From Malaciobacter molluscorum LMG 25693 (GTDB lineage: Bacteria > Campylobacterota > Campylobacteria > Campylobacterales > Arcobacteraceae), in assembly GCF_003544935.1 (NCBI RefSeq), contig NZ_CP032098.1:1116001-1180000 (forward strand): a stretch of 64,000 nt of DNA, written 5' to 3'. The notes under the pieces are model-generated. The model saw nothing but the letters and a program-made list of their open reading frames with translations. It ran no database searches and was not told the origin of the DNA. Position numbers and translations under genes: made by a program. Of this stretch, positions 1 through 64,000 are shown in pieces (position 1 is the stretch's first letter; each line of letters opens with the position of its first letter).

Positions 1-628
1 ACGATTTTTTTGTTTGATTTGGAAGATTAAATATCAAATCAAGATTTGTAATAGGTAAAATACCTTGAATTTTTTTTATTTTATTAATTAATGTATCTTT
101 ATCTCCAAATCTATCAAATCTACTTAATTCTTTTAATATATCATTATCAAAACTTTGAATACCTATTGATAATCTTTTTACTAAACCTTTTAGATTATTT
201 ATTGTAGTAGGTTTTATGTGATTTGGATCAGTTTCACATGATATATCTTCTACTTTGAAAATATTTTTAAGAAGTTTTAGAGTTTTAATAATTTCTTCTT
301 CATGTATTAAAGGACTTCCTCCTCCAATATAAATTGAGTCAATTTTAATATCATAATTTTTTAAAATATGTATCTCTTTTCTCAAGTTTTCAAAATATTT
401 TACAGCTTTTTTTTCATCATATTTATATTTATGAAATGTGCAGAATGGACATAAATTGTCACAAAATGGAATATGAATATATAATAAATAAGAAGCATCT
501 TTTTTTAAATGATTAAATTTATTATCTTTATTTGATGTTTTAACTATTTTTACTGATGAGTCAAATGTTTTATTTATAATACTATTTACTATATTATTTA
601 TTATTACATCTTTTATATTATTAATCAT
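1..628 (-). CDS. Radical SAM protein, HemN/HemW-like (partial, 3' end outside window)
   Basis: About 209 N-terminal residues are visible, running off the left edge with no stop. The radical SAM cluster motif CDNLCPFC (Cys56, Cys60, Cys63) follows a LYIHIPF strand, as in coproporphyrinogen dehydrogenase/HemW-like enzymes. GGGSP (SAM binding) and LSIGIQSFD follow in the usual order. The family includes oxygen-independent coproporphyrinogen III oxidase, the haem chaperone HemW and the haem-degrading HutW/ChuW, and the fragment does not decide between them. The ATG at 628 has a good ribosome binding site (AAGGAG, 7 bases upstream). The gene is divergent from psrA and shares an intergenic region with mirrored operator-like repeats. 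Confidence 0.8.
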   Translation of the reverse strand, partial: MINNIKDVIINNIVNSIINKTFDSSVKIVKTSNKDNKFNHLKKDASYLLYIHIPFCDNLCPFCTFHKYKYDEKKAVKYFENLRKEIHILKNYDIKIDSIYIGGGSPLIHEEEIIKTLKLLKNIFKVEDISCETDPNHIKPTTINNLKGLVKRLSIGIQSFDNDILKELSRFDRFGDKDTLINKIKKIQGILPITNLDLIFNLPNQTKKS

Positions 629-663
629 CTCTAACTCCTTTTTTTTAATTATAAATTAATTGA

Positions 664-726
664 GTAAATTTAATGTAAATTTAAAAAAAATATTAAGTTT
701 TAAATTGAAATTTACATAAAATTTAC
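664..726. promoter_or_regulatory. Mirrored pairs of 11-bp-spaced repeats between the radical SAM gene and psrA
   Basis: GTAAATTT occurs at 664-671 and 675-682. Its reverse complement AAATTTAC occurs at 708-715 and 719-726. Each pair is spaced exactly 11 bp, one helical turn, as for OmpR/PhoB-family regulators that bind tandem half-sites. Read in the sense of its own gene, each pair is AAATTTAC-N3-AAATTTAC. It lies 45 bases before the psrA start and 35 bases before the divergent gene start. I infer that the OmpR-type regulator at 4651-5313 binds here; the repeats are seen directly, the binding is not. Confidence 0.6.
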
Positions 727-771
727 TTTGAAATATTAAGATTTCTTTAATAATTAAATAAAGGATTCAAA

Positions 772-3063
772 ATGAGTAGTACTTATACAAGAAGAGATTT
801 TCTTAAAACTACTTCTTTTTCTGCAATATTGGCAGGTACATCTTGTATGGCGGGTAAGCTAGGCTCTCTAGATACTCCTATGTTTGATGATATAAATAAA
901 ACTGTTAATACATATTGCGAAATGTGTAGTAGTAGATGCCAGGTTGAAGCTAAAGTAAAAAAAGGAAAAGTTACTTTTATCCAAGGTAACTCACATTCAA
1001 AAGGAATGAATACTTCAATCTGTGCAAGGGGTGCTTCAGGTCATTCTCAATTATATGATGAACAAAGATTAGTAAAACCACTTATTAGAGTTGGTAAACG
1101 TGGTGAAGATAAATGGATGGCTGTTTCATATGAAGAGGCTTTTAATTTTATATCTGAAAAATTAAGTAAAATTAAAAAAGAGTATGGAGCAAAATCTGTG
1201 CTATTTTCTGCAAAAACAGGTGAACAATTTAATCATTTAGCAACTTTTACAAGTCTATTTGGTAGTCCTAATCTATTTTCACATGTATCAACTTGTCCTA
1301 TTACATATAAAGTCGCATTTCATCATACTTATGGAGCTGGATTAAAAAGAGATTTTTCAAACTCTAAGTATATATTAAATTTTGGACATAATTTATTTGA
1401 AGGAATTGCAGTTAGTAAAACAAAAAAATTTGCTAAAGCTGTAAATAAAGATAGTTGTAAATTAGTTGTTCTAGAACCAAGATTTTCAATAGTTGCATCA
1501 AAAGCTGATGAATGGCATAGTGTAAAACCAGGTACTGATTTAGCTTTTGTTTTATCATTAATTCATGTTTGGTTACGAGATGGAAAATATGACAAAGAGT
1601 TTGTGAAAAATTATACAGTAGGAATTGAGCAATTAATAGAAAGTACAAAAACAACAACACCTAAATGGCAAGAAAAAATTACTGGAATAAAAGCTGAAGT
1701 TGTTGAGAGAATTGCAAATGAGATTTATGCAGCAGCTCCTTCATGTATTATTGACTGGGGTCATAAAACAACAACAGGTCAAAGTGAATTTCAAAGAACA
1801 AGAGCAATTTTGGTTGCAAATGCTTTAATGGGAAATTTAGAAAAAGAGGGTGGTTTATTTTTTGGTAAAAAAGCAAAAACAGTAAATAAAATTGCAAATA
1901 TGAATATTGCTCCTACAATTTCAAATCCTGATAAACATATAAAAATTGTAAAAGATCTAAGAATAGATAGAGCAAGTCAAAAAGGTGATAATATTTTTGT
2001 TTCAAGAAAATATGGTGTATTAATGGATATTCCTGATGCAATTTTGTCAAAAAAACCTTATGAAGTTAAAGCTTGGGTTATGACAAGAACAAATCCTTTA
2101 ATTACTGTTGCAAATCCTGAAAAAATGAAAGAGGCAATGAATAAATTAGATTTAATTGTTGTAAATGATGTTTATATGTCAGAAACTGCTCAAATAGCAG
2201 ATGTTGTTCTTCCTGAAGCTACATATTTAGAAAGAGATGAAGGAATTCAAGATATTTCTTCTAAAGCACCTGCATATATGATGAGAAATAAAGTAGTTGA
2301 ACCAATAAATAAAACATTGACTAGTTATGAAATTTTTAGAACTTTAGCTAAAAAAATGAATATTGATTCTAAATATAAATGGGATAATATAAATAGTTAT
2401 AGAGCTCATCAAGCAAGTGGTAATATAAAATTATTGGAAAAATTAGCAAAAGATGGATATGTTTCTTTTGGTATTCCTTCTTTACTTTATAGAGAAAAAT
2501 CTTATGTTGATAAATTTGTAGAAAAATATCCTAGTGCATCATCAAATTTGGATGAAAATGGATTATTTACTAAGATGATTAAATTTAAAACTCCTAGTGG
2601 AAAAATAGAGATTTTTTCTCAAACAATTGAAGATGCATTTCCTGGATATGGTGTTCCTGCAAATCATGATATGGATGTACAAAAAGGGTATCCATATATT
2701 ATTACTTCTGGTAAAACAGCAATCCATACAAATGGACATACTCAAAATATTCCATATTTGAATATGTTAATGAGTGATAATCCAGTATGGATAAATCCAA
2801 TTACTGCAAAAAAAGAGAATCTTAAAAATGGAGATAAAATCTTTTTAGAAAATAGTGTTGGTAAAGAAAAAGCAACTGTATTTATTACAGAGGGTATAAG
2901 ACCAGATACTTTATTTGTTTATATGGGATTTGGTAGAGATTCAAAAGAATTAAAAAGAGCTGATGGTAAAGGTACATGTCAATCAAAATTATTGCCTTTA
3001 GATAAAGGCCCAGTATGTTCAACAATGATTACAAATACTGGTGTAAAAATCACTAGAGCTTAA
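772..3063 (+). CDS. psrA: Polysulfide/thiosulfate reductase catalytic subunit A (molybdopterin, Tat-exported)
   Basis: Catalytic subunit of a periplasm-facing polysulfide (or thiosulfate) reductase of the Mo-bisMGD oxidoreductase family, which reduces sulfur compounds with electrons from the quinone pool. A twin-arginine signal with RRDFLK at residues 7-12 directs export of the folded protein. The N-terminal [4Fe-4S] motif uses Cys49, Cys52, Cys56 and Cys84. Cys175 in HVSTCP is the expected molybdenum ligand. A molybdopterin-dinucleotide-binding domain ends the protein. Its 763 residues match the size of Wolinella succinogenes PsrA. psrB follows 10 bases later. Thiosulfate (PhsA) and polysulfide (PsrA) specificity cannot be separated by sequence reading alone. 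Confidence 0.9.
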   Translation: MSSTYTRRDFLKTTSFSAILAGTSCMAGKLGSLDTPMFDDINKTVNTYCEMCSSRCQVEAKVKKGKVTFIQGNSHSKGMNTSICARGASGHSQLYDEQRLVKPLIRVGKRGEDKWMAVSYEEAFNFISEKLSKIKKEYGAKSVLFSAKTGEQFNHLATFTSLFGSPNLFSHVSTCPITYKVAFHHTYGAGLKRDFSNSKYILNFGHNLFEGIAVSKTKKFAKAVNKDSCKLVVLEPRFSIVASKADEWHSVKPGTDLAFVLSLIHVWLRDGKYDKEFVKNYTVGIEQLIESTKTTTPKWQEKITGIKAEVVERIANEIYAAAPSCIIDWGHKTTTGQSEFQRTRAILVANALMGNLEKEGGLFFGKKAKTVNKIANMNIAPTISNPDKHIKIVKDLRIDRASQKGDNIFVSRKYGVLMDIPDAILSKKPYEVKAWVMTRTNPLITVANPEKMKEAMNKLDLIVVNDVYMSETAQIADVVLPEATYLERDEGIQDISSKAPAYMMRNKVVEPINKTLTSYEIFRTLAKKMNIDSKYKWDNINSYRAHQASGNIKLLEKLAKDGYVSFGIPSLLYREKSYVDKFVEKYPSASSNLDENGLFTKMIKFKTPSGKIEIFSQTIEDAFPGYGVPANHDMDVQKGYPYIITSGKTAIHTNGHTQNIPYLNMLMSDNPVWINPITAKKENLKNGDKIFLENSVGKEKATVFITEGIRPDTLFVYMGFGRDSKELKRADGKGTCQSKLLPLDKGPVCSTMITNTGVKITRA

Positions 3064-3073
3064 AGGGTTTATT

Positions 3074-3643
3074 ATGAAAAAGAAATTTAGAATGATACAT
3101 GATGAGAATTTATGTATAGGTTGTCAAGCATGTAGTGTTGCATGTAGAAGTGAAAATGATGTACCTGATAATGTATTTAGAATGCAAGTTCAAATTGAAA
3201 CTAAAGGAATATTTCCTGATTTAAAAATGAATATGCAAAGACACTCTTGTGTAATGTGTGAAGATGCACCATGTGTAACTGTTTGTCCTACAGGGGCATC
3301 ATTTCAAACAAAAGATGGACTTGTTCAAATTGATCATAGATTATGTGTCTCTTGTAAATATTGTGTTGTTGCATGTCCTTATGATGCTAGATTTATGAAT
3401 CCAATAACAAAAAATATAGAGAAATGTACTTTTTGTTACTCTAATAGAGTTTCTAAAGGATTAGAACCTGCATGTGTGACAGTTTGTCCAACTGATGCAT
3501 TAGTATTTGGTGATATAAATGATACAACTTCAGAAGTATATAAAAAAGCAAAAGAGAGTAATCTTTTATATCCTAAAGCTAACTTAGGAACTAAACCAAA
3601 AGTTGCATTTGTTCCTAATAAAAAAGGAGTAAGTTATGAATAA
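3074..3643 (+). CDS. psrB: Polysulfide/thiosulfate reductase iron-sulfur subunit B
   Basis: Electron-transfer subunit that carries electrons from the membrane subunit PsrC to the molybdenum site of PsrA. Four cysteine clusters are visible in order: CIGCQACSVAC, CVMC with CVTVCP, CVSCKYCVVACP, and CTFC with CVTVCP. These are the signature of a four-[4Fe-4S] ferredoxin of the DmsB/PsrB type. The length (189 residues) is typical. It has no signal peptide of its own, so it is presumably exported with PsrA by the Tat system. It overlaps psrC by 8 bases, which suggests translational coupling. Confidence 0.9.
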   Translation: MKKKFRMIHDENLCIGCQACSVACRSENDVPDNVFRMQVQIETKGIFPDLKMNMQRHSCVMCEDAPCVTVCPTGASFQTKDGLVQIDHRLCVSCKYCVVACPYDARFMNPITKNIEKCTFCYSNRVSKGLEPACVTVCPTDALVFGDINDTTSEVYKKAKESNLLYPKANLGTKPKVAFVPNKKGVSYE

Positions 3644-4610
3644 TGTATGGGGAAGTATGGCTCAGTATGATGTAATAAACTGGCCGTGGCCAATTGCTGT
3701 TTATCTTTTTTTAGCAGGAGCTAGTGCAGGTTCTATTATTATTGCTTTATTAGTAAAATGGAATAGACATGATAAAGAAGTAGCAACAATTTGGGATGCG
3801 ATGGTAAAAGCGGGTGCCTTAATATCACCTTTAACAATTATTGTTGGTTTAATTTTATTGATTTTAGATTTAGGTAAACCTTTATCTTTTTATTGGTTAT
3901 TAATTAGTTATAATTTTGAATCGGTTATGACATTAGGTGTAATTGCATTATTTTTATATACACCTTTATCATTAGTTTTTACTGCACTTATTTTTGAGGA
4001 TGTAATCAAAAAAAATGCATTATTATCAATAATTTATCCAGTGGTTAATTATGTAAAATCATATTCAAAATATGCAAAAAAAATAGAGTATGTATTATTC
4101 TTTTTAGCATTAATAGTAGGAGCATATACAGGATTTTTATTATCAGCAAATATGAGTATTCCTATGTGGAACTCTCCTATATTACCAATTTTATTTTTAG
4201 CTTCTGGAATTTCAGCAGGAATTGCAGGAAATATATTAGTTGGAATGTTATTTTTCAAAAGTAGTATAAATAAAGAGAGTATAAAATATCTTTTAATGTT
4301 AGATTTAAGAGTTATTATGCTTGAGATACCTCTTTTATGTTTACTTTTTATAGGAATGTTTTATTCTGGTGGTGCTGCAAAAGTTTCTGCTATGCAAGCT
4401 TTAAGTGTTGGAAATTGGGCTTTAGTTTTTTGGGTTGGAGTAATTGCTGTTGGATTAGTTGCACCTGTAGTAATTGCATTAACAGCATTAAAAAATCATG
4501 ATTATAAAGTTAAATTTATTTTATTTAATTCTATAGTTGTATTAATTGGAGTTATACTTCTTAGATTTTATATTGTTTATGCAGGTCAAATTTTTACGGG
4601 AGCAATATAA
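3636..4610 (+). CDS. psrC: Polysulfide/thiosulfate reductase membrane subunit C (NrfD family)
   Basis: Membrane anchor and quinol-oxidising subunit of the Psr/Phs complex. The 324 residues form about eight to nine hydrophobic helices and begin with the conserved NrfD-type stretch including WPWPIAVYLFLAG. The sequence around residue 70 (ILLILDLGKP) is also typical of NrfD/PsrC. The start overlaps the psrB stop, so the three subunits are one operon. A strong hairpin lies directly after the stop, separating the structural genes from the regulatory genes. Confidence 0.9.
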   Translation: MNNVWGSMAQYDVINWPWPIAVYLFLAGASAGSIIIALLVKWNRHDKEVATIWDAMVKAGALISPLTIIVGLILLILDLGKPLSFYWLLISYNFESVMTLGVIALFLYTPLSLVFTALIFEDVIKKNALLSIIYPVVNYVKSYSKYAKKIEYVLFFLALIVGAYTGFLLSANMSIPMWNSPILPILFLASGISAGIAGNILVGMLFFKSSINKESIKYLLMLDLRVIMLEIPLLCLLFIGMFYSGGAAKVSAMQALSVGNWALVFWVGVIAVGLVAPVVIALTALKNHDYKVKFILFNSIVVLIGVILLRFYIVYAGQIFTGAI

Positions 4611-4637
4611 TTAGAGGGATTTTTAATCTCTCTAATT
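4609..4637 (+). terminator. Hairpin between psrC and the response regulator gene
   Basis: Nearly perfect 13-bp stem: AATTAGAGGGATT pairs with AATCTCTCTAATT across a TTT loop, with one G-T pair. There is no long T-tract after it, so it may be a partial terminator or an RNA-stability element that lowers expression of the downstream regulator relative to psrABC. The regulator ATG lies 14 bases after the stem. Confidence 0.6.
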
Positions 4638-4650
4638 GTATACTAAATGT

Positions 4651-5313
4651 ATGAAAATATTACTTTTAGAAGATGATTATAATTATAATGAAAGTATAAA
4701 AGAGTATCTAGAAGATAGAGGTTTTATTGTAGATAGTTTTTATGATGGACAATCTGCATTAGAGGCAATTGTTGAAAATAAATACTATCTTGCAATATTA
4801 GATATAAAAGTGCCAAAATTAAATGGACATGAAGTTATAAAATATCTAAAAGATATAAATGATAAAACTCCAATAATTATAACTACTTCGTTAGTTGATA
4901 TAGATAATATAACAATTGGTTATCAATTAGGTTGTAAAGATTATTTAAAAAAACCATTTGAATTAAAAGAGTTAGAGTTAAGAATAAATACAATTTTAGA
5001 AACTCAATATAATATAAATACAAAAAAGATTAAACATTTAGAAAATAATTACTCTTTTGATATATCAAATAGATTATTGAAATATAGTAATGAAGTAATT
5101 GATTTAAGTGTAAAAGAAAAAGAACTTGTAGAGTTTTTAGTTAGTAATTCAAATACTTATTGTGATATTGAAACTATAAGAGAAAATGTATGGGAAGGTA
5201 AAGAGATAAACCATGCAGATATAAGAATGTATATAAGAAAAATAAGATTAAAAACTTATAAAGGTTTTATAGTTTCTCATAGAGGTTTAGGATATAAAAT
5301 TGTCGTTTCCTAG
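4651..5313 (+). CDS. OmpR-family response regulator, likely regulator of psrABC
   Basis: DNA-binding response regulator of 220 residues. The receiver domain has the acidic pair ED at residues 7-8, the phospho-acceptor Asp51 in LAILDIKVP and the conserved Lys of KKPF. A winged-helix output domain ends in the typical SHRGLGYKI. An upstream TTG (4636) would lie in the psrC hairpin, so the ATG at 4651 is preferred. It overlaps the kinase gene. Position behind psrABC and the 11-bp repeats before psrA suggest that it controls sulfur respiration; that is inference. Confidence 0.85.
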   Translation: MKILLLEDDYNYNESIKEYLEDRGFIVDSFYDGQSALEAIVENKYYLAILDIKVPKLNGHEVIKYLKDINDKTPIIITTSLVDIDNITIGYQLGCKDYLKKPFELKELELRINTILETQYNINTKKIKHLENNYSFDISNRLLKYSNEVIDLSVKEKELVEFLVSNSNTYCDIETIRENVWEGKEINHADIRMYIRKIRLKTYKGFIVSHRGLGYKIVVS

Positions 5314-6466
5314 TAATGAAAAAAAACTTGCTTATTTTTATACTTTTTTATTGATGATTTTATTCTCAATACCTGTATATTTTACATTAAGTTATGCATT
5401 TGAAAATGAGTTAATAGTAAAGCAAATGGAACTTGAAAACTATGCAAATGAATTAGAAAAAAATATTCATTCTGAAAAAATAGGATTTGCAAGAAGTGTG
5501 AAAGTTAAGTTTGCTTTATTTAATAAAAATCAAAAAGCTCAAACTTACAATTTATCAAAAAAATTAGAAAATTATGAATTTAATATATATAAAAGTTATC
5601 CTTATTTATATTATAGAAAAGATATAGGAAATAATATTTATAATATTTCTTATATCATTTGTGAAATACAATTAGATTATTCTAAAATTCTATTATTGGC
5701 TACAATACTATTTTTTATTATTTTAATAAATATTTATATATTAAATAAAAGTATTATTAAAAATATTTCAAGGCCTTATGAAGTAATGCAAAAATATACA
5801 AATATTTTATTTAATGATACTATGCATGAGTTAAAAACTCCACTTGGTATCATAAATATTAATTTAGATTTATTATCTAGAAAAATAGGAACTTCTAAAC
5901 ATATTCAACGAATGAAAATAGCATTAAAACAAATACAAATTAATTATGAGTCAATAGAATATTATATAAAAAATAAGAGAGTATCTTATCCTAAAGATAA
6001 AATAGATTTATCATCTTATTTAAATTCAAGAATAGACTTTTTTGAAGATATCGCAAATTCTAAATTTATTAATATAAATGTCTATATTCAAGATAATATA
6101 TTTATTTTTATGAATATATTAGAATTGCAAAGAATAGTTGATAATACTTTAATAAATGCAATAAAATACTCTAAACCAAATAGTAAAATTGATATAACAC
6201 TTATTTCTACACTTGATAAATGTTTATTATCTATTAAAGATTATGGATGTGGTATAAAAGATGTAAAAAATGTATTTAAACGTTTTTCAAGAGAAGACCA
6301 AACACAAGGTGGTTTTGGGTTAGGATTAAATATAATTAAAAATATTTGTGATAAAAATAATATAGTTATTGAATTAAAATCAAAAGAAGATGAAGGCTCA
6401 AATTTCACATATATTTTTGAACTTTATAAGATAAAATTTTTAGATAGAATAGAAGATGAAAAATAG
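5300..6466 (+). CDS. Sensor histidine kinase, partner of the psr-linked regulator
   Basis: Membrane histidine kinase of 388 residues. There are two transmembrane helices (about 10-33 and 129-149) around a periplasmic loop of only about 95 residues. The phosphoacceptor is His176 in MHELKTPLG, followed by N-, G1- (DYGCGIKD) and G2-like (GFGLGLNI) ATP-binding boxes. The TTG start at 5300 overlaps the regulator gene by 14 bases. AGGA lies 7 bases upstream, and no ATG lies before the first helix. The stop overlaps the next gene by 11 bases. All three regulatory genes are probably coupled. Confidence 0.85.
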   Translation: MSFPSNEKKLAYFYTFLLMILFSIPVYFTLSYAFENELIVKQMELENYANELEKNIHSEKIGFARSVKVKFALFNKNQKAQTYNLSKKLENYEFNIYKSYPYLYYRKDIGNNIYNISYIICEIQLDYSKILLLATILFFIILINIYILNKSIIKNISRPYEVMQKYTNILFNDTMHELKTPLGIININLDLLSRKIGTSKHIQRMKIALKQIQINYESIEYYIKNKRVSYPKDKIDLSSYLNSRIDFFEDIANSKFININVYIQDNIFIFMNILELQRIVDNTLINAIKYSKPNSKIDITLISTLDKCLLSIKDYGCGIKDVKNVFKRFSREDQTQGGFGLGLNIIKNICDKNNIVIELKSKEDEGSNFTYIFELYKIKFLDRIEDEK

Positions 6467-7274
6467 AAATATTATAGGTATTATTCTTATTGTACTTTTT
6501 AGTGCTTCAACATTAATTTGGGTATTTAATAATTATTTAACATCTCAAAAAAAACAAAAAGATGAAAAAATAATAGATTTATATCTTGGTGAATTATCAG
6601 GATTAATAAATAAAAATAAAAATTTAGTATTAACAGCTTCTGTTCTTCTTGCAAAAGATGAAAGCATAAAGAAATGTCTAAAAACAGATAATCAAAATAG
6701 TTGTTTTAAATATTTAATAAAATCAAAACAAGGATTATTAAATACTCAAATTTTTGATAATCTTAAAATACATGTTCATGATAAAGATTTAAAAAGTTTT
6801 TTTAGATTATGGGATCCTAAAAAAGAAAGAGATTCTTTGAAATCTTTTAGATACTCTTTGTCTATAGTAAAAGAAGAAAAAAGATCAATTTCATGCATTG
6901 AAATAGGGCGATATTCTATGTTAATAAGAGGAATTACCCCTGTTTTTGATGAAGATAAGTATATTGGATCAATAGAAGCAATAACTAACTTTGATTCAAT
7001 TATAAAACATTTTAGACAACAAAATATAAGTCTTTATATTTTGATGAAAAATAAATATAAAAATATCGCATCAAAGATAGATTTTAACAATGAACAAAAA
7101 TTAAAAAATTATATACTATTAAATCAAACAAATAAAAATATCTCTTTTTTGTATGATTTGAAATTAGATGGTACAAATTATGAAAAAAAAGGATCTTTTT
7201 ATTTAGTTAGTACACCAATTTATGATATAAGAAAAACAATAATTGGATATTATGTCCTTAAATTATATTTATAA
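6456..7274 (+). CDS. Membrane-anchored Cache-type sensor protein without output domain
   Basis: 272 residues with one N-terminal transmembrane helix (about 5-27) and then a periplasmic region that fills the protein. The stretch including KIHVHDKD, SFFRLWDP, SCIEIGRY and RGITPV resembles the double-Cache ligand-binding region found in chemoreceptors and kinases. No kinase, HAMP or methyl-accepting domain follows. The gene overlaps the histidine kinase gene, so the protein is probably a separate ligand-sensing subunit of the same signalling unit. Its ligand is unknown; a sulfur oxyanion or polysulfide would fit the psr context. Confidence 0.65.
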   Translation: MKNRNIIGIILIVLFSASTLIWVFNNYLTSQKKQKDEKIIDLYLGELSGLINKNKNLVLTASVLLAKDESIKKCLKTDNQNSCFKYLIKSKQGLLNTQIFDNLKIHVHDKDLKSFFRLWDPKKERDSLKSFRYSLSIVKEEKRSISCIEIGRYSMLIRGITPVFDEDKYIGSIEAITNFDSIIKHFRQQNISLYILMKNKYKNIASKIDFNNEQKLKNYILLNQTNKNISFLYDLKLDGTNYEKKGSFYLVSTPIYDIRKTIIGYYVLKLYL

Positions 7275-7276
7275 AA

Positions 7277-8086
7277 TTAATATAAAATTTTATAATTAAC
7301 ATATATTCTTATCTTTGTTTTTTCTTTTGGTCTAGGATAGTCTTTATATGCAGTTTCTACAGTTTCTTTTGTATTTTTATCTAATGTTGAATAACTAGAT
7401 GAATTGATTATTTTCATATCACTTATATCCCCATTTGGATATAAATAAAATTCAATTACATTCATTCCTTCTTGTTTTGTTCTAACTGCAATTCTAGGAT
7501 ATCCTCTTTTATAAAGATAATTTTGTGTAATTCTTCCTATACTTTTTAAATTATTTTGTAAAAACTCTTTTTGTACTTTTGTGAATTTGTCATACTCTTT
7601 TCCATATAATTTAATATAACTTTTTGTTTCATTATCTAATAACTCTTTATCTAATACTTGGTTTGACAATAAAAAGTTTTCTAAAGGGTCTGATTTTACA
7701 CTTCTTTTTTGTTGTTCTTGGATTTGTTTATCTACTTTTTTTAATTGTTGTTTTTTTTCAACTACTTTTTTTTCTTTTTCTTTAGTTATTGGAATTACTT
7801 TTTTTGTTCTTTTCTTTTGAGGAAGAATCTTTTTATTAACTTTTGTATATTCTTTTTGTTGTTTTTGTTCTGTTTTATTTGTTGAATCGATAGTTTTTGG
7901 TTTTTGTTGTGATTGAATAGGTTTAGATTTTTTTAATCTAACAAAAGTTAAAGAACTCTTATTTGAATTTGGTTTTAATCTATTTTCTTGTATAAAGTTC
8001 TCTTGTTTTTTTTGCACTTTATAATTATATAAAAAAAGAATATGTATAGTAATAGATAAAATAAAAGCAAATATAATCGTTTTCAT
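7277..8086 (-). CDS. TonB-like protein with C-terminal TonB domain
   Basis: 269 residues from the ATG at 8086. The layout is an N-terminal membrane helix (MKTIIFAFILSITIHILFLY), a long Lys/Gln-rich spacer (about residues 25-165), and a C-terminal TonB-type domain with GYPRIAVR, EFYLYPNGDISDMKI and a final YVNYKIL strand. TonB proteins transmit proton-motive energy from ExbB/ExbD to outer-membrane transporters. No exbBD is next to it. A longer reading to 8206 would cover the hemL start and its promoter, so it is rejected. It converges with the sensor gene, with 2 bases between stops. Confidence 0.75.
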   Translation of the reverse strand: MKTIIFAFILSITIHILFLYNYKVQKKQENFIQENRLKPNSNKSSLTFVRLKKSKPIQSQQKPKTIDSTNKTEQKQQKEYTKVNKKILPQKKRTKKVIPITKEKEKKVVEKKQQLKKVDKQIQEQQKRSVKSDPLENFLLSNQVLDKELLDNETKSYIKLYGKEYDKFTKVQKEFLQNNLKSIGRITQNYLYKRGYPRIAVRTKQEGMNVIEFYLYPNGDISDMKIINSSSYSTLDKNTKETVETAYKDYPRPKEKTKIRIYVNYKILY

Positions 8087-8099
8087 AACGGGATTATAG

Positions 8100-8105
8100 T
8101 ATAAT
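8100..8105 (+). promoter_or_regulatory. Predicted -10 box for hemL
   Basis: TATAAT lies 35 bases upstream of the hemL ATG, in the short gap between the divergent TonB-like gene and hemL. No clear -35 box is visible, which is usual for sigma-70 promoters of Campylobacterota. Confidence 0.5.
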
Positions 8106-8139
8106 GAAGCTTTTAAATTTAACAAAGATAGGATATTAA

Positions 8140-9420
8140 ATGTTTGAAAACTCAATAACAGCATATGAAGAAGCAAAGAATGTAATTCCAGGTGGAGTTG
8201 ATTCACCAGTTAGAGCATTTAAAAGTGTAGGTGGAACACCTCCTTTTATTGATAGAGGTGAGGGAGCTTATCTTTATGATATTGATGGAAATAAATATTT
8301 GGATTTTGTTCAAAGCTGGGGACCTTTGATTTTTGGACATTGTGATAAAGATATTGAACAAGCAGTTATCGAAACTGCAAAAAAAGGTTTAAGTTTTGGT
8401 GCACCAACTGTTCTTGAAACAAAACTTGCAAATGAAATTGTTGAAATGTATGATAATATAGATAAAGTAAGATTTGTAAATAGTGGAACAGAAGCTGTAA
8501 TGTCAGCTATTAGATTAGCAAGAGGGGTTACAGGAAAAAATAATATCTTAAAATTTGAAGGGTGTTATCATGGTCATTCAGATTCACTTTTAGTTCAAGC
8601 TGGTTCTGGTATGGCTACATTTGGAAGTCCAAGTTCACCTGGTGTTCCAGCTGATTTAACGAAACATACAATATTATGTGAGTATAACAACATTGAAGAT
8701 TTGAGAAAATGTTTTGAAGCAAGTGATGATATTGCTTGTTTAATTATTGAACCAATAGCAGGTAATATGGGATTTGTTCCAGCTAATGAAGAGTTCTTAG
8801 AAGAGTGTAGAAGACTTTGTGATGAAAATGGAACACTATTAATTTTTGATGAGGTAATGAGTGGATTTAGAGCAAGTTTAACAGGAGCACATGGTGTTGT
8901 TAAACCAAATGCTGATATTGTTACTTTTGGAAAAGTAATTGGTGGTGGTATGCCAGTTGGTGCATTTGCTTCAAATGAAGAAATAATGAACAACTTAAGT
9001 CCTGACGGTGCTATTTATCAAGCAGGAACATTAAGTGGAAATCCAGTTGCTATGGCAGCAGGATTAGTTAGTTTACAAAAAATAAAAGCAGATAAAGATT
9101 TATATAATAGATTAAATGCAAAAACACAAAAATTATTAAATGGTTTCAAACAAGCAGCAGAAAAGTATAATATTGCATTTCAATCTAAATCTATTGGATC
9201 AATGTTTGGCTTTTTCTTTTGTGATATAGAGCCTAAGAACTTCAAAGATGTTGGAACTTGTGATTTTGATAGATTTGCAAAATTTCATCATGAAATGTTA
9301 AAAAGAGGATTCTATTTTGCTTGTTCTCAATATGAAACAGGATTTATGTGCGATGCGATTAGCGATGAAGATATTGACAATTGTATAAATGCTGCAAATG
9401 AAGTAATGGAATTATTATAA
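8140..9420 (+). CDS. hemL: Glutamate-1-semialdehyde 2,1-aminomutase
   Basis: PLP enzyme of the C5 haem pathway that converts glutamate-1-semialdehyde to 5-aminolevulinate. The 426 residues match the family length. Visible signatures are the N-terminal [26 protein letters not shown], the YHGHSD loop, [10 protein letters not shown] and the PLP-lysine motif [15 protein letters not shown]. The start is supported by the family N-terminus and the -10 box upstream. An AtpZ-like gene follows 14 bases after the stop. Confidence 0.96.
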
Positions 9421-9434
9421 TATTTAGGTAAAAT

Positions 9435-9752
9435 ATGGAAAATAATAAAAATAATTATAAAGAACCAAAACATCAAGGAAAATTAAGGGCTTTAGATAAT
9501 TTATCTTTAGGTATTTCTTTAGTAGTAGCAGTGGCATTAGGGTTTGCTTTTGGATATGGTTTAAAACATCTATTTGGATATGATTGGCTACTTTGGCTTG
9601 GACTGTTTTGGGGGATTTGTGCAGCAATTTTAAATGTTTATAGAGCCTATAAAAGAGCTCAAAAAGAGTTTGAAGGTTTAGAAAATGACCCAAGATACGC
9701 ATACCGAGCAAAGCATGGCGATAAAAAATTCGATGATGATGACGACTATTAA
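9435..9752 (+). CDS. AtpZ/AtpI-like small membrane protein
   Basis: 105 residues with two hydrophobic helices (about 25-48 and 52-74) joined by a short turn, including VALGFAFGYGLKHLFG, then a basic segment and a very acidic tail (FDDDDDY). Small two-helix proteins of this type belong to the AtpI/AtpZ group, which is linked to F-type ATP synthase assembly or Mg/Ca transport. Here it is next to hemL and not an atp operon, so the role is uncertain. Its 3' end overlaps the next gene. Confidence 0.6.
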   Translation: MENNKNNYKEPKHQGKLRALDNLSLGISLVVAVALGFAFGYGLKHLFGYDWLLWLGLFWGICAAILNVYRAYKRAQKEFEGLENDPRYAYRAKHGDKKFDDDDDY

Positions 9753-10290
9753 AAATTTTGCAAAAGTCTTTTTTATAGTGGACTTTTGCTTAATTGCTTA
9801 TGCTTTAATATTTCAAAATTATTATTGGTTATTAAACTCTCAAGTGGCTTTTTTTTCATCAATGATTATATCAATTGCTTCATTTTTTTCTTATAGAAAA
9901 AATATACAAAATAGATTAAGAAATTATGACTCTTCTTTGCAAAATGATATAGAAGATCGAGATAAAATAGATGAAATTGATGATCCTTATGATTTGTATT
10001 CTGAAGATATTGAAACAAAAGAAGAAGAACTAACAGCAAGTAAAATAAAACAGATAATAAAAGAAGAAAAATCTAAGGTAAAAAGAAACTCTTTTAAAAA
10101 TGTAATATTCTCTGCTGGTGGATATATGTCAATTTATAGATTACTTGGATATGCAATATTAATTTTAAGTTTTTTTATTTTAAATAATCACAATAAATTT
10201 ATTCCAATTGCCTTTTTAATTGGTTTAGGTATAGTACCAATTGCAGTACTACTTGCTAAACCTATTTTAAAATCAGAGGTAAGTCAATAG
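9733..10290 (+). CDS. Hypothetical membrane protein
   Basis: Unrecognised protein of about 185 residues. Two hydrophobic segments lie near the N-terminus, then a charged, acidic cytoplasmic middle (about residues 60-120) and two more hydrophobic segments at the C-terminus. The start is uncertain: in-frame ATGs lie at 9685, 9715, 9733, 9736 and 9739, none with a clear ribosome binding site. 9733 lies just before the first helix. The reading overlaps the AtpZ-like gene, and the pair may be coupled. Its 3' end overlaps the convergent gene by 29 bases. Confidence 0.55.
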   Translation: MMMTTIKNFAKVFFIVDFCLIAYALIFQNYYWLLNSQVAFFSSMIISIASFFSYRKNIQNRLRNYDSSLQNDIEDRDKIDEIDDPYDLYSEDIETKEEELTASKIKQIIKEEKSKVKRNSFKNVIFSAGGYMSIYRLLGYAILILSFFILNNHNKFIPIAFLIGLGIVPIAVLLAKPILKSEVSQ

Positions 10291-10948
10291 ATATTTTTGA
10301 CTTATCTTTTGTAAGTATTACATATGAGTTCGTTTCATCATAATGAAATTTATTAAGATCAGCTGGAATATCACCAGCTATTTCAATTGAGATTAAAGAG
10401 TATTTTTTACCTTCTATTCTTATATATTCACCAATTTTTAACATTACTGTTGCTGTTATAACTGATGAATCTTCAAAACATGCTAATGCTACATTTAAGA
10501 TTTTCATAAATTCTTTAGCATTTAATTTAAAATCCGGAATTGATGGATCATAGTTTTTAATAAATTTTATATCAGATTTTGATTTCATTGCAGAAATTGA
10601 TAAGTCAACTAGAGTAAAAATGTTTCCCATATCACTATTTTTTGTATTTAATTTAGGTTCCTTTTTTACCATTGTACTTTTATAAAGTTTAATATTTATA
10701 GCTTCTTCATCTTCATAAGATACTGTTACAGCATAGAAAATATAATTTTTCATATGTAAGTCTATATATGAAGTTTCGACTCCAAAACTTTTGGGAGCAT
10801 ATTTTAAAGCAATGTCAAATACCTCTTTTGAAGGTATTCGACTTAGTAAAAATTGAGCTTCTTGATTTGAGTATAAAATTTTCCCACTTGATGAGAAAGA
10901 AAGAATAGGATTTAAATCTATTTCTACCCAGTTTTCAAAAAATCCCAT
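10262..10948 (-). CDS. Hypothetical protein with PAS-like N-terminus, downstream of rpoD
   Basis: 228 residues with no membrane segment. The N-terminal stretch (NPILSFSSSGKILYSNQEAQ) looks like a PAS-domain start, and the C-terminal part resembles a degenerate kinase-type ATPase fold without clear N- or G-boxes. It begins 2 bases after the rpoD stop, so it is almost certainly co-transcribed with rpoD. A regulatory role connected with growth or sigma factor expression is possible, but this rests on context only. Confidence 0.6.
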   Translation of the reverse strand: MGFFENWVEIDLNPILSFSSSGKILYSNQEAQFLLSRIPSKEVFDIALKYAPKSFGVETSYIDLHMKNYIFYAVTVSYEDEEAINIKLYKSTMVKKEPKLNTKNSDMGNIFTLVDLSISAMKSKSDIKFIKNYDPSIPDFKLNAKEFMKILNVALACFEDSSVITATVMLKIGEYIRIEGKKYSLISIEIAGDIPADLNKFHYDETNSYVILTKDKSKISIDLPLILK

Positions 10949-10950
10949 TA

Positions 10951-12810
10951 TTAACTCTCTACATAATTTTTAAGATTTTTCCCAACTTTCGGGTGTTTTA
11001 ATTTTTTTATTGCACTTGATTCTATTTGTCTTACTCTTTCTCTTGTTACACTTAACTCTTTTCCGATCTCTTCAAGCGTTCTATCACTAGCATCTTCCAT
11101 AAGACCAAATCTCATTCTAACAACTGCTTGTTCTCTTTCATTTAATTGAGCTAAAATTTGATCAATTTGACCTTGTAAATCTTCTTTCATTATATTATCA
11201 ACTGGAGTTGGAGCTTTTTCATCTGGAACAAAATCTCCAAATTTACCATCATCATCACTACCAATAGGTGCTTCAAGTGAAACAGGCTCTTTTGTAATTT
11301 TGATTACTTGTTTTACTTTATCAACAGGAAGTCCTACTTCTTTTGCAATATCTTCTACATCTGGCTCTTTACCATTTTCTTGAATACCTTTTCTAATAAT
11401 TTTATTAATTCTGTTGATTGTTTCAATCATATGAATTGGTATTCTAATAGTTCTTGCTTGGTCTGCAATTGCTCTTGAAATTGCTTGTCTAATCCACCAA
11501 GTAGCATAAGTAGAAAATTTATAACCTTTTTTATATTCAAACTTATCAACTGCTTTCATAAGACCAATATTTCCTTCTTGAATTAAGTCTAAGAAAGGAA
11601 GACCTCTGTTTGTATATCTTTTTGCAATTGATACAACAAGTCTAAGGTTAGATTTTGCCATTCTAGTTTTTGCTTTATCAGTAATTTGTTTACCTCTTTT
11701 GATTTGTTCTAGAACATCTTTTAATTCTTCTGGTTCTAAGTCAAATCCATCTTTACTAGCTTCAGCTGTTTGGAAAAGTTTTTTTATTTCCATATATGTA
11801 CTAACCATAGTAGCTTCAGGAACCATAGAAGTAATTTGTGCTTTAGATAAATTTAAAATATTATCTAAAATCTTTTGGTGATTTTTCTTTAATATATCAT
11901 TAAAAAGAGGTAATTTATACTCTAATCTTTTTAACTCATTATCAAAACCTGTATCAGATTTTAATGCTGTTTCCATTGCTTTTACAATTTCAGAAATTAA
12001 TTTAGAAGTAGGACCTAAGTCTAATAGTGCTTCTTTTAATATTTTCTTTTTGAATGCAATTGCAAGGTTATGTTGCATAACATCAAGTTCATCATCAGAT
12101 TTAGCAGACTCTTTAGTTAAAAACTTTAACCAATCTTTTTTTGCTTTTTCTAAAACTTTAAAAGCAGCAATAATAGTTTCCGCTCTTTTATCAAGTTTTT
12201 TTTGTTTTTTCCCTTTTGAGTCATCATCGTCATCTATATCATCATCACTGTCTGAATCATTATCATCATCATTGTCATCAGAGTCTTCATCATCGAAGTT
12301 TCTGAAAAGTTCTTTAACTTTTCTTTCTCTATTAACTAGTGGTTCTTTATATTCAAGAATAAAATCAATTAAGTATGGAACGTAACAAATAGCATCTAAA
12401 ATTACATCTTCACCCATTTCAATTTTTTTAGATATTTCTATCTCTTCTTCTTTTGTAAGAAGTGGAATTTGCCCCATTTCTCTTAAATACATTCTTACAG
12501 GTGAATCTGAACGACTCCATTCTAAAAGTTCTTTACTTTTTAGTAAATCATAAACATCTTCTTCGTTCTCTTTTAACCTATTTCTATGTTCTTCTTTTCT
12601 TTTTGCCTCTTCAGCATTCATTCTTTTAGCTTGTTCTTGTGAACTAATAAGTTGAACATTATATAGTTGTACTAAAGCTATAAGTTTTTTAACGTTTGCA
12701 GATGAAGGTGCTTTTGGAAAGATTTTAATGATTTTTTCGTAAGTTAAAATAGAATCCTTGTACTCTTTAACAATTTGTTCTATCGATTTATTTAAATCTT
12801 TTGCACTCAT
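10951..12810 (-). CDS. rpoD: RNA polymerase primary sigma factor (sigma-70)
   Basis: Primary sigma factor of 619 residues. Region 1.2 ([21 protein letters not shown]), region 2 ([12 protein letters not shown] through [10 protein letters not shown]), region 3 and region 4 ([16 protein letters not shown]) are all intact. Between regions 1.2 and 2 lies a very acidic, Asp-rich linker (about residues 172-200), a variable non-conserved region in this family. The gene is followed on the same strand by the PAS-like gene and faces away from leuD. Confidence 0.97.
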
Positions 12811-12980
12811 TTAGTAAAGTTCCTTATTTAAGATAGGTATATATTATACCGAAATTAGTTAAAAAAATAATTAATTTTATTTATTTAATCTACTATTTTT
12901 GAAAAATTGGATAAAATGCGAGTTCTTTGAATAAAAATGTAGAGAAAAATAGTATTTTAATTACTAAATAAGGACAGAAT

Positions 12981-13484
12981 ATGAATATAATTACTGGTAA
13001 AGTGTGGAATTTTGGGGCTAATATTGATACTGACATTATTATTGCAGCTAGATATTTAAATAGCTCAGATCCTGAACATTTAGCAAAATATGTAATGGAA
13101 GATGCAGATCCAGATTTCCCAAAAAAATTAAATAAAGGTGATATTATTGTTGCGGGAGAAAATTTTGGTTGTGGTTCAAGTAGAGAACATGCTCCTATCG
13201 CACTTAAAGCAGCTGGAGTAGCAGCTGTAGTAGCACCTTCTTTTGCAAGAATTTTTTATAGAAATGCATTTAATATGGGATTGCCTATTTTTGAATTACC
13301 AGAAGCACTAGAAATTAAAGAGGGTGAAGAAATTTCTATTGATTTGGATAATGGAAAAATTATAAATAACACAACTAATAAGACATATGAATTTAAAGCT
13401 ATACCAGAGTTTATGCAAGAACTTATTTCTGTTGGTGGATTAATTAACTATGCAAAATCAGAAATTGCAAAGGAAAATAAATAA
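12981..13484 (+). CDS. leuD: 3-isopropylmalate dehydratase small subunit
   Basis: Small swivelling subunit of isopropylmalate isomerase in leucine biosynthesis. The 167 residues are typical of the short LeuD form. Visible motifs are [13 protein letters not shown] near the N-terminus and [14 protein letters not shown], which lines the active site. Its stop overlaps the leuB start (TAATG), so leuD and leuB are translationally coupled. leuC is not in the window. Confidence 0.95.
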
Positions 13485-14551
13485 TGAAAACTTACAATAT
13501 TTCTATCATCAAAGGTGATGGTATTGGACCAGAAATTATTGATGAAGCGATTAAAGTATTAGATGCTGTATCTTATTCTTGTGGATTTGCATTAGAGTAT
13601 AAAGAATATTTAATGGGTGGAGCTGCAATTGATGTTACTGGTGATCCTTTACCTGATGATACTGTAAAAGGTGTATTGAATTCTGATGCTTGTTTATTTG
13701 GAGCAATTGGTGGAGAAAAATGGGATACTTTACCAAGAGATAAAAGACCTGAAACTGGACTTTTAAAATTTAGAGAAGCTATGGGTGTATATGCAAACCT
13801 TAGACCAGCTACAATTTATGATGAATTAGTAAATGCCTCAACTTTAAAACCTGAAGTTATTGAAGGTGTTGATATTATGGTTGTAAGAGAATTAATTGGT
13901 GGAATCTATTTTGGTAAGCCAAGAGAAAATGATGGGTTTAAAGCATTTAATACTATGGTATATACAAAACCAGAAATTCAAAGAATAGGTAAAACAGCAT
14001 TTGGACTTGCAATGAAAAGAGATAAAAGAGTTTGTTCTGTTGATAAAGCAAATGTTCTTGAAGTTTCTCAATTATGGAGAGATACAATGGAAGAGATTGC
14101 AAAAGATTATCCAGAAGTTCAATTATCTCATATGTATGTTGATAATGCTGCAATGCAATTAATTAGAAATCCAAAACAATTTGATGTTATTGTTACTGGA
14201 AATATTTTTGGTGATATACTTTCTGATGCTGCTTCTATGGTTGTTGGTTCTATTGGATTATTACCTAGTGCTTCAACTGGAGATAAAACAGCAATATATG
14301 AACCAATTCATGGAAGTGCTCCTGATATTGCAGGTCAAGGAATTGCAAACCCAATTGCAACAATTGAAAGTGCAGCAATGATGCTTAGATACTCTTTAGG
14401 TGAAAGTGAAGCTGCAGATAAAATTGAAATAGCAATTAAAAAAGCACTAAAAGATGGATACAGAACAAAAGATTTAGCTTCTTATGATGCAAAAGAAGTT
14501 GTTACTACATCTGAAATGGGCGATATTATAGCTAATTATATAAATAAATAA
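13484..14551 (+). CDS. leuB: 3-isopropylmalate dehydrogenase
   Basis: NAD-dependent oxidative decarboxylase, third committed step of leucine synthesis. The 355 residues carry the family N-terminus ([11 protein letters not shown]), the substrate arginines in [10 protein letters not shown] and the [16 protein letters not shown] region. The metal and cofactor parts are [15 protein letters not shown] and [13 protein letters not shown]. It forms an operon with leuD. A hairpin begins at its stop codon. Confidence 0.97.
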
Positions 14552-14568
14552 GAGGTTTTCTCTTATTT
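14546..14568 (+). terminator. Hairpin at the leuB stop
   Basis: AAATAAGAG pairs with CTCTTATTT around a GTTTT loop. The stem starts in the last codons of leuB and ends immediately before the ATG of the next gene. It may be a weak terminator, and if transcribed it would bury the region where a ribosome binding site should lie. Confidence 0.55.
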
Positions 14569-15873
14569 ATGAATAAAAAACTAACAAATATAAGTGGAAT
14601 ATTTCTTCTTTTTAGTTTAATATTATCTATTTTTTATGAATTTAAATTTATTACTTCTTTATTTCCAAGTGGAATATTTGCACTTTTATCTTCAATAATA
14701 CTTTTTTTTAAACTTAATAAATCTAAAAAAATATTTATATCAATATTTACTTTTTTAGGTGTTCTTTTTTATATGATAGCTTATTATTTAGATTCATCTA
14801 TTGATTTAACTAAGATGATTACTTCAAATCAGTTTTTATTGTCTTTACTTATTTCTGTTCATTTTTTAAGATTGATTTCTTTATCTAATATAGAGAAACA
14901 AGATGTTTTGCCTATTGGTAAAAAGGCTTTTTTTAAAACATATTTAGGTTTACACCTTTTTGGTTCTGTCATAAATTTATCTGTTGTGTTATTAGTTGCA
15001 GATAATTTATATAAAAAAGCAAAACTTACAAAAGAACAACTTATTGTTTTAACAAGAGCTTTTTCATCAGATGCTTATTGGTCTCCTTTTTTTGTAGCAT
15101 TTGCTGCTGCAACAACATATGCACATAATAGTAATATAAATTATGTAATATTATTTGGATTATTACTTTCATTTTTGAGTTTTATTTATACTTATTATGA
15201 ACTAAAATATAAACAAAAATATTCTTTAACAAACTTTGTTGGATTTCCTCTATCTACACAAACTATTTGGTTACCATTTTTATTATTGTTATTAGTTAGT
15301 TTTTCTCACTATATTTTTAGAGATATAAAAGTAATAGTTCTAATCTCTTTTTATTGTATTTTAGTTGTATTTATATTTTTAAGTTTTAAATATAATATTA
15401 AAAAATCAGTTAAGAAAATTATTTCTCATAGTAAAAATAAATTACCATCTATGCATTCAGAATTAATTTTATTTTTAGTAGCAGGATTATTTGGTTCTGC
15501 TGTTAGTAATTTATTATTGATAAATAATATAAATCTACCTTTTTCAACGTTTGATGGTGTAACAGCATCAATTATCTTAGCAATTATTATAATCGTTTCT
15601 TTTGCAGGAATTCATCCTATTATTTCTATATCTATTTTAGGTCATTGGATGAATACAATGCCAATAAATCAGACTTTAATGGCAGTTATGTTTCTTTTTG
15701 CATGGGGTATATCAGTTGGGTCAAGTCCTATTTCTGGATTAAATCTGACTCTTCAAGCAAGATATGAAGTAAAAATAAAAGAGCTATTTTCTATTAATAT
15801 TTTTTATGCATTTTTGAGTTATCTATTTTCTAGTTTATGTCTAGTTATTCTTTCATATTTTCTAAGTATTTAA
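14569..15873 (+). CDS. Multi-helix membrane protein, permease-like
   Basis: Unrecognised integral membrane protein of 434 residues with about eleven hydrophobic helices. Two re-entrant-loop-like stretches (around AFSSDAYWSPFFVAFAAATT and GISVGSSPISGLNLT) lie in the two halves. That arrangement resembles ion-transporter-superfamily carriers for organic anions. No substrate can be named. The first ATG directly abuts the leuB hairpin and has no ribosome binding site, so translation may be leaderless or depend on melting the hairpin. Confidence 0.6.
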   Translation: MNKKLTNISGIFLLFSLILSIFYEFKFITSLFPSGIFALLSSIILFFKLNKSKKIFISIFTFLGVLFYMIAYYLDSSIDLTKMITSNQFLLSLLISVHFLRLISLSNIEKQDVLPIGKKAFFKTYLGLHLFGSVINLSVVLLVADNLYKKAKLTKEQLIVLTRAFSSDAYWSPFFVAFAAATTYAHNSNINYVILFGLLLSFLSFIYTYYELKYKQKYSLTNFVGFPLSTQTIWLPFLLLLLVSFSHYIFRDIKVIVLISFYCILVVFIFLSFKYNIKKSVKKIISHSKNKLPSMHSELILFLVAGLFGSAVSNLLLINNINLPFSTFDGVTASIILAIIIIVSFAGIHPIISISILGHWMNTMPINQTLMAVMFLFAWGISVGSSPISGLNLTLQARYEVKIKELFSINIFYAFLSYLFSSLCLVILSYFLSI

Positions 15874-15962
15874 TTCTATTTTTTGTTATTTAACTTAAAT
15901 AACTTGTCCTTTTGATATAATTTTAGATAAAATCTTTAAAATAATTTCTTAAGGTAATCAAA

Positions 15963-17216
15963 ATGGAAAGTATTATTGCTTTAGAAGAACTAATAAAAGA
16001 GAATGAAACAAAAATTGCTTTACAGCAAAAACAGATTAAAAATCATGAATCTGGAGTAAACAAACTTTCTCGTATGGCTTTAGCATCTGCTGAAAACTCT
16101 CTTGAGATTGCAACAGAATTAGTAGATAAATATAGAAAAATGTTAGAGAAACTTCAATCTGTAGAAGAAGAAGAGTTAAGAGAAAAAGAACAACTTGTAA
16201 TTTTAGCAGAAAGAAAAAAATATTTTGATGCACAACCTTCTAGAATAAAACTAAATAAAGAAGAGAGTAGTGATAAAAAACTTGAAGTTTTAAGAATTTT
16301 AGATGAACTACCTGAAGATGTACATTTTGAAGATCAAGAATTATTTGAAATGGCTGAAAAATCTTTAGAATTAAATCTTTATGATTTAGAAGATTTTCAT
16401 AATAAATTAGAAGATATTCAAAGTGAGTTTACAGCTATAAAAGAACAAATAGAAAATGAAAATTTACAAGAATTACCAACAATAGACTCTTTAATTCCAA
16501 TTGTTGTACTTCACTTTTATGTTTTAAAATCAAATATACAAGATCATATAAAAAAAATAAATGATGAAGCTTTGGAAAAACAGAAAAAACAAGAAGATGA
16601 CAAAAGTGCAAAAATAAAAAAAATAGAAGATTCTCTAAAAGAACAAGAAGAACTTTTACAAGCTAAACAAACAGATAAAAATACAAAGAAACAAGAAATA
16701 GTTGATATTCAATCAACTATGAAAACTTTACATGCAAAACTTTTAAAAACTAAAAATATTAAAATAGAAAAACCTATAGAGAAGAAATTCTCAGGATTTC
16801 CTAAATATCAAGATTGGTGGATAAGAGAATTATGGTCAAGTCATCAAGCCTATTTTGCACTATTTAGATGGAAAAAAATTATAAATAAATTGTGCGTAAC
16901 AACAGAACAAAAAAAAGCTTGGTCAATTATTTTTGATAGATGGGTTTTTATAAAAAAACTTTTATCTGATAAAGGAAAACTTGCTTATCACTATCATTTT
17001 GCATTTGATTCTTTATTATACACATATGCTGAATTAGAAGAAGAAATAGAGCTAAAAAATATTGAGTCAATGGAGACTATTATAAATAAGATTACTGCCA
17101 AAGAAGATTTTACTAAAAATGTTAGTTTTCATAAAATTAATACCTCTTATTTGCAGTTTAAAACGGAAAAAATAAATAAAAAATTAAAACAAAAGAAAGA
17201 AGATATTTTATTTTAA
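15963..17216 (+). CDS. Hypothetical coiled-coil protein
   Basis: 417 residues, very rich in Glu, Lys and Gln, with no signal peptide or membrane segment. Long heptad-like stretches are visible at about residues 1-70, 120-150 and 200-260. The final third is less charged and more aromatic (FPKYQDWWIRELWSSHQAYF), so it may be a folded domain. The ATG has a suitable AAGG upstream. No function recognised; a cytoplasmic structural or scaffold role is possible. Confidence 0.65.
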   Translation: MESIIALEELIKENETKIALQQKQIKNHESGVNKLSRMALASAENSLEIATELVDKYRKMLEKLQSVEEEELREKEQLVILAERKKYFDAQPSRIKLNKEESSDKKLEVLRILDELPEDVHFEDQELFEMAEKSLELNLYDLEDFHNKLEDIQSEFTAIKEQIENENLQELPTIDSLIPIVVLHFYVLKSNIQDHIKKINDEALEKQKKQEDDKSAKIKKIEDSLKEQEELLQAKQTDKNTKKQEIVDIQSTMKTLHAKLLKTKNIKIEKPIEKKFSGFPKYQDWWIRELWSSHQAYFALFRWKKIINKLCVTTEQKKAWSIIFDRWVFIKKLLSDKGKLAYHYHFAFDSLLYTYAELEEEIELKNIESMETIINKITAKEDFTKNVSFHKINTSYLQFKTEKINKKLKQKKEDILF

Positions 17217-17291
17217 TTGACACTTATTTTAATAGTTCAAATTTATTTTTTTTATGATAAAATTTTATAAATTATTTTAGATAGGAATATT

Positions 17292-18221
17292 ATGGTTGAT
17301 AAAAAGTATAGACTTGTAACTAGAAGTGATATGGATGGCCTTGTTTGTGGAACATTGCTTAAATATTTAGATATTGTAGATGAAATTACTTTTGTTCATC
17401 CAAAAGATATGCAAGATGGTAAAATTAAGATTAAAGAAAATGATATTACTACAAATTTACCTTATGTAGATGGGGTATATTTAGCATTTGACCATCACTT
17501 TAGTGAAACATTAAGAAATGAGAAAAAAGATAATCATATTATAGAAGATAATGCCCCAAGTGCAGCAGAAGTTGTTTATCAATATTATGGTGGTGACAAA
17601 AGATTTCCTTCAAAATTTAAAGCAATGATGGATGCAGCAAATAAAGCGGATAGTGCAGCATTTACAAAAGAAGATATATTTAATCCAAAAGGTTGGGAAT
17701 TGCTAAGTTTCCTAATGGATAGTAGAACAGGTCTTGGTAGATTTAGAGAATTTAGAGTTTCAAATTATCAGTTAATGATGGATTTAATAGATTATTGTAA
17801 AGACCATACAATTGATGATATTTTAGCATTACCCGACGTAAAAGAGAGAGTAGATTTATATTTTAAATATGAAGATCAATTTAAAGAGCAATTAAAAAGA
17901 TGTACAACTGTATATGATAATTTAGTAATTATTGATTATAGAAATGAAGATATTATTTATCCTGGTAATAGATTTTTAGTATATGCAATGTATCCAGATA
18001 CAAATATTTCTATACATGCAGTATGGGGAAAAGATAAACAAAATGTAGTTTATAGTACAGGAAAATCAATACTTAATAAATCATCTAATACAAATGTAGG
18101 TGAATTGATGCTTAAATATGGTGGCGGAGGTCATAAAGCCGCAGGTGGATGTCAAATAGAACATGAAAATGCAGATAAAGTATTAAATGAATTAATTTCT
18201 AAAATAAATCTTGATAAATAA
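17292..18221 (+). CDS. DHH/DHHA1-family phosphoesterase
   Basis: 309 residues with an N-terminal DHH domain and a C-terminal DHHA1 domain. Metal-binding motifs are TRSDMDGLVCG (about 11-20), FDHHFSE (about 66-72) and the Asp-containing stretch around ANKADSAAF. The C-terminal GGGGHKAAGG is the nucleotide-binding motif of DHHA1. The family includes NrnA-type oligoribonucleases/pAp phosphatases, cyclic dinucleotide phosphodiesterases and exopolyphosphatase-like proteins, and the substrate is not clear. It is cytoplasmic. A TTGACA-like box and TATGATAAAAT lie upstream. Confidence 0.8.
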   Translation: MVDKKYRLVTRSDMDGLVCGTLLKYLDIVDEITFVHPKDMQDGKIKIKENDITTNLPYVDGVYLAFDHHFSETLRNEKKDNHIIEDNAPSAAEVVYQYYGGDKRFPSKFKAMMDAANKADSAAFTKEDIFNPKGWELLSFLMDSRTGLGRFREFRVSNYQLMMDLIDYCKDHTIDDILALPDVKERVDLYFKYEDQFKEQLKRCTTVYDNLVIIDYRNEDIIYPGNRFLVYAMYPDTNISIHAVWGKDKQNVVYSTGKSILNKSSNTNVGELMLKYGGGGHKAAGGCQIEHENADKVLNELISKINLDK

Positions 18222-18252
18222 AAGTTTGAAGTATTTAAATACTTCAAACTTT
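18221..18252. terminator. Perfect 32-nt palindrome after the DHH gene
   Basis: The sequence is its own reverse complement over 32 bases (16-bp arms, centre at TTTAAA), starting at the last base of the DHH stop codon. As RNA it would form a long hairpin ending in only a few Us. It probably serves as a 3' end or terminator; as DNA it could also be a protein site. Confidence 0.55.
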
Positions 18253-18370
18253 TAGCTTCCTTTTCTTTTCTTTAAAAATCAAAATTACTATATTTAAGTT
18301 AAAACTAATTAAAATTTAACTTTTCTTTTAATCATTTTTAATGATAAATAAATAATTTAATGAGGTGAAA

Positions 18371-19126
18371 ATGCTTCAAATAAAACATTTGAATGTAAAT
18401 TTTGGGGAAAAACAAGTTTTGAAAGATATTAATTTAAATATTAATAAAGCAGAAGTTGTTGCATTAATTGGGCCTTCTGGTTCAGGTAAATCAACATTAT
18501 TACGCTGTCTAAATTTTCTTGTTAATCCAACAAGTGGTGAAATATCAATAGATAATATTACAGTAGATGCTAAAAAAGCAACTAAGAAAGATATTTTTAA
18601 ATTACGTCAAAAAACAGCAATGATTTTTCAAAACTATAATTTATTTAAAAATATGACAGCAATTGAAAATATAATGGAACCTATGATAACAGTTCAGAAG
18701 ATTTCTAAAAATAAAGCAGAATCAATTGCAACAGATTTACTTAAAAAAGTAGGACTTTTAAATAATAAAGATTCTTATCCCAGTGAAATGTCCGGTGGAC
18801 AACAACAAAGAGTTGGAATAGCAAGAGCTATGGCTGTTAATAGTGATGTTATTCTATTTGATGAACCAACTTCATCTTTAGACCCAGAATTAGTAGGAGA
18901 TGTACTAGAAGTAATAAAAAACTTGGCAATGGAGGGTCAGAAAACAATGTTAATAGTTACTCATGAAATGAAATTTGCAAAAGATATAGCAGATAAGATT
19001 ATATTTTTAGAAAATGGTATTATTTCCTTTGAAGGAACATCATATGAAGTATTTCAAGAGTGCAAAAATCAAAGAGTTTCTAATTTTGTTAATAAGATGA
19101 CTGAAAATATAATGGAGGTAAAATAG
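18371..19126 (+). CDS. Polar amino acid ABC transporter, ATP-binding protein (GlnQ type)
   Basis: ATPase of a GlnQ/HisP-type uptake system, 251 residues. Walker A is GPSGSGKST, the ABC signature MSGGQQQR, and Walker B VILFDEPTSSLD. A Q-loop (MIFQNYNLF) and switch His (VTHEM) are intact. An in-frame GTG lies 6 bases upstream, but the ATG at 18371 has GAGGTG correctly spaced. The permease gene starts at the base after the stop. The likely binding protein is encoded at 20050. Confidence 0.92.
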   Translation: MLQIKHLNVNFGEKQVLKDINLNINKAEVVALIGPSGSGKSTLLRCLNFLVNPTSGEISIDNITVDAKKATKKDIFKLRQKTAMIFQNYNLFKNMTAIENIMEPMITVQKISKNKAESIATDLLKKVGLLNNKDSYPSEMSGGQQQRVGIARAMAVNSDVILFDEPTSSLDPELVGDVLEVIKNLAMEGQKTMLIVTHEMKFAKDIADKIIFLENGIISFEGTSYEVFQECKNQRVSNFVNKMTENIMEVK

Positions 19127-19792
19127 ATGAACTTTGATTTTGTATGGTTTATTGGTTTATTTCCTATTGTTCTTCCTGCTTTAAAATTAACAGTATCAAT
19201 TTCTATTATATCGTTATTTTTAACTTTAATTGTATCTATTCTTATTGCTATAATTAGATATTATAAAGTAAAGTTTTTATATCACATATTTGGATTATAT
19301 ATTACTTTTTTTAGAGCAACACCTTTAGTAGCACAACTATTTATTTTGTACTTTGGATTTCCTAGCATATTTCCTTTTTTAGAATCTATGACAGCTTTTC
19401 AAGCAACAATAATTGCATTGACATTAAATACATCCGCTTTTATGGCAGAAGATTTAAGAGGTTCATTAGAATCAATAGATTATGGTCAAAATGAAGCAGG
19501 TTATTCTATAGGAATGACAAAATTTCAAACAATGAAACGTATTATTTTACCACAAGCCTTTATTTTTGCATTGCCTTCAATAGGTAATAGATTTATTGGA
19601 ATAATTAAAGGTACAGCGTTAGGATTTACTGTTGGATTAGCTGATATTATGGCAACATCAAAAATGGAAGCAGCACTTAGTTTACGTTTTTTTGAAGCAT
19701 ATTTGTGTGTTACAATTATATACTTATTTTTAGTTATTATTGTGGAAAGAGTATTAAAGTATATTGAAAAAAGAGTGGAAAAAGTGTCTTAA
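19127..19792 (+). CDS. Polar amino acid ABC transporter, permease (HisM/GlnP type)
   Basis: Inner-membrane channel subunit of 221 residues with about five helices. The cytoplasmic coupling (EAA) motif is EAGYSIGMTKFQTMKRIILP, and the family-typical ATPLVAQLFILYFG occurs near residue 67. Only one permease is encoded, so it is expected to work as a homodimer. It follows directly on the ATPase gene. Confidence 0.92.
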   Translation: MNFDFVWFIGLFPIVLPALKLTVSISIISLFLTLIVSILIAIIRYYKVKFLYHIFGLYITFFRATPLVAQLFILYFGFPSIFPFLESMTAFQATIIALTLNTSAFMAEDLRGSLESIDYGQNEAGYSIGMTKFQTMKRIILPQAFIFALPSIGNRFIGIIKGTALGFTVGLADIMATSKMEAALSLRFFEAYLCVTIIYLFLVIIVERVLKYIEKRVEKVS

Positions 19793-19947
19793 AAATTATT
19801 TAATTATAAAGTTACAAATATTAATATAAAATTAAGTTAATATTAATTAAAATTTCAGAAATTAGACTAAAAAAATTAGTCACATACAACTTTAATTTAT
19901 TATTAAATCTTTAATAAAGATTTAAAATCCTGTTAATAGATCCATTA

Positions 19948-19982
19948 TGTTCAGTTGAACACTTCTAGTTAGCATATATAAT
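19948..19982 (+). promoter_or_regulatory. Promoter with a palindromic site overlapping the -35 region, upstream of the binding protein gene
   Basis: TGTTCA-GT-TGAACA (19948-19961) is an inverted repeat that covers the possible -35 box TTGAAC (19955-19960). A TATAAT -10 box follows 16 bases later (19977-19982), 67 bases before the ATG. This arrangement would suit a repressor that blocks the promoter. No regulator gene is adjacent, so the protein is unknown. Confidence 0.45.
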
Positions 19983-20049
19983 CATCATCTTATTATTATT
20001 TTGAATATATTAATTATTAATAAATTAAAGTATATAAAAAAGGAAAAAC

Positions 20050-20847
20050 ATGAAAAAATTATTTAAAATGTTGGCAGTTTTTGCACTAATCTCTTTTATA
20101 AATGCAAATGCAAGTGAAATGCCTAAAGAAATTGTTGTAGCATCAGGCTCTACTTCTATTCCTAACTCATATATTATTCGTGGTAAACACACAGGTCATG
20201 AAGTTGATATTTGGAAAGAAATTTCAAAAAAAACTGGATTAAAAGTTAAATTTATTACTGGTGAATTTAATACTTTATTTGGTTATCTTGATTCTAAAAA
20301 AGCTGATACAGTTGGTAATACTATTACTGTAAATGCAAAAAGATTAGAAAAATATGATTTTTCTGAACCATATGCATATATTCCAGAAAAATTAGTTGTT
20401 CATGAAAATAGAACAGATATAAAAAAACTTAAAGATATTGATGGAATGACTTGTGGTTTTTCAGCAGGGTCAAATGGTGGGAATTTATTTAAACAAATTG
20501 CAAAAAAACAAAATATTAAAATTAATATGGTATCTTATGATAGTTCAGAACTACTAAATGAAGCATTTAGAAGAGGAAAAGTTGATGTTATGATTTTTGC
20601 AGGTTCTGAAGTTGCATATAAAATTAAAATTGGTTTTATAAAAGCAAGAATGGTTGAAGAAAATATTGCCGTTGGAGCAAAAGCATATCCTTTTGTTAAA
20701 AATGATGAACATTCTAAACAATTAAGAATGATGGTTACTAAAGCTATTAAAGAGATGAAAAAAGATGGCTCTTTAGCTAAAATTTATGAAAAATGGTATG
20801 GAATGGATTTTAGTCAAAAACCAAAGAATATGAAAATCGCAAAATAA
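20050..20847 (+). CDS. Amino acid ABC transporter substrate-binding protein (family 3)
   Basis: Periplasmic binding protein of 265 residues with a signal peptide (MKKLFKMLAVFALISFINAN, cleavage near NASE). Solute-binding family 3 features include GHEVDIWKEISKKTGLK, DTVGNTITVNAKR, and YDFSEPYAYIPE. The closing part has a DGSLAKIYEKWYG stretch. It is probably the receptor for the ATPase/permease pair encoded just upstream, although it has its own promoter. The ligand is unknown. Confidence 0.88.
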   Translation: MKKLFKMLAVFALISFINANASEMPKEIVVASGSTSIPNSYIIRGKHTGHEVDIWKEISKKTGLKVKFITGEFNTLFGYLDSKKADTVGNTITVNAKRLEKYDFSEPYAYIPEKLVVHENRTDIKKLKDIDGMTCGFSAGSNGGNLFKQIAKKQNIKINMVSYDSSELLNEAFRRGKVDVMIFAGSEVAYKIKIGFIKARMVEENIAVGAKAYPFVKNDEHSKQLRMMVTKAIKEMKKDGSLAKIYEKWYGMDFSQKPKNMKIAK

Positions 20848-20861
20848 TTTAATCTTTAATC

Positions 20862-20894
20862 ATAAGATATATCATTTAATATGATATATCTTAT
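20862..20894. terminator. Hairpin after the binding protein gene
   Basis: A perfect 14-bp stem (ATAAGATATATCAT with ATGATATATCTTAT) encloses a TTAAT loop, 15 bases after the stop. It has no long T-tract but is a likely transcript end or stability element between the binding protein and the dipeptidase gene. Confidence 0.6.
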
Positions 20895-20946
20895 TCTCTT
20901 ATAAAACTTTTCTATCTTATAAAAACTTATTATATTAGGAACTTAT

Positions 20947-22353
20947 ATGTTATTTACGCAATTATTAGAAAATATGAAAGATGAAATTATCAATAAAACT
21001 CAAGAACTTGTACAAATAAAAAGTGTAGAAACTAAAAGTAAACCTAATATGCCTTTTGGAGAAGGTGTTAATGAAGCACTTGAATATGTATTAAATCTTT
21101 GTGATGATTTAGGTTTTAAAACAAAAAATGTTGATGGTTATGCTGGTCATGCAGATTTAGGGGAGGGTGAAGATACCATAGGTATTCTTGTTCATTTAGA
21201 TGTTGTTCCAGAAGGTGATGTTAAAAAATGGACATATCCTCCATATAGTGCAATGATAGTAAATAATAAGATTTATGGAAGAGGAACAATAGATGACAAG
21301 GGTCCTACAATTGCTGCAATTTATGCAATGAAAGCATTAAAAGATAGTGGTGTTTTATTAAAGAAGAAAATTAGAATTATATTTGGTACAGATGAAGAGA
21401 GTGGTTGGGAGTGTATGAAATATTACTTAAAAAAAGAAAAAGCTCCACAAATTGCATTTACTCCTGATGCTAATTTTCCAGTTATTTATGGTGAAAAAGG
21501 AATACTTGTTCTTAAATTGAAACAAAAATTTAATTTATTATCAAATAAAAATATATTTATAAAGTATATAAAAGGTGGAGAATTATCAAATATAGTTCCA
21601 AATTATTGTGAAGCTTTGTTATATATAAAAGATAATATAAAAACTATTTATGAAAAATGTTTAGATATTATTAAAAAAGAAGAGTATTCAATTACTCTAC
21701 ATTTAGAAGATAATAATCTTTTTATTCAATCTCAAGGTATATCTTCTCATGCAATGGAACCTCAAAAAGGTAAAAATGCAATATCACAACTTATGTTATT
21801 ATTAGGTTCCCTTGATTTAAAATCTAATCAAATAAGTGAATTTATAGATCTTTATAATGATAAAATAAATATACAAACAAATGGAAAAAATTTAGATTGT
21901 CAAATGAGTGATGAAGATTCAGGAGAACTAACTTTAAATGTAGGAGTAATTAATTTGGATGAAAGTAAAGTTGAATTAACTTTAAATATACGTTATCCTA
22001 TTACTAAAAATTATACTCAAGTTTTAAATAAAATACAAAATAATTTAAAAAATACACAGATAGAAACACAAATAATAAAAAGCATGCCTCCTTTATATGT
22101 ACCAAAAGATAGTAAGCTTGTTAAGACATTAACTAATGTATATAGAAAAATGACAAATGATAATACACAAGTACAGACTTTTGGAGGAGGAACTTATGCA
22201 AGAGCATTAGATAATGCCGTTGCTTTTGGACCAGTATTTCCAGGACAAGCAAATTTAGCCCATAAAGCAGATGAGTATATTGATATTGATGATTTGTTAA
22301 AAAATGCACAAATCATGGCACAAGCAATTTATGAACTAAGTTTATTAAAATAA
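20947..22353 (+). CDS. M20-family dipeptidase (PepV-like)
   Basis: Zinc-dependent aminopeptidase/dipeptidase of 468 residues, the size of PepV. Metal and catalytic motifs in order are the His/Asp in ILVHLDVVPEGD, RGTIDDKGP, GTDEESGWECM and TPDANFPVIYGEKG. A dimerisation-like insert fills the middle, and GGGTYARALDNAVAFGP carries the last ligands near the C-terminus. It is cytoplasmic with no signal peptide. Its position after an amino acid or peptide uptake system fits use of imported peptides or amino acid derivatives. Confidence 0.88.
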   Translation: MLFTQLLENMKDEIINKTQELVQIKSVETKSKPNMPFGEGVNEALEYVLNLCDDLGFKTKNVDGYAGHADLGEGEDTIGILVHLDVVPEGDVKKWTYPPYSAMIVNNKIYGRGTIDDKGPTIAAIYAMKALKDSGVLLKKKIRIIFGTDEESGWECMKYYLKKEKAPQIAFTPDANFPVIYGEKGILVLKLKQKFNLLSNKNIFIKYIKGGELSNIVPNYCEALLYIKDNIKTIYEKCLDIIKKEEYSITLHLEDNNLFIQSQGISSHAMEPQKGKNAISQLMLLLGSLDLKSNQISEFIDLYNDKINIQTNGKNLDCQMSDEDSGELTLNVGVINLDESKVELTLNIRYPITKNYTQVLNKIQNNLKNTQIETQIIKSMPPLYVPKDSKLVKTLTNVYRKMTNDNTQVQTFGGGTYARALDNAVAFGPVFPGQANLAHKADEYIDIDDLLKNAQIMAQAIYELSLLK

Positions 22354-22364
22354 TATGTAAAAAG

Positions 22365-22392
22365 ATTTTAGTGAAATACTTTTCACTAAAAT
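22365..22392. terminator. Bidirectional terminator between the dipeptidase and HIT genes
   Basis: ATTTTAGTGAAA pairs perfectly with TTTCACTAAAAT around a TACT loop, followed by a T-rich stretch on the plus strand and preceded by A-rich sequence that gives Us on the minus strand. It lies between two convergent stops. Confidence 0.8.
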
Positions 22393-22398
22393 TTTTAA

Positions 22399-22770
22399 TT
22401 ATTTATTCTTAAGTTTTGAAACTAATATCTTATAAAACTCTTCAAAAGATGGAAGTACCACACTTGCTTCTCTTTGTTTTTTACCCCACATACACTCTGG
22501 AAAATATGAATCCTCTTTAAATCTTGCCATTATATGAAAATGTACATGAGGAACATAATTTCCAAATGATGCTATATTTATTTTATCTGGATTAAAATAA
22601 CTTATCATTTCTTTTTCAATTAAATCTAGTTTATCCCAAATCTCTTCTTTTACTTTTTTAGGACATTGACTAAACTCTTTATAATTATCTACTGTAAATA
22701 TTTTAAGCCAAGGAATCTCACTTTTTTCAATTTCAATTTTTATTAAATCATTTTCATATATACATGTCAT
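22399..22770 (-). CDS. HIT-family protein
   Basis: Histidine-triad nucleotide hydrolase/transferase-like protein of 123 residues. The triad motif appears as VPHVHFHIMARF (about residues 70-81). The N-terminal strand ENDLIKIEIEKSEIPWLKIF is typical of the short HIT proteins of Proteobacteria. AAGGAT is placed before the ATG at 22770. It is a single gene; its physiological substrate is not known. Confidence 0.85.
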   Translation of the reverse strand: MTCIYENDLIKIEIEKSEIPWLKIFTVDNYKEFSQCPKKVKEEIWDKLDLIEKEMISYFNPDKINIASFGNYVPHVHFHIMARFKEDSYFPECMWGKKQREASVVLPSFEEFYKILVSKLKNK

Positions 22771-22869
22771 ATAGATCCTTTTATTTTTTTAATTTTAGCA
22801 GAAAAACAATAATATAACACAAAATTAAAGAAACCATAAGGAATTCAACATACTTTAAGCTGAAATTAA

Positions 22870-23135
22870 ATATAATCCAATTCCATTTTTCAACCAAAAA
22901 GGAATTTTTTATAAAATATTTGTGTTTTATAAAGAGTTGGGCAGAACCGGAAAGAAGCAAATATCCTTATCTATAAAAGATATGAGGTTGTTTTGGCTTT
23001 GGCTCCGCCGATTTTTATCACAAATTGGTGGTATGAAAAATCGGGGCGAATTACAAAAAAGCAAAATATTGCTTTTTTCAGCGTAGTTCTTCCCTGTTGA
23101 TGAGTGGGAAATAACACAAAAAGAGGACAAGACTT
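22870..23135 (+). promoter_or_regulatory. Promoter and structured leader of the rpmJ-rplQ operon
   Basis: This 365-base gap has no convincing gene. TATAAT at 22870-22875 is a probable promoter. The next about 255 bases hold several stem-loops: AATTCC/GGAATT (about 22879-22906) with a T-run, CCTTAT/ATGAGG (about 22965-22987), CCGATTTTT/AAAAATCGG (about 23009-23044) and AAAAAAGCAA/TTGCTTTTTT (about 23056-23079). The last is terminator-like and lies just before the operon. G+C is locally higher than in the surroundings. A structured leader or attenuator for ribosomal protein feedback is a plausible reading; no known riboswitch or RNA family was recognised. Confidence 0.5.
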
Positions 23136-23249
23136 ATGAAAGTAAGAGCTTCAGTTAAAAAAATGTGTGATAAATGTAAAGTTATCAAAAGAAAAGGGAT
23201 CGTAAGAGTAATTTGCGATAACAAAAAACACAAACAAAGACAAGGATAA
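23136..23249 (+). CDS. rpmJ: 50S ribosomal protein L36
   Basis: 37-residue basic protein starting [20 protein letters not shown], with the zinc-ligand pattern CDKC, Cys and His (CDNKKH) of the C+ form of L36. It is preceded by AGAGGA and begins the ribosomal protein cluster. The gene ends 6 bases before rpsM. Confidence 0.95.
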
Positions 23250-23255
23250 AAAGAC

Positions 23256-23624
23256 ATGGCTAGAATTGCAGGTGTTGATTTACCAAATAAAAAAAGAATG
23301 GAGTATGCTTTAACATACATTTATGGTATTGGTTTACATAACTCTAGATTAATCTTAGATGCTGTTGGAATTGATTACAACAAAAGATCTCACGAGCTAA
23401 CAGAAGATGAAGCTGCAGCTATCAGAAAAGAAATCCAAGAACACTACATGGTAGAAGGGGATTTAAGAAAAAAAGTTGCAATGGATATTAAATCATTAAT
23501 GGATTTAGGTTCATATAGAGGTTTAAGACATAGAAAAGGTTTACCTTGTAGAGGGCAAAAGACTAAAACTAATGCTAGAACTAGAAAAGGTAAAAAGAGA
23601 ACTGTTGGTGCAGCAGCGAAATAA
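23256..23624 (+). CDS. rpsM: 30S ribosomal protein S13
   Basis: 122 residues beginning [20 protein letters not shown], the universal S13 N-terminus. The basic C-terminal tail ([17 protein letters not shown]) contacts tRNA in the ribosome head. It lies in the conserved order rpmJ-rpsM-rpsK-rpsD-rpoA-rplQ. Confidence 0.98.
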
Positions 23625-23633
23625 GGATAACTG

Positions 23634-24026
23634 ATGGCAAAAAGAAAAGTAACTAGAAAAAAAATAGTAAAAAAGAATATTGCTGACGGAATCGTACATA
23701 TTGCAGCAACATTCAATAATACAATGGTAACAGTAACTGATAATGCTGGTAATGCTATTGCATGGTCAAGTGCTGGTAACTTAGGTTTTAAAGGTAGTAA
23801 AAAATCTACTCCATTTGCTGCACAACAAGCAGTTGAAGATGCTATGAATAAAGCTATTGAACATGGAATCAAAAATGTAGGTATCAAAATCCAAGGACCA
23901 GGTTCTGGTAGAGATACAGCAGTTAAATCAGTTGGTGCTATGGAAGGTATCAGAGTTACATGGTTAAAGGACGTTACACCACTACCACACAATGGTTGTA
24001 GACCTCCTAAGAGAAGAAGAGTGTAA
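23634..24026 (+). CDS. rpsK: 30S ribosomal protein S11
   Basis: 130 residues with the S11 core ([18 protein letters not shown]) and the conserved C-terminal end [16 protein letters not shown]. It sits in the platform of the small subunit. Spacing to rpsM is 9 bases and to rpsD 10 bases. Confidence 0.98.
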
Positions 24027-24036
24027 GGAGTAGCTA

Positions 24037-24663
24037 ATGGCAAGATATAGAGGACCAGTAGAAAAAATCGAAAGAAGACTTGATGCAGATCTTGGACTTA
24101 AAGGTGAGAGAAGATTAGCAGGTAAAAGTGCTTTAGAAAAAAGACCATATGCTCCAGGTCAACACGGACAAAGAAGAGCAAAAATCTCTGAGTATGGTTT
24201 ACAATTAAGAGAAAAACAAAAAGCTAAATTCTTATATGGTGTATCTGAAAAACAATTCAGAAAATACTTTAAAGAAGCAGCAAGAAGAGAAGGTAATACA
24301 GGGGCAAACCTTATTACTTTAATTGAACAAAGATTAGATAATGTTGTATTTAGAATGGGATTTGCTACAACTAGAGCAAATGCTAGACAATTTACAACTC
24401 ATGGACATGTTTTAGTAGATGGTAAGAAAGTAAATATTCCTTCTTATATCGTTAAACCTGGACAAAAAGTAGAAATAAAAGAAAAATCTAAAACTAACCC
24501 ACAAATTGTTAGATCATTAGAATTAACAAACCAAACTGGTATTGTTGAATGGGTTGATGTAGATAAAGATAAAGTATTTGGTATTTTTACAAGAATTCCT
24601 ACAAGAGAAGAAGTAGTTATTCCTGTTGAAGAAAGATTAATTGTAGAGTTATATTCTAAATAA
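24037..24663 (+). CDS. rpsD: 30S ribosomal protein S4
   Basis: 208 residues. The N-terminus [15 protein letters not shown] and the S4 RNA-binding domain with [20 protein letters not shown] are intact. S4 starts 30S assembly and in some bacteria represses its own operon by binding the mRNA leader, which is relevant to the structured leader upstream of rpmJ. Confidence 0.98.
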
Positions 24664-24678
24664 TAAATAAGGTAGCAT

Positions 24679-25677
24679 ATGAAAAAGTTTGCAGACACAC
24701 CGTTTTTACCGACAGAAGTTGAAATAGAAGCTATCAGTGAAACTGAGGCTAAAATATCAGCATATCCATTTGAGAGTGGTTTTGCAATAACTTTAGCTCA
24801 CCCTTTAAGAAGACTTCTATTAAGTAGCTCAGTTGGATACGCTCCAATTGCAGTGAAAATAGAAGGTGCTAATCATGAATTTGATTCTTTAAGAGGTATG
24901 CTTGAAGATATAGCTATTTTTATTATTAATCTTAAAAATATTAAGTTTAAAATTAATGGTGATGATGAGCAAGTTGTAGTTGAATACTCATTTGATGGAC
25001 CAAAAGAAATCAAAGGTTCAGATTTAGCAAATGCAGATGTAGAGATTGTAAGTCCAGATGAACACTTAGCTACAATCAATAGTGATTGTAACTTAACTTT
25101 CTCAATTATTGTTCAAAAAGGTATTGGTTATATGCCTTCTGAAGATATTAGAGAAATTGTTGGACCTGATTATATTCCAATCGATGCATTTTTCACACCA
25201 GTAAAAAAAGTTGTTTATGATATTGAAAAAATGTTAGTTGAAGATAACCCTAACTTTGAAAAAGCTGTATTTACAGTACAGACTAATGGCCAAATTTCGC
25301 CAATTTCTGCTTTTAAAGAGGCAGTATCTGTAATGTACTCTCAAATGTCAGTGTTTAACAAAGTATTTGATTTATCTGAAGTAACAGTTAATGATTCTGG
25401 TGAAGAGCCAGTTGAGTTAAAAGACTTAATCGTAAAAATTGATGATTTAAATTTAAGTGCTAGAAGTTTTAACTCTTTAGATAGAGCGGGACTTAAATTC
25501 TTAGGTGAGTTAGTACTTATGAGTGAAGTGGAAGTTAAAAATATTAAAAACTTAGGTAAAAAATCTTTTGATGAGATTTCTGAAAAATTAGAAAGCTTAG
25601 GTTTCCCAATTGATAATACACTTCCAGAGAACATTGCGTCGGCTTTAAGAAGAAAGCTTGAACAATTAAAAGCATAG
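24679..25677 (+). CDS. rpoA: RNA polymerase alpha subunit
   Basis: 332 residues. The N-terminal dimerisation domain contains the FAITLAHPLRRLLLSS motif. The C-terminal DNA- and activator-binding domain (about residues 250-330) has LNLSARSFNSLDRAGLKFLG and NLGKKSFDEISEKLESLG. Both domains are complete. Confidence 0.98.
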   Translation: MKKFADTPFLPTEVEIEAISETEAKISAYPFESGFAITLAHPLRRLLLSSSVGYAPIAVKIEGANHEFDSLRGMLEDIAIFIINLKNIKFKINGDDEQVVVEYSFDGPKEIKGSDLANADVEIVSPDEHLATINSDCNLTFSIIVQKGIGYMPSEDIREIVGPDYIPIDAFFTPVKKVVYDIEKMLVEDNPNFEKAVFTVQTNGQISPISAFKEAVSVMYSQMSVFNKVFDLSEVTVNDSGEEPVELKDLIVKIDDLNLSARSFNSLDRAGLKFLGELVLMSEVEVKNIKNLGKKSFDEISEKLESLGFPIDNTLPENIASALRRKLEQLKA

Positions 25678-25694
25678 TAGTAAAGGTTTAATAT

Positions 25695-26048
25695 ATGAGA
25701 CATAAGCACGGATATAGAAAGCTAAACAGAACTTCTTCTCATAGAAAAGCATTGTTAAAAAATATGGCAATTGCTTTAATCGAAAGAGAAAAAATTGAAA
25801 CAACAGTTCCAAAAGCAAAAGAATTAAGAAGATTCATTGAAAAATTAGTTACAGTATCTAGAAATGCTGATTTAAATACTCACAGACAAGTATTTGCAGC
25901 TTTACAAGATAAAGAAGCAACTAAAAAACTTATCAATGAAATTGCACCAAACTACGAAGGTAGAAATGGTGGATATACTTCAATTGTTAAAACAAGAATT
26001 AGAAGAGGTGATGCAACACAAATGGCATTTATCTCTTTTGTTAAATAA
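25695..26048 (+). CDS. rplQ: 50S ribosomal protein L17
   Basis: 117 residues starting [20 protein letters not shown], the universal L17 N-terminus. It is the last gene of the cluster and is followed by a strong terminator. Confidence 0.98.
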
Positions 26049-26071
26049 TTTTTATTAATTAACAAAACACC

Positions 26072-26109
26072 AAAAGGGGATAAGAGTTTTACTCTTATCC
26101 CCTTTTTTT
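26072..26109 (+). terminator. Rho-independent terminator of the ribosomal protein operon
   Basis: AAAAGGGGATAAGAG pairs with CTCTTATCCCCTTTT around a TTTTA loop and runs into a T-tract. It is the most GC-rich and best-formed terminator of the window and marks the end of the rpmJ-rplQ transcript. Confidence 0.9.
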
Positions 26110-26221
26110 ATACCTTCAAAATAATTTTTTATATCTTATTTTTACTTTACTAGAATTTAATCATTTTTTTTATATAATGTCGCGTAATACTATATTTGTA
26201 AACAAATTTTAGGAGCAATAA

Positions 26222-27583
26222 TTGATAACTCTAAAGGAAGCACTACAGCTTAGTAGTGAGGATATTAAGAATTTAAGAGAAGAATTAAAGACAAAAATAA
26301 ATGAGAGTAAAATAGGTGCTTATGTTGAACAATTAACAAATAGTGATATTTCTATTTCTGGTGAGGGAATACCTATTGCGATAAAAGATAATATAAATGT
26401 GAAAAATTGGGAAATTACTTGCTCTAGTAATATTTTAAAAGGTTATATCTCTCCATATAACGCTACAGTAATCAATAATCTTGAAAAAGCAGGTTTAAGT
26501 GCTTTGGGTAGAACAAATATGGATGAATTTGCGATGGGAAGTTCAACTGAATCTTCTTGTTATGGAAAAACATTAAATCCTGTAGATAATACAAAAGTTC
26601 CAGGTGGAAGTTCAGGAGGTAGTGCGGCAGCTGTTGCTGCTGGTATTGCTATTGCTGCACTAGGAACTGATACAGGAGGAAGTATTAGACAACCTGCTGC
26701 ATATTGTGGATGTGTTGGTATGAAACCAACATATGGTAGAGTTTCAAGATATGGAATTACTGCTTATTCATCTTCACTTGACCAATGCGGACCAATCACT
26801 CAAAATGTTGAGGATGCTGCTATTTTATACGATATTATTTCTGGTCATGATGAGATGGATTCAACATCTGCTAATGTAGAATATACAAAAGTAAGTGAAA
26901 ATTTAAATAGTGATAAAAAATTAACAATTGCAGTTATAGAAAACTTTATTGAACAAGCAAGCCAAGAAGTTAAAGATGGATTTAACAAAGCAGTTGAAGC
27001 ATTAAAAGATGCTGGACATACTATCGTTTATAAAAATATGGTAGATACATCAAAAATACTTTCTTCATATTATATTGTGGCAACAGCCGAAGCAAGTGCA
27101 AATTTAAGTAGATTTGATGGTGTTAGATACGGCAATAGAAAAGGTGATGCAGGTCTTAAAGATATGTACACTCAAACTAAATCTCAAGGTTTTGGAGCTG
27201 AAGTACAAAAAAGAATTATGTTAGGTTCTTTTGTATTAAGTTCTGGGTATTATGATGCTTATTATATCAAAGCTCAGAAAGTGAGACATTTGATAAAAGA
27301 TGAATATGAACAAATTTTTAATGAAGCAGATTTAATACTTTCTCCAGTTTCTCCAACAACTGCACCTGAATTTGGTAGTTTCAAAACTTCTTTAGAGATG
27401 TACTTAAGTGATATATATACTATATCTGTAAACTTAGCAGGATTACCTGCAATTTCTCTTCCTGTAGCAAAAGATAAAAGTGGAATGCCAGTAGGTGTTC
27501 AATTAATAGGTAAAGCATATGATGAACAAACTGTTTTTAACGGTGCTTTATCTTTAGAAAAAACAGTAAATTATACAAAATAA
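26222..27583 (+). CDS. gatA: Aspartyl/glutamyl-tRNA amidotransferase subunit A
   Basis: Amidase subunit of GatCAB, which releases ammonia from glutamine to amidate misacylated Glu-tRNA(Gln) or Asp-tRNA(Asn). It has 453 residues. The catalytic Lys is in PIAIKDNIN, and the cis-Ser/Ser pair lies in PGGSSGGSAAAVAAG and TDTGGSIRQPAA. The start is a TTG with AGGAG 6 bases upstream; there is no nearby ATG. gatB and gatC are elsewhere. Confidence 0.95.
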   Translation: MITLKEALQLSSEDIKNLREELKTKINESKIGAYVEQLTNSDISISGEGIPIAIKDNINVKNWEITCSSNILKGYISPYNATVINNLEKAGLSALGRTNMDEFAMGSSTESSCYGKTLNPVDNTKVPGGSSGGSAAAVAAGIAIAALGTDTGGSIRQPAAYCGCVGMKPTYGRVSRYGITAYSSSLDQCGPITQNVEDAAILYDIISGHDEMDSTSANVEYTKVSENLNSDKKLTIAVIENFIEQASQEVKDGFNKAVEALKDAGHTIVYKNMVDTSKILSSYYIVATAEASANLSRFDGVRYGNRKGDAGLKDMYTQTKSQGFGAEVQKRIMLGSFVLSSGYYDAYYIKAQKVRHLIKDEYEQIFNEADLILSPVSPTTAPEFGSFKTSLEMYLSDIYTISVNLAGLPAISLPVAKDKSGMPVGVQLIGKAYDEQTVFNGALSLEKTVNYTK

Positions 27584-27603
27584 ATATTATAAGGGGATAT
27601 TAA

Positions 27604-29049
<1,446 letters not shown>

Positions 29050-29050
29050 A

Positions 29051-29076
29051 AAAAGAGGTTTATAATAGCCTCTTTT
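29051..29076 (+). terminator. Terminator after guaB
   Basis: AAAAGAGG pairs with CCTCTTTT around a 10-base AT-rich loop, just after the guaB stop. Confidence 0.75.
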
Positions 29077-29079
29077 TCC

Positions 29080-29411
29080 AAATTTCTGCGTTATCGTAGA
29101 AATTTTTTTACTCACTTACTTTAGTGAGCTTCGCTTAAAATTCAAGTTTCACTTTGACTAAACTCAAAATCTAATATTTTTTAAATCATTTTTGGCTAAA
29201 TAAATATATAATTTTATTTTTCTAAAAATTTAATGTACTTCTTATTTCATTTTCTACGTGCGTATATATCATTGTTGTTTTTATTGACTTGTTCTTTGAT
29301 AATTCTTGAGTATCTGTACCATTTTTTTGTTGTATTAATATACGATATTTTTTATATATGTTATTTGTTGATTTTCAGGTTATCTTGTATATAATGTATG
29401 TTCAATAATTA
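29080..29411. other. Non-coding junction between guaB and the cassette array, with hairpins and a promoter
   Basis: No gene is visible here. Two inverted repeats lie at its left side: AAATTTCT/AGAAATTT (29080-29105) and CTCACT/AGTGAG (29111-29128). A promoter-like pair, TTGATT (29368-29373) and TATAAT (29390-29395) with 16 bases between, points into the array. It could act like the cassette promoter Pc of an integron. The array begins at GTTAGGC (29412), which resembles the recombination end of an attI or attC site. Confidence 0.5.
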
Positions 29412-29425
29412 GTTAGGCGATACAC

Positions 29426-29839
29426 ATGAAATTCTACACGTTGGTACTCTTCAATTCGCATGAAATTGATGATTCAGCTATTGAAGAGATGGTTCGTAAG
29501 CGCATGGAACCATTTAAGCTTATTCAGGACGAGGATCTTCCCTATAACGAAAATTGGAAGTGGGATTATTATTGTCTTCATGAAAAGAAAATTATGTATG
29601 AGTATGGATTCGGGGTTTCTGAATTTCCAGCTCAATTATCAGAATCGGATTACATTGTTTACCCTGTAGAAAAAATGACATCTGAGCAAATGACGTTTGC
29701 AATTTTGACTCCATCAGGTGATTGGTTCAATGGGACATATCCCCTTCAAGAACTAGATCCATATTGGCAGCAAAAAGCATTAGATATTGTTGCTAATAGT
29801 CATGCTACTTATGGTGTCTATGTATACTGTCATTCATAG
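29426..29839 (+). CDS. Hypothetical cassette protein
   Basis: 137 residues, acidic, without signal peptide or membrane segments. It has several aromatic clusters (NWKWDYYCLHEKK, DWFNGTYPLQELDPYW). No domain was recognised. The ATG lies 8 bases after the GTTAGGC core, so it is the first cassette of the array and would be transcribed from the promoter at 29368-29395. A degraded attC-like remnant (CTAATAAACAAATG at about 29870) follows its stop. Confidence 0.65.
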   Translation: MKFYTLVLFNSHEIDDSAIEEMVRKRMEPFKLIQDEDLPYNENWKWDYYCLHEKKIMYEYGFGVSEFPAQLSESDYIVYPVEKMTSEQMTFAILTPSGDWFNGTYPLQELDPYWQQKALDIVANSHATYGVYVYCHS

Positions 29840-29922
29840 TTTAGTCTAGAAATTAAAGTTCTACATGCACCTAATAAACAAATGTACGTGAAGACAGTTA
29901 CGTTGTTTTAAAGATAGTAACG

Positions 29923-30188
29923 ATAAAATATTAGCATTTATTGGTGTTGCTGATTCGAAAATTGAAATGTTATTTGTAGATCCAGATTATATCGGTCAAA
30001 AAATCGGTCGAAAGTTAACTAAATACGCCATTGAGAATCTTGGCGCATAAAAAGTTTGACGTAAACGAACAAAATCCCCATGCAATTGGTTTTATCATCG
30101 AATGGGATTTATTCAATCTGGTCGCTCTGTACTTGATGGGCAATGTAAACCATTTCCTTTAATACACATGAAATTAAAGAAAATATAA
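29923..30188 (+). pseudogene. GNAT acetyltransferase cassette, truncated and frameshifted
   Basis: The readable pieces form the C-terminal part of a GNAT N-acetyltransferase: FIGVADSKIEMLFVDPDYIG and IGRKLTKYAIENLG (acetyl-CoA-binding region), then VNEQNPHAIGF, then YHRMGFIQSGRS and KPFPLIHMKLKKI. At least two frame changes are needed (near 30048 and near 30099), and the N-terminal 50-60 residues and start are missing. The left boundary is joined to the degraded attC of the previous cassette. A normal stop at 30186-30188 precedes an attC. Confidence 0.75.
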
Positions 30189-30250
30189 GAAATCAGAGGA
30201 GCCAATAAATTACCTGTTGGAAATTTATTGGCTTATTTTAAACGTTAGGC
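30184..30250 (+). repeat. attC-like site 1
   Basis: It runs from a TATAAG core, a one-base variant of TATAAC, to GTTAGGC. In between are the perfect 11-bp arms GCCAATAAATT and AATTTATTGGC, able to form the single-stranded hairpin that integron integrases use. It is nearly the same as the site at 31850, with about nine differences in 67 bases. Confidence 0.8.
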
Positions 30251-30263
30251 TCTAAGGTTAAGT

Positions 30264-30482
30264 ATGTTTAACAAAACAATTGAATTGGTTCCTTTTGGGA
30301 CCTTAAAAGCTAAAGGTAGGTCGAAAGTTTGGCATACATCCGTAACAATACCTTATTTAGATGGTGATTTTAATGTTGTAATTAGAGGAACTTTTGATGG
30401 TCCTTTGATGAGTCAAATTGCATATATTTTCGCAACTGCGTTATACAACCAAAAAATACATAGGGAATTCAAATGGATATAA
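30264..30482 (+). CDS. Small hypothetical protein encoded upstream of the PIN-like protein
   Basis: 72 residues with no recognised domain; predicted to be a small soluble alpha/beta protein (GTLKAKGRSKVWHTSVTIPY near the N-terminus). Its last 10 bases overlap the start of the PIN-like gene in another frame, so the two are translationally coupled in one cassette. A partner or antitoxin-like role for the nuclease is possible, but only by position. Confidence 0.6.
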   Translation: MFNKTIELVPFGTLKAKGRSKVWHTSVTIPYLDGDFNVVIRGTFDGPLMSQIAYIFATALYNQKIHREFKWI

Positions 30483-31846
30483 ATGCAATTGATATTTACA
30501 AAATGACTGAAGAAAGAGAACGAAAGTTATGGGAAAATGCAATATTCATTTTCGATTCATCAGCTTTACTAGATTTGTACTATTTACCTAAGAAGACGAG
30601 AGAAAAAGTCTATAACGAAGTTTTTGAAAAAATACCTGATAGATTTTGGATTCCTGCTCATGTGCAATTTGAATATTTAAAGAATAGAGAAAAGATTATC
30701 AAGAAACCTATTGCAGAAAAGTTTATTCCTCTCGAAGATGAAGTTAAAAGAACAACTGTCAAAGTCAAAGATGTATTGAAGCTAGTGAATTCAATAATTG
30801 ATAAAACAAAAAAAGATGACAAGCATCCTTATATAGAGCAAACAAAGATTTCTTTATTTGCTGAGGAAGTAAATAAATTTATAAAAAAATCCGAAAATTT
30901 TGAAAAAGATTTTCTTGAACAAATTGATTCAGCAAAAAATGATGTTTTAAGTGTAGAAAATAATGATGACATTTTGCAAGCTATAGAAAAATATTTTAAA
31001 ACTGGTCCTGAGTTTACATTCGATCAAATTCTTCAAATTACGAGAGAGGGTAAACATCGATACGAGTACAAAATTCCTCCAGGCTATGGTGATTTTTATA
31101 AAAAAGAAAAAAAAGGAATTCAAATTTTTGGTGACTTAATTATTTGGAAGCAAATAATTGAATACAGCAAAGAAAAAAACTTACCTATTATTTTTATTAC
31201 AAATGATATTTCTAAAGATGATGATTGGTGTTATTTAGATAACAATAAAAAAATCATTAGCCCTAGAGAAGAGCTGATTAAAGAGATATATGATGCTGCG
31301 AATGTTGAATTTTGGATATATACACAACCAGACTTTTTGTATAAAGCCAATAAATACCTGCAATCAACTATTGAAGAAGTAAGTATTCAAAATGCTTTAT
31401 CAATGCTTACTCAAAGGAATATGAAACAACACTTTTTACGTTATCGATGCTTACAGTGTAATCGTATAAATACAGTATATAAAAATAATCTGGATTTAGA
31501 TTTTGAATGTGTTGCTAGCGATGACCGTAATATGGGTAGTGAAAACCAATATGAAGCGAGAGAATATTTTGAATGTGATTGTGGAAATGAGGTAGAAGCT
31601 ATATTTACTGTATGGGAATACCCAATAGGTATGCATAACTATGATTCCATAGAATTGTATGGAGGAGACCTAATTGACTCTTTCGATTTTACAGTAAACT
31701 TTTTTAGTGAAGAAGAAAGAGAAGAAGTCGAATGCGATATTTGTGGTTCAGAATTTGAAAAAGACAGAATGATTTTTATAGAAGAGATAGGGTATATTTG
31801 CCCTTTTCATGAAATCAATCCAGAAAATAAACACCATAATGACTAA
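30473..31846 (+). CDS. PIN-like nuclease domain protein with C-terminal zinc ribbons
   Basis: 457 residues. The N-terminal half looks like a PIN-like (PIN_8/DUF4935-type) nuclease: FIFDSSALLDLYYLPK with Asp28, a WIPAHVQFEYLKNR helix, and the late acidic motif IFITNDISKDDDW. A helical charged insert lies between these. The C-terminal part carries Cys pairs CLQC and CDCG, then CDICG and CPFH, probably two zinc-binding folds. PIN_8 proteins are predicted RNA nucleases found in defence and toxin contexts. It is the second gene of a two-gene integron cassette, and the ATG has AGGGAA upstream. Confidence 0.7.
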   Translation: MDINAIDIYKMTEERERKLWENAIFIFDSSALLDLYYLPKKTREKVYNEVFEKIPDRFWIPAHVQFEYLKNREKIIKKPIAEKFIPLEDEVKRTTVKVKDVLKLVNSIIDKTKKDDKHPYIEQTKISLFAEEVNKFIKKSENFEKDFLEQIDSAKNDVLSVENNDDILQAIEKYFKTGPEFTFDQILQITREGKHRYEYKIPPGYGDFYKKEKKGIQIFGDLIIWKQIIEYSKEKNLPIIFITNDISKDDDWCYLDNNKKIISPREELIKEIYDAANVEFWIYTQPDFLYKANKYLQSTIEEVSIQNALSMLTQRNMKQHFLRYRCLQCNRINTVYKNNLDLDFECVASDDRNMGSENQYEAREYFECDCGNEVEAIFTVWEYPIGMHNYDSIELYGGDLIDSFDFTVNFFSEEEREEVECDICGSEFEKDRMIFIEEIGYICPFHEINPENKHHND

Positions 31847-31849
31847 TTT

Positions 31850-31918
31850 GTATAACAAATCAGTGGAACCGATAAATTACCCTGTTGGAAATTTATTGGC
31901 TTATTTTAAATGTTAGGT
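31850..31918 (+). repeat. attC-like site 2
   Basis: It runs from GTATAAC, 3 bases after the PIN gene stop, to GTTAGGT. The inner arms CCGATAAATT/AATTTATTGG pair. It closely matches the site at 30184, so the two cassettes may share an origin. Confidence 0.85.
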
Positions 31919-31929
31919 GGAATTGTGTA

Positions 31930-32949
31930 ATGATGATCGAATTTAGAGATGCGATTACAGAGCAATCTCAGTTGTTGAGTGATATAGCCATCGAATCAAA
32001 AGGTTATTGGGGATATTCAAGAGAGCAATTAGATATTTGGCGTAAAGACCTGAGGATAGAAAAGGAATATATCGAAAATAATTTAATAAAAATCGTTTAT
32101 CAAAATTCTAATCCTGTCGGTTTTTTTTCTATAAAAAGTGGCACACTTAAAAAAGAATTAGATCACTTGTGGTTACTGCCTGAGATTATAGGGAAAGGTG
32201 TTGGGAATATTGTTTTTGATAAAATAATAAATGAATGTAAGCGTTTAAATATTAGTAAATTTACGATTGTTTCAGATCCTGATGCAGAAGGTTTTTACTT
32301 GCATAAAGGAGCCAAACGAATTGGTGAAGTAGAAAGTATATCACAAAAACGAATGCTGCCGCTATTGGAATATCAAGTGGGAGCTTACTTTAAGAATAGA
32401 ATGATTCCATATGGATATATGTATAAGATGGTTTCTCTTCGACCTAATTGGTTGAATGCTCCTCATGTGATGGATATTTTCTCTGTAAGTAGTTGTGTAT
32501 CAAAGGATTTCGATGACTGGATTTCCTATTGGAAACATAATGATTATGGTTTTTTTGATTCACCAGAAATTATCAAAAATATTGCAAGAGATAATTCGCT
32601 TGATCTTGGTAGCATGAAATTATTTTTCTATGAATCCTATGAGAAAGAATGGAATGACAAATCGAATTCATGGGTAGAATTTTTATCAGACTCATCTGTT
32701 ATTTCGAATATTGAGCTACCGTTATCAATAACTTCGCAGGGCTTTGATATTGTGTCGTACACTAATGGGGCATGGGCGGAATGTTCACTTTTATCGTGTA
32801 ACCATATGGCAGAGCAAATTGATACAAATGAACATTGTTTGTTAAATTCATTAAAGTGTGCAATTGATTTAATTGAACAAGGTATTTTTAAAAGTTGTGA
32901 ACCCGGACCTTATCGAATAATTGAGGTCTTTGTGGTTGAAAAAAGCTAA
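31930..32949 (+). CDS. GNAT acetyltransferase fused to an unknown C-terminal domain
   Basis: 339 residues from the ATG at 31930. An earlier in-frame ATG at 31885 would lie inside the attC and is rejected. Residues 1 to about 145 form a GNAT domain with the acetyl-CoA-binding region DHLWLLPEIIGKGVGNIVFD and the late FYLHKGAKRIGE. The rest (about 190 residues) is a separate domain with WISYWKHNDYGFFDSPE and SLLSCNHMAEQI that I cannot name. The substrate is unknown. It occupies its own cassette. Confidence 0.65.
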   Translation: MMIEFRDAITEQSQLLSDIAIESKGYWGYSREQLDIWRKDLRIEKEYIENNLIKIVYQNSNPVGFFSIKSGTLKKELDHLWLLPEIIGKGVGNIVFDKIINECKRLNISKFTIVSDPDAEGFYLHKGAKRIGEVESISQKRMLPLLEYQVGAYFKNRMIPYGYMYKMVSLRPNWLNAPHVMDIFSVSSCVSKDFDDWISYWKHNDYGFFDSPEIIKNIARDNSLDLGSMKLFFYESYEKEWNDKSNSWVEFLSDSSVISNIELPLSITSQGFDIVSYTNGAWAECSLLSCNHMAEQIDTNEHCLLNSLKCAIDLIEQGIFKSCEPGPYRIIEVFVVEKS

Positions 32950-33041
32950 CAAATCGCATCAATTGACAAAAATACCTGTCACGAATTTTGGTACCCAAAA
33001 TGTAGTTCCATATATTTTTACAACTATGCTTAGCGTTATAA
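32944..33041 (+). repeat. attC-like site 3
   Basis: It starts at AGCTAAC over the stop of the GNAT fusion gene and ends at GCGTTATAA. Its inner sequence differs from sites 1 and 2 and contains the arms CCAAAAT/ATTTTGG. The length (98 bases) is in the normal attC range. Confidence 0.75.
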
Positions 33042-33060
33042 ATTTTCAAGAGGAATAAAA

Positions 33061-33693
33061 TTGAACAATTATTTTGAGAGCCCTTTTATGGGTAAGTCGT
33101 TAAAAGAACAAGTTACTAACCCAAATATAATTGTGGGTAAGCACAGTTACTATTCTGGATATTATCACAATCATAGTTTCGATGATTGTGCTCGTTACCT
33201 TCTATCAGATAGAACCGATATTGATAAGTTAATTATCGGAAGTTATTGTTCAATTGGTTCAGGTGCTGTGTTTATTATGGCAGGAAATCAAGGCCATCAG
33301 AATAGCTGGGTTAGTACATTTCCTTTTTTCTACCAAGACAATGAAAATTTTGTGGATGCTAAAGATGGTTTTGAGTGTTCGGGTGACACGGTCATTGGTA
33401 ATGATGTATGGATCGGCACTGAAGCCATGATAATGAGCGGTGTAACTGTCGGAGATGGTGCAATTATCGCAAGTCGTGCAGTTGTTACCAAGGATGTCTC
33501 TCCGTATTCAATAGTGGGATCAAATCCGGCTAAGCATATACGTTACCGATTCACAGAAGCCGAGATATCTCAGTTGTTGGAAATGAAGTGGTGGGAATGG
33601 AGCGATGAACAAATTAGGGGTGCTATGAGTTTAATGTGCTCTTCAGATATCGCAGGTCTCTATGATTATTGGAAAATGTTAGTACGCTTATAA
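33061..33693 (+). CDS. catB: CatB-type chloramphenicol (xenobiotic) acetyltransferase
   Basis: 210 residues, the exact family length. It is a left-handed beta-helix (hexapeptide-repeat) acetyltransferase. Family marks are the [11 protein letters not shown] start, [51 protein letters not shown], and the C-terminal [12 protein letters not shown]. The catalytic His is expected in GNQGHQN. CatB enzymes acetylate chloramphenicol and are classic integron cassettes; activity here is inferred by similarity. The start is a TTG with AGAGG upstream, at the position of the usual CatB start. Confidence 0.88.
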
Positions 33694-33824
33694 CAAACAA
33701 TTTAGACCATCAATAGTTCAAATATAGAAAACAAAATTTTACAAGAAATGAGGAATGAACAAATTATTGGAGAGAAATATTTGATCTTATGCAGTTCGAA
33801 TATTTCTTAATTCAAACGTTAAAA
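33688..33824 (+). repeat. attC-like site 4 (long)
   Basis: It begins with TTATAAC over the catB stop, continues AAACAATTTAGA and ends at AAACGTTAAAA, 137 bases later. Length and cores resemble the long attC sites of Vibrio-type integrons. Confidence 0.75.
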
Positions 33825-33839
33825 TGTAAAGGAGAGTAA

Positions 33840-34274
33840 GTGTTAGATTTCAAAATCTTATTTAGAAAAGGTTCGGAAGAGAATGGTTATATAGTGCATG
33901 AAAGTCATTCGTGCGATTTTATTATTGATGATGAGTCACTGCTCTAAATATGCTTGTTACTAAAGCAGGTGGACATAAAGACTTTTTGGGTTGCTTTGCC
34001 CGTGGTTGGGAAAACTTAAACAATCACAGTTTAAATCAACTCTTGTTGAAAGAGACTCCCCAAAATCGAATCAGGTAGAAGCCTAATATATTTGTGTCCT
34101 GAATGTGTAGATATTAGTTGTGGGGCTTACGGGTGCAAAATTAGTAAGTTAAATGATACCTATGTGTGGAGTGATTTTGCCTATGAAAACGGTTACGAAG
34201 ATCCTCAAGTAATAGAGGACTTGGGTCCGTTTACGTTCAATATAGAGAACTATGAGTCAGTTATCGTATTCTAA
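33840..34274 (+). pseudogene. Decayed hypothetical cassette gene
   Basis: A GTG with AAGGAGAG upstream opens a reading frame (VLDFKILFRKGSEENGYIVH) that stops after 35 residues. The reading continues in other frames as TKAGGHKDFLGCFARGWENL and then CPECVDISCGAYGCKI to the stop at 34274. At least two frame changes are needed. The pieces form one hypothetical protein of about 140 residues with a Cys cluster near the C-terminal part. No family recognised. Confidence 0.65.
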
Positions 34275-34285
34275 CAAACACATAT
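34269..34285 (+). repeat. Half attC at the right end of the array
   Basis: TTCTAACAAACACATATT has the left-hand core of an attC, as after the other cassette genes, but no GTTRRRY core follows before the next gene. The sequence turns into AT-rich host-like DNA. It marks the right boundary, probably a truncation. Confidence 0.6.
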
Positions 34286-34345
34286 TAATTAAATAAAAAG
34301 TATAAAGTTTATAAAATAGTAATTATTAATACAAGGTGAATATAA

Positions 34346-34921
34346 TTGAAGTGTTTAGTTGTATTGGCACATCCACTTGAAAATAGTTTATGTTGTCATT
34401 TAGCAAGAGAAACTATAAAATATTTGGAAAACAAAGGTTATCAAGTAACGGTTAAAGATCTTTACAAGGAAAGTTTTAATCCCATATTAACAAAAGATGA
34501 AAGAGATAGTTACTATGAAAAACAATTTAATTTATCAAAATTAAAAGATGATATTATTCAGCTAGAAGAAGCAGAATCTTTAGTATTAATATTTCCAACT
34601 TGGTGGTTTAGTTTTCCAGCAATCCTAAAAGGTTGGTTTGATAGAGTATGGGCCCCAGGGCACGCATATAATCATGCTTCAGATTTAGGTGCTATTACAC
34701 CATGTCTTTTAAATTTAAAAGAATTAAAGGTAATCACAACACTTGGAGCACCTTGGTGGTTTTTTTTTGTACTTAGAAAACCTGTTAAAGTTCTAAAATA
34801 TGCTTTACTTGGTGCATGTACAAAAAACTGTAAGTTTCAAATGCTTTCACTTTACAATAGTGAAAGTCTTAGCAAAGAAAAAGTTAGTAATTTTATTAGA
34901 AAAATAAAAGCTACTTTTTAA
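34346..34921 (+). CDS. NAD(P)H-quinone oxidoreductase-like flavoprotein (flavodoxin-fold, NQO1/KefF type)
   Basis: 191 residues of the Flavodoxin_2 family. CLVVLAHPLENSLCCHLA is the FMN/FAD phosphate-binding start, and LVLIFPTWWFSFPAILKGWF with RVWAPGHAYN is the flavin/substrate region typical of NQO1 and KefF. Such enzymes reduce quinones or act as ancillary subunits of K+/H+ antiporters; no kef gene is nearby. The start is a TTG with AAGGTG 7 bases upstream. Codon use matches the host, so it lies outside the cassette array. Confidence 0.75.
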   Translation: MKCLVVLAHPLENSLCCHLARETIKYLENKGYQVTVKDLYKESFNPILTKDERDSYYEKQFNLSKLKDDIIQLEEAESLVLIFPTWWFSFPAILKGWFDRVWAPGHAYNHASDLGAITPCLLNLKELKVITTLGAPWWFFFVLRKPVKVLKYALLGACTKNCKFQMLSLYNSESLSKEKVSNFIRKIKATF

Positions 34922-35177
34922 TTTAATAATCTAATAAATGGGGATAAGATATTAATTACAAAATGATAAGAATAAAAAGAATAGTAATTAATATTCCTCA
35001 TTATATTATATACAAAGAGGTGTTTGTTCTATTAATATCTTTTTTTAAGATGAATATTATAAAGAATTATTTTATACTCAGTCTAAATGACATAGATTAG
35101 AAATTATGAATCTTTAAATAAGATAGTAAACTATTTAGAATGAAACTATGCTTTATTCGCTTATATAACAGCCTTTT
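34922..35177. other. AT-rich intergenic region
   Basis: No gene, RNA or repeat that I can support. Several short inverted stretches are visible but all are simple AT. Confidence 0.3.
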
Positions 35178-35459
35178 TTATACATCATTTTTGCTAAAGT
35201 CATAGTTTTCTATATGATTATCTATATTTTCACTTAAAGCTATTTTATACTCTTGTATAAAATATTCTATTATTTTTTCTTTTTCTTCTTTCATTGCTTC
35301 TGCTGATTCAAATGAAGTTGAAGCCATCCATGCATTAAATCTTGCAGCTGCATACATCAATGAAGCACTTACTTCCCCTTGTGTTGTTGTTTCACCTAAT
35401 TGACTGTTTGCTAATTCAATATGCTCATCTGCTCTCATTAAAAATTGATTATTATTCAT
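35178..35459 (-). CDS. DUF3144-family protein
   Basis: 93 residues. The sequence (FLMRADEHIELANSQLGE then VSASLMYAAARFNAWMAST) fits the DUF3144 family of small cytoplasmic proteins of unknown function. AAGGAGT lies before the ATG. It is a single gene between two AT-rich gaps. Confidence 0.75.
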   Translation of the reverse strand: MNNNQFLMRADEHIELANSQLGETTTQGEVSASLMYAAARFNAWMASTSFESAEAMKEEKEKIIEYFIQEYKIALSENIDNHIENYDFSKNDV

Positions 35460-35773
35460 TGTGACTCCTTGATTTTTTACATTATATTAAAAAAAAACTT
35501 CTATTTTAGTTTTAATATCTTAGAATCTAAGTATAAAAGGAAAAAATTTAAAATAACTAAAAAATCATTTTATACCAAATAGTCTATGATTTGTTTATTG
35601 AAAATTATATTTCAACATTAGATGATTGTATTAATAATGCTTATGTAATTCCTAGTGAGTTATTTTGTTCTTATTGATACTGAATTATTAAAATGTATAA
35701 AATAAAAGAGAATAAAGTCTCTTATATGTGATTTTTATATATAATATACTATTAATAAATATTTTGGAGTAAA
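35460..35773. other. Intergenic region with a possible gene remnant and a hairpin
   Basis: The plus-strand stretch at about 35595-35677 reads LFIENYISTLDDCINNAYVI and continues PSELFCSY before a stop, without a start codon or ribosome binding site. It may be the tail of a lost gene. AAGAGA/TCTCTT (about 35706-35723) forms a small hairpin near the right side. Nothing else is supported. Confidence 0.3.
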
Positions 35774-36238
35774 ATGTATTGGTTACGAATTATATCAGCA
35801 ACTATTTTGGCAGCGGTGATTGGATTTTTAATCCATGTTCTATATGGACAAGGAATTGCAATTGAATATGTACAAAATGCAGCAGAAAATGGACGTCTTA
35901 ATGATGTAATTATGCAACCATATCCGACGTGGTTAATTTCTGTAGCTTCTTTTACTGCTTTAATTCCAGCATTTGGAAAAGTTTTTGTCTATATTCTAAT
36001 ACAAGATAAATTACCAAGTAAAAATAAAATATTTAAAGGTGCTATATTTGGTATTTTATTATTATTTGTTAGTGATGATCTTTTTCGTATGCCAATAATG
36101 AATATTATAACCGGCAATCCAATAGATGTTGTATTTATTCAAAGTCTTGAAAAATGGATTATTTATCCTCTAATGGGTATATTTATTGCAATATTGGCAC
36201 CAAAACAACTATTTTTTATTTCTAATAAAGTAGATTAA
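35774..36238 (+). CDS. Hypothetical membrane protein
   Basis: 154 residues with four hydrophobic segments (about 4-24, 53-76, 89-108 and 128-146) and a short soluble loop after the first. No domain recognised. The ATG has GGAG upstream. Small host-like gene in an accessory stretch. Confidence 0.6.
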   Translation: MYWLRIISATILAAVIGFLIHVLYGQGIAIEYVQNAAENGRLNDVIMQPYPTWLISVASFTALIPAFGKVFVYILIQDKLPSKNKIFKGAIFGILLLFVSDDLFRMPIMNIITGNPIDVVFIQSLEKWIIYPLMGIFIAILAPKQLFFISNKVD

Positions 36239-36342
36239 TTTAACTGCAAATCCTCTTGAAAATTTAATGAATACATTTTTCTACTAAATTAAATATATTG
36301 AGAGAATATACCGTTGATAAAAAATAGATATTAGGTGATTTT

Positions 36343-36696
36343 ATGAAAATTCAAGTTTTAGATGCTCAAAAAAGGTTTAGTTCAACTATCTTTGGTGCAG
36401 GAAAAGATGAAGTTAAGACAACTTATACTTGCCCAAATTGTTTAACTAAAAGAATATTTAATGAAAATGAATTTGCAAGAAGTTTATTTAAAACAAATAG
36501 TTGTTTAGAAGATATTGTAATTAAAGAGTTTGATTTAGTTCATCCTATTGATAAAATAAAATGGGAAGATTTCTTAGATTTTAGATGTGATAACTGCAGT
36601 CTAAATATAAGAGTTATATACACATCAAATGAATATAGAATGGCATGTCATTATTTTATCTTAACAAGTGTTTTAGAGTATAGTAATCACTGTTAA
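36343..36696 (+). CDS. Hypothetical protein with a CxxC pair motif
   Basis: 117 residues, soluble. CPNC (about residues 28-31) and CDNC (about 88-91) are spaced like a zinc-binding site whose halves are separated by about 57 residues, with further single cysteines. Not recognised otherwise. A structural or zinc-dependent role is likely but undefined. Confidence 0.55.
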   Translation: MKIQVLDAQKRFSSTIFGAGKDEVKTTYTCPNCLTKRIFNENEFARSLFKTNSCLEDIVIKEFDLVHPIDKIKWEDFLDFRCDNCSLNIRVIYTSNEYRMACHYFILTSVLEYSNHC

Positions 36697-36736
36697 ATGT
36701 ATTTATTCAAATATATTTTATTTGTAAAGGGATAAT

Positions 36737-37189
36737 ATGAATATTCGTAGTTATAAAAAGTCCGATTGGAATGATTTATGTAAAATACATGATATCGCAA
36801 GATTGGATGAATTAAAATCAGCATTATTAGAAAATGCATTTTTACCTTTAGAAATTGCTGCAAAAAAAGAAAAACTTTTTGATTATGAAGTATTAGTAGC
36901 TGAGTTAGAAGGTCAAGTGCAAGGTTTTATTGCTTTTGATAATGAAGAAATTGCATGGCTTTATGTTAATCCTAAAATGTATAGAAAAGGAATAGGAAAG
37001 GCACTTGTAAAAAGAGTTTTAGATTCAAATAGTAATTTTTTTTTAATTGAAGTATTGAAGGGTAATTCTACTGCACTAAATTTTTATAAAAATTGTGGTT
37101 TTAAAGAAATTGGTATAGATTCTGGAGTAATGCCAGGAAATGAAGATTATTTTGTCACTGTACATATTTTGAGTTCAGAAATATTATAA
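36737..37189 (+). CDS. GNAT-family N-acetyltransferase
   Basis: 150 residues with the GNAT core: IAWLYVNPKMYRKGIGKALV carries the acetyl-CoA-binding R/K-x-x-G-x-G/A pattern, and ALNFYKNCGFKEIG is the C-terminal helix-strand. Substrate unknown. Codon use is host-like, unlike the cassette GNAT genes. Confidence 0.82.
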   Translation: MNIRSYKKSDWNDLCKIHDIARLDELKSALLENAFLPLEIAAKKEKLFDYEVLVAELEGQVQGFIAFDNEEIAWLYVNPKMYRKGIGKALVKRVLDSNSNFFLIEVLKGNSTALNFYKNCGFKEIGIDSGVMPGNEDYFVTVHILSSEIL

Positions 37190-37264
37190 ATATAATAATT
37201 ACTGCTAAATATGCTTATTTTTAGTTTTTATATATATAATTCGTTATTAAAAAAAGGAGAATTA

Positions 37265-37579
37265 ATGATTTTTGAAATGAGAACTTATACAATAAAAATT
37301 GGTCAATTAAATAATTATATTAAACACTTTGAAAATATTGGAATGCCAATAATATCGAAATATGCAACTTTAATTGGTTATTGGCATACTGAATTTGGAG
37401 AACTTAATCAAGTTATTCACATTTGGTCATATAAAGATTTAAATGATAGAGCTATAAAAAGACAAGAGTTATATAAAGATGAATCTTGGTTAACAAAGTT
37501 TATTCCTAATGCAATGCTTATGTTAGAAAAGCAGGAATCAAAGATTTTAAATGCAGTGGATTTTTCTCCTATCAAGTAA
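37265..37579 (+). CDS. NIPSNAP-family protein
   Basis: 104 residues from the ATG at 37265, which has AAGGAG 5 bases upstream; a longer reading from 37211 adds only a hydrophobic, unsupported N-terminus. MIFEMRTYTIKIGQLNNYI and LIGYWHTEFGELNQVIHIW are typical of NIPSNAP proteins, which have a dimeric alpha-beta barrel fold. The function in bacteria is unclear. Confidence 0.8.
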   Translation: MIFEMRTYTIKIGQLNNYIKHFENIGMPIISKYATLIGYWHTEFGELNQVIHIWSYKDLNDRAIKRQELYKDESWLTKFIPNAMLMLEKQESKILNAVDFSPIK

Positions 37580-37660
37580 AATTTATAATAAATAGTTAGC
37601 ATTATTGATTCAATCTAACTATTTTTTATCTTTTATTAAAAATAAAGAAAGGGATTTATA

Positions 37661-38032
37661 ATGGTAAAATTAGTTATGTGTGTATGTCGTCGTTCTGAAT
37701 TATCTTTGGAGGAATTTCATGATTATTGGCTTAATCATCATGGACCTCTTTTGCAAAAATTTGCATCGTCTTATAAAGTTTATCGATATGTGCAAAGTCA
37801 TACAATAGATACTGCACTTAATAAGGCAGTTTGTGATTCTCGAGGAATGTTATCTAGCGAGTATGATGGAGTAGCTGAACTTTGGTGGAAATCTGAAGCA
37901 GAATTTCTTGAAGCAATTAATTCTGAAGAAGGACAAAAACTTCGTACTATTTTTCTTGATGCTGAAGCAAAATTTTTAGATTTTTCTAAATCTACTGCAT
38001 TTTTTACAAAAGAACATATTATAGTAGAATAA
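37661..38032 (+). CDS. EthD-domain protein
   Basis: 123 residues with the EthD core: LSLEEFHDYWLNHHGPL near the N-terminus, and YDGVAELWWKSEAEFLEAIN later. EthD proteins share the dimeric alpha-beta barrel fold with NIPSNAP and are associated with small-molecule breakdown. It lies just after the NIPSNAP gene, so the two may share a role. Confidence 0.8.
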   Translation: MVKLVMCVCRRSELSLEEFHDYWLNHHGPLLQKFASSYKVYRYVQSHTIDTALNKAVCDSRGMLSSEYDGVAELWWKSEAEFLEAINSEEGQKLRTIFLDAEAKFLDFSKSTAFFTKEHIIVE

Positions 38033-38058
38033 ATAGTATAATAGTTAATCTATTATAT

Positions 38059-38601
38059 TTAAACTTTATCTTCTTTCATCCAACTTCTTTTTAAATTATT
38101 TATATAAACTATTAAAATAAAAAATATTGATGAAGTTATACCAAGTACCAATAATAAACTTGTCTCTTCTGGTACAGTATCAAGTAATATTAGTTTTCTT
38201 ATGATAACAACAAATGCAATTTCTAAAAATGTCAAAGCATACTCAAAACCACTTTTTATAAATAGTGTTTTTACAATAGCAAGTACAATTAATGTGAATA
38301 ATCCATCAGTTAAAATCATCTTTATAGATACAAAATCTAATGCTCCTTGTGAAAGAGTCAATGAAATCATCTTATGTGATAGACTTATTATACAAATAGC
38401 TAGATAAAGTATCATACTTAATATAAACAGATGTTTTAATAAATTTATAATACGTAAAAATATTATATCAATCTTATTTTCTAAAACTTTATCAAACTGA
38501 TTTAGTTTACTAAAAACCTTTTCAAGAAGATTTTTATCTGAAGTTTCAACCACTTTTTTTATTCCTTTTATTGTGGACTTAATTTTTGCGAATATTATCA
38601 C
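38059..38601 (-). CDS. PsiE-family membrane protein
   Basis: 180 residues. After a charged N-terminus lie four hydrophobic helices (about 68-90, 103-125, 131-150 and 152-168). The spacing and sequence (MILTDGLFTLIVLAIVKTLF, FVVIIRKLIL) fit the phosphate-starvation-inducible E family, of unknown function. It converges with the EthD gene. Confidence 0.7.
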   Translation of the reverse strand: MIIFAKIKSTIKGIKKVVETSDKNLLEKVFSKLNQFDKVLENKIDIIFLRIINLLKHLFILSMILYLAICIISLSHKMISLTLSQGALDFVSIKMILTDGLFTLIVLAIVKTLFIKSGFEYALTFLEIAFVVIIRKLILLDTVPEETSLLLVLGITSSIFFILIVYINNLKRSWMKEDKV

Positions 38602-38772
38602 AATAGAAATAAAAAAACAAATTAAACTGAATACTTATTCATATATAAAGAATTTAAACATTATTTCTTTATATAAGCATTTATTAATATATATATAACT
38701 ATTATTTCAGGGTTTTAAGATAATTATATTTAATGTAAAATTTTTAAAACTTTAATTAAATTAGGGTTAAAA

Positions 38773-38979
38773 ATGGGAAAAAGTCAAAATAACAATAGTG
38801 TGAAAACTTCTAAAATGAATCTTTTAGCAGCAAGACAAAATGCAACGCCAAAAGAGTTTACAAAAGATACTACGACAGATAAACAAATAGTAAATGCTAG
38901 AAAAGCAGCAAGTTTAAATAAAGCAAAAGCAAAGAAAAAAGCAAAAATGGCGAAAGCCTCTAGAAAAAAATCTCGATAA
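38773..38979 (+). CDS. Small, very basic hypothetical protein
   Basis: 68 residues, rich in Lys, Ala and Asn, with an alanine/lysine-rich tail (KAKAKKKAKMAKASRKKSR). It looks disordered and may bind nucleic acid, as histone-like tails do. No domain. A plausible GGG start context lies upstream, and codon use is host-like. Confidence 0.5.
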   Translation: MGKSQNNNSVKTSKMNLLAARQNATPKEFTKDTTTDKQIVNARKAASLNKAKAKKKAKMAKASRKKSR

Positions 38980-39076
38980 TTTTTACTTAATTTTTAAATA
39001 TTTTTCTTACTACTTTTTTACGTGAAATAATCATTTGCAAAATAAGAATAAAAAACAATAAAATAAAAGAGATTAT

Positions 39077-40402
39077 ATGGATGTAACAAAAGCTAAAATA
39101 TCATCAATTTTTTTTCAATATTCAATACCTTCTGTATTAGGAATGATTGCAATATCATCTGCAAGTATAGTTGATGGTTTTTTTATAGGAAATTATGTAG
39201 GGGATAGTGGACTTGCTGCTATTAATATAAGTTTACCTATTTTCTCTTTTTTATTTGGATTTGCTTTGATGTTATCTGTGGGTAGTAGTGTTGTATCAGG
39301 TAAATTTATTGGAGAGGGAAAGCTTTACAATGCTTCTGTGGTTTTTAGTAAAACCATAATAAGTATCTCTCTTTTTAGTTTTTTAACATGTACGGTTTTG
39401 TTTTTAAATATTAAGACCTTATTGCATTTATTGGGTGCTAATAAAGAGTTGACAGTCATTGCCATAGAATATTTGTCTGTAATATTAATATTTATTCCAT
39501 TTTTAATGATAGGAGTTGTATTAGATTATTTTGTAAGAGTGGATAACCGACCAAATCTTGCTTTTGTAGCCTTACTTTTAAGTGCTCTTATTAATGTTAT
39601 TTTAGATTGGCTTATGATTGTATATTTACAAAAAGGTATTTTTGGAGCGGCGTTAGCTACAGGGATCTCTCAATTGACTTTATTAATCATACTTTTACCC
39701 CACTTTTTTTCAAAAAGAGCAACTTTGAAATTTGTAAAACCTGTAGGAAATTATACTAAAATCATTAAAGCCAGTTATAATGGAGCCTCAGAATTTGTCA
39801 ATGAAGTATCAGTGGGAATAACCACTTTGATTTTTAACTATGTAATGATAAAAAAATTTGACATAGAAGGTATTGCAGCATTTACTGTTATCAATTATCT
39901 TTTAATGATTGGTATTATGATAAGTTTTGGTATTAGTGATTCTTTACAACCAATTATTAGTAAAAACTTTGGTGCAAAAAAGTATGCAAGAATATATGAG
40001 TTTATAAAATTGGCTTTTATCTCTACAAGTTTAGTGGGAATTGTTATGATAATAATGATACTCTTACTACCTGAAACTTTAGCTAATATTTTTTTAGAAG
40101 ATGATAATTATAAAACAAAACAAATAGTTTTAAATTTTACTACATTTATATGGCTAGCTTTCCTTTTTAATGGAGTCAATCTTGTGATTTCTGCTTATTT
40201 GACAGCTATGCATAAACCATTGGCTTCAATGATTATTGCACTATCTCGAAGTTTTATTTTTCCTGTATTTTTTATATTTACATTACCATTTTTATTTGAT
40301 TTAAATGGAATCTTTATGGCTATCCCAATGGCTGAGATTATTACATTTATAATTGCAATAATTTTATTTAGAAAGTTTAATGCAAAAAATATGGATAAAT
40401 AA
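39077..40402 (+). CDS. MATE-family multidrug efflux transporter
   Basis: 441 residues with twelve hydrophobic helices in two similar halves. FFQYSIPSVLGMIAISSASI at the start is typical of MATE/NorM-type Na+- or H+-driven exporters. It converges with the TetR gene, so a shared function in drug export is possible but not shown. Confidence 0.85.
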   Translation: MDVTKAKISSIFFQYSIPSVLGMIAISSASIVDGFFIGNYVGDSGLAAINISLPIFSFLFGFALMLSVGSSVVSGKFIGEGKLYNASVVFSKTIISISLFSFLTCTVLFLNIKTLLHLLGANKELTVIAIEYLSVILIFIPFLMIGVVLDYFVRVDNRPNLAFVALLLSALINVILDWLMIVYLQKGIFGAALATGISQLTLLIILLPHFFSKRATLKFVKPVGNYTKIIKASYNGASEFVNEVSVGITTLIFNYVMIKKFDIEGIAAFTVINYLLMIGIMISFGISDSLQPIISKNFGAKKYARIYEFIKLAFISTSLVGIVMIIMILLLPETLANIFLEDDNYKTKQIVLNFTTFIWLAFLFNGVNLVISAYLTAMHKPLASMIIALSRSFIFPVFFIFTLPFLFDLNGIFMAIPMAEIITFIIAIILFRKFNAKNMDK

Positions 40403-40421
40403 AGATAAAACTAAATCATTT

Positions 40422-40961
40422 TTACAATAAAAAAGTTTTTAAATCTTCGAAAACCTCTTTTTGTTCTTTTTCTGATAGCTTAATGTGGTTTAAATTCATG
40501 GCAGTAAACATTGCTTCAGAAAATAAAAAAGCCAATCTTAATTTTTTCCCTTCTTCTGTGTTTGTATCAATTGATTTTAAAGCACTACTATGCCACTCAT
40601 GTAATCCTTCAAAAACAGATTTATCTTGTAAAAGAATAGTAATAACTTTAGATATTTTATGAAGTTCTTTAGTGCTATTGTATTTTGAAATATATTCAAT
40701 ATGTGTTTTTAATTCAGAATATTTTGAATCATCACCTTTTGATAAGTTTTTTATTTCCTTATTATAATCCTCATCATTTTTTTCAAAAACAGCTTGAATC
40801 ATGGCTTCTTTATTTCCAAAAACATATTGAACACCACCTATTGAAATATTTGCTTTAGCGGCTACTTTTCTAATACTTAGACCAGAAATGCCCTCACTTA
40901 AAATAATATCTTCAATAATACTTATTAAATGATTTTTATCTATTTTATTTTTTTTACTCAA
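40422..40961 (-). CDS. TetR-family transcriptional regulator
   Basis: 179 residues. The N-terminal helix-turn-helix reads GLSIRKVAAKANISIGGVQY with VFGNKEAMI, the usual TetR recognition region; the rest is a helical ligand-binding domain. It is divergent from the RND pump operon. A perfect 18-bp palindrome between them is the likely operator. Expected role: ligand-relieved repressor of the pump and of itself. Confidence 0.88.
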   Translation of the reverse strand: MSKKNKIDKNHLISIIEDIILSEGISGLSIRKVAAKANISIGGVQYVFGNKEAMIQAVFEKNDEDYNKEIKNLSKGDDSKYSELKTHIEYISKYNSTKELHKISKVITILLQDKSVFEGLHEWHSSALKSIDTNTEEGKKLRLAFLFSEAMFTAMNLNHIKLSEKEQKEVFEDLKTFLL

Positions 40962-41032
40962 ATTTTTCCTTTTCCATTTTTATATTATTTAATAAAAAAT
41001 TAAGACTACTTTAAATAATATTCTTCAAATTA

Positions 41033-41050
41033 AATACATACGTATGTATT
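41033..41050. promoter_or_regulatory. 18-bp perfect palindrome, probable TetR operator of the RND pump
   Basis: AATACATACGTATGTATT is its own reverse complement and lies 14 bases before the adaptor gene ATG and 71 bases before the TetR gene start. Its TACATA/TATGTA core resembles the operators of AcrR-type regulators. Confidence 0.7.
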
Positions 41051-41064
41051 GTAAGGGCTAATTA

Positions 41065-42222
41065 ATGAAATTTTGCTTAAAGAGTTTATTCTTATTGTTC
41101 ATTACAATTTTTTTATTGGGATGTGAAAATCAAGGAAAGAATAATTTTTCAGAAGAAGAACAAAAAATTGAAGTTGGATATATAACATTAAACAAACAAG
41201 AAGTTCCTTTACAACAAGAGTTGTCAGGAAGAATCAAAGCTATTTACAAATCTGAAGTTAGACCACAAATTGATGGTATCATAAAAAAACAACTCTTCAA
41301 AGAGGGAACTTATGTAAATAAAGGTGATATTTTATATGAGATTGATTCAGACTCTTATTTAGCTACTTACAATGAAGCTTTAGCAACATTAAAAAGTTCA
41401 GAAGCAAATTTGATAACTCTAAAATTAAAAAAACAAAGATATGAAAAATCTGTAAAATTTAGTGTAGTATCACAACAAGATGTAGATGATGCAAAAGCTG
41501 CATATTTGCAAGCAGCTGCTTTAGTTGAACAAAATAAAGCTTCACTAAAAAGTGCGAAAATAAATCTTGATAGAACAAAAATTAAAGCACAAATCTCTGG
41601 TTTTATTGGAATATCAAATTATACGATTGGATCTTTAGTTTTAGCTAATCAAACAAATGAATTAACTACAATTAGAGATACAAGTAGAGTATATGCTGAT
41701 TTAAGTCAGTCAAATAATCAATTATTTAAATTAAAAAAGATAACAAAAAACAACAATAAAAAACAGGATATCCCTGTAAATATTATATTACCAGACAATT
41801 CAAGATATGCACATTCAGGAATACTTAAACTTCAAGAAATTTCAGTAGATGAAGATACAGGATATGTGACGCTAAGAGCAGAGTTCCCAAATCCTGAAGG
41901 GGAATTATTGGACAATATGTTTGTAAATACCATAATAGATATTGGTACTTATTCTAATGTTTTTTTAGTTCCTCAACAAGCAGTTACATTGGATGGAAAA
42001 TCAAATTATATGGTTACAATTATTGAAAAAGATAACACAATACAGAAAAAAACAATAACTGTAGAAAAAGCAGTAGGAAATAAATGGCTTGTAACAGATG
42101 GTCTTTTACAAACAGATAAAATTATCGTTGAAGGTTTAAATAAAATAAATAAAAACAGCATAGTTATTCCTAAAAATGTTAATAACTTATATGTAGATAA
42201 TTCAAAAAAAGAAGTAAAATGA
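41065..42222 (+). CDS. RND efflux periplasmic adaptor (membrane fusion protein)
   Basis: 385 residues. A lipoprotein signal ends in LLGC (Cys19 or so). A barrel-sandwich (lipoyl-like) half is followed by a coiled coil (about residues 95-165) and the second half, as in AcrA/MexA. ELSGRIKAIYKSEVRPQIDG is the hallmark N-terminal strand. It links the inner-membrane pump to the outer-membrane channel. The 4-base overlap with the pump gene shows one operon. Confidence 0.9.
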   Translation: MKFCLKSLFLLFITIFLLGCENQGKNNFSEEEQKIEVGYITLNKQEVPLQQELSGRIKAIYKSEVRPQIDGIIKKQLFKEGTYVNKGDILYEIDSDSYLATYNEALATLKSSEANLITLKLKKQRYEKSVKFSVVSQQDVDDAKAAYLQAAALVEQNKASLKSAKINLDRTKIKAQISGFIGISNYTIGSLVLANQTNELTTIRDTSRVYADLSQSNNQLFKLKKITKNNNKKQDIPVNIILPDNSRYAHSGILKLQEISVDEDTGYVTLRAEFPNPEGELLDNMFVNTIIDIGTYSNVFLVPQQAVTLDGKSNYMVTIIEKDNTIQKKTITVEKAVGNKWLVTDGLLQTDKIIVEGLNKINKNSIVIPKNVNNLYVDNSKKEVK

Positions 42223-45200
42223 TAGCTCGTTTTTTTATTAATCATCCAATTTTTGCTTGGGTTATATCGTTACTTATAATGTTAGTAGGAATACTTTCTA
42301 TTAAAAATTTACCTGTAGAACAGTATCCAGATATTGCTCCTCCCACAATTAACATTCAAGCAACATACTCTGGTGCAACAGCTAAAACTATTGAAAATAG
42401 TATCACTCAACTTATAGAGCAAGAATTAACTGGATTAGATGGATTACTTTATTTTTCTTCAACCAGCCAAACAGGAAGTTCAAGTATAAATGTTGTATTT
42501 GAAAAAGGTGTAGATCCAGATATTGCTCAAGTTAAAGTAAACAATAAGATTCAACAAGTATTACCAAGACTTCCAGAAGATGTTAGAAAAGAAGGAGTTA
42601 CTGTTGTAAAATCACAAGATGATTTTCTTATGATAGTTAGTATGCACGATGAATCAGGTAAATCAGATGAAAGTGATATTTCAGATTATCTAATCACCAA
42701 TATAAAAGATGGACTTTCTCGAATAGATGGTGTTGGTGGAGTTGAACTTTTTGGTTCAGAATATGCAATGAGAGTTTGGATAGATCCCAAAAAACTCAAA
42801 TCTTATAATCTAATACCATCAGATATAAATAATGCAATCTTAAAGCAAAATGCACAAGTATCTGCAGGAAGTATTGGATCAAGACCACAAGTAAAAGATC
42901 AAGAGTTAAATGCAGATGTTGTATCAAGAGATAAGTTGAAAAATGTAAAAGAGTTTGAAAATATTGTGGTAAAAAGCAATAAAAATGGTGCAGATGTTTT
43001 TTTAAAAGATGTTGCAAAAGTTGAATTAGGTAGTAATGATTACTCTTTTATATCAAAAAATAATGGTTATCAATCAAGTGGTATAGGTGTAAAATTATCT
43101 GCTGGGGCAAATGCTGTAGATGTAGCAAAAAGAGTTAGAGAATATTTATCATCATTTGAAAACTCTTTGCCAAGTGGATACGTAGTTTCATATCCATATG
43201 ATACAACTATTTTTATTGAAGAGTCTATAAAAGAAGTTGTAAAAACACTATTTGAAGCCATATTTTTAGTAGTTGTTGTAATGTTTGTTTTTCTTAATAA
43301 TTGGCGAGCCACTATCATCCCTGCTATTGCCGTACCAGTTGTATTGCTTGGTACCTTTGCTATTTTAAATTTTTTAGGATTTACAATAAACTCTTTAACT
43401 ATGTTTGCTATGGTATTATCCATAGGCTTATTGGTTGATGATGCTATTGTTGTTGTTGAAAATGTAGAAAGAAATATGAGAGAAAAAAAACTTTGCGCAA
43501 AAGAAGCCACAATTATAGCAATGCAGGAGATCACTAGTGCTTTAATTGGAGTTGCAACTGTACTTTCTGTAGTGTTTTTACCAATGATATTTTTTACTGG
43601 TTCTACTGGAATTATATATAAACAGTTTGCAGTTACAATTATATCTTCAATGGTTTTATCTGTTGTTGTAGCATTAACTTTATCTCCTGCTATTTGTGCT
43701 ACATTTTTAAAACCTCATAATACAAATAAAAAAAGTAATGATGTACTTGATTGGTTTAATAAAAAATTTGGTAATTTAACAAAAAAATACAAAGCAGGTA
43801 TTTTTAAATTTATCAATGCACCTTTTAAATCACTTGTTGCTTATATGGTAATAATAGCTGTTAGTATTTTATTTTTTATAAAATTACCTACGGGATTTAT
43901 ACCACCTGAAGATCAAGGTGATTTGATGATTCAATTTACCCTTCCAGCTGGTGCAAGTGCAACACGTTCTGAAAATATTGAAAAAATAATAAGAGATTAT
44001 TTTTTAACAGAAGAGAAAAATAATATAAATTCAATTTTTTCAATTGTTGGTTTTACATTTTCAGGAAATGGACAAAATGGAGGATTAGGATTTGTTGAGT
44101 TAAAAAATTGGGATAAAAGGGTTGGTATAGAAAATAGTGCAGATTCTATTGCCAATAGAGCAATGATGAATTTTGCAGATAATAGATCAAAATATTTTAT
44201 AAGAGATGCACAAGTATTTGTTATGAATCCATCTTCTGTTCCAGGTTTGGGTAATACAGATGGATTTGAATTTCAATTACAAGCTGGTGCTAAAATGACA
44301 AGAGATGATTTAATAGAAGCAAAAGATTCTTTATTAAAGAAAGTAAATTCAAATCAATTAATAATAAATGGAAGAGTTGAAGGAACGGAAGAGACTCCAC
44401 AGTTAAAACTTGATTATGATAAGAAAAAGATATTTTCTTTGGGCTTATCATATGATGATATTGATGATACATTAAATACAGCATGGGCTGGTTCTTATGT
44501 TAATGATTTTATTGATAAATCAAGAATAAAAAGAGTCTATGTACAAGCTGATGCACAATACAGATCTAAACCTGAAGATTTATATCAATGGAATGTTAGA
44601 AATAATCAAAATAAAATGGTCTCTTTTGAAGAGTTTACTAATATTTCTTGGAAAACAGCTGAAAAATCATTGACACGATATAATGGTTTAGCCTCTTATT
44701 TAATTCAAGGAGAAGCTGCTACTGGTGTAAGTTCTGGACTTGCGATGGATGAGATGGAACGATTAGCAAAACTTAATAATAAAGATACTAAATACTCATG
44801 GAGTGGTTTATCTTATCATGAAAGATTATCAAGTGGGCAAGCTGTATATTTATATGCATTATCTTTAGTTGTAATATTTTTATGTTTAGCTGCTTTATAT
44901 GAGAGTTGGAGTATCCCTTTTTCTGTTTTATTAGCAGTGCCATTAGGGGTTATAGGAGCTGTTCTTGCGGTGTATTTTAGAGGCTTAAACAATGATATAT
45001 ATTTTCAAGTTGCACTTTTGACAACCATTGGACTGGTTTCAAAAAATGCAATATTGATAGTTGAGTTTGTAGAAAATGCTTATAAAAAAGGTGAATCCTT
45101 AACAGTTGCAGCAGTAGAAGGAGCGACATTGAGATTTAGACCAATAATTATGACTTCATTAGCTTTTATTGCAGGTATTATTCCTTTAGCAATTTCAACA

Positions 45201-45356
45201 GGAGCTGGAGCAAATAGTAGAATATCAATAGGTACAGGAATAATTGGTGGAACATTGACAGCTACAGTTTTAGCAATATTTTATGTTCCTCTTTTATTTA
45301 TTTTGGTAAAAAAAGTATTTAGTAAAAAAGAGCAAAAAGGTATAAAAAATGTTTAA
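42219..45356 (+). CDS. RND multidrug efflux pump, inner membrane (HAE1 family)
   Basis: 1045 residues, the family length, of the AcrB/MexB type. It has an N-terminal helix, two large periplasmic loops and two groups of six helices. Helix 4 has LLVDDAIVVVENVERNM with the proton-relay Asp pair. The late TLRFRPIIMTS and SIGTGIIGGTLTATVLAIFY stretches are typical. It uses the proton gradient to extrude drugs or hydrophobic compounds; the substrate range is unknown. It overlaps both neighbours. Confidence 0.95.
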   Translation: MIARFFINHPIFAWVISLLIMLVGILSIKNLPVEQYPDIAPPTINIQATYSGATAKTIENSITQLIEQELTGLDGLLYFSSTSQTGSSSINVVFEKGVDPDIAQVKVNNKIQQVLPRLPEDVRKEGVTVVKSQDDFLMIVSMHDESGKSDESDISDYLITNIKDGLSRIDGVGGVELFGSEYAMRVWIDPKKLKSYNLIPSDINNAILKQNAQVSAGSIGSRPQVKDQELNADVVSRDKLKNVKEFENIVVKSNKNGADVFLKDVAKVELGSNDYSFISKNNGYQSSGIGVKLSAGANAVDVAKRVREYLSSFENSLPSGYVVSYPYDTTIFIEESIKEVVKTLFEAIFLVVVVMFVFLNNWRATIIPAIAVPVVLLGTFAILNFLGFTINSLTMFAMVLSIGLLVDDAIVVVENVERNMREKKLCAKEATIIAMQEITSALIGVATVLSVVFLPMIFFTGSTGIIYKQFAVTIISSMVLSVVVALTLSPAICATFLKPHNTNKKSNDVLDWFNKKFGNLTKKYKAGIFKFINAPFKSLVAYMVIIAVSILFFIKLPTGFIPPEDQGDLMIQFTLPAGASATRSENIEKIIRDYFLTEEKNNINSIFSIVGFTFSGNGQNGGLGFVELKNWDKRVGIENSADSIANRAMMNFADNRSKYFIRDAQVFVMNPSSVPGLGNTDGFEFQLQAGAKMTRDDLIEAKDSLLKKVNSNQLIINGRVEGTEETPQLKLDYDKKKIFSLGLSYDDIDDTLNTAWAGSYVNDFIDKSRIKRVYVQADAQYRSKPEDLYQWNVRNNQNKMVSFEEFTNISWKTAEKSLTRYNGLASYLIQGEAATGVSSGLAMDEMERLAKLNNKDTKYSWSGLSYHERLSSGQAVYLYALSLVVIFLCLAALYESWSIPFSVLLAVPLGVIGAVLAVYFRGLNNDIYFQVALLTTIGLVSKNAILIVEFVENAYKKGESLTVAAVEGATLRFRPIIMTSLAFIAGIIPLAISTGAGANSRISIGTGIIGGTLTATVLAIFYVPLLFILVKKVFSKKEQKGIKNV

Positions 45357-46737
45357 ATCTTTATTTATTTTAATGAATATTCTTATATTTACAGGGTGTA
45401 GTTTAAAACCAGAACTTGTATATAACAACTCTGTAATTCCATCTAAATTTAAAAATGTAGTAGATAAAAATAGTAAGGAAGAATATATCCAACCAAAATG
45501 GCAAGATTTTGTAAAAAATGATAAATTAAAAAAATTGATTAAATTAGCTCTTAAAAACAACAAAGATTTAAAAATAGCAATTTTAAATATTGAATCAGCA
45601 AAAGCTACTTATAGAATAGAAAAATCAAAATACTTTCCTTCTATTGAAGCAAAAGCCAATAATACAAATTCAAGAGATATTTCATCAAATAATAATACAG
45701 AAATATCTCGTACATACTCTTCAAAATTTGCAGCTTCTTATGAGCTTGATTTATTTGGGAAAATTAGAAATTCAAATGATTTTGCATTACAAAGTTATTT
45801 GGCTACAAAATATGCAACAACAGCAACAAAAATAAGTTTAATATCTGAAGTTATTAATAGCTGGAATACTCTTTGTGCTAATATTGAACAATTAAAAATA
45901 TTAAAAAAAAGTATTGAAAATTTAACCTTATCATATGAATTAACACAAAAAAAGTTTGATATGGGCATTATTTTAATTGATGATGTTTTAAGTGCAAAAA
46001 CAAGTTTAAAAGAAGCAGAAGTAAGCCTTTTAAATCAAAAAACAATTATTGAAAAAAATAAAAATACTTTAGAGTTATTAGTATCAACAACTATTCCTAA
46101 AAATTTGATACCAAGTGGTTTTGAAGAGAACGAAAAAAGTCTTATGTTAATTCAACCTGGAATCTCATCAAAAGTTTTATTATCTCGTCCTGATATTATT
46201 CAAGCAGAATACAATTTAAAAGCAAAAAATGCAAATATAGGTGTTGCAAGAGCTGCATTTTTTCCTTCTATTAGTTTAACTGCAGATTATGGTCTTGCAA
46301 GCAATTCTTTGAGTTCATTATTTAATGGAAATTCTCATACTGTATGGTCTTTTATTCCAAGTATCAATTTGCCTATTTTTAAAGGAGGTGAAAATATGGC
46401 AAATTTAGATTATGCAAAAGCTCAACAAAAAATAGCCCTTGCCCAATATGAAAAAACCATCCAGTCTGCATTTAAAGATGTATCTGATGCTTTGGATGAA
46501 AGAGCAAATATAACTAAACAACTTAATGCACAAAAAGATTTAGTAAATACAGCAAAAAAAAGTTATGAGGTATCTTTAAACTCTTATAAGTATGGATTGG
46601 GAAACTATTTAAATGTGCTAATTTCACAAAAAAAGTTTTTTGATTCAAAAAGGACTTTAATAGATACAAAACTAAATGAATTGATAAACAGAGTAAGTTT
46701 ATATACCTCTTTTGGTGGAAATGAGAAAATAGATTAA
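45349..46737 (+). CDS. Outer-membrane efflux channel (TolC/OprM-like lipoprotein)
   Basis: 462 residues with a lipobox (FTGC at about residues 14-17). Two TolC-type repeats have long coiled-coil helices (for example SYELDLFGKIRNSNDFALQS and SRPDIIQAEYNLKAKNANIG). It completes the tripartite pump with the adaptor and RND protein, whose gene it overlaps by 8 bases. Confidence 0.9.
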   Translation: MFKSLFILMNILIFTGCSLKPELVYNNSVIPSKFKNVVDKNSKEEYIQPKWQDFVKNDKLKKLIKLALKNNKDLKIAILNIESAKATYRIEKSKYFPSIEAKANNTNSRDISSNNNTEISRTYSSKFAASYELDLFGKIRNSNDFALQSYLATKYATTATKISLISEVINSWNTLCANIEQLKILKKSIENLTLSYELTQKKFDMGIILIDDVLSAKTSLKEAEVSLLNQKTIIEKNKNTLELLVSTTIPKNLIPSGFEENEKSLMLIQPGISSKVLLSRPDIIQAEYNLKAKNANIGVARAAFFPSISLTADYGLASNSLSSLFNGNSHTVWSFIPSINLPIFKGGENMANLDYAKAQQKIALAQYEKTIQSAFKDVSDALDERANITKQLNAQKDLVNTAKKSYEVSLNSYKYGLGNYLNVLISQKKFFDSKRTLIDTKLNELINRVSLYTSFGGNEKID

Positions 46738-46780
46738 TACTTATTGAGTTATTGAAAAAAATAGAGTTTATTTAAATTTT

Positions 46781-46821
46781 ACTTCAAAACCTTAAATTAT
46801 CATATTCATGGGTTTTGAAGT
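46781..46821. terminator. Bidirectional terminator after the efflux operon
   Basis: ACTTCAAAACC pairs with GGTTTTGAAGT across a 19-base loop, between the convergent ends of the efflux operon and the gene at 46831. Confidence 0.6.
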
Positions 46822-46830
46822 TATAAAAAA

Positions 46831-47268
46831 TCAACTATTTGCAACTTTTGCTAATAATGCTTTCATTAATGTTGCTTTATCTTCTAATTCGCCATAGCCA
46901 TTATTTTTTATCCACTCATTGATAAATTTCTTTTGGTATTCTTCTTCTTTTTTTCTATAAGAAAGTTCTTCTTTTTCTGTATCCCAGTTTCCATTTTCAT
47001 CAAAGAATGTTTCTTGAGCACGAACACCCTTAATTATGATTTCAGTAGGTACTTCATTATTGTTCTCATCAATTCTATAACCTTGAAGTACAGCATTAGT
47101 TAAAGGAGGTTCTGGAACAGCTTCTTTACTTACTTCTTTGAATGTATCATTGAAATCTTTTAATTCATCTGGTGTATTAAGCTCTAGCTTAATAGGATTT
47201 CTAGTTTGTATATTTGTTCTTAAAAAACCAGTATTAAAACTATTTAAAATATCACCCATTACAGACAT
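46831..47268 (-). CDS. Hypothetical protein, acidic
   Basis: 145 residues from the ATG at 47268, which has AAGGAG 6 bases upstream; a longer reading to 47307 lacks such support. Acidic, soluble, rich in Glu and Asn (DELKDFNDTFKEVSKEAVPE). The part before the C-terminal helix is very charged (EEELSYRKKEEEYQKKFINEW-like). No domain recognised. Confidence 0.6.
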   Translation of the reverse strand: MSVMGDILNSFNTGFLRTNIQTRNPIKLELNTPDELKDFNDTFKEVSKEAVPEPPLTNAVLQGYRIDENNNEVPTEIIIKGVRAQETFFDENGNWDTEKEELSYRKKEEEYQKKFINEWIKNNGYGELEDKATLMKALLAKVANS

Positions 47269-47425
47269 AAAAAACTCCTTACATTGATATATTAAAGTAT
47301 ATCCCAATAAACTTTAATTTTTTTTTAAACTTATTATTTTAAATTATTTATTTTTTACTATTTATTATAAGTTTTAAATGATATAATCTTATTCTAACTA
47401 ACTTAATATTTTAGGATTTAATCAA

Positions 47426-47908
47426 ATGAAAGTTTTATTATTCTTTTTTTTATTTTTTAATACTACTATTTTTGCTGATTGTAAAAAAGTAGATAAATCT
47501 CGATTTACAATTATTGAAGATAAGGTATTTGATAAGAAAACAAAATTAATATGGATGCGTTGTAGTATTGGTAGTAAATGGAAAAAGAATATTGGCTGTG
47601 TTCAAACTCCCAATACTATGAGTTTTATTGAAGCAAAAGATTTTGAAAAAAAATCTAAAGATGGTTGGAGAATTCCTACTTTAGAAGAGTTAAGAACAAT
47701 CTTTATTGATGGTTGTAAAAATAGTGCTATTAATACTACATTGTTCCCTGATTTGAAGCTTTTATCTGCTTTTGCACCTTATTGGACTTCTACTTTTGTA
47801 AAACAATTACCTAATCTTATTTATTATGTTGATTTTATTGATAGAACAATAGATGCACATAGTAAAGGTTTTTCAATGTATGTTCGTTTAGTAAAAAGTA
47901 AAAAATGA
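47426..47908 (+). CDS. Secreted DUF1566-type protein
   Basis: 160 residues with a signal peptide (MKVLLFFFLFFNTTIFADC). The mature part shows DGWRIPTLEELRTIF and a final MYVRLVKSKK, typical of the DUF1566 (Lcl C-terminal-like) fold with KTKLIWMRC near the front. Probably periplasmic; function unknown. The stop overlaps the next gene (ATGA), so the two are coupled. Confidence 0.75.
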   Translation: MKVLLFFFLFFNTTIFADCKKVDKSRFTIIEDKVFDKKTKLIWMRCSIGSKWKKNIGCVQTPNTMSFIEAKDFEKKSKDGWRIPTLEELRTIFIDGCKNSAINTTLFPDLKLLSAFAPYWTSTFVKQLPNLIYYVDFIDRTIDAHSKGFSMYVRLVKSKK

Positions 47909-48522
47909 ATAAGTTAATTTGTACTTTACTATTATTTTTTAACACTTCTGTTTTTTCTTATAGTCAATTGTATGAGTCAGACTTATATTATTTAGATAAA
48001 AATGAGGTGTTATTTTATAAGATTTTAAATTGGTGGAGTACAATAGCACATGAAAATAGTACAGATTTTTGTTTTAATGATTTGAGAGTTAGAAGTAATA
48101 AAACTCTTGATTTTAACTATGATAAAAAAACAAAAATATTAAAAATTTCTACAAAAGAAAAGTTCGCAGATTTAATATCAGTTTTTGAAAATAAAAATAG
48201 ATATTTACAAAATGAATATATAAATAAAAACTATTTTAAAAGTTTAAAAAAAGAAAATATTAATAATATAAGCATTATTAGTTTAAAAAATGTTAGTTTA
48301 AATGAATATCAAAAATTAAATAAACTTAAGAAAAATATTGCTTTTGAACTTGAAGGTAAAATTGTAGGTTTGTTAGCTTACAGTGGAAAAGCATCTTTTT
48401 ATTCAAATGCAGAGTTTCTACGTTCTTGTCCTAAAAATAAAGAAGCGTTTAACGTATCTTTTAAGCTATTAAATATAAAAACAAAAGAGATTTTAATTAA
48501 ATATTTCTCAAAAAATAAATAG
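47905..48522 (+). CDS. Secreted hypothetical protein
   Basis: 205 residues with an N-terminal signal (MNKLICTLLLFFNTSVFSYS). The rest is Lys/Asn-rich and contains two cysteines in the mature part that could form a disulfide. Not recognised. It is coupled to the DUF1566 gene, so the two probably act together in the periplasm. Confidence 0.55.
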   Translation: MNKLICTLLLFFNTSVFSYSQLYESDLYYLDKNEVLFYKILNWWSTIAHENSTDFCFNDLRVRSNKTLDFNYDKKTKILKISTKEKFADLISVFENKNRYLQNEYINKNYFKSLKKENINNISIISLKNVSLNEYQKLNKLKKNIAFELEGKIVGLLAYSGKASFYSNAEFLRSCPKNKEAFNVSFKLLNIKTKEILIKYFSKNK

Positions 48523-48589
48523 ATGTTGGTAAAAAGTAGTTTTATCTTATAAAAATGAAGATAATACTAGATAAAAATATGGAGAAAAT

Positions 48590-49363
48590 ATGAATTATTT
48601 AAATATAAATAAACAAGCATGGAATAATAGAACAAAAATACATATGAAATCTAAATTTTATGATGTTGAATCTTTTAAAAAAGGAAAAAGTTCATTAAAT
48701 AAGATTGAATTAGATCAAGTAGGAGATGTGAAAGATAAGTCTTTATTACATTTACAATGCCATTTTGGACAAGATACATTATCTTGGGCTAGATTGGGAG
48801 CAAAAGTTACTGGTGTAGATTTATCTTCAGAAGCTATAAAAGAAGCAAATTTATTAAAAGAGTCTTTGGGATTGGAAGCAACTTTTATAGAAAGTGATGT
48901 TTGTGCTTTTGGTAAAGATAATAAACAACAGTTTGATATTGTATTTACTTCTTATGGAGTTTTATCTTGGTTGGAAAATTTAGATGATTGGGCAAAAACA
49001 ATTGCAAACTCTCTAAAAGCTAAAGCAGAGTTTCATATGGTTGAGTTTCATACTTTTTCTGATATATTGTCTGGATATTCATATTTTCCAAATAATAAAC
49101 CTGATATTGAAGAAGAAGGTACTTATACTGAAAACTGCGATGGTTCAATGTCAACTATTGCAACTTGGTCTCACTCAATTAGTGAAGTTATAACTGCTTT
49201 AATTAATGCAGGGTTAACTATTGAGACTTTTTGTGAGTATGCTTATAGTCCTTATAATTGTTTTGAAAATTTAGAGTTTGTGCCTAATTTAGGTTATCAA
49301 ATGTTATATGAAGGACAACAAGTACCCTTATTATATTCAATAAAAGCAAGAAAGCTTAGTTAA
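48590..49363 (+). CDS. Class I SAM-dependent methyltransferase
   Basis: 257 residues. SAM motif I is SLLHLQCHFGQDTLSWARLG, followed by VTGVDLSSEAIKEA and ESDVCAF, then DIVFTSYGVLSWL (motif IV region). The substrate is unknown. Cytoplasmic, single gene before the stress protein and tricarboxylate island. Confidence 0.82.
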   Translation: MNYLNINKQAWNNRTKIHMKSKFYDVESFKKGKSSLNKIELDQVGDVKDKSLLHLQCHFGQDTLSWARLGAKVTGVDLSSEAIKEANLLKESLGLEATFIESDVCAFGKDNKQQFDIVFTSYGVLSWLENLDDWAKTIANSLKAKAEFHMVEFHTFSDILSGYSYFPNNKPDIEEEGTYTENCDGSMSTIATWSHSISEVITALINAGLTIETFCEYAYSPYNCFENLEFVPNLGYQMLYEGQQVPLLYSIKARKLS

Positions 49364-49397
49364 ACTAATTATAAATTTTATGATTTTGAGATGTCTT

Positions 49398-49414
49398 TGC
49401 AAGGTTTATGACAG
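49398..49414 (+). promoter_or_regulatory. Tct-box upstream of the stress protein/TctDE operon
   Basis: TGCAAG (49398-49403) and TGACAG (49409-49414), exactly 11 bp apart in the sense of the gene, end 45 bases before the ATG at 49460. It is one of five such sites in this window. The second hexamer sits at a -35 position, as with PhoB-type activation. Confidence 0.6.
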
Positions 49415-49459
49415 AATAGTAATTTATAATTAAATAAATCTTTCCTAAAAGGATCATAA

Positions 49460-50308
49460 ATGAATTATAAGAAGTTGTTTTTCCCTATTGGTGGGGGTGA
49501 TGAATTAGAAGAAAGATTGTATGGAGCTTTTTTAATAGCTAAATACTTTAATACTAATTTGGAAATATTAAAAAGTAGATTTAATGCAAATAAAAATTTG
49601 TATAAATTATTAGTATTACCAAAAGATGTTATAGATAATATAAATAATGTTATTGATTCAAATTATGAAGATGAGAATTTAAAATTCCAAGCTATAATTG
49701 ATAAAATTTCAAAAGAGTTAGATATAAAAGTTGTAAAAGAAGCTTTAGAAAATGAAGCTTGTATTACAGTAACTATCAAACACGGAATTAGAAGTACTTT
49801 AGTTGAGAATGAATCAAAATATTGCGATTTAGTTGTTGCAGCAGCTCCTCCATCTGGTATAACAACTGCAACTTTTGAAACAGCCATTCTTAAAAGTGGA
49901 AAATCGGTTTTAATGTTTCCTAGAGTTATGCGAAAGTTTAGTTTAGACACAGTTATTATTGGTTGGAATAATTCCCCTGAATCTTCAAGAGCTATAACAT
50001 CATCAATTGAGATATTAAAAAATGCACAAAAAGTTCATATCGTAACATCAATTGAGTATTTAGAAGAAGAAAGTTCCATTGAAAAATTAATCAAATATTT
50101 AAAAATTCATAAAATAAATGCAACTTATGAAATCGTTAAAACTACAAAAATTCCTGGTGAAGCACTATTAAATGCTGCATTAGATGGAAATTTTGATTTA
50201 ATAGTTGCAGGAGCTTATGGACATAAAGGTTTAAAAGAACTTATGTTTGGTGGTGCAACAAGATATTTATTAGAGCATTCAACAATACCTGTTTTTATGT
50301 CACATTAA
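49460..50308 (+). CDS. Universal stress protein, tandem UspA domains
   Basis: 282 residues, with two UspA-like halves. The second ends with the ATP-binding signature GAYGHKGLKELMFGGATRYL. Such proteins bind ATP and act in stress responses. It begins an operon with the TctD/TctE genes (20 bases to the regulator), and the tct-box upstream puts it in the same regulon. Confidence 0.82.
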   Translation: MNYKKLFFPIGGGDELEERLYGAFLIAKYFNTNLEILKSRFNANKNLYKLLVLPKDVIDNINNVIDSNYEDENLKFQAIIDKISKELDIKVVKEALENEACITVTIKHGIRSTLVENESKYCDLVVAAAPPSGITTATFETAILKSGKSVLMFPRVMRKFSLDTVIIGWNNSPESSRAITSSIEILKNAQKVHIVTSIEYLEEESSIEKLIKYLKIHKINATYEIVKTTKIPGEALLNAALDGNFDLIVAGAYGHKGLKELMFGGATRYLLEHSTIPVFMSH

Positions 50309-50328
50309 TATTATGCTAGAATATTATT

Positions 50329-50985
50329 ATGAAAATATTACTTTTAGAAGATAATGAAACTTTAGCAAATGGAATAAATAAAAAACTCCAAGAAGTAGGG
50401 TATATTGTAGATCTTTTTTTTAATGGAGAAGATGGTTTATATACATTAGAAACTGTAAATTATGATTTACTTATTTTGGATTTGGGACTTCCTTTAATAG
50501 ATGGTATAGATATTATAAAAATATTAAGAAATAGTGAGAAAAATCTTCCAATACTTGTAATATCAGCACGTGATAAATTAGACCAACGAATATTAGGTTT
50601 AGACACTGGTGCTGATGATTATTTATGTAAACCATTTGAGTTGGATGAAGTTGTTGCAAGGGTTAATGCTTTATTAAGAAGAAGTAATAATAAATCAACT
50701 AATATTATTAAATACAATGATTTAGTATTTGATTTTCAGTCTTTAATAGTTAAAAAAGATGATAAAATTATAGATTTAAGTAAAAGAGAATTAAGAATTT
50801 TTGAATATTTAATATTAAATTTAAATGCTATTATAAGTAAAGAAAATATTGCAGAACAAGTAACAACTGTAGATGATGAGTTTAATCCCACAGCTGTTGA
50901 AACATATATCTCAAGATTGAGAAAAAAACTAGGAGATTCTATTAACCTAAAAACTGTAAGAGGTTTAGGTTATATGTTAAGTTAA
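50329..50985 (+). CDS. OmpR-family response regulator (TctD-like)
   Basis: 218 residues. Receiver with the EDNE acidic pocket, phospho-acceptor Asp51 (LLILDLGLP) and KPF lysine. Winged-helix output domain ends in KTVRGLGYML. It lies before a TctE-type kinase and next to tct genes, so it is TctD-like. It is the best candidate for binding the five 11-bp-spaced sites (49398, 57226, 61995, 62071, 63938). Confidence 0.88.
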   Translation: MKILLLEDNETLANGINKKLQEVGYIVDLFFNGEDGLYTLETVNYDLLILDLGLPLIDGIDIIKILRNSEKNLPILVISARDKLDQRILGLDTGADDYLCKPFELDEVVARVNALLRRSNNKSTNIIKYNDLVFDFQSLIVKKDDKIIDLSKRELRIFEYLILNLNAIISKENIAEQVTTVDDEFNPTAVETYISRLRKKLGDSINLKTVRGLGYMLS

Positions 50986-50987
50986 TA

Positions 50988-52367
50988 ATGAATAATGAAA
51001 TTCCTTCAATTAGCTCAAGATTAATAACTTGGCTTACTATACCTTTATTAATTTTAACTACTGTGGTTTTTGTCTATTTTTATATTTTTTCAATTCAAAA
51101 AGTTACTAAATTTTTTGATAATAGATTACTTGCAAGTGCTAAAAGTATCGAACATAGTTTAGGTATTGAAGATGGTGAACTTTATGTTGATATTCCAAGC
51201 TTTTCTATTGAATTATTATCAACTAATGACAAAGGTCTAATCTACTATTCTGTTGTTGATGATAAAAAGAAGATTTTGGTAGGTTATAATTTGTTATTTA
51301 ATAGAAAATTAGCAGATGAAGATGTACCTGAATTTTATTATACTGTTTATGATGGTTCAAAATTAAGAACTGTATCTTACAAAGCTTCTTTATATAGTGC
51401 TGGAAAAGTTTATAATGCGTATATAACTATAGGTGAAACAACTGAAGAGAGAAATGAAAATATAAAACAAATATTAATTTTATTATCAGTTATTATGGCA
51501 ATTGCAGTTATTTGTAGTATAACTATTACATTATTAGCAGTACGTCAAGGATTAAAACCCCTTAGAGATTTAAAAACAATAATAAAAAAAAGAGATAAAA
51601 AAGATTTAGATATATTAGTTTTTGATGCTCCCAAAGAACTTGAAGATGTTGTAAAAAGTATAAATATTTTATTAGAAAGAAGCAGACATACAATAGAGTA
51701 TATAGAACAATTTAATTCAGATATTTCACATCAATTAAGAACGCCATTAGCTGAATTAACTGTAAAATTAGAAACTATATATGATAAAAAAAATAAAAAT
51801 TATATAACCTTGAATTCTATTTTAAATAATATGAAACATATTACTGAACAATTATTATTATATGCTAAAACGAATCCTAATACTATAAATTTAAAAAGAT
51901 TTAAAAAAGAGAATCTTAATGAACTTTGTAAAAATTATAGTCTTAAAGTTGCACCAAAAATTTATCAAAAGGGATTTGAATTTGCTTTTAAAAATATGCA
52001 AGAAGAGTTTTTCTTAGATTGTGATTCGATTATGATTGAAAGTATGCTTGATAATATAATCAATAATTCTTTATATTATGCAGTTGATGAAAATGGCGAT
52101 CCACGAGGAACTATTACACTATCACTAAAAAGATATAATAACACTATTTGGCTTAGTATAAAAGATGAAGGAAATGGTGTTAAAAAAGAGTTTTTAGATA
52201 ATATTTTTAAAAGATATTATAGAGTAGATTCTTCTAAACAAGGAACAGGGTTAGGACTTAGTATTGTAAAACAAATTGCTTCTTTGCATAATGCAAAAGT
52301 TCAAGCAATAAATGAAAATGGTTTAAAAATTTCAATAATTTTTAAAAGTGAAAAAAAAGTACACTAA
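50988..52367 (+). CDS. Sensor histidine kinase (TctE-like)
   Basis: 459 residues. There are two transmembrane helices (about 12-34 and 161-185) around a periplasmic domain of the 2CSK_N type seen in TctE. The phosphoacceptor is His248 (SDISHQLRTPLAEL). N-box (MIESMLDNIINNSLYY) and G-boxes (DEGNGVKKEF, GTGLGLSIVKQ) are intact. In TctE-type systems such kinases sense tricarboxylates. Its stop overlaps the convergent tctC stop by 4 bases. Confidence 0.88.
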   Translation: MNNEIPSISSRLITWLTIPLLILTTVVFVYFYIFSIQKVTKFFDNRLLASAKSIEHSLGIEDGELYVDIPSFSIELLSTNDKGLIYYSVVDDKKKILVGYNLLFNRKLADEDVPEFYYTVYDGSKLRTVSYKASLYSAGKVYNAYITIGETTEERNENIKQILILLSVIMAIAVICSITITLLAVRQGLKPLRDLKTIIKKRDKKDLDILVFDAPKELEDVVKSINILLERSRHTIEYIEQFNSDISHQLRTPLAELTVKLETIYDKKNKNYITLNSILNNMKHITEQLLLYAKTNPNTINLKRFKKENLNELCKNYSLKVAPKIYQKGFEFAFKNMQEEFFLDCDSIMIESMLDNIINNSLYYAVDENGDPRGTITLSLKRYNNTIWLSIKDEGNGVKKEFLDNIFKRYYRVDSSKQGTGLGLSIVKQIASLHNAKVQAINENGLKISIIFKSEKKVH

Positions 52368-53323
52368 TTTTTGATTAAATAGTTATACTTTTTAAACTCT
52401 TCAAGTAGTTCCTCTAAGATCCTTTTAGAGTTTTTTTCTCCTATCCATAAATATCCTATATTATTCTCTTTTAAAATATTTTGTACTTCTCTTTTTGCTA
52501 AAACTCTTTTTATACTATTTTTTAATAGTTTGAATCTTTTAGGATATAACTCTTTAAATTTTTTAGATACAGCAATTCCTCTAATTGAACCTTTTATAAT
52601 AGGCATTGTTATACCAGTTTCAAGAATAGCTTCATTTAAAGTAGGAGCATCCCATCTTTTAGATCTCTTTTTAGAAATAATAGCTAAGGGTTTTAATTTT
52701 TTTCTATATTTAGCACTTCCTTTTCCTGCAATTACTAGTAAATCAATTTTAGAGTTTACTAAATCTTCTCTTGCTTTTCCTCCACCATTAAAAAGTTTTA
52801 AATTTACATTTTTGATAGGAATATTAAGTTTTTCAAGAAGTAATTTAAATGTAATATGGCTACTTGATTTATTCATTACTCCTACATTTAATTTTTTTGG
52901 ATATTTTTTTATATATTCTAATATCTCAATTAAAGATTCAAACTTTGAATCTTTATTAACTAAAAAAAGATCATATTCAAACCATTGTAGATTTATTATT
53001 TCAAAATCATTTAGTGAAAAGTTTGTATCATCTCTTAATATAAGATTTAATAAATAGGGAGAGAAAGCAGATGAGAAAATAGTATATCCGTCATTTTTTT
53101 TATTTAATACATATTTTGTAGCATCAAATGAAGCATTTCCTTTTATATTTTTTACATTTAATTTTACTCCTAACTCTTTTTGCAAAAAAGGTACCATTTT
53201 TCTTGTCATTCTATCAGCACTACCATTTTCTCCAAGTCCAACTATTACATCAATAGGTTTACTTGGATAATTATTTGCAAAAAGTATATTAGTTAATATA
53301 AATATTATAAATAATATTTTCAT
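52364..53323 (-). CDS. Tripartite tricarboxylate transporter receptor (TctC), first copy
   Basis: 319 residues with a signal peptide (MKILFIIFILTNILFANN). Extracytoplasmic receptor of the TTT family: YPSKPIDVIVGLGENGSADR at the mature start and KPLAIISKKRSKRWDAPTLNEA further on. It ends the tctA-prpF-like-tauE-tctC operon on the minus strand. It delivers the substrate to the TctA-TctB protein. Confidence 0.85.
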   Translation of the reverse strand: MKILFIIFILTNILFANNYPSKPIDVIVGLGENGSADRMTRKMVPFLQKELGVKLNVKNIKGNASFDATKYVLNKKNDGYTIFSSAFSPYLLNLILRDDTNFSLNDFEIINLQWFEYDLFLVNKDSKFESLIEILEYIKKYPKKLNVGVMNKSSSHITFKLLLEKLNIPIKNVNLKLFNGGGKAREDLVNSKIDLLVIAGKGSAKYRKKLKPLAIISKKRSKRWDAPTLNEAILETGITMPIIKGSIRGIAVSKKFKELYPKRFKLLKNSIKRVLAKREVQNILKENNIGYLWIGEKNSKRILEELLEEFKKYNYLIKN

Positions 53324-53331
53324 AAGAATCC

Positions 53332-54090
53332 TTATAGAGATAAATATATATTAATTGAATCAAAAATTAATTTACTTCCAAGTATAAGTATAACTACTTT
53401 TAAAATCTTTCTAAATAAAATATCATTAGATTTATCAAGAAGTTTTTTTCCAATAATTGTTCCTAAATATGAAACTAATATTAAAATTATTATTAAAAAT
53501 ATCCATGCAGAATAATCAAATCCTAAATTCCCAAAAATTATTGATTTTCCTAAGTTCTGAAAAGATATACACCAAGCAAGTGTACCAACAATATATTGTC
53601 TATTTTTAATAAAACTACCTAAAAATAGTATAACAATTGGTCCCATTGCTCCAATAAACATAGTTAAAAAACCAGTTATTACACCAACAAATATTATCAT
53701 AACATTTGTAACTTTTTTTATTTGAAATGTTGGTAAAAAATTTAATATAATTATTCCTAAACCTAATATGAACTTCATTTTATATTCAGGTAAAGTAATT
53801 AAAAAGTGTATTGATAAAGAGTATCCAATTAAAGTTCCAATTAAAAAAAGTAAAAAGACTTTGAATATTATATATTTTCTAAAAATAAATGAACGTACTA
53901 AACCAGCACCTGCTTGAGTTAAAGCATGAATAGATAAAAGTGTAGCTGCAGGAAGAACCATGCTCATTCCTGCAATCACAAAAAGTCCTCCTCCAGCACC
54001 TACACTAGTTGTAATAAGTGAACCCAAAAAACAGCTAATTATCAAAATAATTAAATCTAGATTATTGATTGGAAGAGTAAAAAAATCCAT
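53332..54090 (-). CDS. TauE/SafE-family membrane permease
   Basis: 252 residues with about eight helices. GSLITTSVGAGGGLFVIAGM at the start and GAMGPIVILFLGS in the second half are typical of the TauE/SafE family of sulfur- or carboxylate-related anion exporters. It lies between the PrpF-like and TctC genes, so a role in organic-anion or sulfite export is possible. Substrate unknown. Confidence 0.8.
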   Translation of the reverse strand: MDFFTLPINNLDLIILIISCFLGSLITTSVGAGGGLFVIAGMSMVLPAATLLSIHALTQAGAGLVRSFIFRKYIIFKVFLLFLIGTLIGYSLSIHFLITLPEYKMKFILGLGIIILNFLPTFQIKKVTNVMIIFVGVITGFLTMFIGAMGPIVILFLGSFIKNRQYIVGTLAWCISFQNLGKSIIFGNLGFDYSAWIFLIIILILVSYLGTIIGKKLLDKSNDILFRKILKVVILILGSKLIFDSINIYLSL

Positions 54091-54092
54091 TT

Positions 54093-55163
54093 TTATACCA
54101 ATACTTCACCGCTAAGAAGTAATCTAACTGTTCTTGTTGTTTTTCCTTCAACTTCCATGAAATTTTCACTTGGAAAATTGATTCCAACTTGGATTATTCC
54201 AGATGGTGTTTCTATTTTTACATTATGCTCACCAATTTTAAACTCTTTATTGTTTATTTGATTTAACAAAGTGCCTTTTATAAAGCAACCAGCACTTACA
54301 CAAAATCCAGCACTAACTGCAAGGGCAGGATGAGCAGTTTTAGGAGTAAAATATCTAATATTTATATCTGCATCATTTTGTGCTTTTGAAATAACTGCAA
54401 ATTTTGGTATAACATTTCCTTTGCTTGAACCTAATCCCATTGCATGAGATGCTAGTTCTCTAATTTTTTCTAATTTTTCAAATAGTTCTTTTTTACCATC
54501 TAATTCAGAAGGTGTTTCATAACCAGTTATTCCCATGTCTTGAGCTTTTACAAATACAACTGGCATTGAAATATCAATACAAGTTGCTTTTATTCCATCA
54601 AACTCATCAACAACATTTCCTGTTGGTAAATAAGAACCAGTTTTACCTCCAGCAATATTTTTAAAAAACATTTCTATAGGTGCAGCAGTTCCCGGAACTC
54701 CAGGAATTGAAAAATTACCTCTGTAATTTATAGTTCTATTTGGTGTTTGAATAGTTTGAGAAATTGTTGCCCCTGTATTTACATCATATACATTTACTAT
54801 AGTTTCTTTATCTTGAATATTTACTAAACCTCTTTCCAAACCAAAAGCTCCAACTGCAGTTAAAATATTCCCACAAGTTGGTTTATCATCAACAATTGGT
54901 TCATCTAAACTAGGTTGTATAAACTTATAATCCAAATCAATACCTTCTCTTTTTGATACTGAAATAATAGCAACTTTTGTAGTAACAGTTGTTGCTCCAC
55001 CAATTCCATCTATTTGTCTAATATCAGGACTTCCCATAATTTTTAATATTAAATCATGTCTTTCTTTTATATCTGATGGTAAATCATTTTCCAAAAAGTA
55101 AACACCCTTTGAAGTTCCAGATCTGTAAATCATACAATTTATTTTATTTAAATCATTTCTCAT
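54093..55163 (-). CDS. PrpF/GalD-family isomerase (DUF453)
   Basis: 356 residues of the diaminopimelate-epimerase-like PrpF family. MIYRSGTSKGVYFLENDLP and GIGGATTVTTKVAIIS near the front and TCGNILTAVGAFGLERGLV hold the conserved Cys and surrounding residues. Known members shift or isomerise the double bond of unsaturated tricarboxylates (2-methylaconitate in PrpF, 4-oxalomesaconate in GalD). Here it sits within a tct operon, so an aconitate-like substrate is likely. It ends 2 bases before the tauE-like start. Confidence 0.82.
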   Translation of the reverse strand: MRNDLNKINCMIYRSGTSKGVYFLENDLPSDIKERHDLILKIMGSPDIRQIDGIGGATTVTTKVAIISVSKREGIDLDYKFIQPSLDEPIVDDKPTCGNILTAVGAFGLERGLVNIQDKETIVNVYDVNTGATISQTIQTPNRTINYRGNFSIPGVPGTAAPIEMFFKNIAGGKTGSYLPTGNVVDEFDGIKATCIDISMPVVFVKAQDMGITGYETPSELDGKKELFEKLEKIRELASHAMGLGSSKGNVIPKFAVISKAQNDADINIRYFTPKTAHPALAVSAGFCVSAGCFIKGTLLNQINNKEFKIGEHNVKIETPSGIIQVGINFPSENFMEVEGKTTRTVRLLLSGEVLV

Positions 55164-55164
55164 T

Positions 55165-57156
55165 TTAATTTCCTTTTAAATATATATCATAAATTAATCC
55201 CGTAGGAAGATGTAGTACCATTGCATTAGAAATAAATAATAAAAAGGCAATAGCACAGGAAGTAATAATTATTATTTTTAACCAAGAACTATTCATTTTA
55301 ATTCTTATAATTAAAATAAATAAGATTGCTAAAGCAGGAATAAATCCTAAAATCCAAGTACCTAATAAGAATATTGGTAAAATTAAAAAGTTTGTCCAAG
55401 TTTTTACCCATGTAGATGATAACTGTCCATTTTCAATGATTTCAACAGCTAAAATATCTTTTTGTCTTTTTTTAGAAGTAATTTGAATAGATAGAATTAT
55501 TCCAAATATTAAAAGTAATGAGCTGACAATAATAGGAAATATTCCACCTAAAAATCTTAAAGTGAAAGAATCAATTAAAGCAAATAGTGCAAATGCCATT
55601 AATGACCAAATGAATATTAACTCTCCTGAAAAAAATGAATATTTAATTTTATGTTCTTCTGTTTTTCTAGGTTGATTTTCTTTACTTTTTTTCTCATCTC
55701 TTTTTTTGAAATATACACTTAATAAAATAGATGTAAGCATAAATAAAATTAATATAATTACACCTGGTCTTTCTAACATTTCCCATGAATAAAATTGTAC
55801 AGCTTGATAATAATATGTTTCAATTGTTCCTGCTAAAACAAAACCAATTAATAGTGCAGGTCTTGGCCAATCAAAATATTTAAATAGTGTTCCTAATGCA
55901 CCAATTGCAATAAGTAAGATTAAATCTTCTAAACTTCTTGTTGCTTGTAAAGCTGCAAAAAAGATAATCATCAACATAAAAGGTGCAACATATCCATAAG
56001 GTATAGTTGTAATCTTTGATATTTTATTTGATAAAAGCATACATGTTACTGTACCTACAATATTTGCAATAGCAAGAGACCAAATAATAATATATGATAC
56101 TTCTAAATTCTCTTTAACCATTCCTGGACCTGGTTGAATCCCAAGTATTATTAAACCTCCTAGAAAAACTGCCATTGATCCACTTCCAGGAATACCAAAA
56201 AGTAATGTAGGAATTAATCCTCCACCTTCTTTAGCATTATTTGCAGATTCTGGAGCAATTACACCTCTAATATCACCTTTACCAAACTTTGATTTGTCTT
56301 TTGAAGTTTGAACAACATGTCCATATGCAATCCAATCAACAACACTTCCTCCAAGTCCTGGTATTGCTCCAATCATAGCTCCAATTGGTGCACATCTAGC
56401 GACTATCCATTTATAAAACCATACATCTTTTATACCTTGAACAAAACTTCCTTTCAATTTTTCAGCTTTTGATATTTTTTTATTTTCAATTAATAAAGAT
56501 ATTATTTCTGGAACAGCATAAACTCCAAGACCTAAAATAACAAGCTTAATACCATCATATAAATAAAAGCTTCCAAATGTCATTCTAAATTCGCCTGTTG
56601 CAGGTGCAGAACCAATAGAACCTAAAAGTAATCCAATTGCAGCAGCAATAAACCCCTTATATAAAGATTTACCACTTAAAACACCAACCATACTAAGTCC
56701 AAATATTCCAAGAATAAATAACTCTGCTGACCCTAACTTCAAAATTAATTCTCTGGCAAATACTATAAAAGCAGATAATATTATTGCACCTAATAATCCA
56801 CCTATTAAAGATGCTGTAAAAGCTGCACCTAAAGCTCTTGCAGCTTCACCTTTTTGAGATAAAGGGTATCCATCTAAAACTGTTGCTTGAGATGCAGATG
56901 AACCTGGTATTCCCATAAGCACTGAAGTAAAGGTATCTGAAGTTGGAACAACTGCTACCATTCCAATTAGCATAGCTAATGCTGAGGTAGTATCCATCCC
57001 ATAAAGAAAAGGTAACATTATAGAAAAACCTACAATTCCTCCAAGTCCCGGTAAGATACCTACTATAATACCTAACATTACACCACCAAATAGGTATAAC
57101 ATGTGGTGAATTTGCATTAATTCTGTAAATGCATTCATCAAGGTATCAAATGCCAT
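55165..57156 (-). CDS. Tripartite tricarboxylate transporter, TctA-TctB fusion
   Basis: 663 residues. Residues 1 to about 500 are the large TctA permease: about eleven helices and the family motif GILPGLGGIVGFSIMLPF, repeated as GAIPGLGGSVVDWIAYGH. After a charged linker (about 505-525) the last 140 residues have four helices like the small subunit TctB. TctA and TctB are normally separate proteins, so this is a natural fusion. It starts the minus-strand operon and has a tct-box upstream. Confidence 0.85.
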   Translation of the reverse strand: MAFDTLMNAFTELMQIHHMLYLFGGVMLGIIVGILPGLGGIVGFSIMLPFLYGMDTTSALAMLIGMVAVVPTSDTFTSVLMGIPGSSASQATVLDGYPLSQKGEAARALGAAFTASLIGGLLGAIILSAFIVFARELILKLGSAELFILGIFGLSMVGVLSGKSLYKGFIAAAIGLLLGSIGSAPATGEFRMTFGSFYLYDGIKLVILGLGVYAVPEIISLLIENKKISKAEKLKGSFVQGIKDVWFYKWIVARCAPIGAMIGAIPGLGGSVVDWIAYGHVVQTSKDKSKFGKGDIRGVIAPESANNAKEGGGLIPTLLFGIPGSGSMAVFLGGLIILGIQPGPGMVKENLEVSYIIIWSLAIANIVGTVTCMLLSNKISKITTIPYGYVAPFMLMIIFFAALQATRSLEDLILLIAIGALGTLFKYFDWPRPALLIGFVLAGTIETYYYQAVQFYSWEMLERPGVIILILFMLTSILLSVYFKKRDEKKSKENQPRKTEEHKIKYSFFSGELIFIWSLMAFALFALIDSFTLRFLGGIFPIIVSSLLLIFGIILSIQITSKKRQKDILAVEIIENGQLSSTWVKTWTNFLILPIFLLGTWILGFIPALAILFILIIRIKMNSSWLKIIIITSCAIAFLLFISNAMVLHLPTGLIYDIYLKGN

Positions 57157-57225
57157 AATTTATCCTTTCTGTAGTTATTAACTACTATTAATAATTTAAT
57201 TTATTAAAAAGATTAACATTATTGG

Positions 57226-57242
57226 CTGTCGTGAAACTTGCA
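57226..57242 (-). promoter_or_regulatory. Tct-box upstream of tctA
   Basis: On the minus strand TGCAAG (57242-57237) and CGACAG (57231-57226) are 11 bp apart, followed by the block AATGTTAATCT (57220-57210). The block also follows the sites before the second tctC and the porin gene, at the same distance. The second hexamer ends 69 bases before the ATG at 57156. Confidence 0.6.
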
Positions 57243-57257
57243 AATAAAGTGCATAAA

Positions 57258-57289
57258 AAAAGGTCATCTAAGTTTTTAGATGACCTTTT
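57258..57289 (-). terminator. Terminator of the tcuA-tcuB transcript
   Basis: AAAAGGTCATCTA pairs with TAGATGACCTTTT around a 6-base loop. On the minus strand it is followed by a T-tract, as expected for transcripts coming from tcuB. Confidence 0.8.
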
Positions 57290-57326
57290 CTTTATAAAGA
57301 TATTTATATGATTTAGAAGTTATTCT

Positions 57327-58442
57327 TTAGTTATTTCTTACATATTTTGCATATTTAAGTAAGGCACCTAATCTATATAATAAGTGTACAAATTTACAAT
57401 ATGGCATCATTAAAAAGAATGCTAAAACAAAACCTAAGTGGATACATAATAATGAAGGCATCCATGCTCCCTCTCTAAATACTAATAATAGTAAACCAGT
57501 AATATTAACTAAAGCTAACATTGCAATAAATGAATAATCCATTCCTAGAAGTTTTTGTGATATTGGTATTGGATCAGCTTTAATTTTAATATATGTTAAT
57601 CCAATACATCCTATTACCATTAAAATACCACCTAAAGTTCCTGTTATAACTACTAATGAATCAAAATCATAAGGAGCATGAAGCCCTAAGAAGTGATGAT
57701 AAATTGCTGCTAATGTTGTAGAAATTAATGTTAAGATAAATCCATACATAACTGCATGATGAAACCATTTTCTTGAGTGTCCAAATCTATCATCAATATG
57801 ATTACACCCATGACCATTATCTCCACCATCAAGGTGTTTTAAAGTTGCTGCTGCACCCATTGCATATTTCCAAAGAGATAAATCTTTTAATTCAGACATC
57901 TTATCACCATTTTCAGTCCAAAATCTTCTAAAACCAACAATAAAAGCAATAATCACATGGAAGAAAATTAAACCTGAAACTAAGGTCATAATTTCATATG
58001 GAATGACTTTAAAAAAAGATCCTTTCCCCTCATAAGCTGTAAATAATGAATCTGCACTGTTAAAATATGTTCCTACAATAAACAATAGCCCTATACAAAC
58101 TGCAATTAATATACTTACAACTGTTCCATTCTTTGCAAACAATTTTCCTAAAATATTTGGAAATGCATATTGAATATAACTATCAACTCTAAGTTCTGAA
58201 AATGTTTTTGGTATATTTAAGTCAAATTCATGTGGTGGTGCATATTGACACCCATGAAAACAACCTTTACAGTTATGACATAAATTTGATAAATAATTTA
58301 ATGTTGGTTTATCAAAAGTTCTAAACTGTGTTATTTGAGGAAATACAGGACATAAAGTTTCACAATACCTACATGCATTACATATTTCCATAGCTCTACT
58401 TGCATCTTTTAATCTTAAAATATTATCTTCTTTACTAAACAT
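57327..58442 (-). CDS. tcuB: TcuB-like membrane iron-sulfur protein
   Basis: 371 residues from the ATG at 58442, with AAAGGAG upstream; a longer start at 58484 would lie within tcuA. The N-terminal part has two iron-sulfur motifs (CNACRYCETLCP and CHNCKGCFHGC); the rest has about six helices with histidines (HHAVMYGF, HLGFVLAFF) for haem or quinone contact. In Salmonella TcuB reoxidises the FADH2 of TcuA and passes the electrons to the membrane. It overlaps tcuA by 8 bases. Confidence 0.85.
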   Translation of the reverse strand: MFSKEDNILRLKDASRAMEICNACRYCETLCPVFPQITQFRTFDKPTLNYLSNLCHNCKGCFHGCQYAPPHEFDLNIPKTFSELRVDSYIQYAFPNILGKLFAKNGTVVSILIAVCIGLLFIVGTYFNSADSLFTAYEGKGSFFKVIPYEIMTLVSGLIFFHVIIAFIVGFRRFWTENGDKMSELKDLSLWKYAMGAAATLKHLDGGDNGHGCNHIDDRFGHSRKWFHHAVMYGFILTLISTTLAAIYHHFLGLHAPYDFDSLVVITGTLGGILMVIGCIGLTYIKIKADPIPISQKLLGMDYSFIAMLALVNITGLLLLVFREGAWMPSLLCIHLGFVLAFFLMMPYCKFVHLLYRLGALLKYAKYVRNN

Positions 58443-59808
58443 TTGCTGCTCCTTTACCTGCAATTCTTCCAAAAACTCCTCCAATAGTCATACCAATACC
58501 TGCAAGATAACCTTGGCTTAAAATATTTCCTGCAACCATTTCTCCTGTTGCAAATAGGTTAGTCATTGGTTTTCCATCTTCCATATATACTCTTGCATCT
58601 TTATCAATTTTTACACCAAGATAAGTAAAAGTAACTCCAGGTCTTAAAGTGTAACCATAATATGGAGGAGTATCAATTCTTCTAGCCCAGTGAGTTTTAT
58701 TTACTTCTAAACCTTCTGTTTTACAATTATCAAGTTTTGTTAAATCAAACTCTCCATCGACAACAGCAGCATTAAATTCATTTATTGTTTTTGTAACTTG
58801 CTCTACTGGTAAATTTAGTTTTTTTGCTAATTCTTCCAATGTGTCTGCCTTCGTTGGTTCAAATACAGAAGGCATAAATAGGTCAAAACTTTTACTATCA
58901 ATTATTACATGACCAACTTGGTTTGGTTGAGATGCAACCAATCTTCCCCAAATCGCATATCTTTTAGGCCAAAAGTCTTCACCTTCATCATAAAACCTAT
59001 TTCCTTTTTCATTTAAAACAATACCAAAAGGAACACAATCAAGTCTTGTTACAATTCCACCATCATATAAAGGTGCTCTTCCATCAACAGCAACTGCATG
59101 ACCTTGTTCTTCTTTTCCTACTTTTTTTACTCCTTGTGTTAATAGTGATTTTAAAACTTTACCCTGATTGAATTTTGTACCTCTAATCAAGTAATTTTTT
59201 GATTGTTCTCCCCATGCTTGTCTTAACCAGTCTCTATTTGATTCAAAACCACCACTTGCAGCTATATAAGCATCAGCTTTAAACTTTTTTATTTGTGAAT
59301 TAGGTAGCTTTACTTCTAGATATTCAACTATATTATTATTGAGTTTTACATTTAAAACTTCATGTTCATATAAAACTTCAACTCCCAAATCATTTGCGAT
59401 TTGATATTCTCTATTTACTAATGTTTTTCCACCACCTAAAAAGAAAGCATTTGTTCTAGATAAACTAAGTGTTCCTTTTAAACTTGGTTGAAAATTTATA
59501 CCAAGACTTTCCATCCAATGATATAAATCTACTGAATTTTTTATAGCTAAAGTTGCTAATTCTTGATTTGTTTCACCTTTTGTAACTTTAAGTAAATCTT
59601 CATAATATTCTTCAAAAGGATAATTTTCTACTAAAGTTTTAGTAGGTTCTGGATGATATGTTCTCATATTTCTAGTATGTTGTGAGTTTCCACCTCTCAA
59701 CTCTTTTGGTGCAGATTCAAGTATTGTAACTTTTGCGCCATTTTGTGCTGCTGTTATTGCTGCACAAAGCGCTGCATTTCCACCACCAATAACTATGACT
59801 TTTTTCAT
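58435..59808 (-). CDS. tcuA: TcuA-like FAD-dependent tricarballylate dehydrogenase
   Basis: 457 residues of the FAD-binding 2 (fumarate reductase/succinate dehydrogenase) family. The N-terminal dinucleotide-binding motif is VIVIGGGNAALCAAITAAQ, and GGNSQHTRN and the late LFATGEMVAGNILSQGYLAG are FAD/substrate motifs. TcuA oxidises tricarballylate to cis-aconitate. The identification rests on family, length and adjacency to TcuB, and the true substrate could be another tricarboxylate. Confidence 0.85.
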   Translation of the reverse strand: MKKVIVIGGGNAALCAAITAAQNGAKVTILESAPKELRGGNSQHTRNMRTYHPEPTKTLVENYPFEEYYEDLLKVTKGETNQELATLAIKNSVDLYHWMESLGINFQPSLKGTLSLSRTNAFFLGGGKTLVNREYQIANDLGVEVLYEHEVLNVKLNNNIVEYLEVKLPNSQIKKFKADAYIAASGGFESNRDWLRQAWGEQSKNYLIRGTKFNQGKVLKSLLTQGVKKVGKEEQGHAVAVDGRAPLYDGGIVTRLDCVPFGIVLNEKGNRFYDEGEDFWPKRYAIWGRLVASQPNQVGHVIIDSKSFDLFMPSVFEPTKADTLEELAKKLNLPVEQVTKTINEFNAAVVDGEFDLTKLDNCKTEGLEVNKTHWARRIDTPPYYGYTLRPGVTFTYLGVKIDKDARVYMEDGKPMTNLFATGEMVAGNILSQGYLAGIGMTIGGVFGRIAGKGAANV

Positions 59809-59877
59809 AGACCTCTCCTTGAAATTTTTATAAAGAAATTTTAGCCTAAAGCTATATATAAGTCAAATTCATATATA

Positions 59878-59891
59878 TTATTAATTAATAA
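59878..59891. promoter_or_regulatory. Palindrome between tcuA and the LysR gene
   Basis: TTATTAATTAATAA is a perfect 14-bp palindrome in the 112-base divergent gap. LysR regulators bind T-N11-A type dyads between divergent genes, so it is a candidate operator, but the sequence is simple AT and may be chance. No tct-box is present in this gap. Confidence 0.3.
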
Positions 59892-59920
59892 CTTTTTTGC
59901 ATTAATATAAAGGATTTAAA

Positions 59921-60820
59921 ATGAAAATAACAATTGATGACTTAGAAGCATTTATTTTTGTTGCAGATTTTGAAAGTTTTAATTTAGCAGCCAATGAACT
60001 TGGTATTACTCAACCAGCTCTATCAAGAAGAATAAAAAAGCTTGAAGATTCTTTGGGTGCAAAACTGTTAGATAGAACGACAAGAAAAATAAGTGTAAGC
60101 ATTGTAGGAGAAGAGTTTATTATAGAAGCTAGAAGAATGATTGAAGAGTTTAATAAATCTATTGATGATGTTCAGGAATTGATAAAAACAAGAACAGGTT
60201 CAATTTCATTGACATCAAATATGAGTATTGCTAACTCTATATTACCTGATATTGTTTATGATTTTAAAAATGCAAATCCAAATATTCGTTTAAGAATAGC
60301 TCAAGACTCTAGTCCTGAAGCAATTAAAAAAGTTTTAAGACGTGAATGTGAATTTGCTATTGCACAGTTTAGTCAAGATGATCCAAATATAGAGTTTGAA
60401 CCACTAATAAATGATAGTTTTGTAATGATTTGTAATAAAAAACATCCTTTAGCAAAAAAGAAAAAAATAAAATGGGAAGATTTTGAATCATATAATTTTA
60501 TAAAATTAAGTTCAAATAGTAGAACAATGAATATATTAAGAAATGAATTATCTGAAAAAATTGACTATTTAAAAGGGGATATTGAAGTTGAACAATTTGC
60601 TGCTTTAATAGGTTTAGTAGAGAAGAACTTAGGGGTTTCTGCAATACCTTCTTTAGCTAAATTTAAAAGACCTGAAATTGATATTATTACACGTCCTATT
60701 GATAATCCAACTGTAAGTAGAATGCTTGGTATTATTACTTATAAAGGTCGTTCATTATCTCCTGCAAGTAAAGCTTTTTGTACTTTAATAAAAGAAAAAA
60801 TAAAAAAACTAACTAAATAA
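59921..60820 (+). CDS. LysR-family regulator, probable regulator of tcuAB
   Basis: 299 residues. The N-terminal helix-turn-helix includes FNLAANELGITQPALSRRIK and LLDRTTRKISVS, followed by the effector-binding domain. It is divergent from tcuA, as tcuR is in Salmonella. The effector is probably a tricarboxylate. Confidence 0.85.
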   Translation: MKITIDDLEAFIFVADFESFNLAANELGITQPALSRRIKKLEDSLGAKLLDRTTRKISVSIVGEEFIIEARRMIEEFNKSIDDVQELIKTRTGSISLTSNMSIANSILPDIVYDFKNANPNIRLRIAQDSSPEAIKKVLRRECEFAIAQFSQDDPNIEFEPLINDSFVMICNKKHPLAKKKKIKWEDFESYNFIKLSSNSRTMNILRNELSEKIDYLKGDIEVEQFAALIGLVEKNLGVSAIPSLAKFKRPEIDIITRPIDNPTVSRMLGIITYKGRSLSPASKAFCTLIKEKIKKLTK

Positions 60821-60848
60821 GAGGCAAAGTTAGATTAACTTTAACCTC
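60821..60848. terminator. Bidirectional terminator between the LysR gene and the second tctC
   Basis: GAGG and AAAGTTA pair with TAACTTT and CCTC around a three-base loop, with a one-base bulge on one arm and two on the other, between convergent stops. Confidence 0.7.
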
Positions 60849-60854
60849 CTATTT

Positions 60855-61931
60855 TTAAAATCTAATATTATAACTCTCTTTAAGCCAATTTTTGATCCAT
60901 TGTCTATCTTCTTTACTAACTTTTGTACCAAGGTCTTTTAACTTTCTTGCTTTTTCACCAATTGCTTGATCATATATACCTAAATTTGCTGTTTTTAGTT
61001 TTTTGAAATTTTCATCATTTAAAACTTTTTTAACTGCTTTTTGATAAGTTTCTAATACATCTTTTGATACTCCTTTTGGAAGTAAAATCATTTTTTGTAC
61101 AGAAAATCCTGCTGTGAAAAAACTTTTCCATGCGCTAAATGCACTACCTGATGGTTTTTTACCATAAATACTTTCATATACTTCTCCAAAATGAGGTAAG
61201 TTAGGGAAAGTTGGATCTCTTTGTAAATTACCATCTTCATCTAAAACACCCCATGAAAATAGAGGTACAATATTTCCATTCTTTATTGTCGGCATTACAT
61301 TTTTTATATATGATGTACTTGTTTGATAATCTATTGTCGTCTCACCTCTTAAAAATGCTAATCTACCTGATTTTCTACCTTTCATTCCAAATATTGGTTC
61401 AACATCTAAACCTAAAATATGAAAAGCCAAAAGTGGAATTAAATCTAAAGAAGTAGCTCCTTGTGATCCAAATTTTAATGTTGTTTTTAAGTTTTTTAAA
61501 TCTTTAACAGTTTTTACACCTAAACTTGAAGGAATATAAACAACTCCACCTGTTGGAGAAGCTAAAACAACTTCCCATTTTTTATAATCATATCTTACTC
61601 TTCTATCATCAAGTAAATATGGAAATTGTGTAGAACCCGATGCAGCAAAAATAGATAAACCATCTTTTGATGCTCTTTGTGCAAAGAAGTTAGCACCTTT
61701 TGTCGAACCACCTCCTGGCATATTTTTTATAACAACTACAGGATTTCCTGGTAAAGCCTTTGATAATAATGGAGCATAAAATCTTCCCCATTTATCTGTT
61801 CCTCCACCAGCTTTAAATGGCATAGTCCATTCTATAGTTTTACCTTCAAAATTTACTTCTTTTGCATTAACTATATTTACTAACATACCTATTGCAAGTG
61901 TTGATTTTATTAATAATTTAATAAAGTTCAT
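60855..61931 (-). CDS. Tripartite tricarboxylate transporter receptor (TctC), second copy
   Basis: 358 residues with a signal peptide (MNFIKLLIKSTLAIGMLVNI, cleavage near VNAKE). TctC fold with IEWTMPFKAGGGTDKWGRF at the mature start. It is not adjacent to a TctA gene but has its own tct-box promoter. The sequence differs clearly from the first copy, so it may serve the same TctA-TctB protein with another ligand. Confidence 0.83.
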   Translation of the reverse strand: MNFIKLLIKSTLAIGMLVNIVNAKEVNFEGKTIEWTMPFKAGGGTDKWGRFYAPLLSKALPGNPVVVIKNMPGGGSTKGANFFAQRASKDGLSIFAASGSTQFPYLLDDRRVRYDYKKWEVVLASPTGGVVYIPSSLGVKTVKDLKNLKTTLKFGSQGATSLDLIPLLAFHILGLDVEPIFGMKGRKSGRLAFLRGETTIDYQTSTSYIKNVMPTIKNGNIVPLFSWGVLDEDGNLQRDPTFPNLPHFGEVYESIYGKKPSGSAFSAWKSFFTAGFSVQKMILLPKGVSKDVLETYQKAVKKVLNDENFKKLKTANLGIYDQAIGEKARKLKDLGTKVSKEDRQWIKNWLKESYNIRF

Positions 61932-61994
61932 TACTCTCTCCTCTTTTTATTTTTCTCACATTCTTGAGTCTCAAAAGAAGATTAACATTGAATT

Positions 61995-62011
61995 CTGTCA
62001 TGAAACTTGCA
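61995..62011 (-). promoter_or_regulatory. Tct-box upstream of the second tctC
   Basis: On the minus strand TGCAAG (62011-62006) and TGACAG (62000-61995) are 11 bp apart, followed by AATGTTAATCT (61989-61979). The second hexamer ends 63 bases before the ATG at 61931. It forms a pair with the oppositely oriented site for the porin gene. Confidence 0.65.
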
Positions 62012-62070
62012 TTTATTATAACAAGAAATAAATTTTACATAAAAAACAACATCAATAAATTATTTTAAGT

Positions 62071-62087
62071 TGCAAGATTATTGACAG
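62071..62087 (+). promoter_or_regulatory. Tct-box upstream of the porin gene
   Basis: TGCAAG (62071-62076) and TGACAG (62082-62087) are 11 bp apart, followed by AATGTTAATAT (62093-62103). It ends 46 bases before the porin ATG. Confidence 0.65.
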
Positions 62088-62133
62088 ATACCAATGTTAA
62101 TATCAAATTTCAAAAATCAAGGAGAGTGAGTTT

Positions 62134-63351
62134 ATGAAAAAGGTAACAAAAAAAAGTCTAATAACAATACTTGCATTAGCAACAGTTTCTACATATTCTT
62201 TTGGGAGTGATACTTTAGTAGAAGCTTTTTCAAATGGTAAAGTAAAAGGAGAATTAAAATCATATTATTTTGATGAAAATTATGATTCTGCAACTTCATC
62301 GGATAATAATGTTTGGGTAAATGGTGCTTTATTAAACTATGTAACAGATAGTTTAAAAGGTTTTAAATTAGGTGCAACATTTCAAACTTCTCATGTTGGA
62401 AGTATTGATGATAGTGCAAATAAGCAAGCAACAAAGATGGATGCATCAGGTTCAGTTCTATCTGAAGCATATTTAGAATATAAAATTAGTAATACAAAAT
62501 TTAAACTTGGTAGACAGTTTATCTCTCTTCCTTTAATTAAAGGATCAGGTTCTAGAATGATTAAAGAGTCTTTTGAAGGTTATTTTATAACAAATACTGA
62601 TATTCCTCATACTCTTATTTCATTAGGAAAAGTTACAAAATACCAAACAAGAACAGATAGCGTTACACGTGGAAAGAATGCAGCTACTTTTACAAATGAT
62701 GATATAAATAATGGAGATGTTGGTGGATTTAACAAGATTGGAACACACGGTGCTATTTCATTATATTTAAAAAATGATTTTTTAAAAAATTTGCCAATTC
62801 AGATACATTATGTTGATTTTATTGATGAAGTAAAAGATTTATATATTGATGCAAAATATAAATTTGGAAGTGATTATAAGCCATTTGTTGCAGTTCAGTA
62901 CTACAATTCAAATTATGATGAATCATCTAGAAATGATAGTTCGATGTTTGGTTATAAAATAGGAGCAACACTATTTGGTATTGATTTTCATACTTCTTAT
63001 ACTACAACTGATAATAAAGGCAATGTAATTAGAGGTATTGGTGAAGCAGCTACTGCATCATTTACATCTTCAACATCAACTACAGGTAATTATACAGCAG
63101 GAACTGATTCTTGGCAAATAGGAGCAAAAAAGAAGTTTGGTAATTTTTCTGCGAAGTTAACTTATACAAATAGTGATGCAATATTAGAAAAAAATGATTT
63201 AGAACAAAAATATATTGGATTAAAATACAAATTTAAAGGGGCATTTAAAAATTTAGCTTTATCAACTGAATATACAATATTTGATTATGGAAAAGGAAGT
63301 GAATCTAAAGATAAAAATGAATTAAGAGCAAAACTAATTTATTCTTTCTAA
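62134..63351 (+). CDS. Outer-membrane porin, OprD-like
   Basis: 405 residues with a signal peptide (MKKVTKKSLITILALATVST, then YSFG). Alternating strands fill the protein, it ends in a C-terminal aromatic (LIYSF), and KFKLGRQFISLPLIKG fits the OprD family used in Campylobacterota. Such porins take up small organic acids or amino acids. The tct-box and its neighbours suggest that it admits tricarboxylates. Confidence 0.85.
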   Translation: MKKVTKKSLITILALATVSTYSFGSDTLVEAFSNGKVKGELKSYYFDENYDSATSSDNNVWVNGALLNYVTDSLKGFKLGATFQTSHVGSIDDSANKQATKMDASGSVLSEAYLEYKISNTKFKLGRQFISLPLIKGSGSRMIKESFEGYFITNTDIPHTLISLGKVTKYQTRTDSVTRGKNAATFTNDDINNGDVGGFNKIGTHGAISLYLKNDFLKNLPIQIHYVDFIDEVKDLYIDAKYKFGSDYKPFVAVQYYNSNYDESSRNDSSMFGYKIGATLFGIDFHTSYTTTDNKGNVIRGIGEAATASFTSSTSTTGNYTAGTDSWQIGAKKKFGNFSAKLTYTNSDAILEKNDLEQKYIGLKYKFKGAFKNLALSTEYTIFDYGKGSESKDKNELRAKLIYSF

Positions 63352-63382
63352 TAATTAAATTATGTAATCAACATAAACATAC

Positions 63383-63403
63383 AAAGAGACTTAATGTCTC
63401 TTT
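63383..63403. terminator. Bidirectional terminator between porin and RraA-like genes
   Basis: AAAGAGAC pairs with GTCTCTTT around a TTAAT loop. On the plus strand it is followed by TTTG. It lies at the stop of the RraA-like gene and beyond the porin stop. Confidence 0.7.
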
Positions 63404-63897
63404 TGTACATTTGTAGTATTTAATTTCTCTGATGATATTATAACTCCATCTTCATCTGCGTATATATAATCACCTTCATTAAAATAAACATTGCCAAAGT
63501 TTAATTCAATTTCTGTTTTGTAGTCTGTTTTTTCAAAACATCTTAAAGGACAAGTTCCAATTGCATACAAACCTATATTGCTTTTTTTAATCTCTATAGA
63601 ATCCCTTACATAACCATTTATTATTAGTGCTTGATAATTGTTCTTTTCTGCATATGAAGATAATATATCTCCAACAATTCCAAAATAGGCTTCTTCTACA
63701 TCTACTACTATTATTTTATTATTTCCTGAAGTATTTTTCAACATATCTATTAAAGCCCAATTGCTTTTGTTAAGTTTTAAAGTCTTTATTTGACCAAAAA
63801 AACCTTTTTCCCCTCCATAAGATTTAAAATCCTTGGATAGTACTTGAATTTTTTTATCTTGATTCATATCACATAAATCTGCTGTTTTATAGTACAC
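63391..63897 (-). CDS. RraA-like protein, possible HMG/CHA-type aldolase
   Basis: 168 residues from a GTG at 63897 that has AAAGGA 6 bases upstream; the longer reading to 63987 adds a Cys/Lys-rich start outside the family. TADLCDMNQ at the start, then KSYGGEKGFFGQIKTLKL and LIINGYVRDSIEIKKSNIG with the Arg-Asp pair, fit the RraA/aldolase family. Members cleave 4-hydroxy-4-methyl-2-oxoglutarate or 4-carboxy-4-hydroxy-2-oxoadipate, or inhibit RNase E. The tct-box upstream points to the aldolase role here. The GGxxxFGG-type loop is slightly altered. Confidence 0.72.
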   Translation of the reverse strand: MYYKTADLCDMNQDKKIQVLSKDFKSYGGEKGFFGQIKTLKLNKSNWALIDMLKNTSGNNKIIVVDVEEAYFGIVGDILSSYAEKNNYQALIINGYVRDSIEIKKSNIGLYAIGTCPLRCFEKTDYKTEIELNFGNVYFNEGDYIYADEDGVIISSEKLNTTNVQKRH

Positions 63898-63937
63898 TTT
63901 TATTCCTTTCACTTTTTTGCAATAATATATAAATTTT

Positions 63938-63954
63938 CTGTCAATAAACTTGCA
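63938..63954 (-). promoter_or_regulatory. Tct-box upstream of the RraA-like gene
   Basis: On the minus strand TGCAAG (63954-63949) and TGACAG (63943-63938) are 11 bp apart. The second hexamer ends 40 bases before the GTG start at 63897. The third block seen at three other sites is only AT-rich here. Confidence 0.6.
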
Positions 63955-64000
63955 CTTTATGGTGTAGTTCTTAAAGTTCAAAGCCAACTTTATTATATTG

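Follow-up and report, generated by a model that had tools for sequence, protein, structure and literature searches.

Two genes of opposite orientation start on either side of a 143-bp intergenic region in Malaciobacter molluscorum LMG 25693, one encoding a radical SAM protein and the other PhsA/PsrA, the catalytic subunit of a sulfur-respiration enzyme. The locus raises the question of whether both genes answer to a single control, as the initial annotation had proposed from mirrored tandem repeats found between them. The window (the whole stretch of 64,000 nucleotides that was analysed) was compared with related genomes. The reading that we favour, with a probability of roughly 0.7, is that the two genes would form one two-component regulon, in which the response regulator encoded at 4651–5313 binds both repeat copies and activates phsABC and the MqnK-like radical SAM gene together.

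The intergenic region contains two exact copies of AAATTTAC-N3-AAATTTAC, at 664–682 on the minus strand and at 708–726 on the plus strand, each oriented toward its own gene and each placed precisely where the annotation had put it (Table 1). No other exact match is present in the 2,800,582-bp genome. In dinucleotide shuffles of the 143-bp region, any 8-mer repeat at a lag of 11 appeared in 123 of 20,000 sequences, and the mirrored arrangement in none of the 20,000. When up to two mismatches are allowed, the genome shows no excess (44 matches versus 59 for a reversed control pattern); at up to three, the window holds fewer matches than its shuffles (8 versus 13.3). This last comparison is the point in favour of regarding the repeats as a chance product of AT-rich sequence. 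Such a doubt is reasonable when one low-complexity, AT-rich sequence is considered alone; here it is settled by the conservation of the repeats in relatives. Exact, mirrored and unique in the genome, and kept across families at a fixed spacing, they leave a chance origin virtually no probability.

Table 1. Features of the divergent promoter region and of the adjoining genes, in coordinates of the window
Feature	Position	Strand	Remarks
Radical SAM gene, NF006385, MqnK/MenK-like	2..628	-	Start at 628; 209 of 422 codons inside the window, end outside
Probable -10 box TATAAT, radical SAM gene	648..653	-	10 bp after operator; consensus only
Operator (predicted), radical SAM gene	664..682	-	AAATTTACATTAAATTTAC; two half-sites, 11 bp apart
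Operator (predicted), phsABC	708..726	+	AAATTTACATAAAATTTAC; two half-sites, 11 bp apart
Probable -10 box TAAGAT, phsA	737..742	+	10 bp after operator; consensus only
phsA/psrA, molybdopterin catalytic subunit	772..3063	+	NCBIfam PhsA 1069 bits, cut-off 694
phsB/psrB, 4Fe-4S electron-transfer subunit	3074..3643	+	
phsC/psrC, NrfD-type membrane quinol-oxidising subunit	3636..4610	+	PF03916 NrfD
OmpR-family response regulator	4651..5313	+	PF00072 and PF00486 above cut-off; upstream TTG at 4636 possible start
Sensor histidine kinase, partner of the regulator	5300..6466	+	PF02518; linked in relatives
Free sensory protein with dCache_3 domain; may bind the signal for the kinase	6456..7274	+	PF14827; linked in many relatives

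Relatives of phsA occur in 83 of 347 genomes of the class, and the comparison covered 42 non-redundant regions upstream of phsA in Campylobacteria. TTTAC-N6-TTTAC, at a lag of 11 bp, is present in 20 of these 42 regions (shuffle mean 0.035), and none has an exact TTTAC pair at a lag of 6 to 26 other than 11. It had been suggested that the repeats be sought in front of psrA orthologues, and they are indeed conserved at phsA/psrA in three families, so that the ground named for rejecting the proposal, a lack of conservation among relatives, does not apply. A direct repeat of 11 bp fits the proposed OmpR-family operator, and an OmpR-family regulator accompanies phsA. The repeats are absent in the Campylobacter concisus-like group, though the phs genes and the regulator are kept. 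In four Campylobacteraceae genomes (G350, G204, G333 and G237) the phsA match has one in-frame stop codon, which suggests decay of this gene in some species. An inverted-repeat reading was also considered, given the palindrome AAATTT within AAATTTAC, and was rejected: the half-sites of Campylobacteraceae are TTTTAC or ATTTAC, and the conserved part is the direct TTTAC only.

A TANNNT -10 box lies exactly 10 bp past the second repeat in all 25 phsA promoters that have the repeats with at most one mismatch, and at the same distance in the radical SAM promoters of all seven Arcobacteraceae relatives. Positions 664–726 would thus form a double divergent promoter in which the same operator occurs twice, each time as a pair of TTTAC-type half-sites 11 bp apart that stands in for the -35 element and lies 10 bp before the -10 box. 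Direct half-sites about one 11-bp step apart, in a fixed place upstream of a consensus-defined -10 box and replacing the -35, point by analogy to the PhoB/OmpR class II type of activator promoter. The sites also overlap the expected -35 position, as they would if the regulator repressed both promoters by covering this region until released by the signal. However, a repressor site could presumably slide, and the rigid 10-bp spacing (25/25) points to contact with RNA polymerase; activation is therefore favoured, and repression seems quite unlikely.

A search of 21 genomes for the operator with its -10 box at zero mismatch returned 18 matches, all of them at psrA/phsA or radical SAM promoters, to which the element is nearly exclusive. 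As for a wider regulon, Arcobacteraceae matches at two mismatches are at background level, with about equal numbers in the controls. Of the psrA copies in the Sulfurospirillum cluster, the first is preceded by AATTTACATAAAATTTAC-N10-TAAGAT; at the end of the operon, the radical SAM gene has an operator with one base changed and a spacing of 10 or 11 bp. Window-type phsA has no operator directly in front of it in this genus because the operator lies before a psrA copy further upstream in that cluster. Ten Sulfurospirillum genomes share a third operator-like site, ATTTACATATAATTTAC-N10-TANNNT, with one or two mismatches. In the two examined, it precedes a gene for a methyl-accepting chemotaxis protein (L318 2996–3028 in G242; L319 2966–2998 in G338), possibly a third member of the regulon in this genus.

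The enzyme itself was assigned to PhsA/PsrA by a PhsA equivalog score above the cut-off and by the accompanying genes for PhsB and an NrfD-type PhsC. Sequence does not decide between thiosulfate and polysulfide as the substrate in vivo. Arcobacter anaerophilus IR-1, which has psrAB, uses elemental sulfur but not thiosulfate as a growth acceptor (PMC4584990). The 4651–5313 protein combines a receiver with a Trans_reg_C domain, as is expected of a cognate regulator, and PmrA/BasR is among the PDB proteins related to it in sequence. An OmpR-family regulator and a kinase are encoded 3´ of phsABC in Arcobacteraceae, Sulfurospirillum and Campylobacteraceae; the sensor gene often adjoins in the latter two, on the opposite strand in Campylobacteraceae. 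Of 104 Arcobacteraceae genomes, the seven with phsA (E ≤ 1e-150) are also the seven with a close orthologue of the regulator (at least 67% identity). The recognition-helix stretch ADIRMYI.KIR is common to the regulators of Arcobacteraceae and Sulfurospirillum, in nearly the same form, and differs in unlinked paralogues. The kinase would phosphorylate the regulator, with the dCache_3 protein as the probable signal binder, and a regulator dimer on each operator copy would then activate phsABC and the divergent radical SAM gene jointly. The inducing signal is probably polysulfide or thiosulfate. The TonB-family protein encoded at 7277–8206 on the minus strand, by a gene that converges on the sensor gene's end, lies outside the system.

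In five of the seven genomes, phsA and the radical SAM gene are divergent neighbours. In the other two, both Malaciobacter, the radical SAM gene is unlinked, lying 344 kb away in G079 and on another contig in G078. In these two genomes phsA is still preceded by AAATTTACATAAAATTTAT, and the distant radical SAM gene keeps AATTTACATTAAATTTAC-N10-TANNNT. Since the unlinked proteins are placed as sisters to the phs-linked ones with full support (100/100), they are regarded as products of the same, orthologous gene. The operator is thus conserved at the radical SAM gene in 7/7 Arcobacteraceae genomes with phsA. It is absent before the radical SAM paralogues of those genomes (0/3) and before the members of family genomes that lack this regulator (0/6). 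The site is kept at the unlinked genes and found at none of these nine others, which separates shared regulation from mere adjacency and supports the idea of one control for the radical SAM gene and sulfur respiration.

That control may be exerted by a different protein from the one encoded at 4651–5313, either a paralogous OmpR-type regulator or an AraC-type one. The genome encodes 16 proteins that match the regulator at E ≤ 1e-25, and psrABC of Wolinella is under the AraC-type PsrR (PMC6682613). However, the linkage of the regulator gene to phsABC and their co-occurrence across families, the fit of the OmpR family to an 11-bp direct repeat, and the lack of the site in the six regulator-less genomes make another reader of the operator quite unlikely.

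In Campylobacteraceae, radical SAM promoters show no consistent operator (a one-mismatch site in 2 of 24), and the gene would lie mostly outside the regulon. In a Campylobacter group without phsA (g29), a one-mismatch site with 10- or 11-bp spacing precedes 14 of 32 radical SAM genes, which are related sequences. The conserved one-mismatch tandem TTTAC repeat was seen there at L218–L221, L227, L228, L232 and L238, and despite it a phs-type regulator was not found in this group. These Campylobacteraceae patterns, like the loss of the repeats in the Campylobacter concisus-like group, speak against the favoured reading.

With regard to its identity, the radical SAM protein of the window scores 487.7 bits against NCBIfam NF006385 (cut-off 355), a model whose own name is coproporphyrinogen III oxidase family. 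In G263, which we take to be Wolinella succinogenes DSM 1740, the psr-adjacent protein reaches 658.7 bits against the same cut-off, and an AraC-type gene lies between its gene and psrABC; the TTTAC tandem repeat was not found in this radical SAM/AraC-type/psrABC region. Four of the six MqnK/MenK motifs (PMC10320005) are present in the window protein: LYxHxPFCxxxCxxCxF, YFxxxRxE, RxSxGxQxFxxxxL and QxTxYPLx. GxxFxxxYxGGGT and NxFxxxxY are absent in their strict form, the latter being present in four orthologues. Because these two motifs are missing, the protein is called MqnK-like and is not filed as an MqnK/MenK member. The HemN signature GPRYTSYPT and the HemW signature HNxxYW are both absent. 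The "haem-type" label of the annotation is corrected here, a methylmenaquinone synthase being the better reading. Methylmenaquinone, made by MqnK, is reported to be the quinone of polysulfide respiration and to interact with PsrC (PMC6682613, PMC13209400). Most likely, the protein converts menaquinone to 8-methylmenaquinone. The divergent genes would then plausibly provide a low-potential quinone and the NrfD-type reductase that draws its electrons from it, both made on the same signal.

The same regulon could instead tie haem supply to sulfur respiration, if the radical SAM protein were a haem chaperone or an enzyme of haem metabolism. CgdH2 of C. jejuni, which groups with MenK, is reported to bind haem and to obtain it from ferrochelatase (PMC10320005), and the two missing methyltransferase motifs would be in line with such a role. 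However, neither haem-enzyme signature is present; in G263 a relative of the protein is encoded beside psrABC, and in G261 one beside a MenG/UbiE gene. Moreover, to our knowledge the PhsABC subunits contain no haem. A function in haem supply is thus considered unlikely, and synthesis of methylmenaquinone remains the preferred reading.

Other arrangements of this gene type were also observed. In G261, whose genome has no phsA match, the radical SAM relative is divergent from the MenG/UbiE gene, with operator-like tandem repeats toward both (L276 16011–18284). Radical SAM paralogues lie near a second NrfC/NrfD-type gene pair at L071, L072, L073 and L276 370–9531; L276 also has a multihaem cytochrome gene nearby, in an arrangement that resembles the mcc sulfite-reductase cluster. 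The operator is absent at the L071–L073 paralogues.

In the tree of radical SAM proteins, the phs-linked genes lie on two sides of a well-supported branch, Arcobacteraceae on one and Sulfurospirillum and Wolinella on the other; the second S. cavolei copy falls on the Arcobacteraceae side. Because of this branch, the operator was probably acquired twice by this kind of gene, with some uncertainty in long-branch and root placing. A broader view, to which we give slightly less than even odds, is that the terminal reductase and the make-up of the quinone pool are both set by one sulfur-responsive two-component system, whose operator would have captured a methylmenaquinone-synthase gene on two or more occasions, the paralogue lineage in Arcobacteraceae being different from that in Sulfurospirillum. 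If so, quinone remodelling would be a regulated and selected part of the switch to sulfur respiration. Methylmenaquinone is thought to serve low-potential respiration, and according to a 2019 review the functional distinction between menaquinone and methylmenaquinone had not yet been made in Campylobacterota (PMC6682613). A regulon dedicated to the probable methylating enzyme and the reductase, even where their genes are apart, would be independent evidence that both belong together.

Although the kind of mechanism is already known, the regulon appears to be undescribed in the open-access literature searched, which yielded nothing specific on a two-component regulator linked to phs genes in Campylobacter or Malaciobacter. 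The sole regulator found described there for this system in the phylum is PsrR of Wolinella, which is unrelated; the present locus supplies a candidate for both regulator and operator.

In class II promoters of PhoB and PmrA (BasR), the -35 element is replaced by direct half-sites about one helical turn apart, whose distance to the -10 box is fixed. The layout found here is the same, with differences in half-site sequence (TTTAC type) and target genes. PsrR of Wolinella succinogenes, which controls psrABC, belongs to the AraC family (PMC6682613), unlike the OmpR-family regulator of this locus. ThsSR of Shewanella halifaxensis is also a two-component system encoded beside phs genes (phsAB-psrC), and it activates phsA in response to thiosulfate. 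Its operator, however, spans 18 bp and has inverted repeats of 6 bp instead of an 11-bp direct repeat, and a quinone gene is not reported among its targets (PMC5408782). Finally, PceSP of Sulfurospirillum differs in its site (CTATW-N17-CTATW) and its target, tetrachloroethene respiration, but it likewise involves a regulator of the OmpR family that controls a respiratory regulon in Campylobacterota, acting at direct repeats, most of which overlap the -35 box (PMC7755780).
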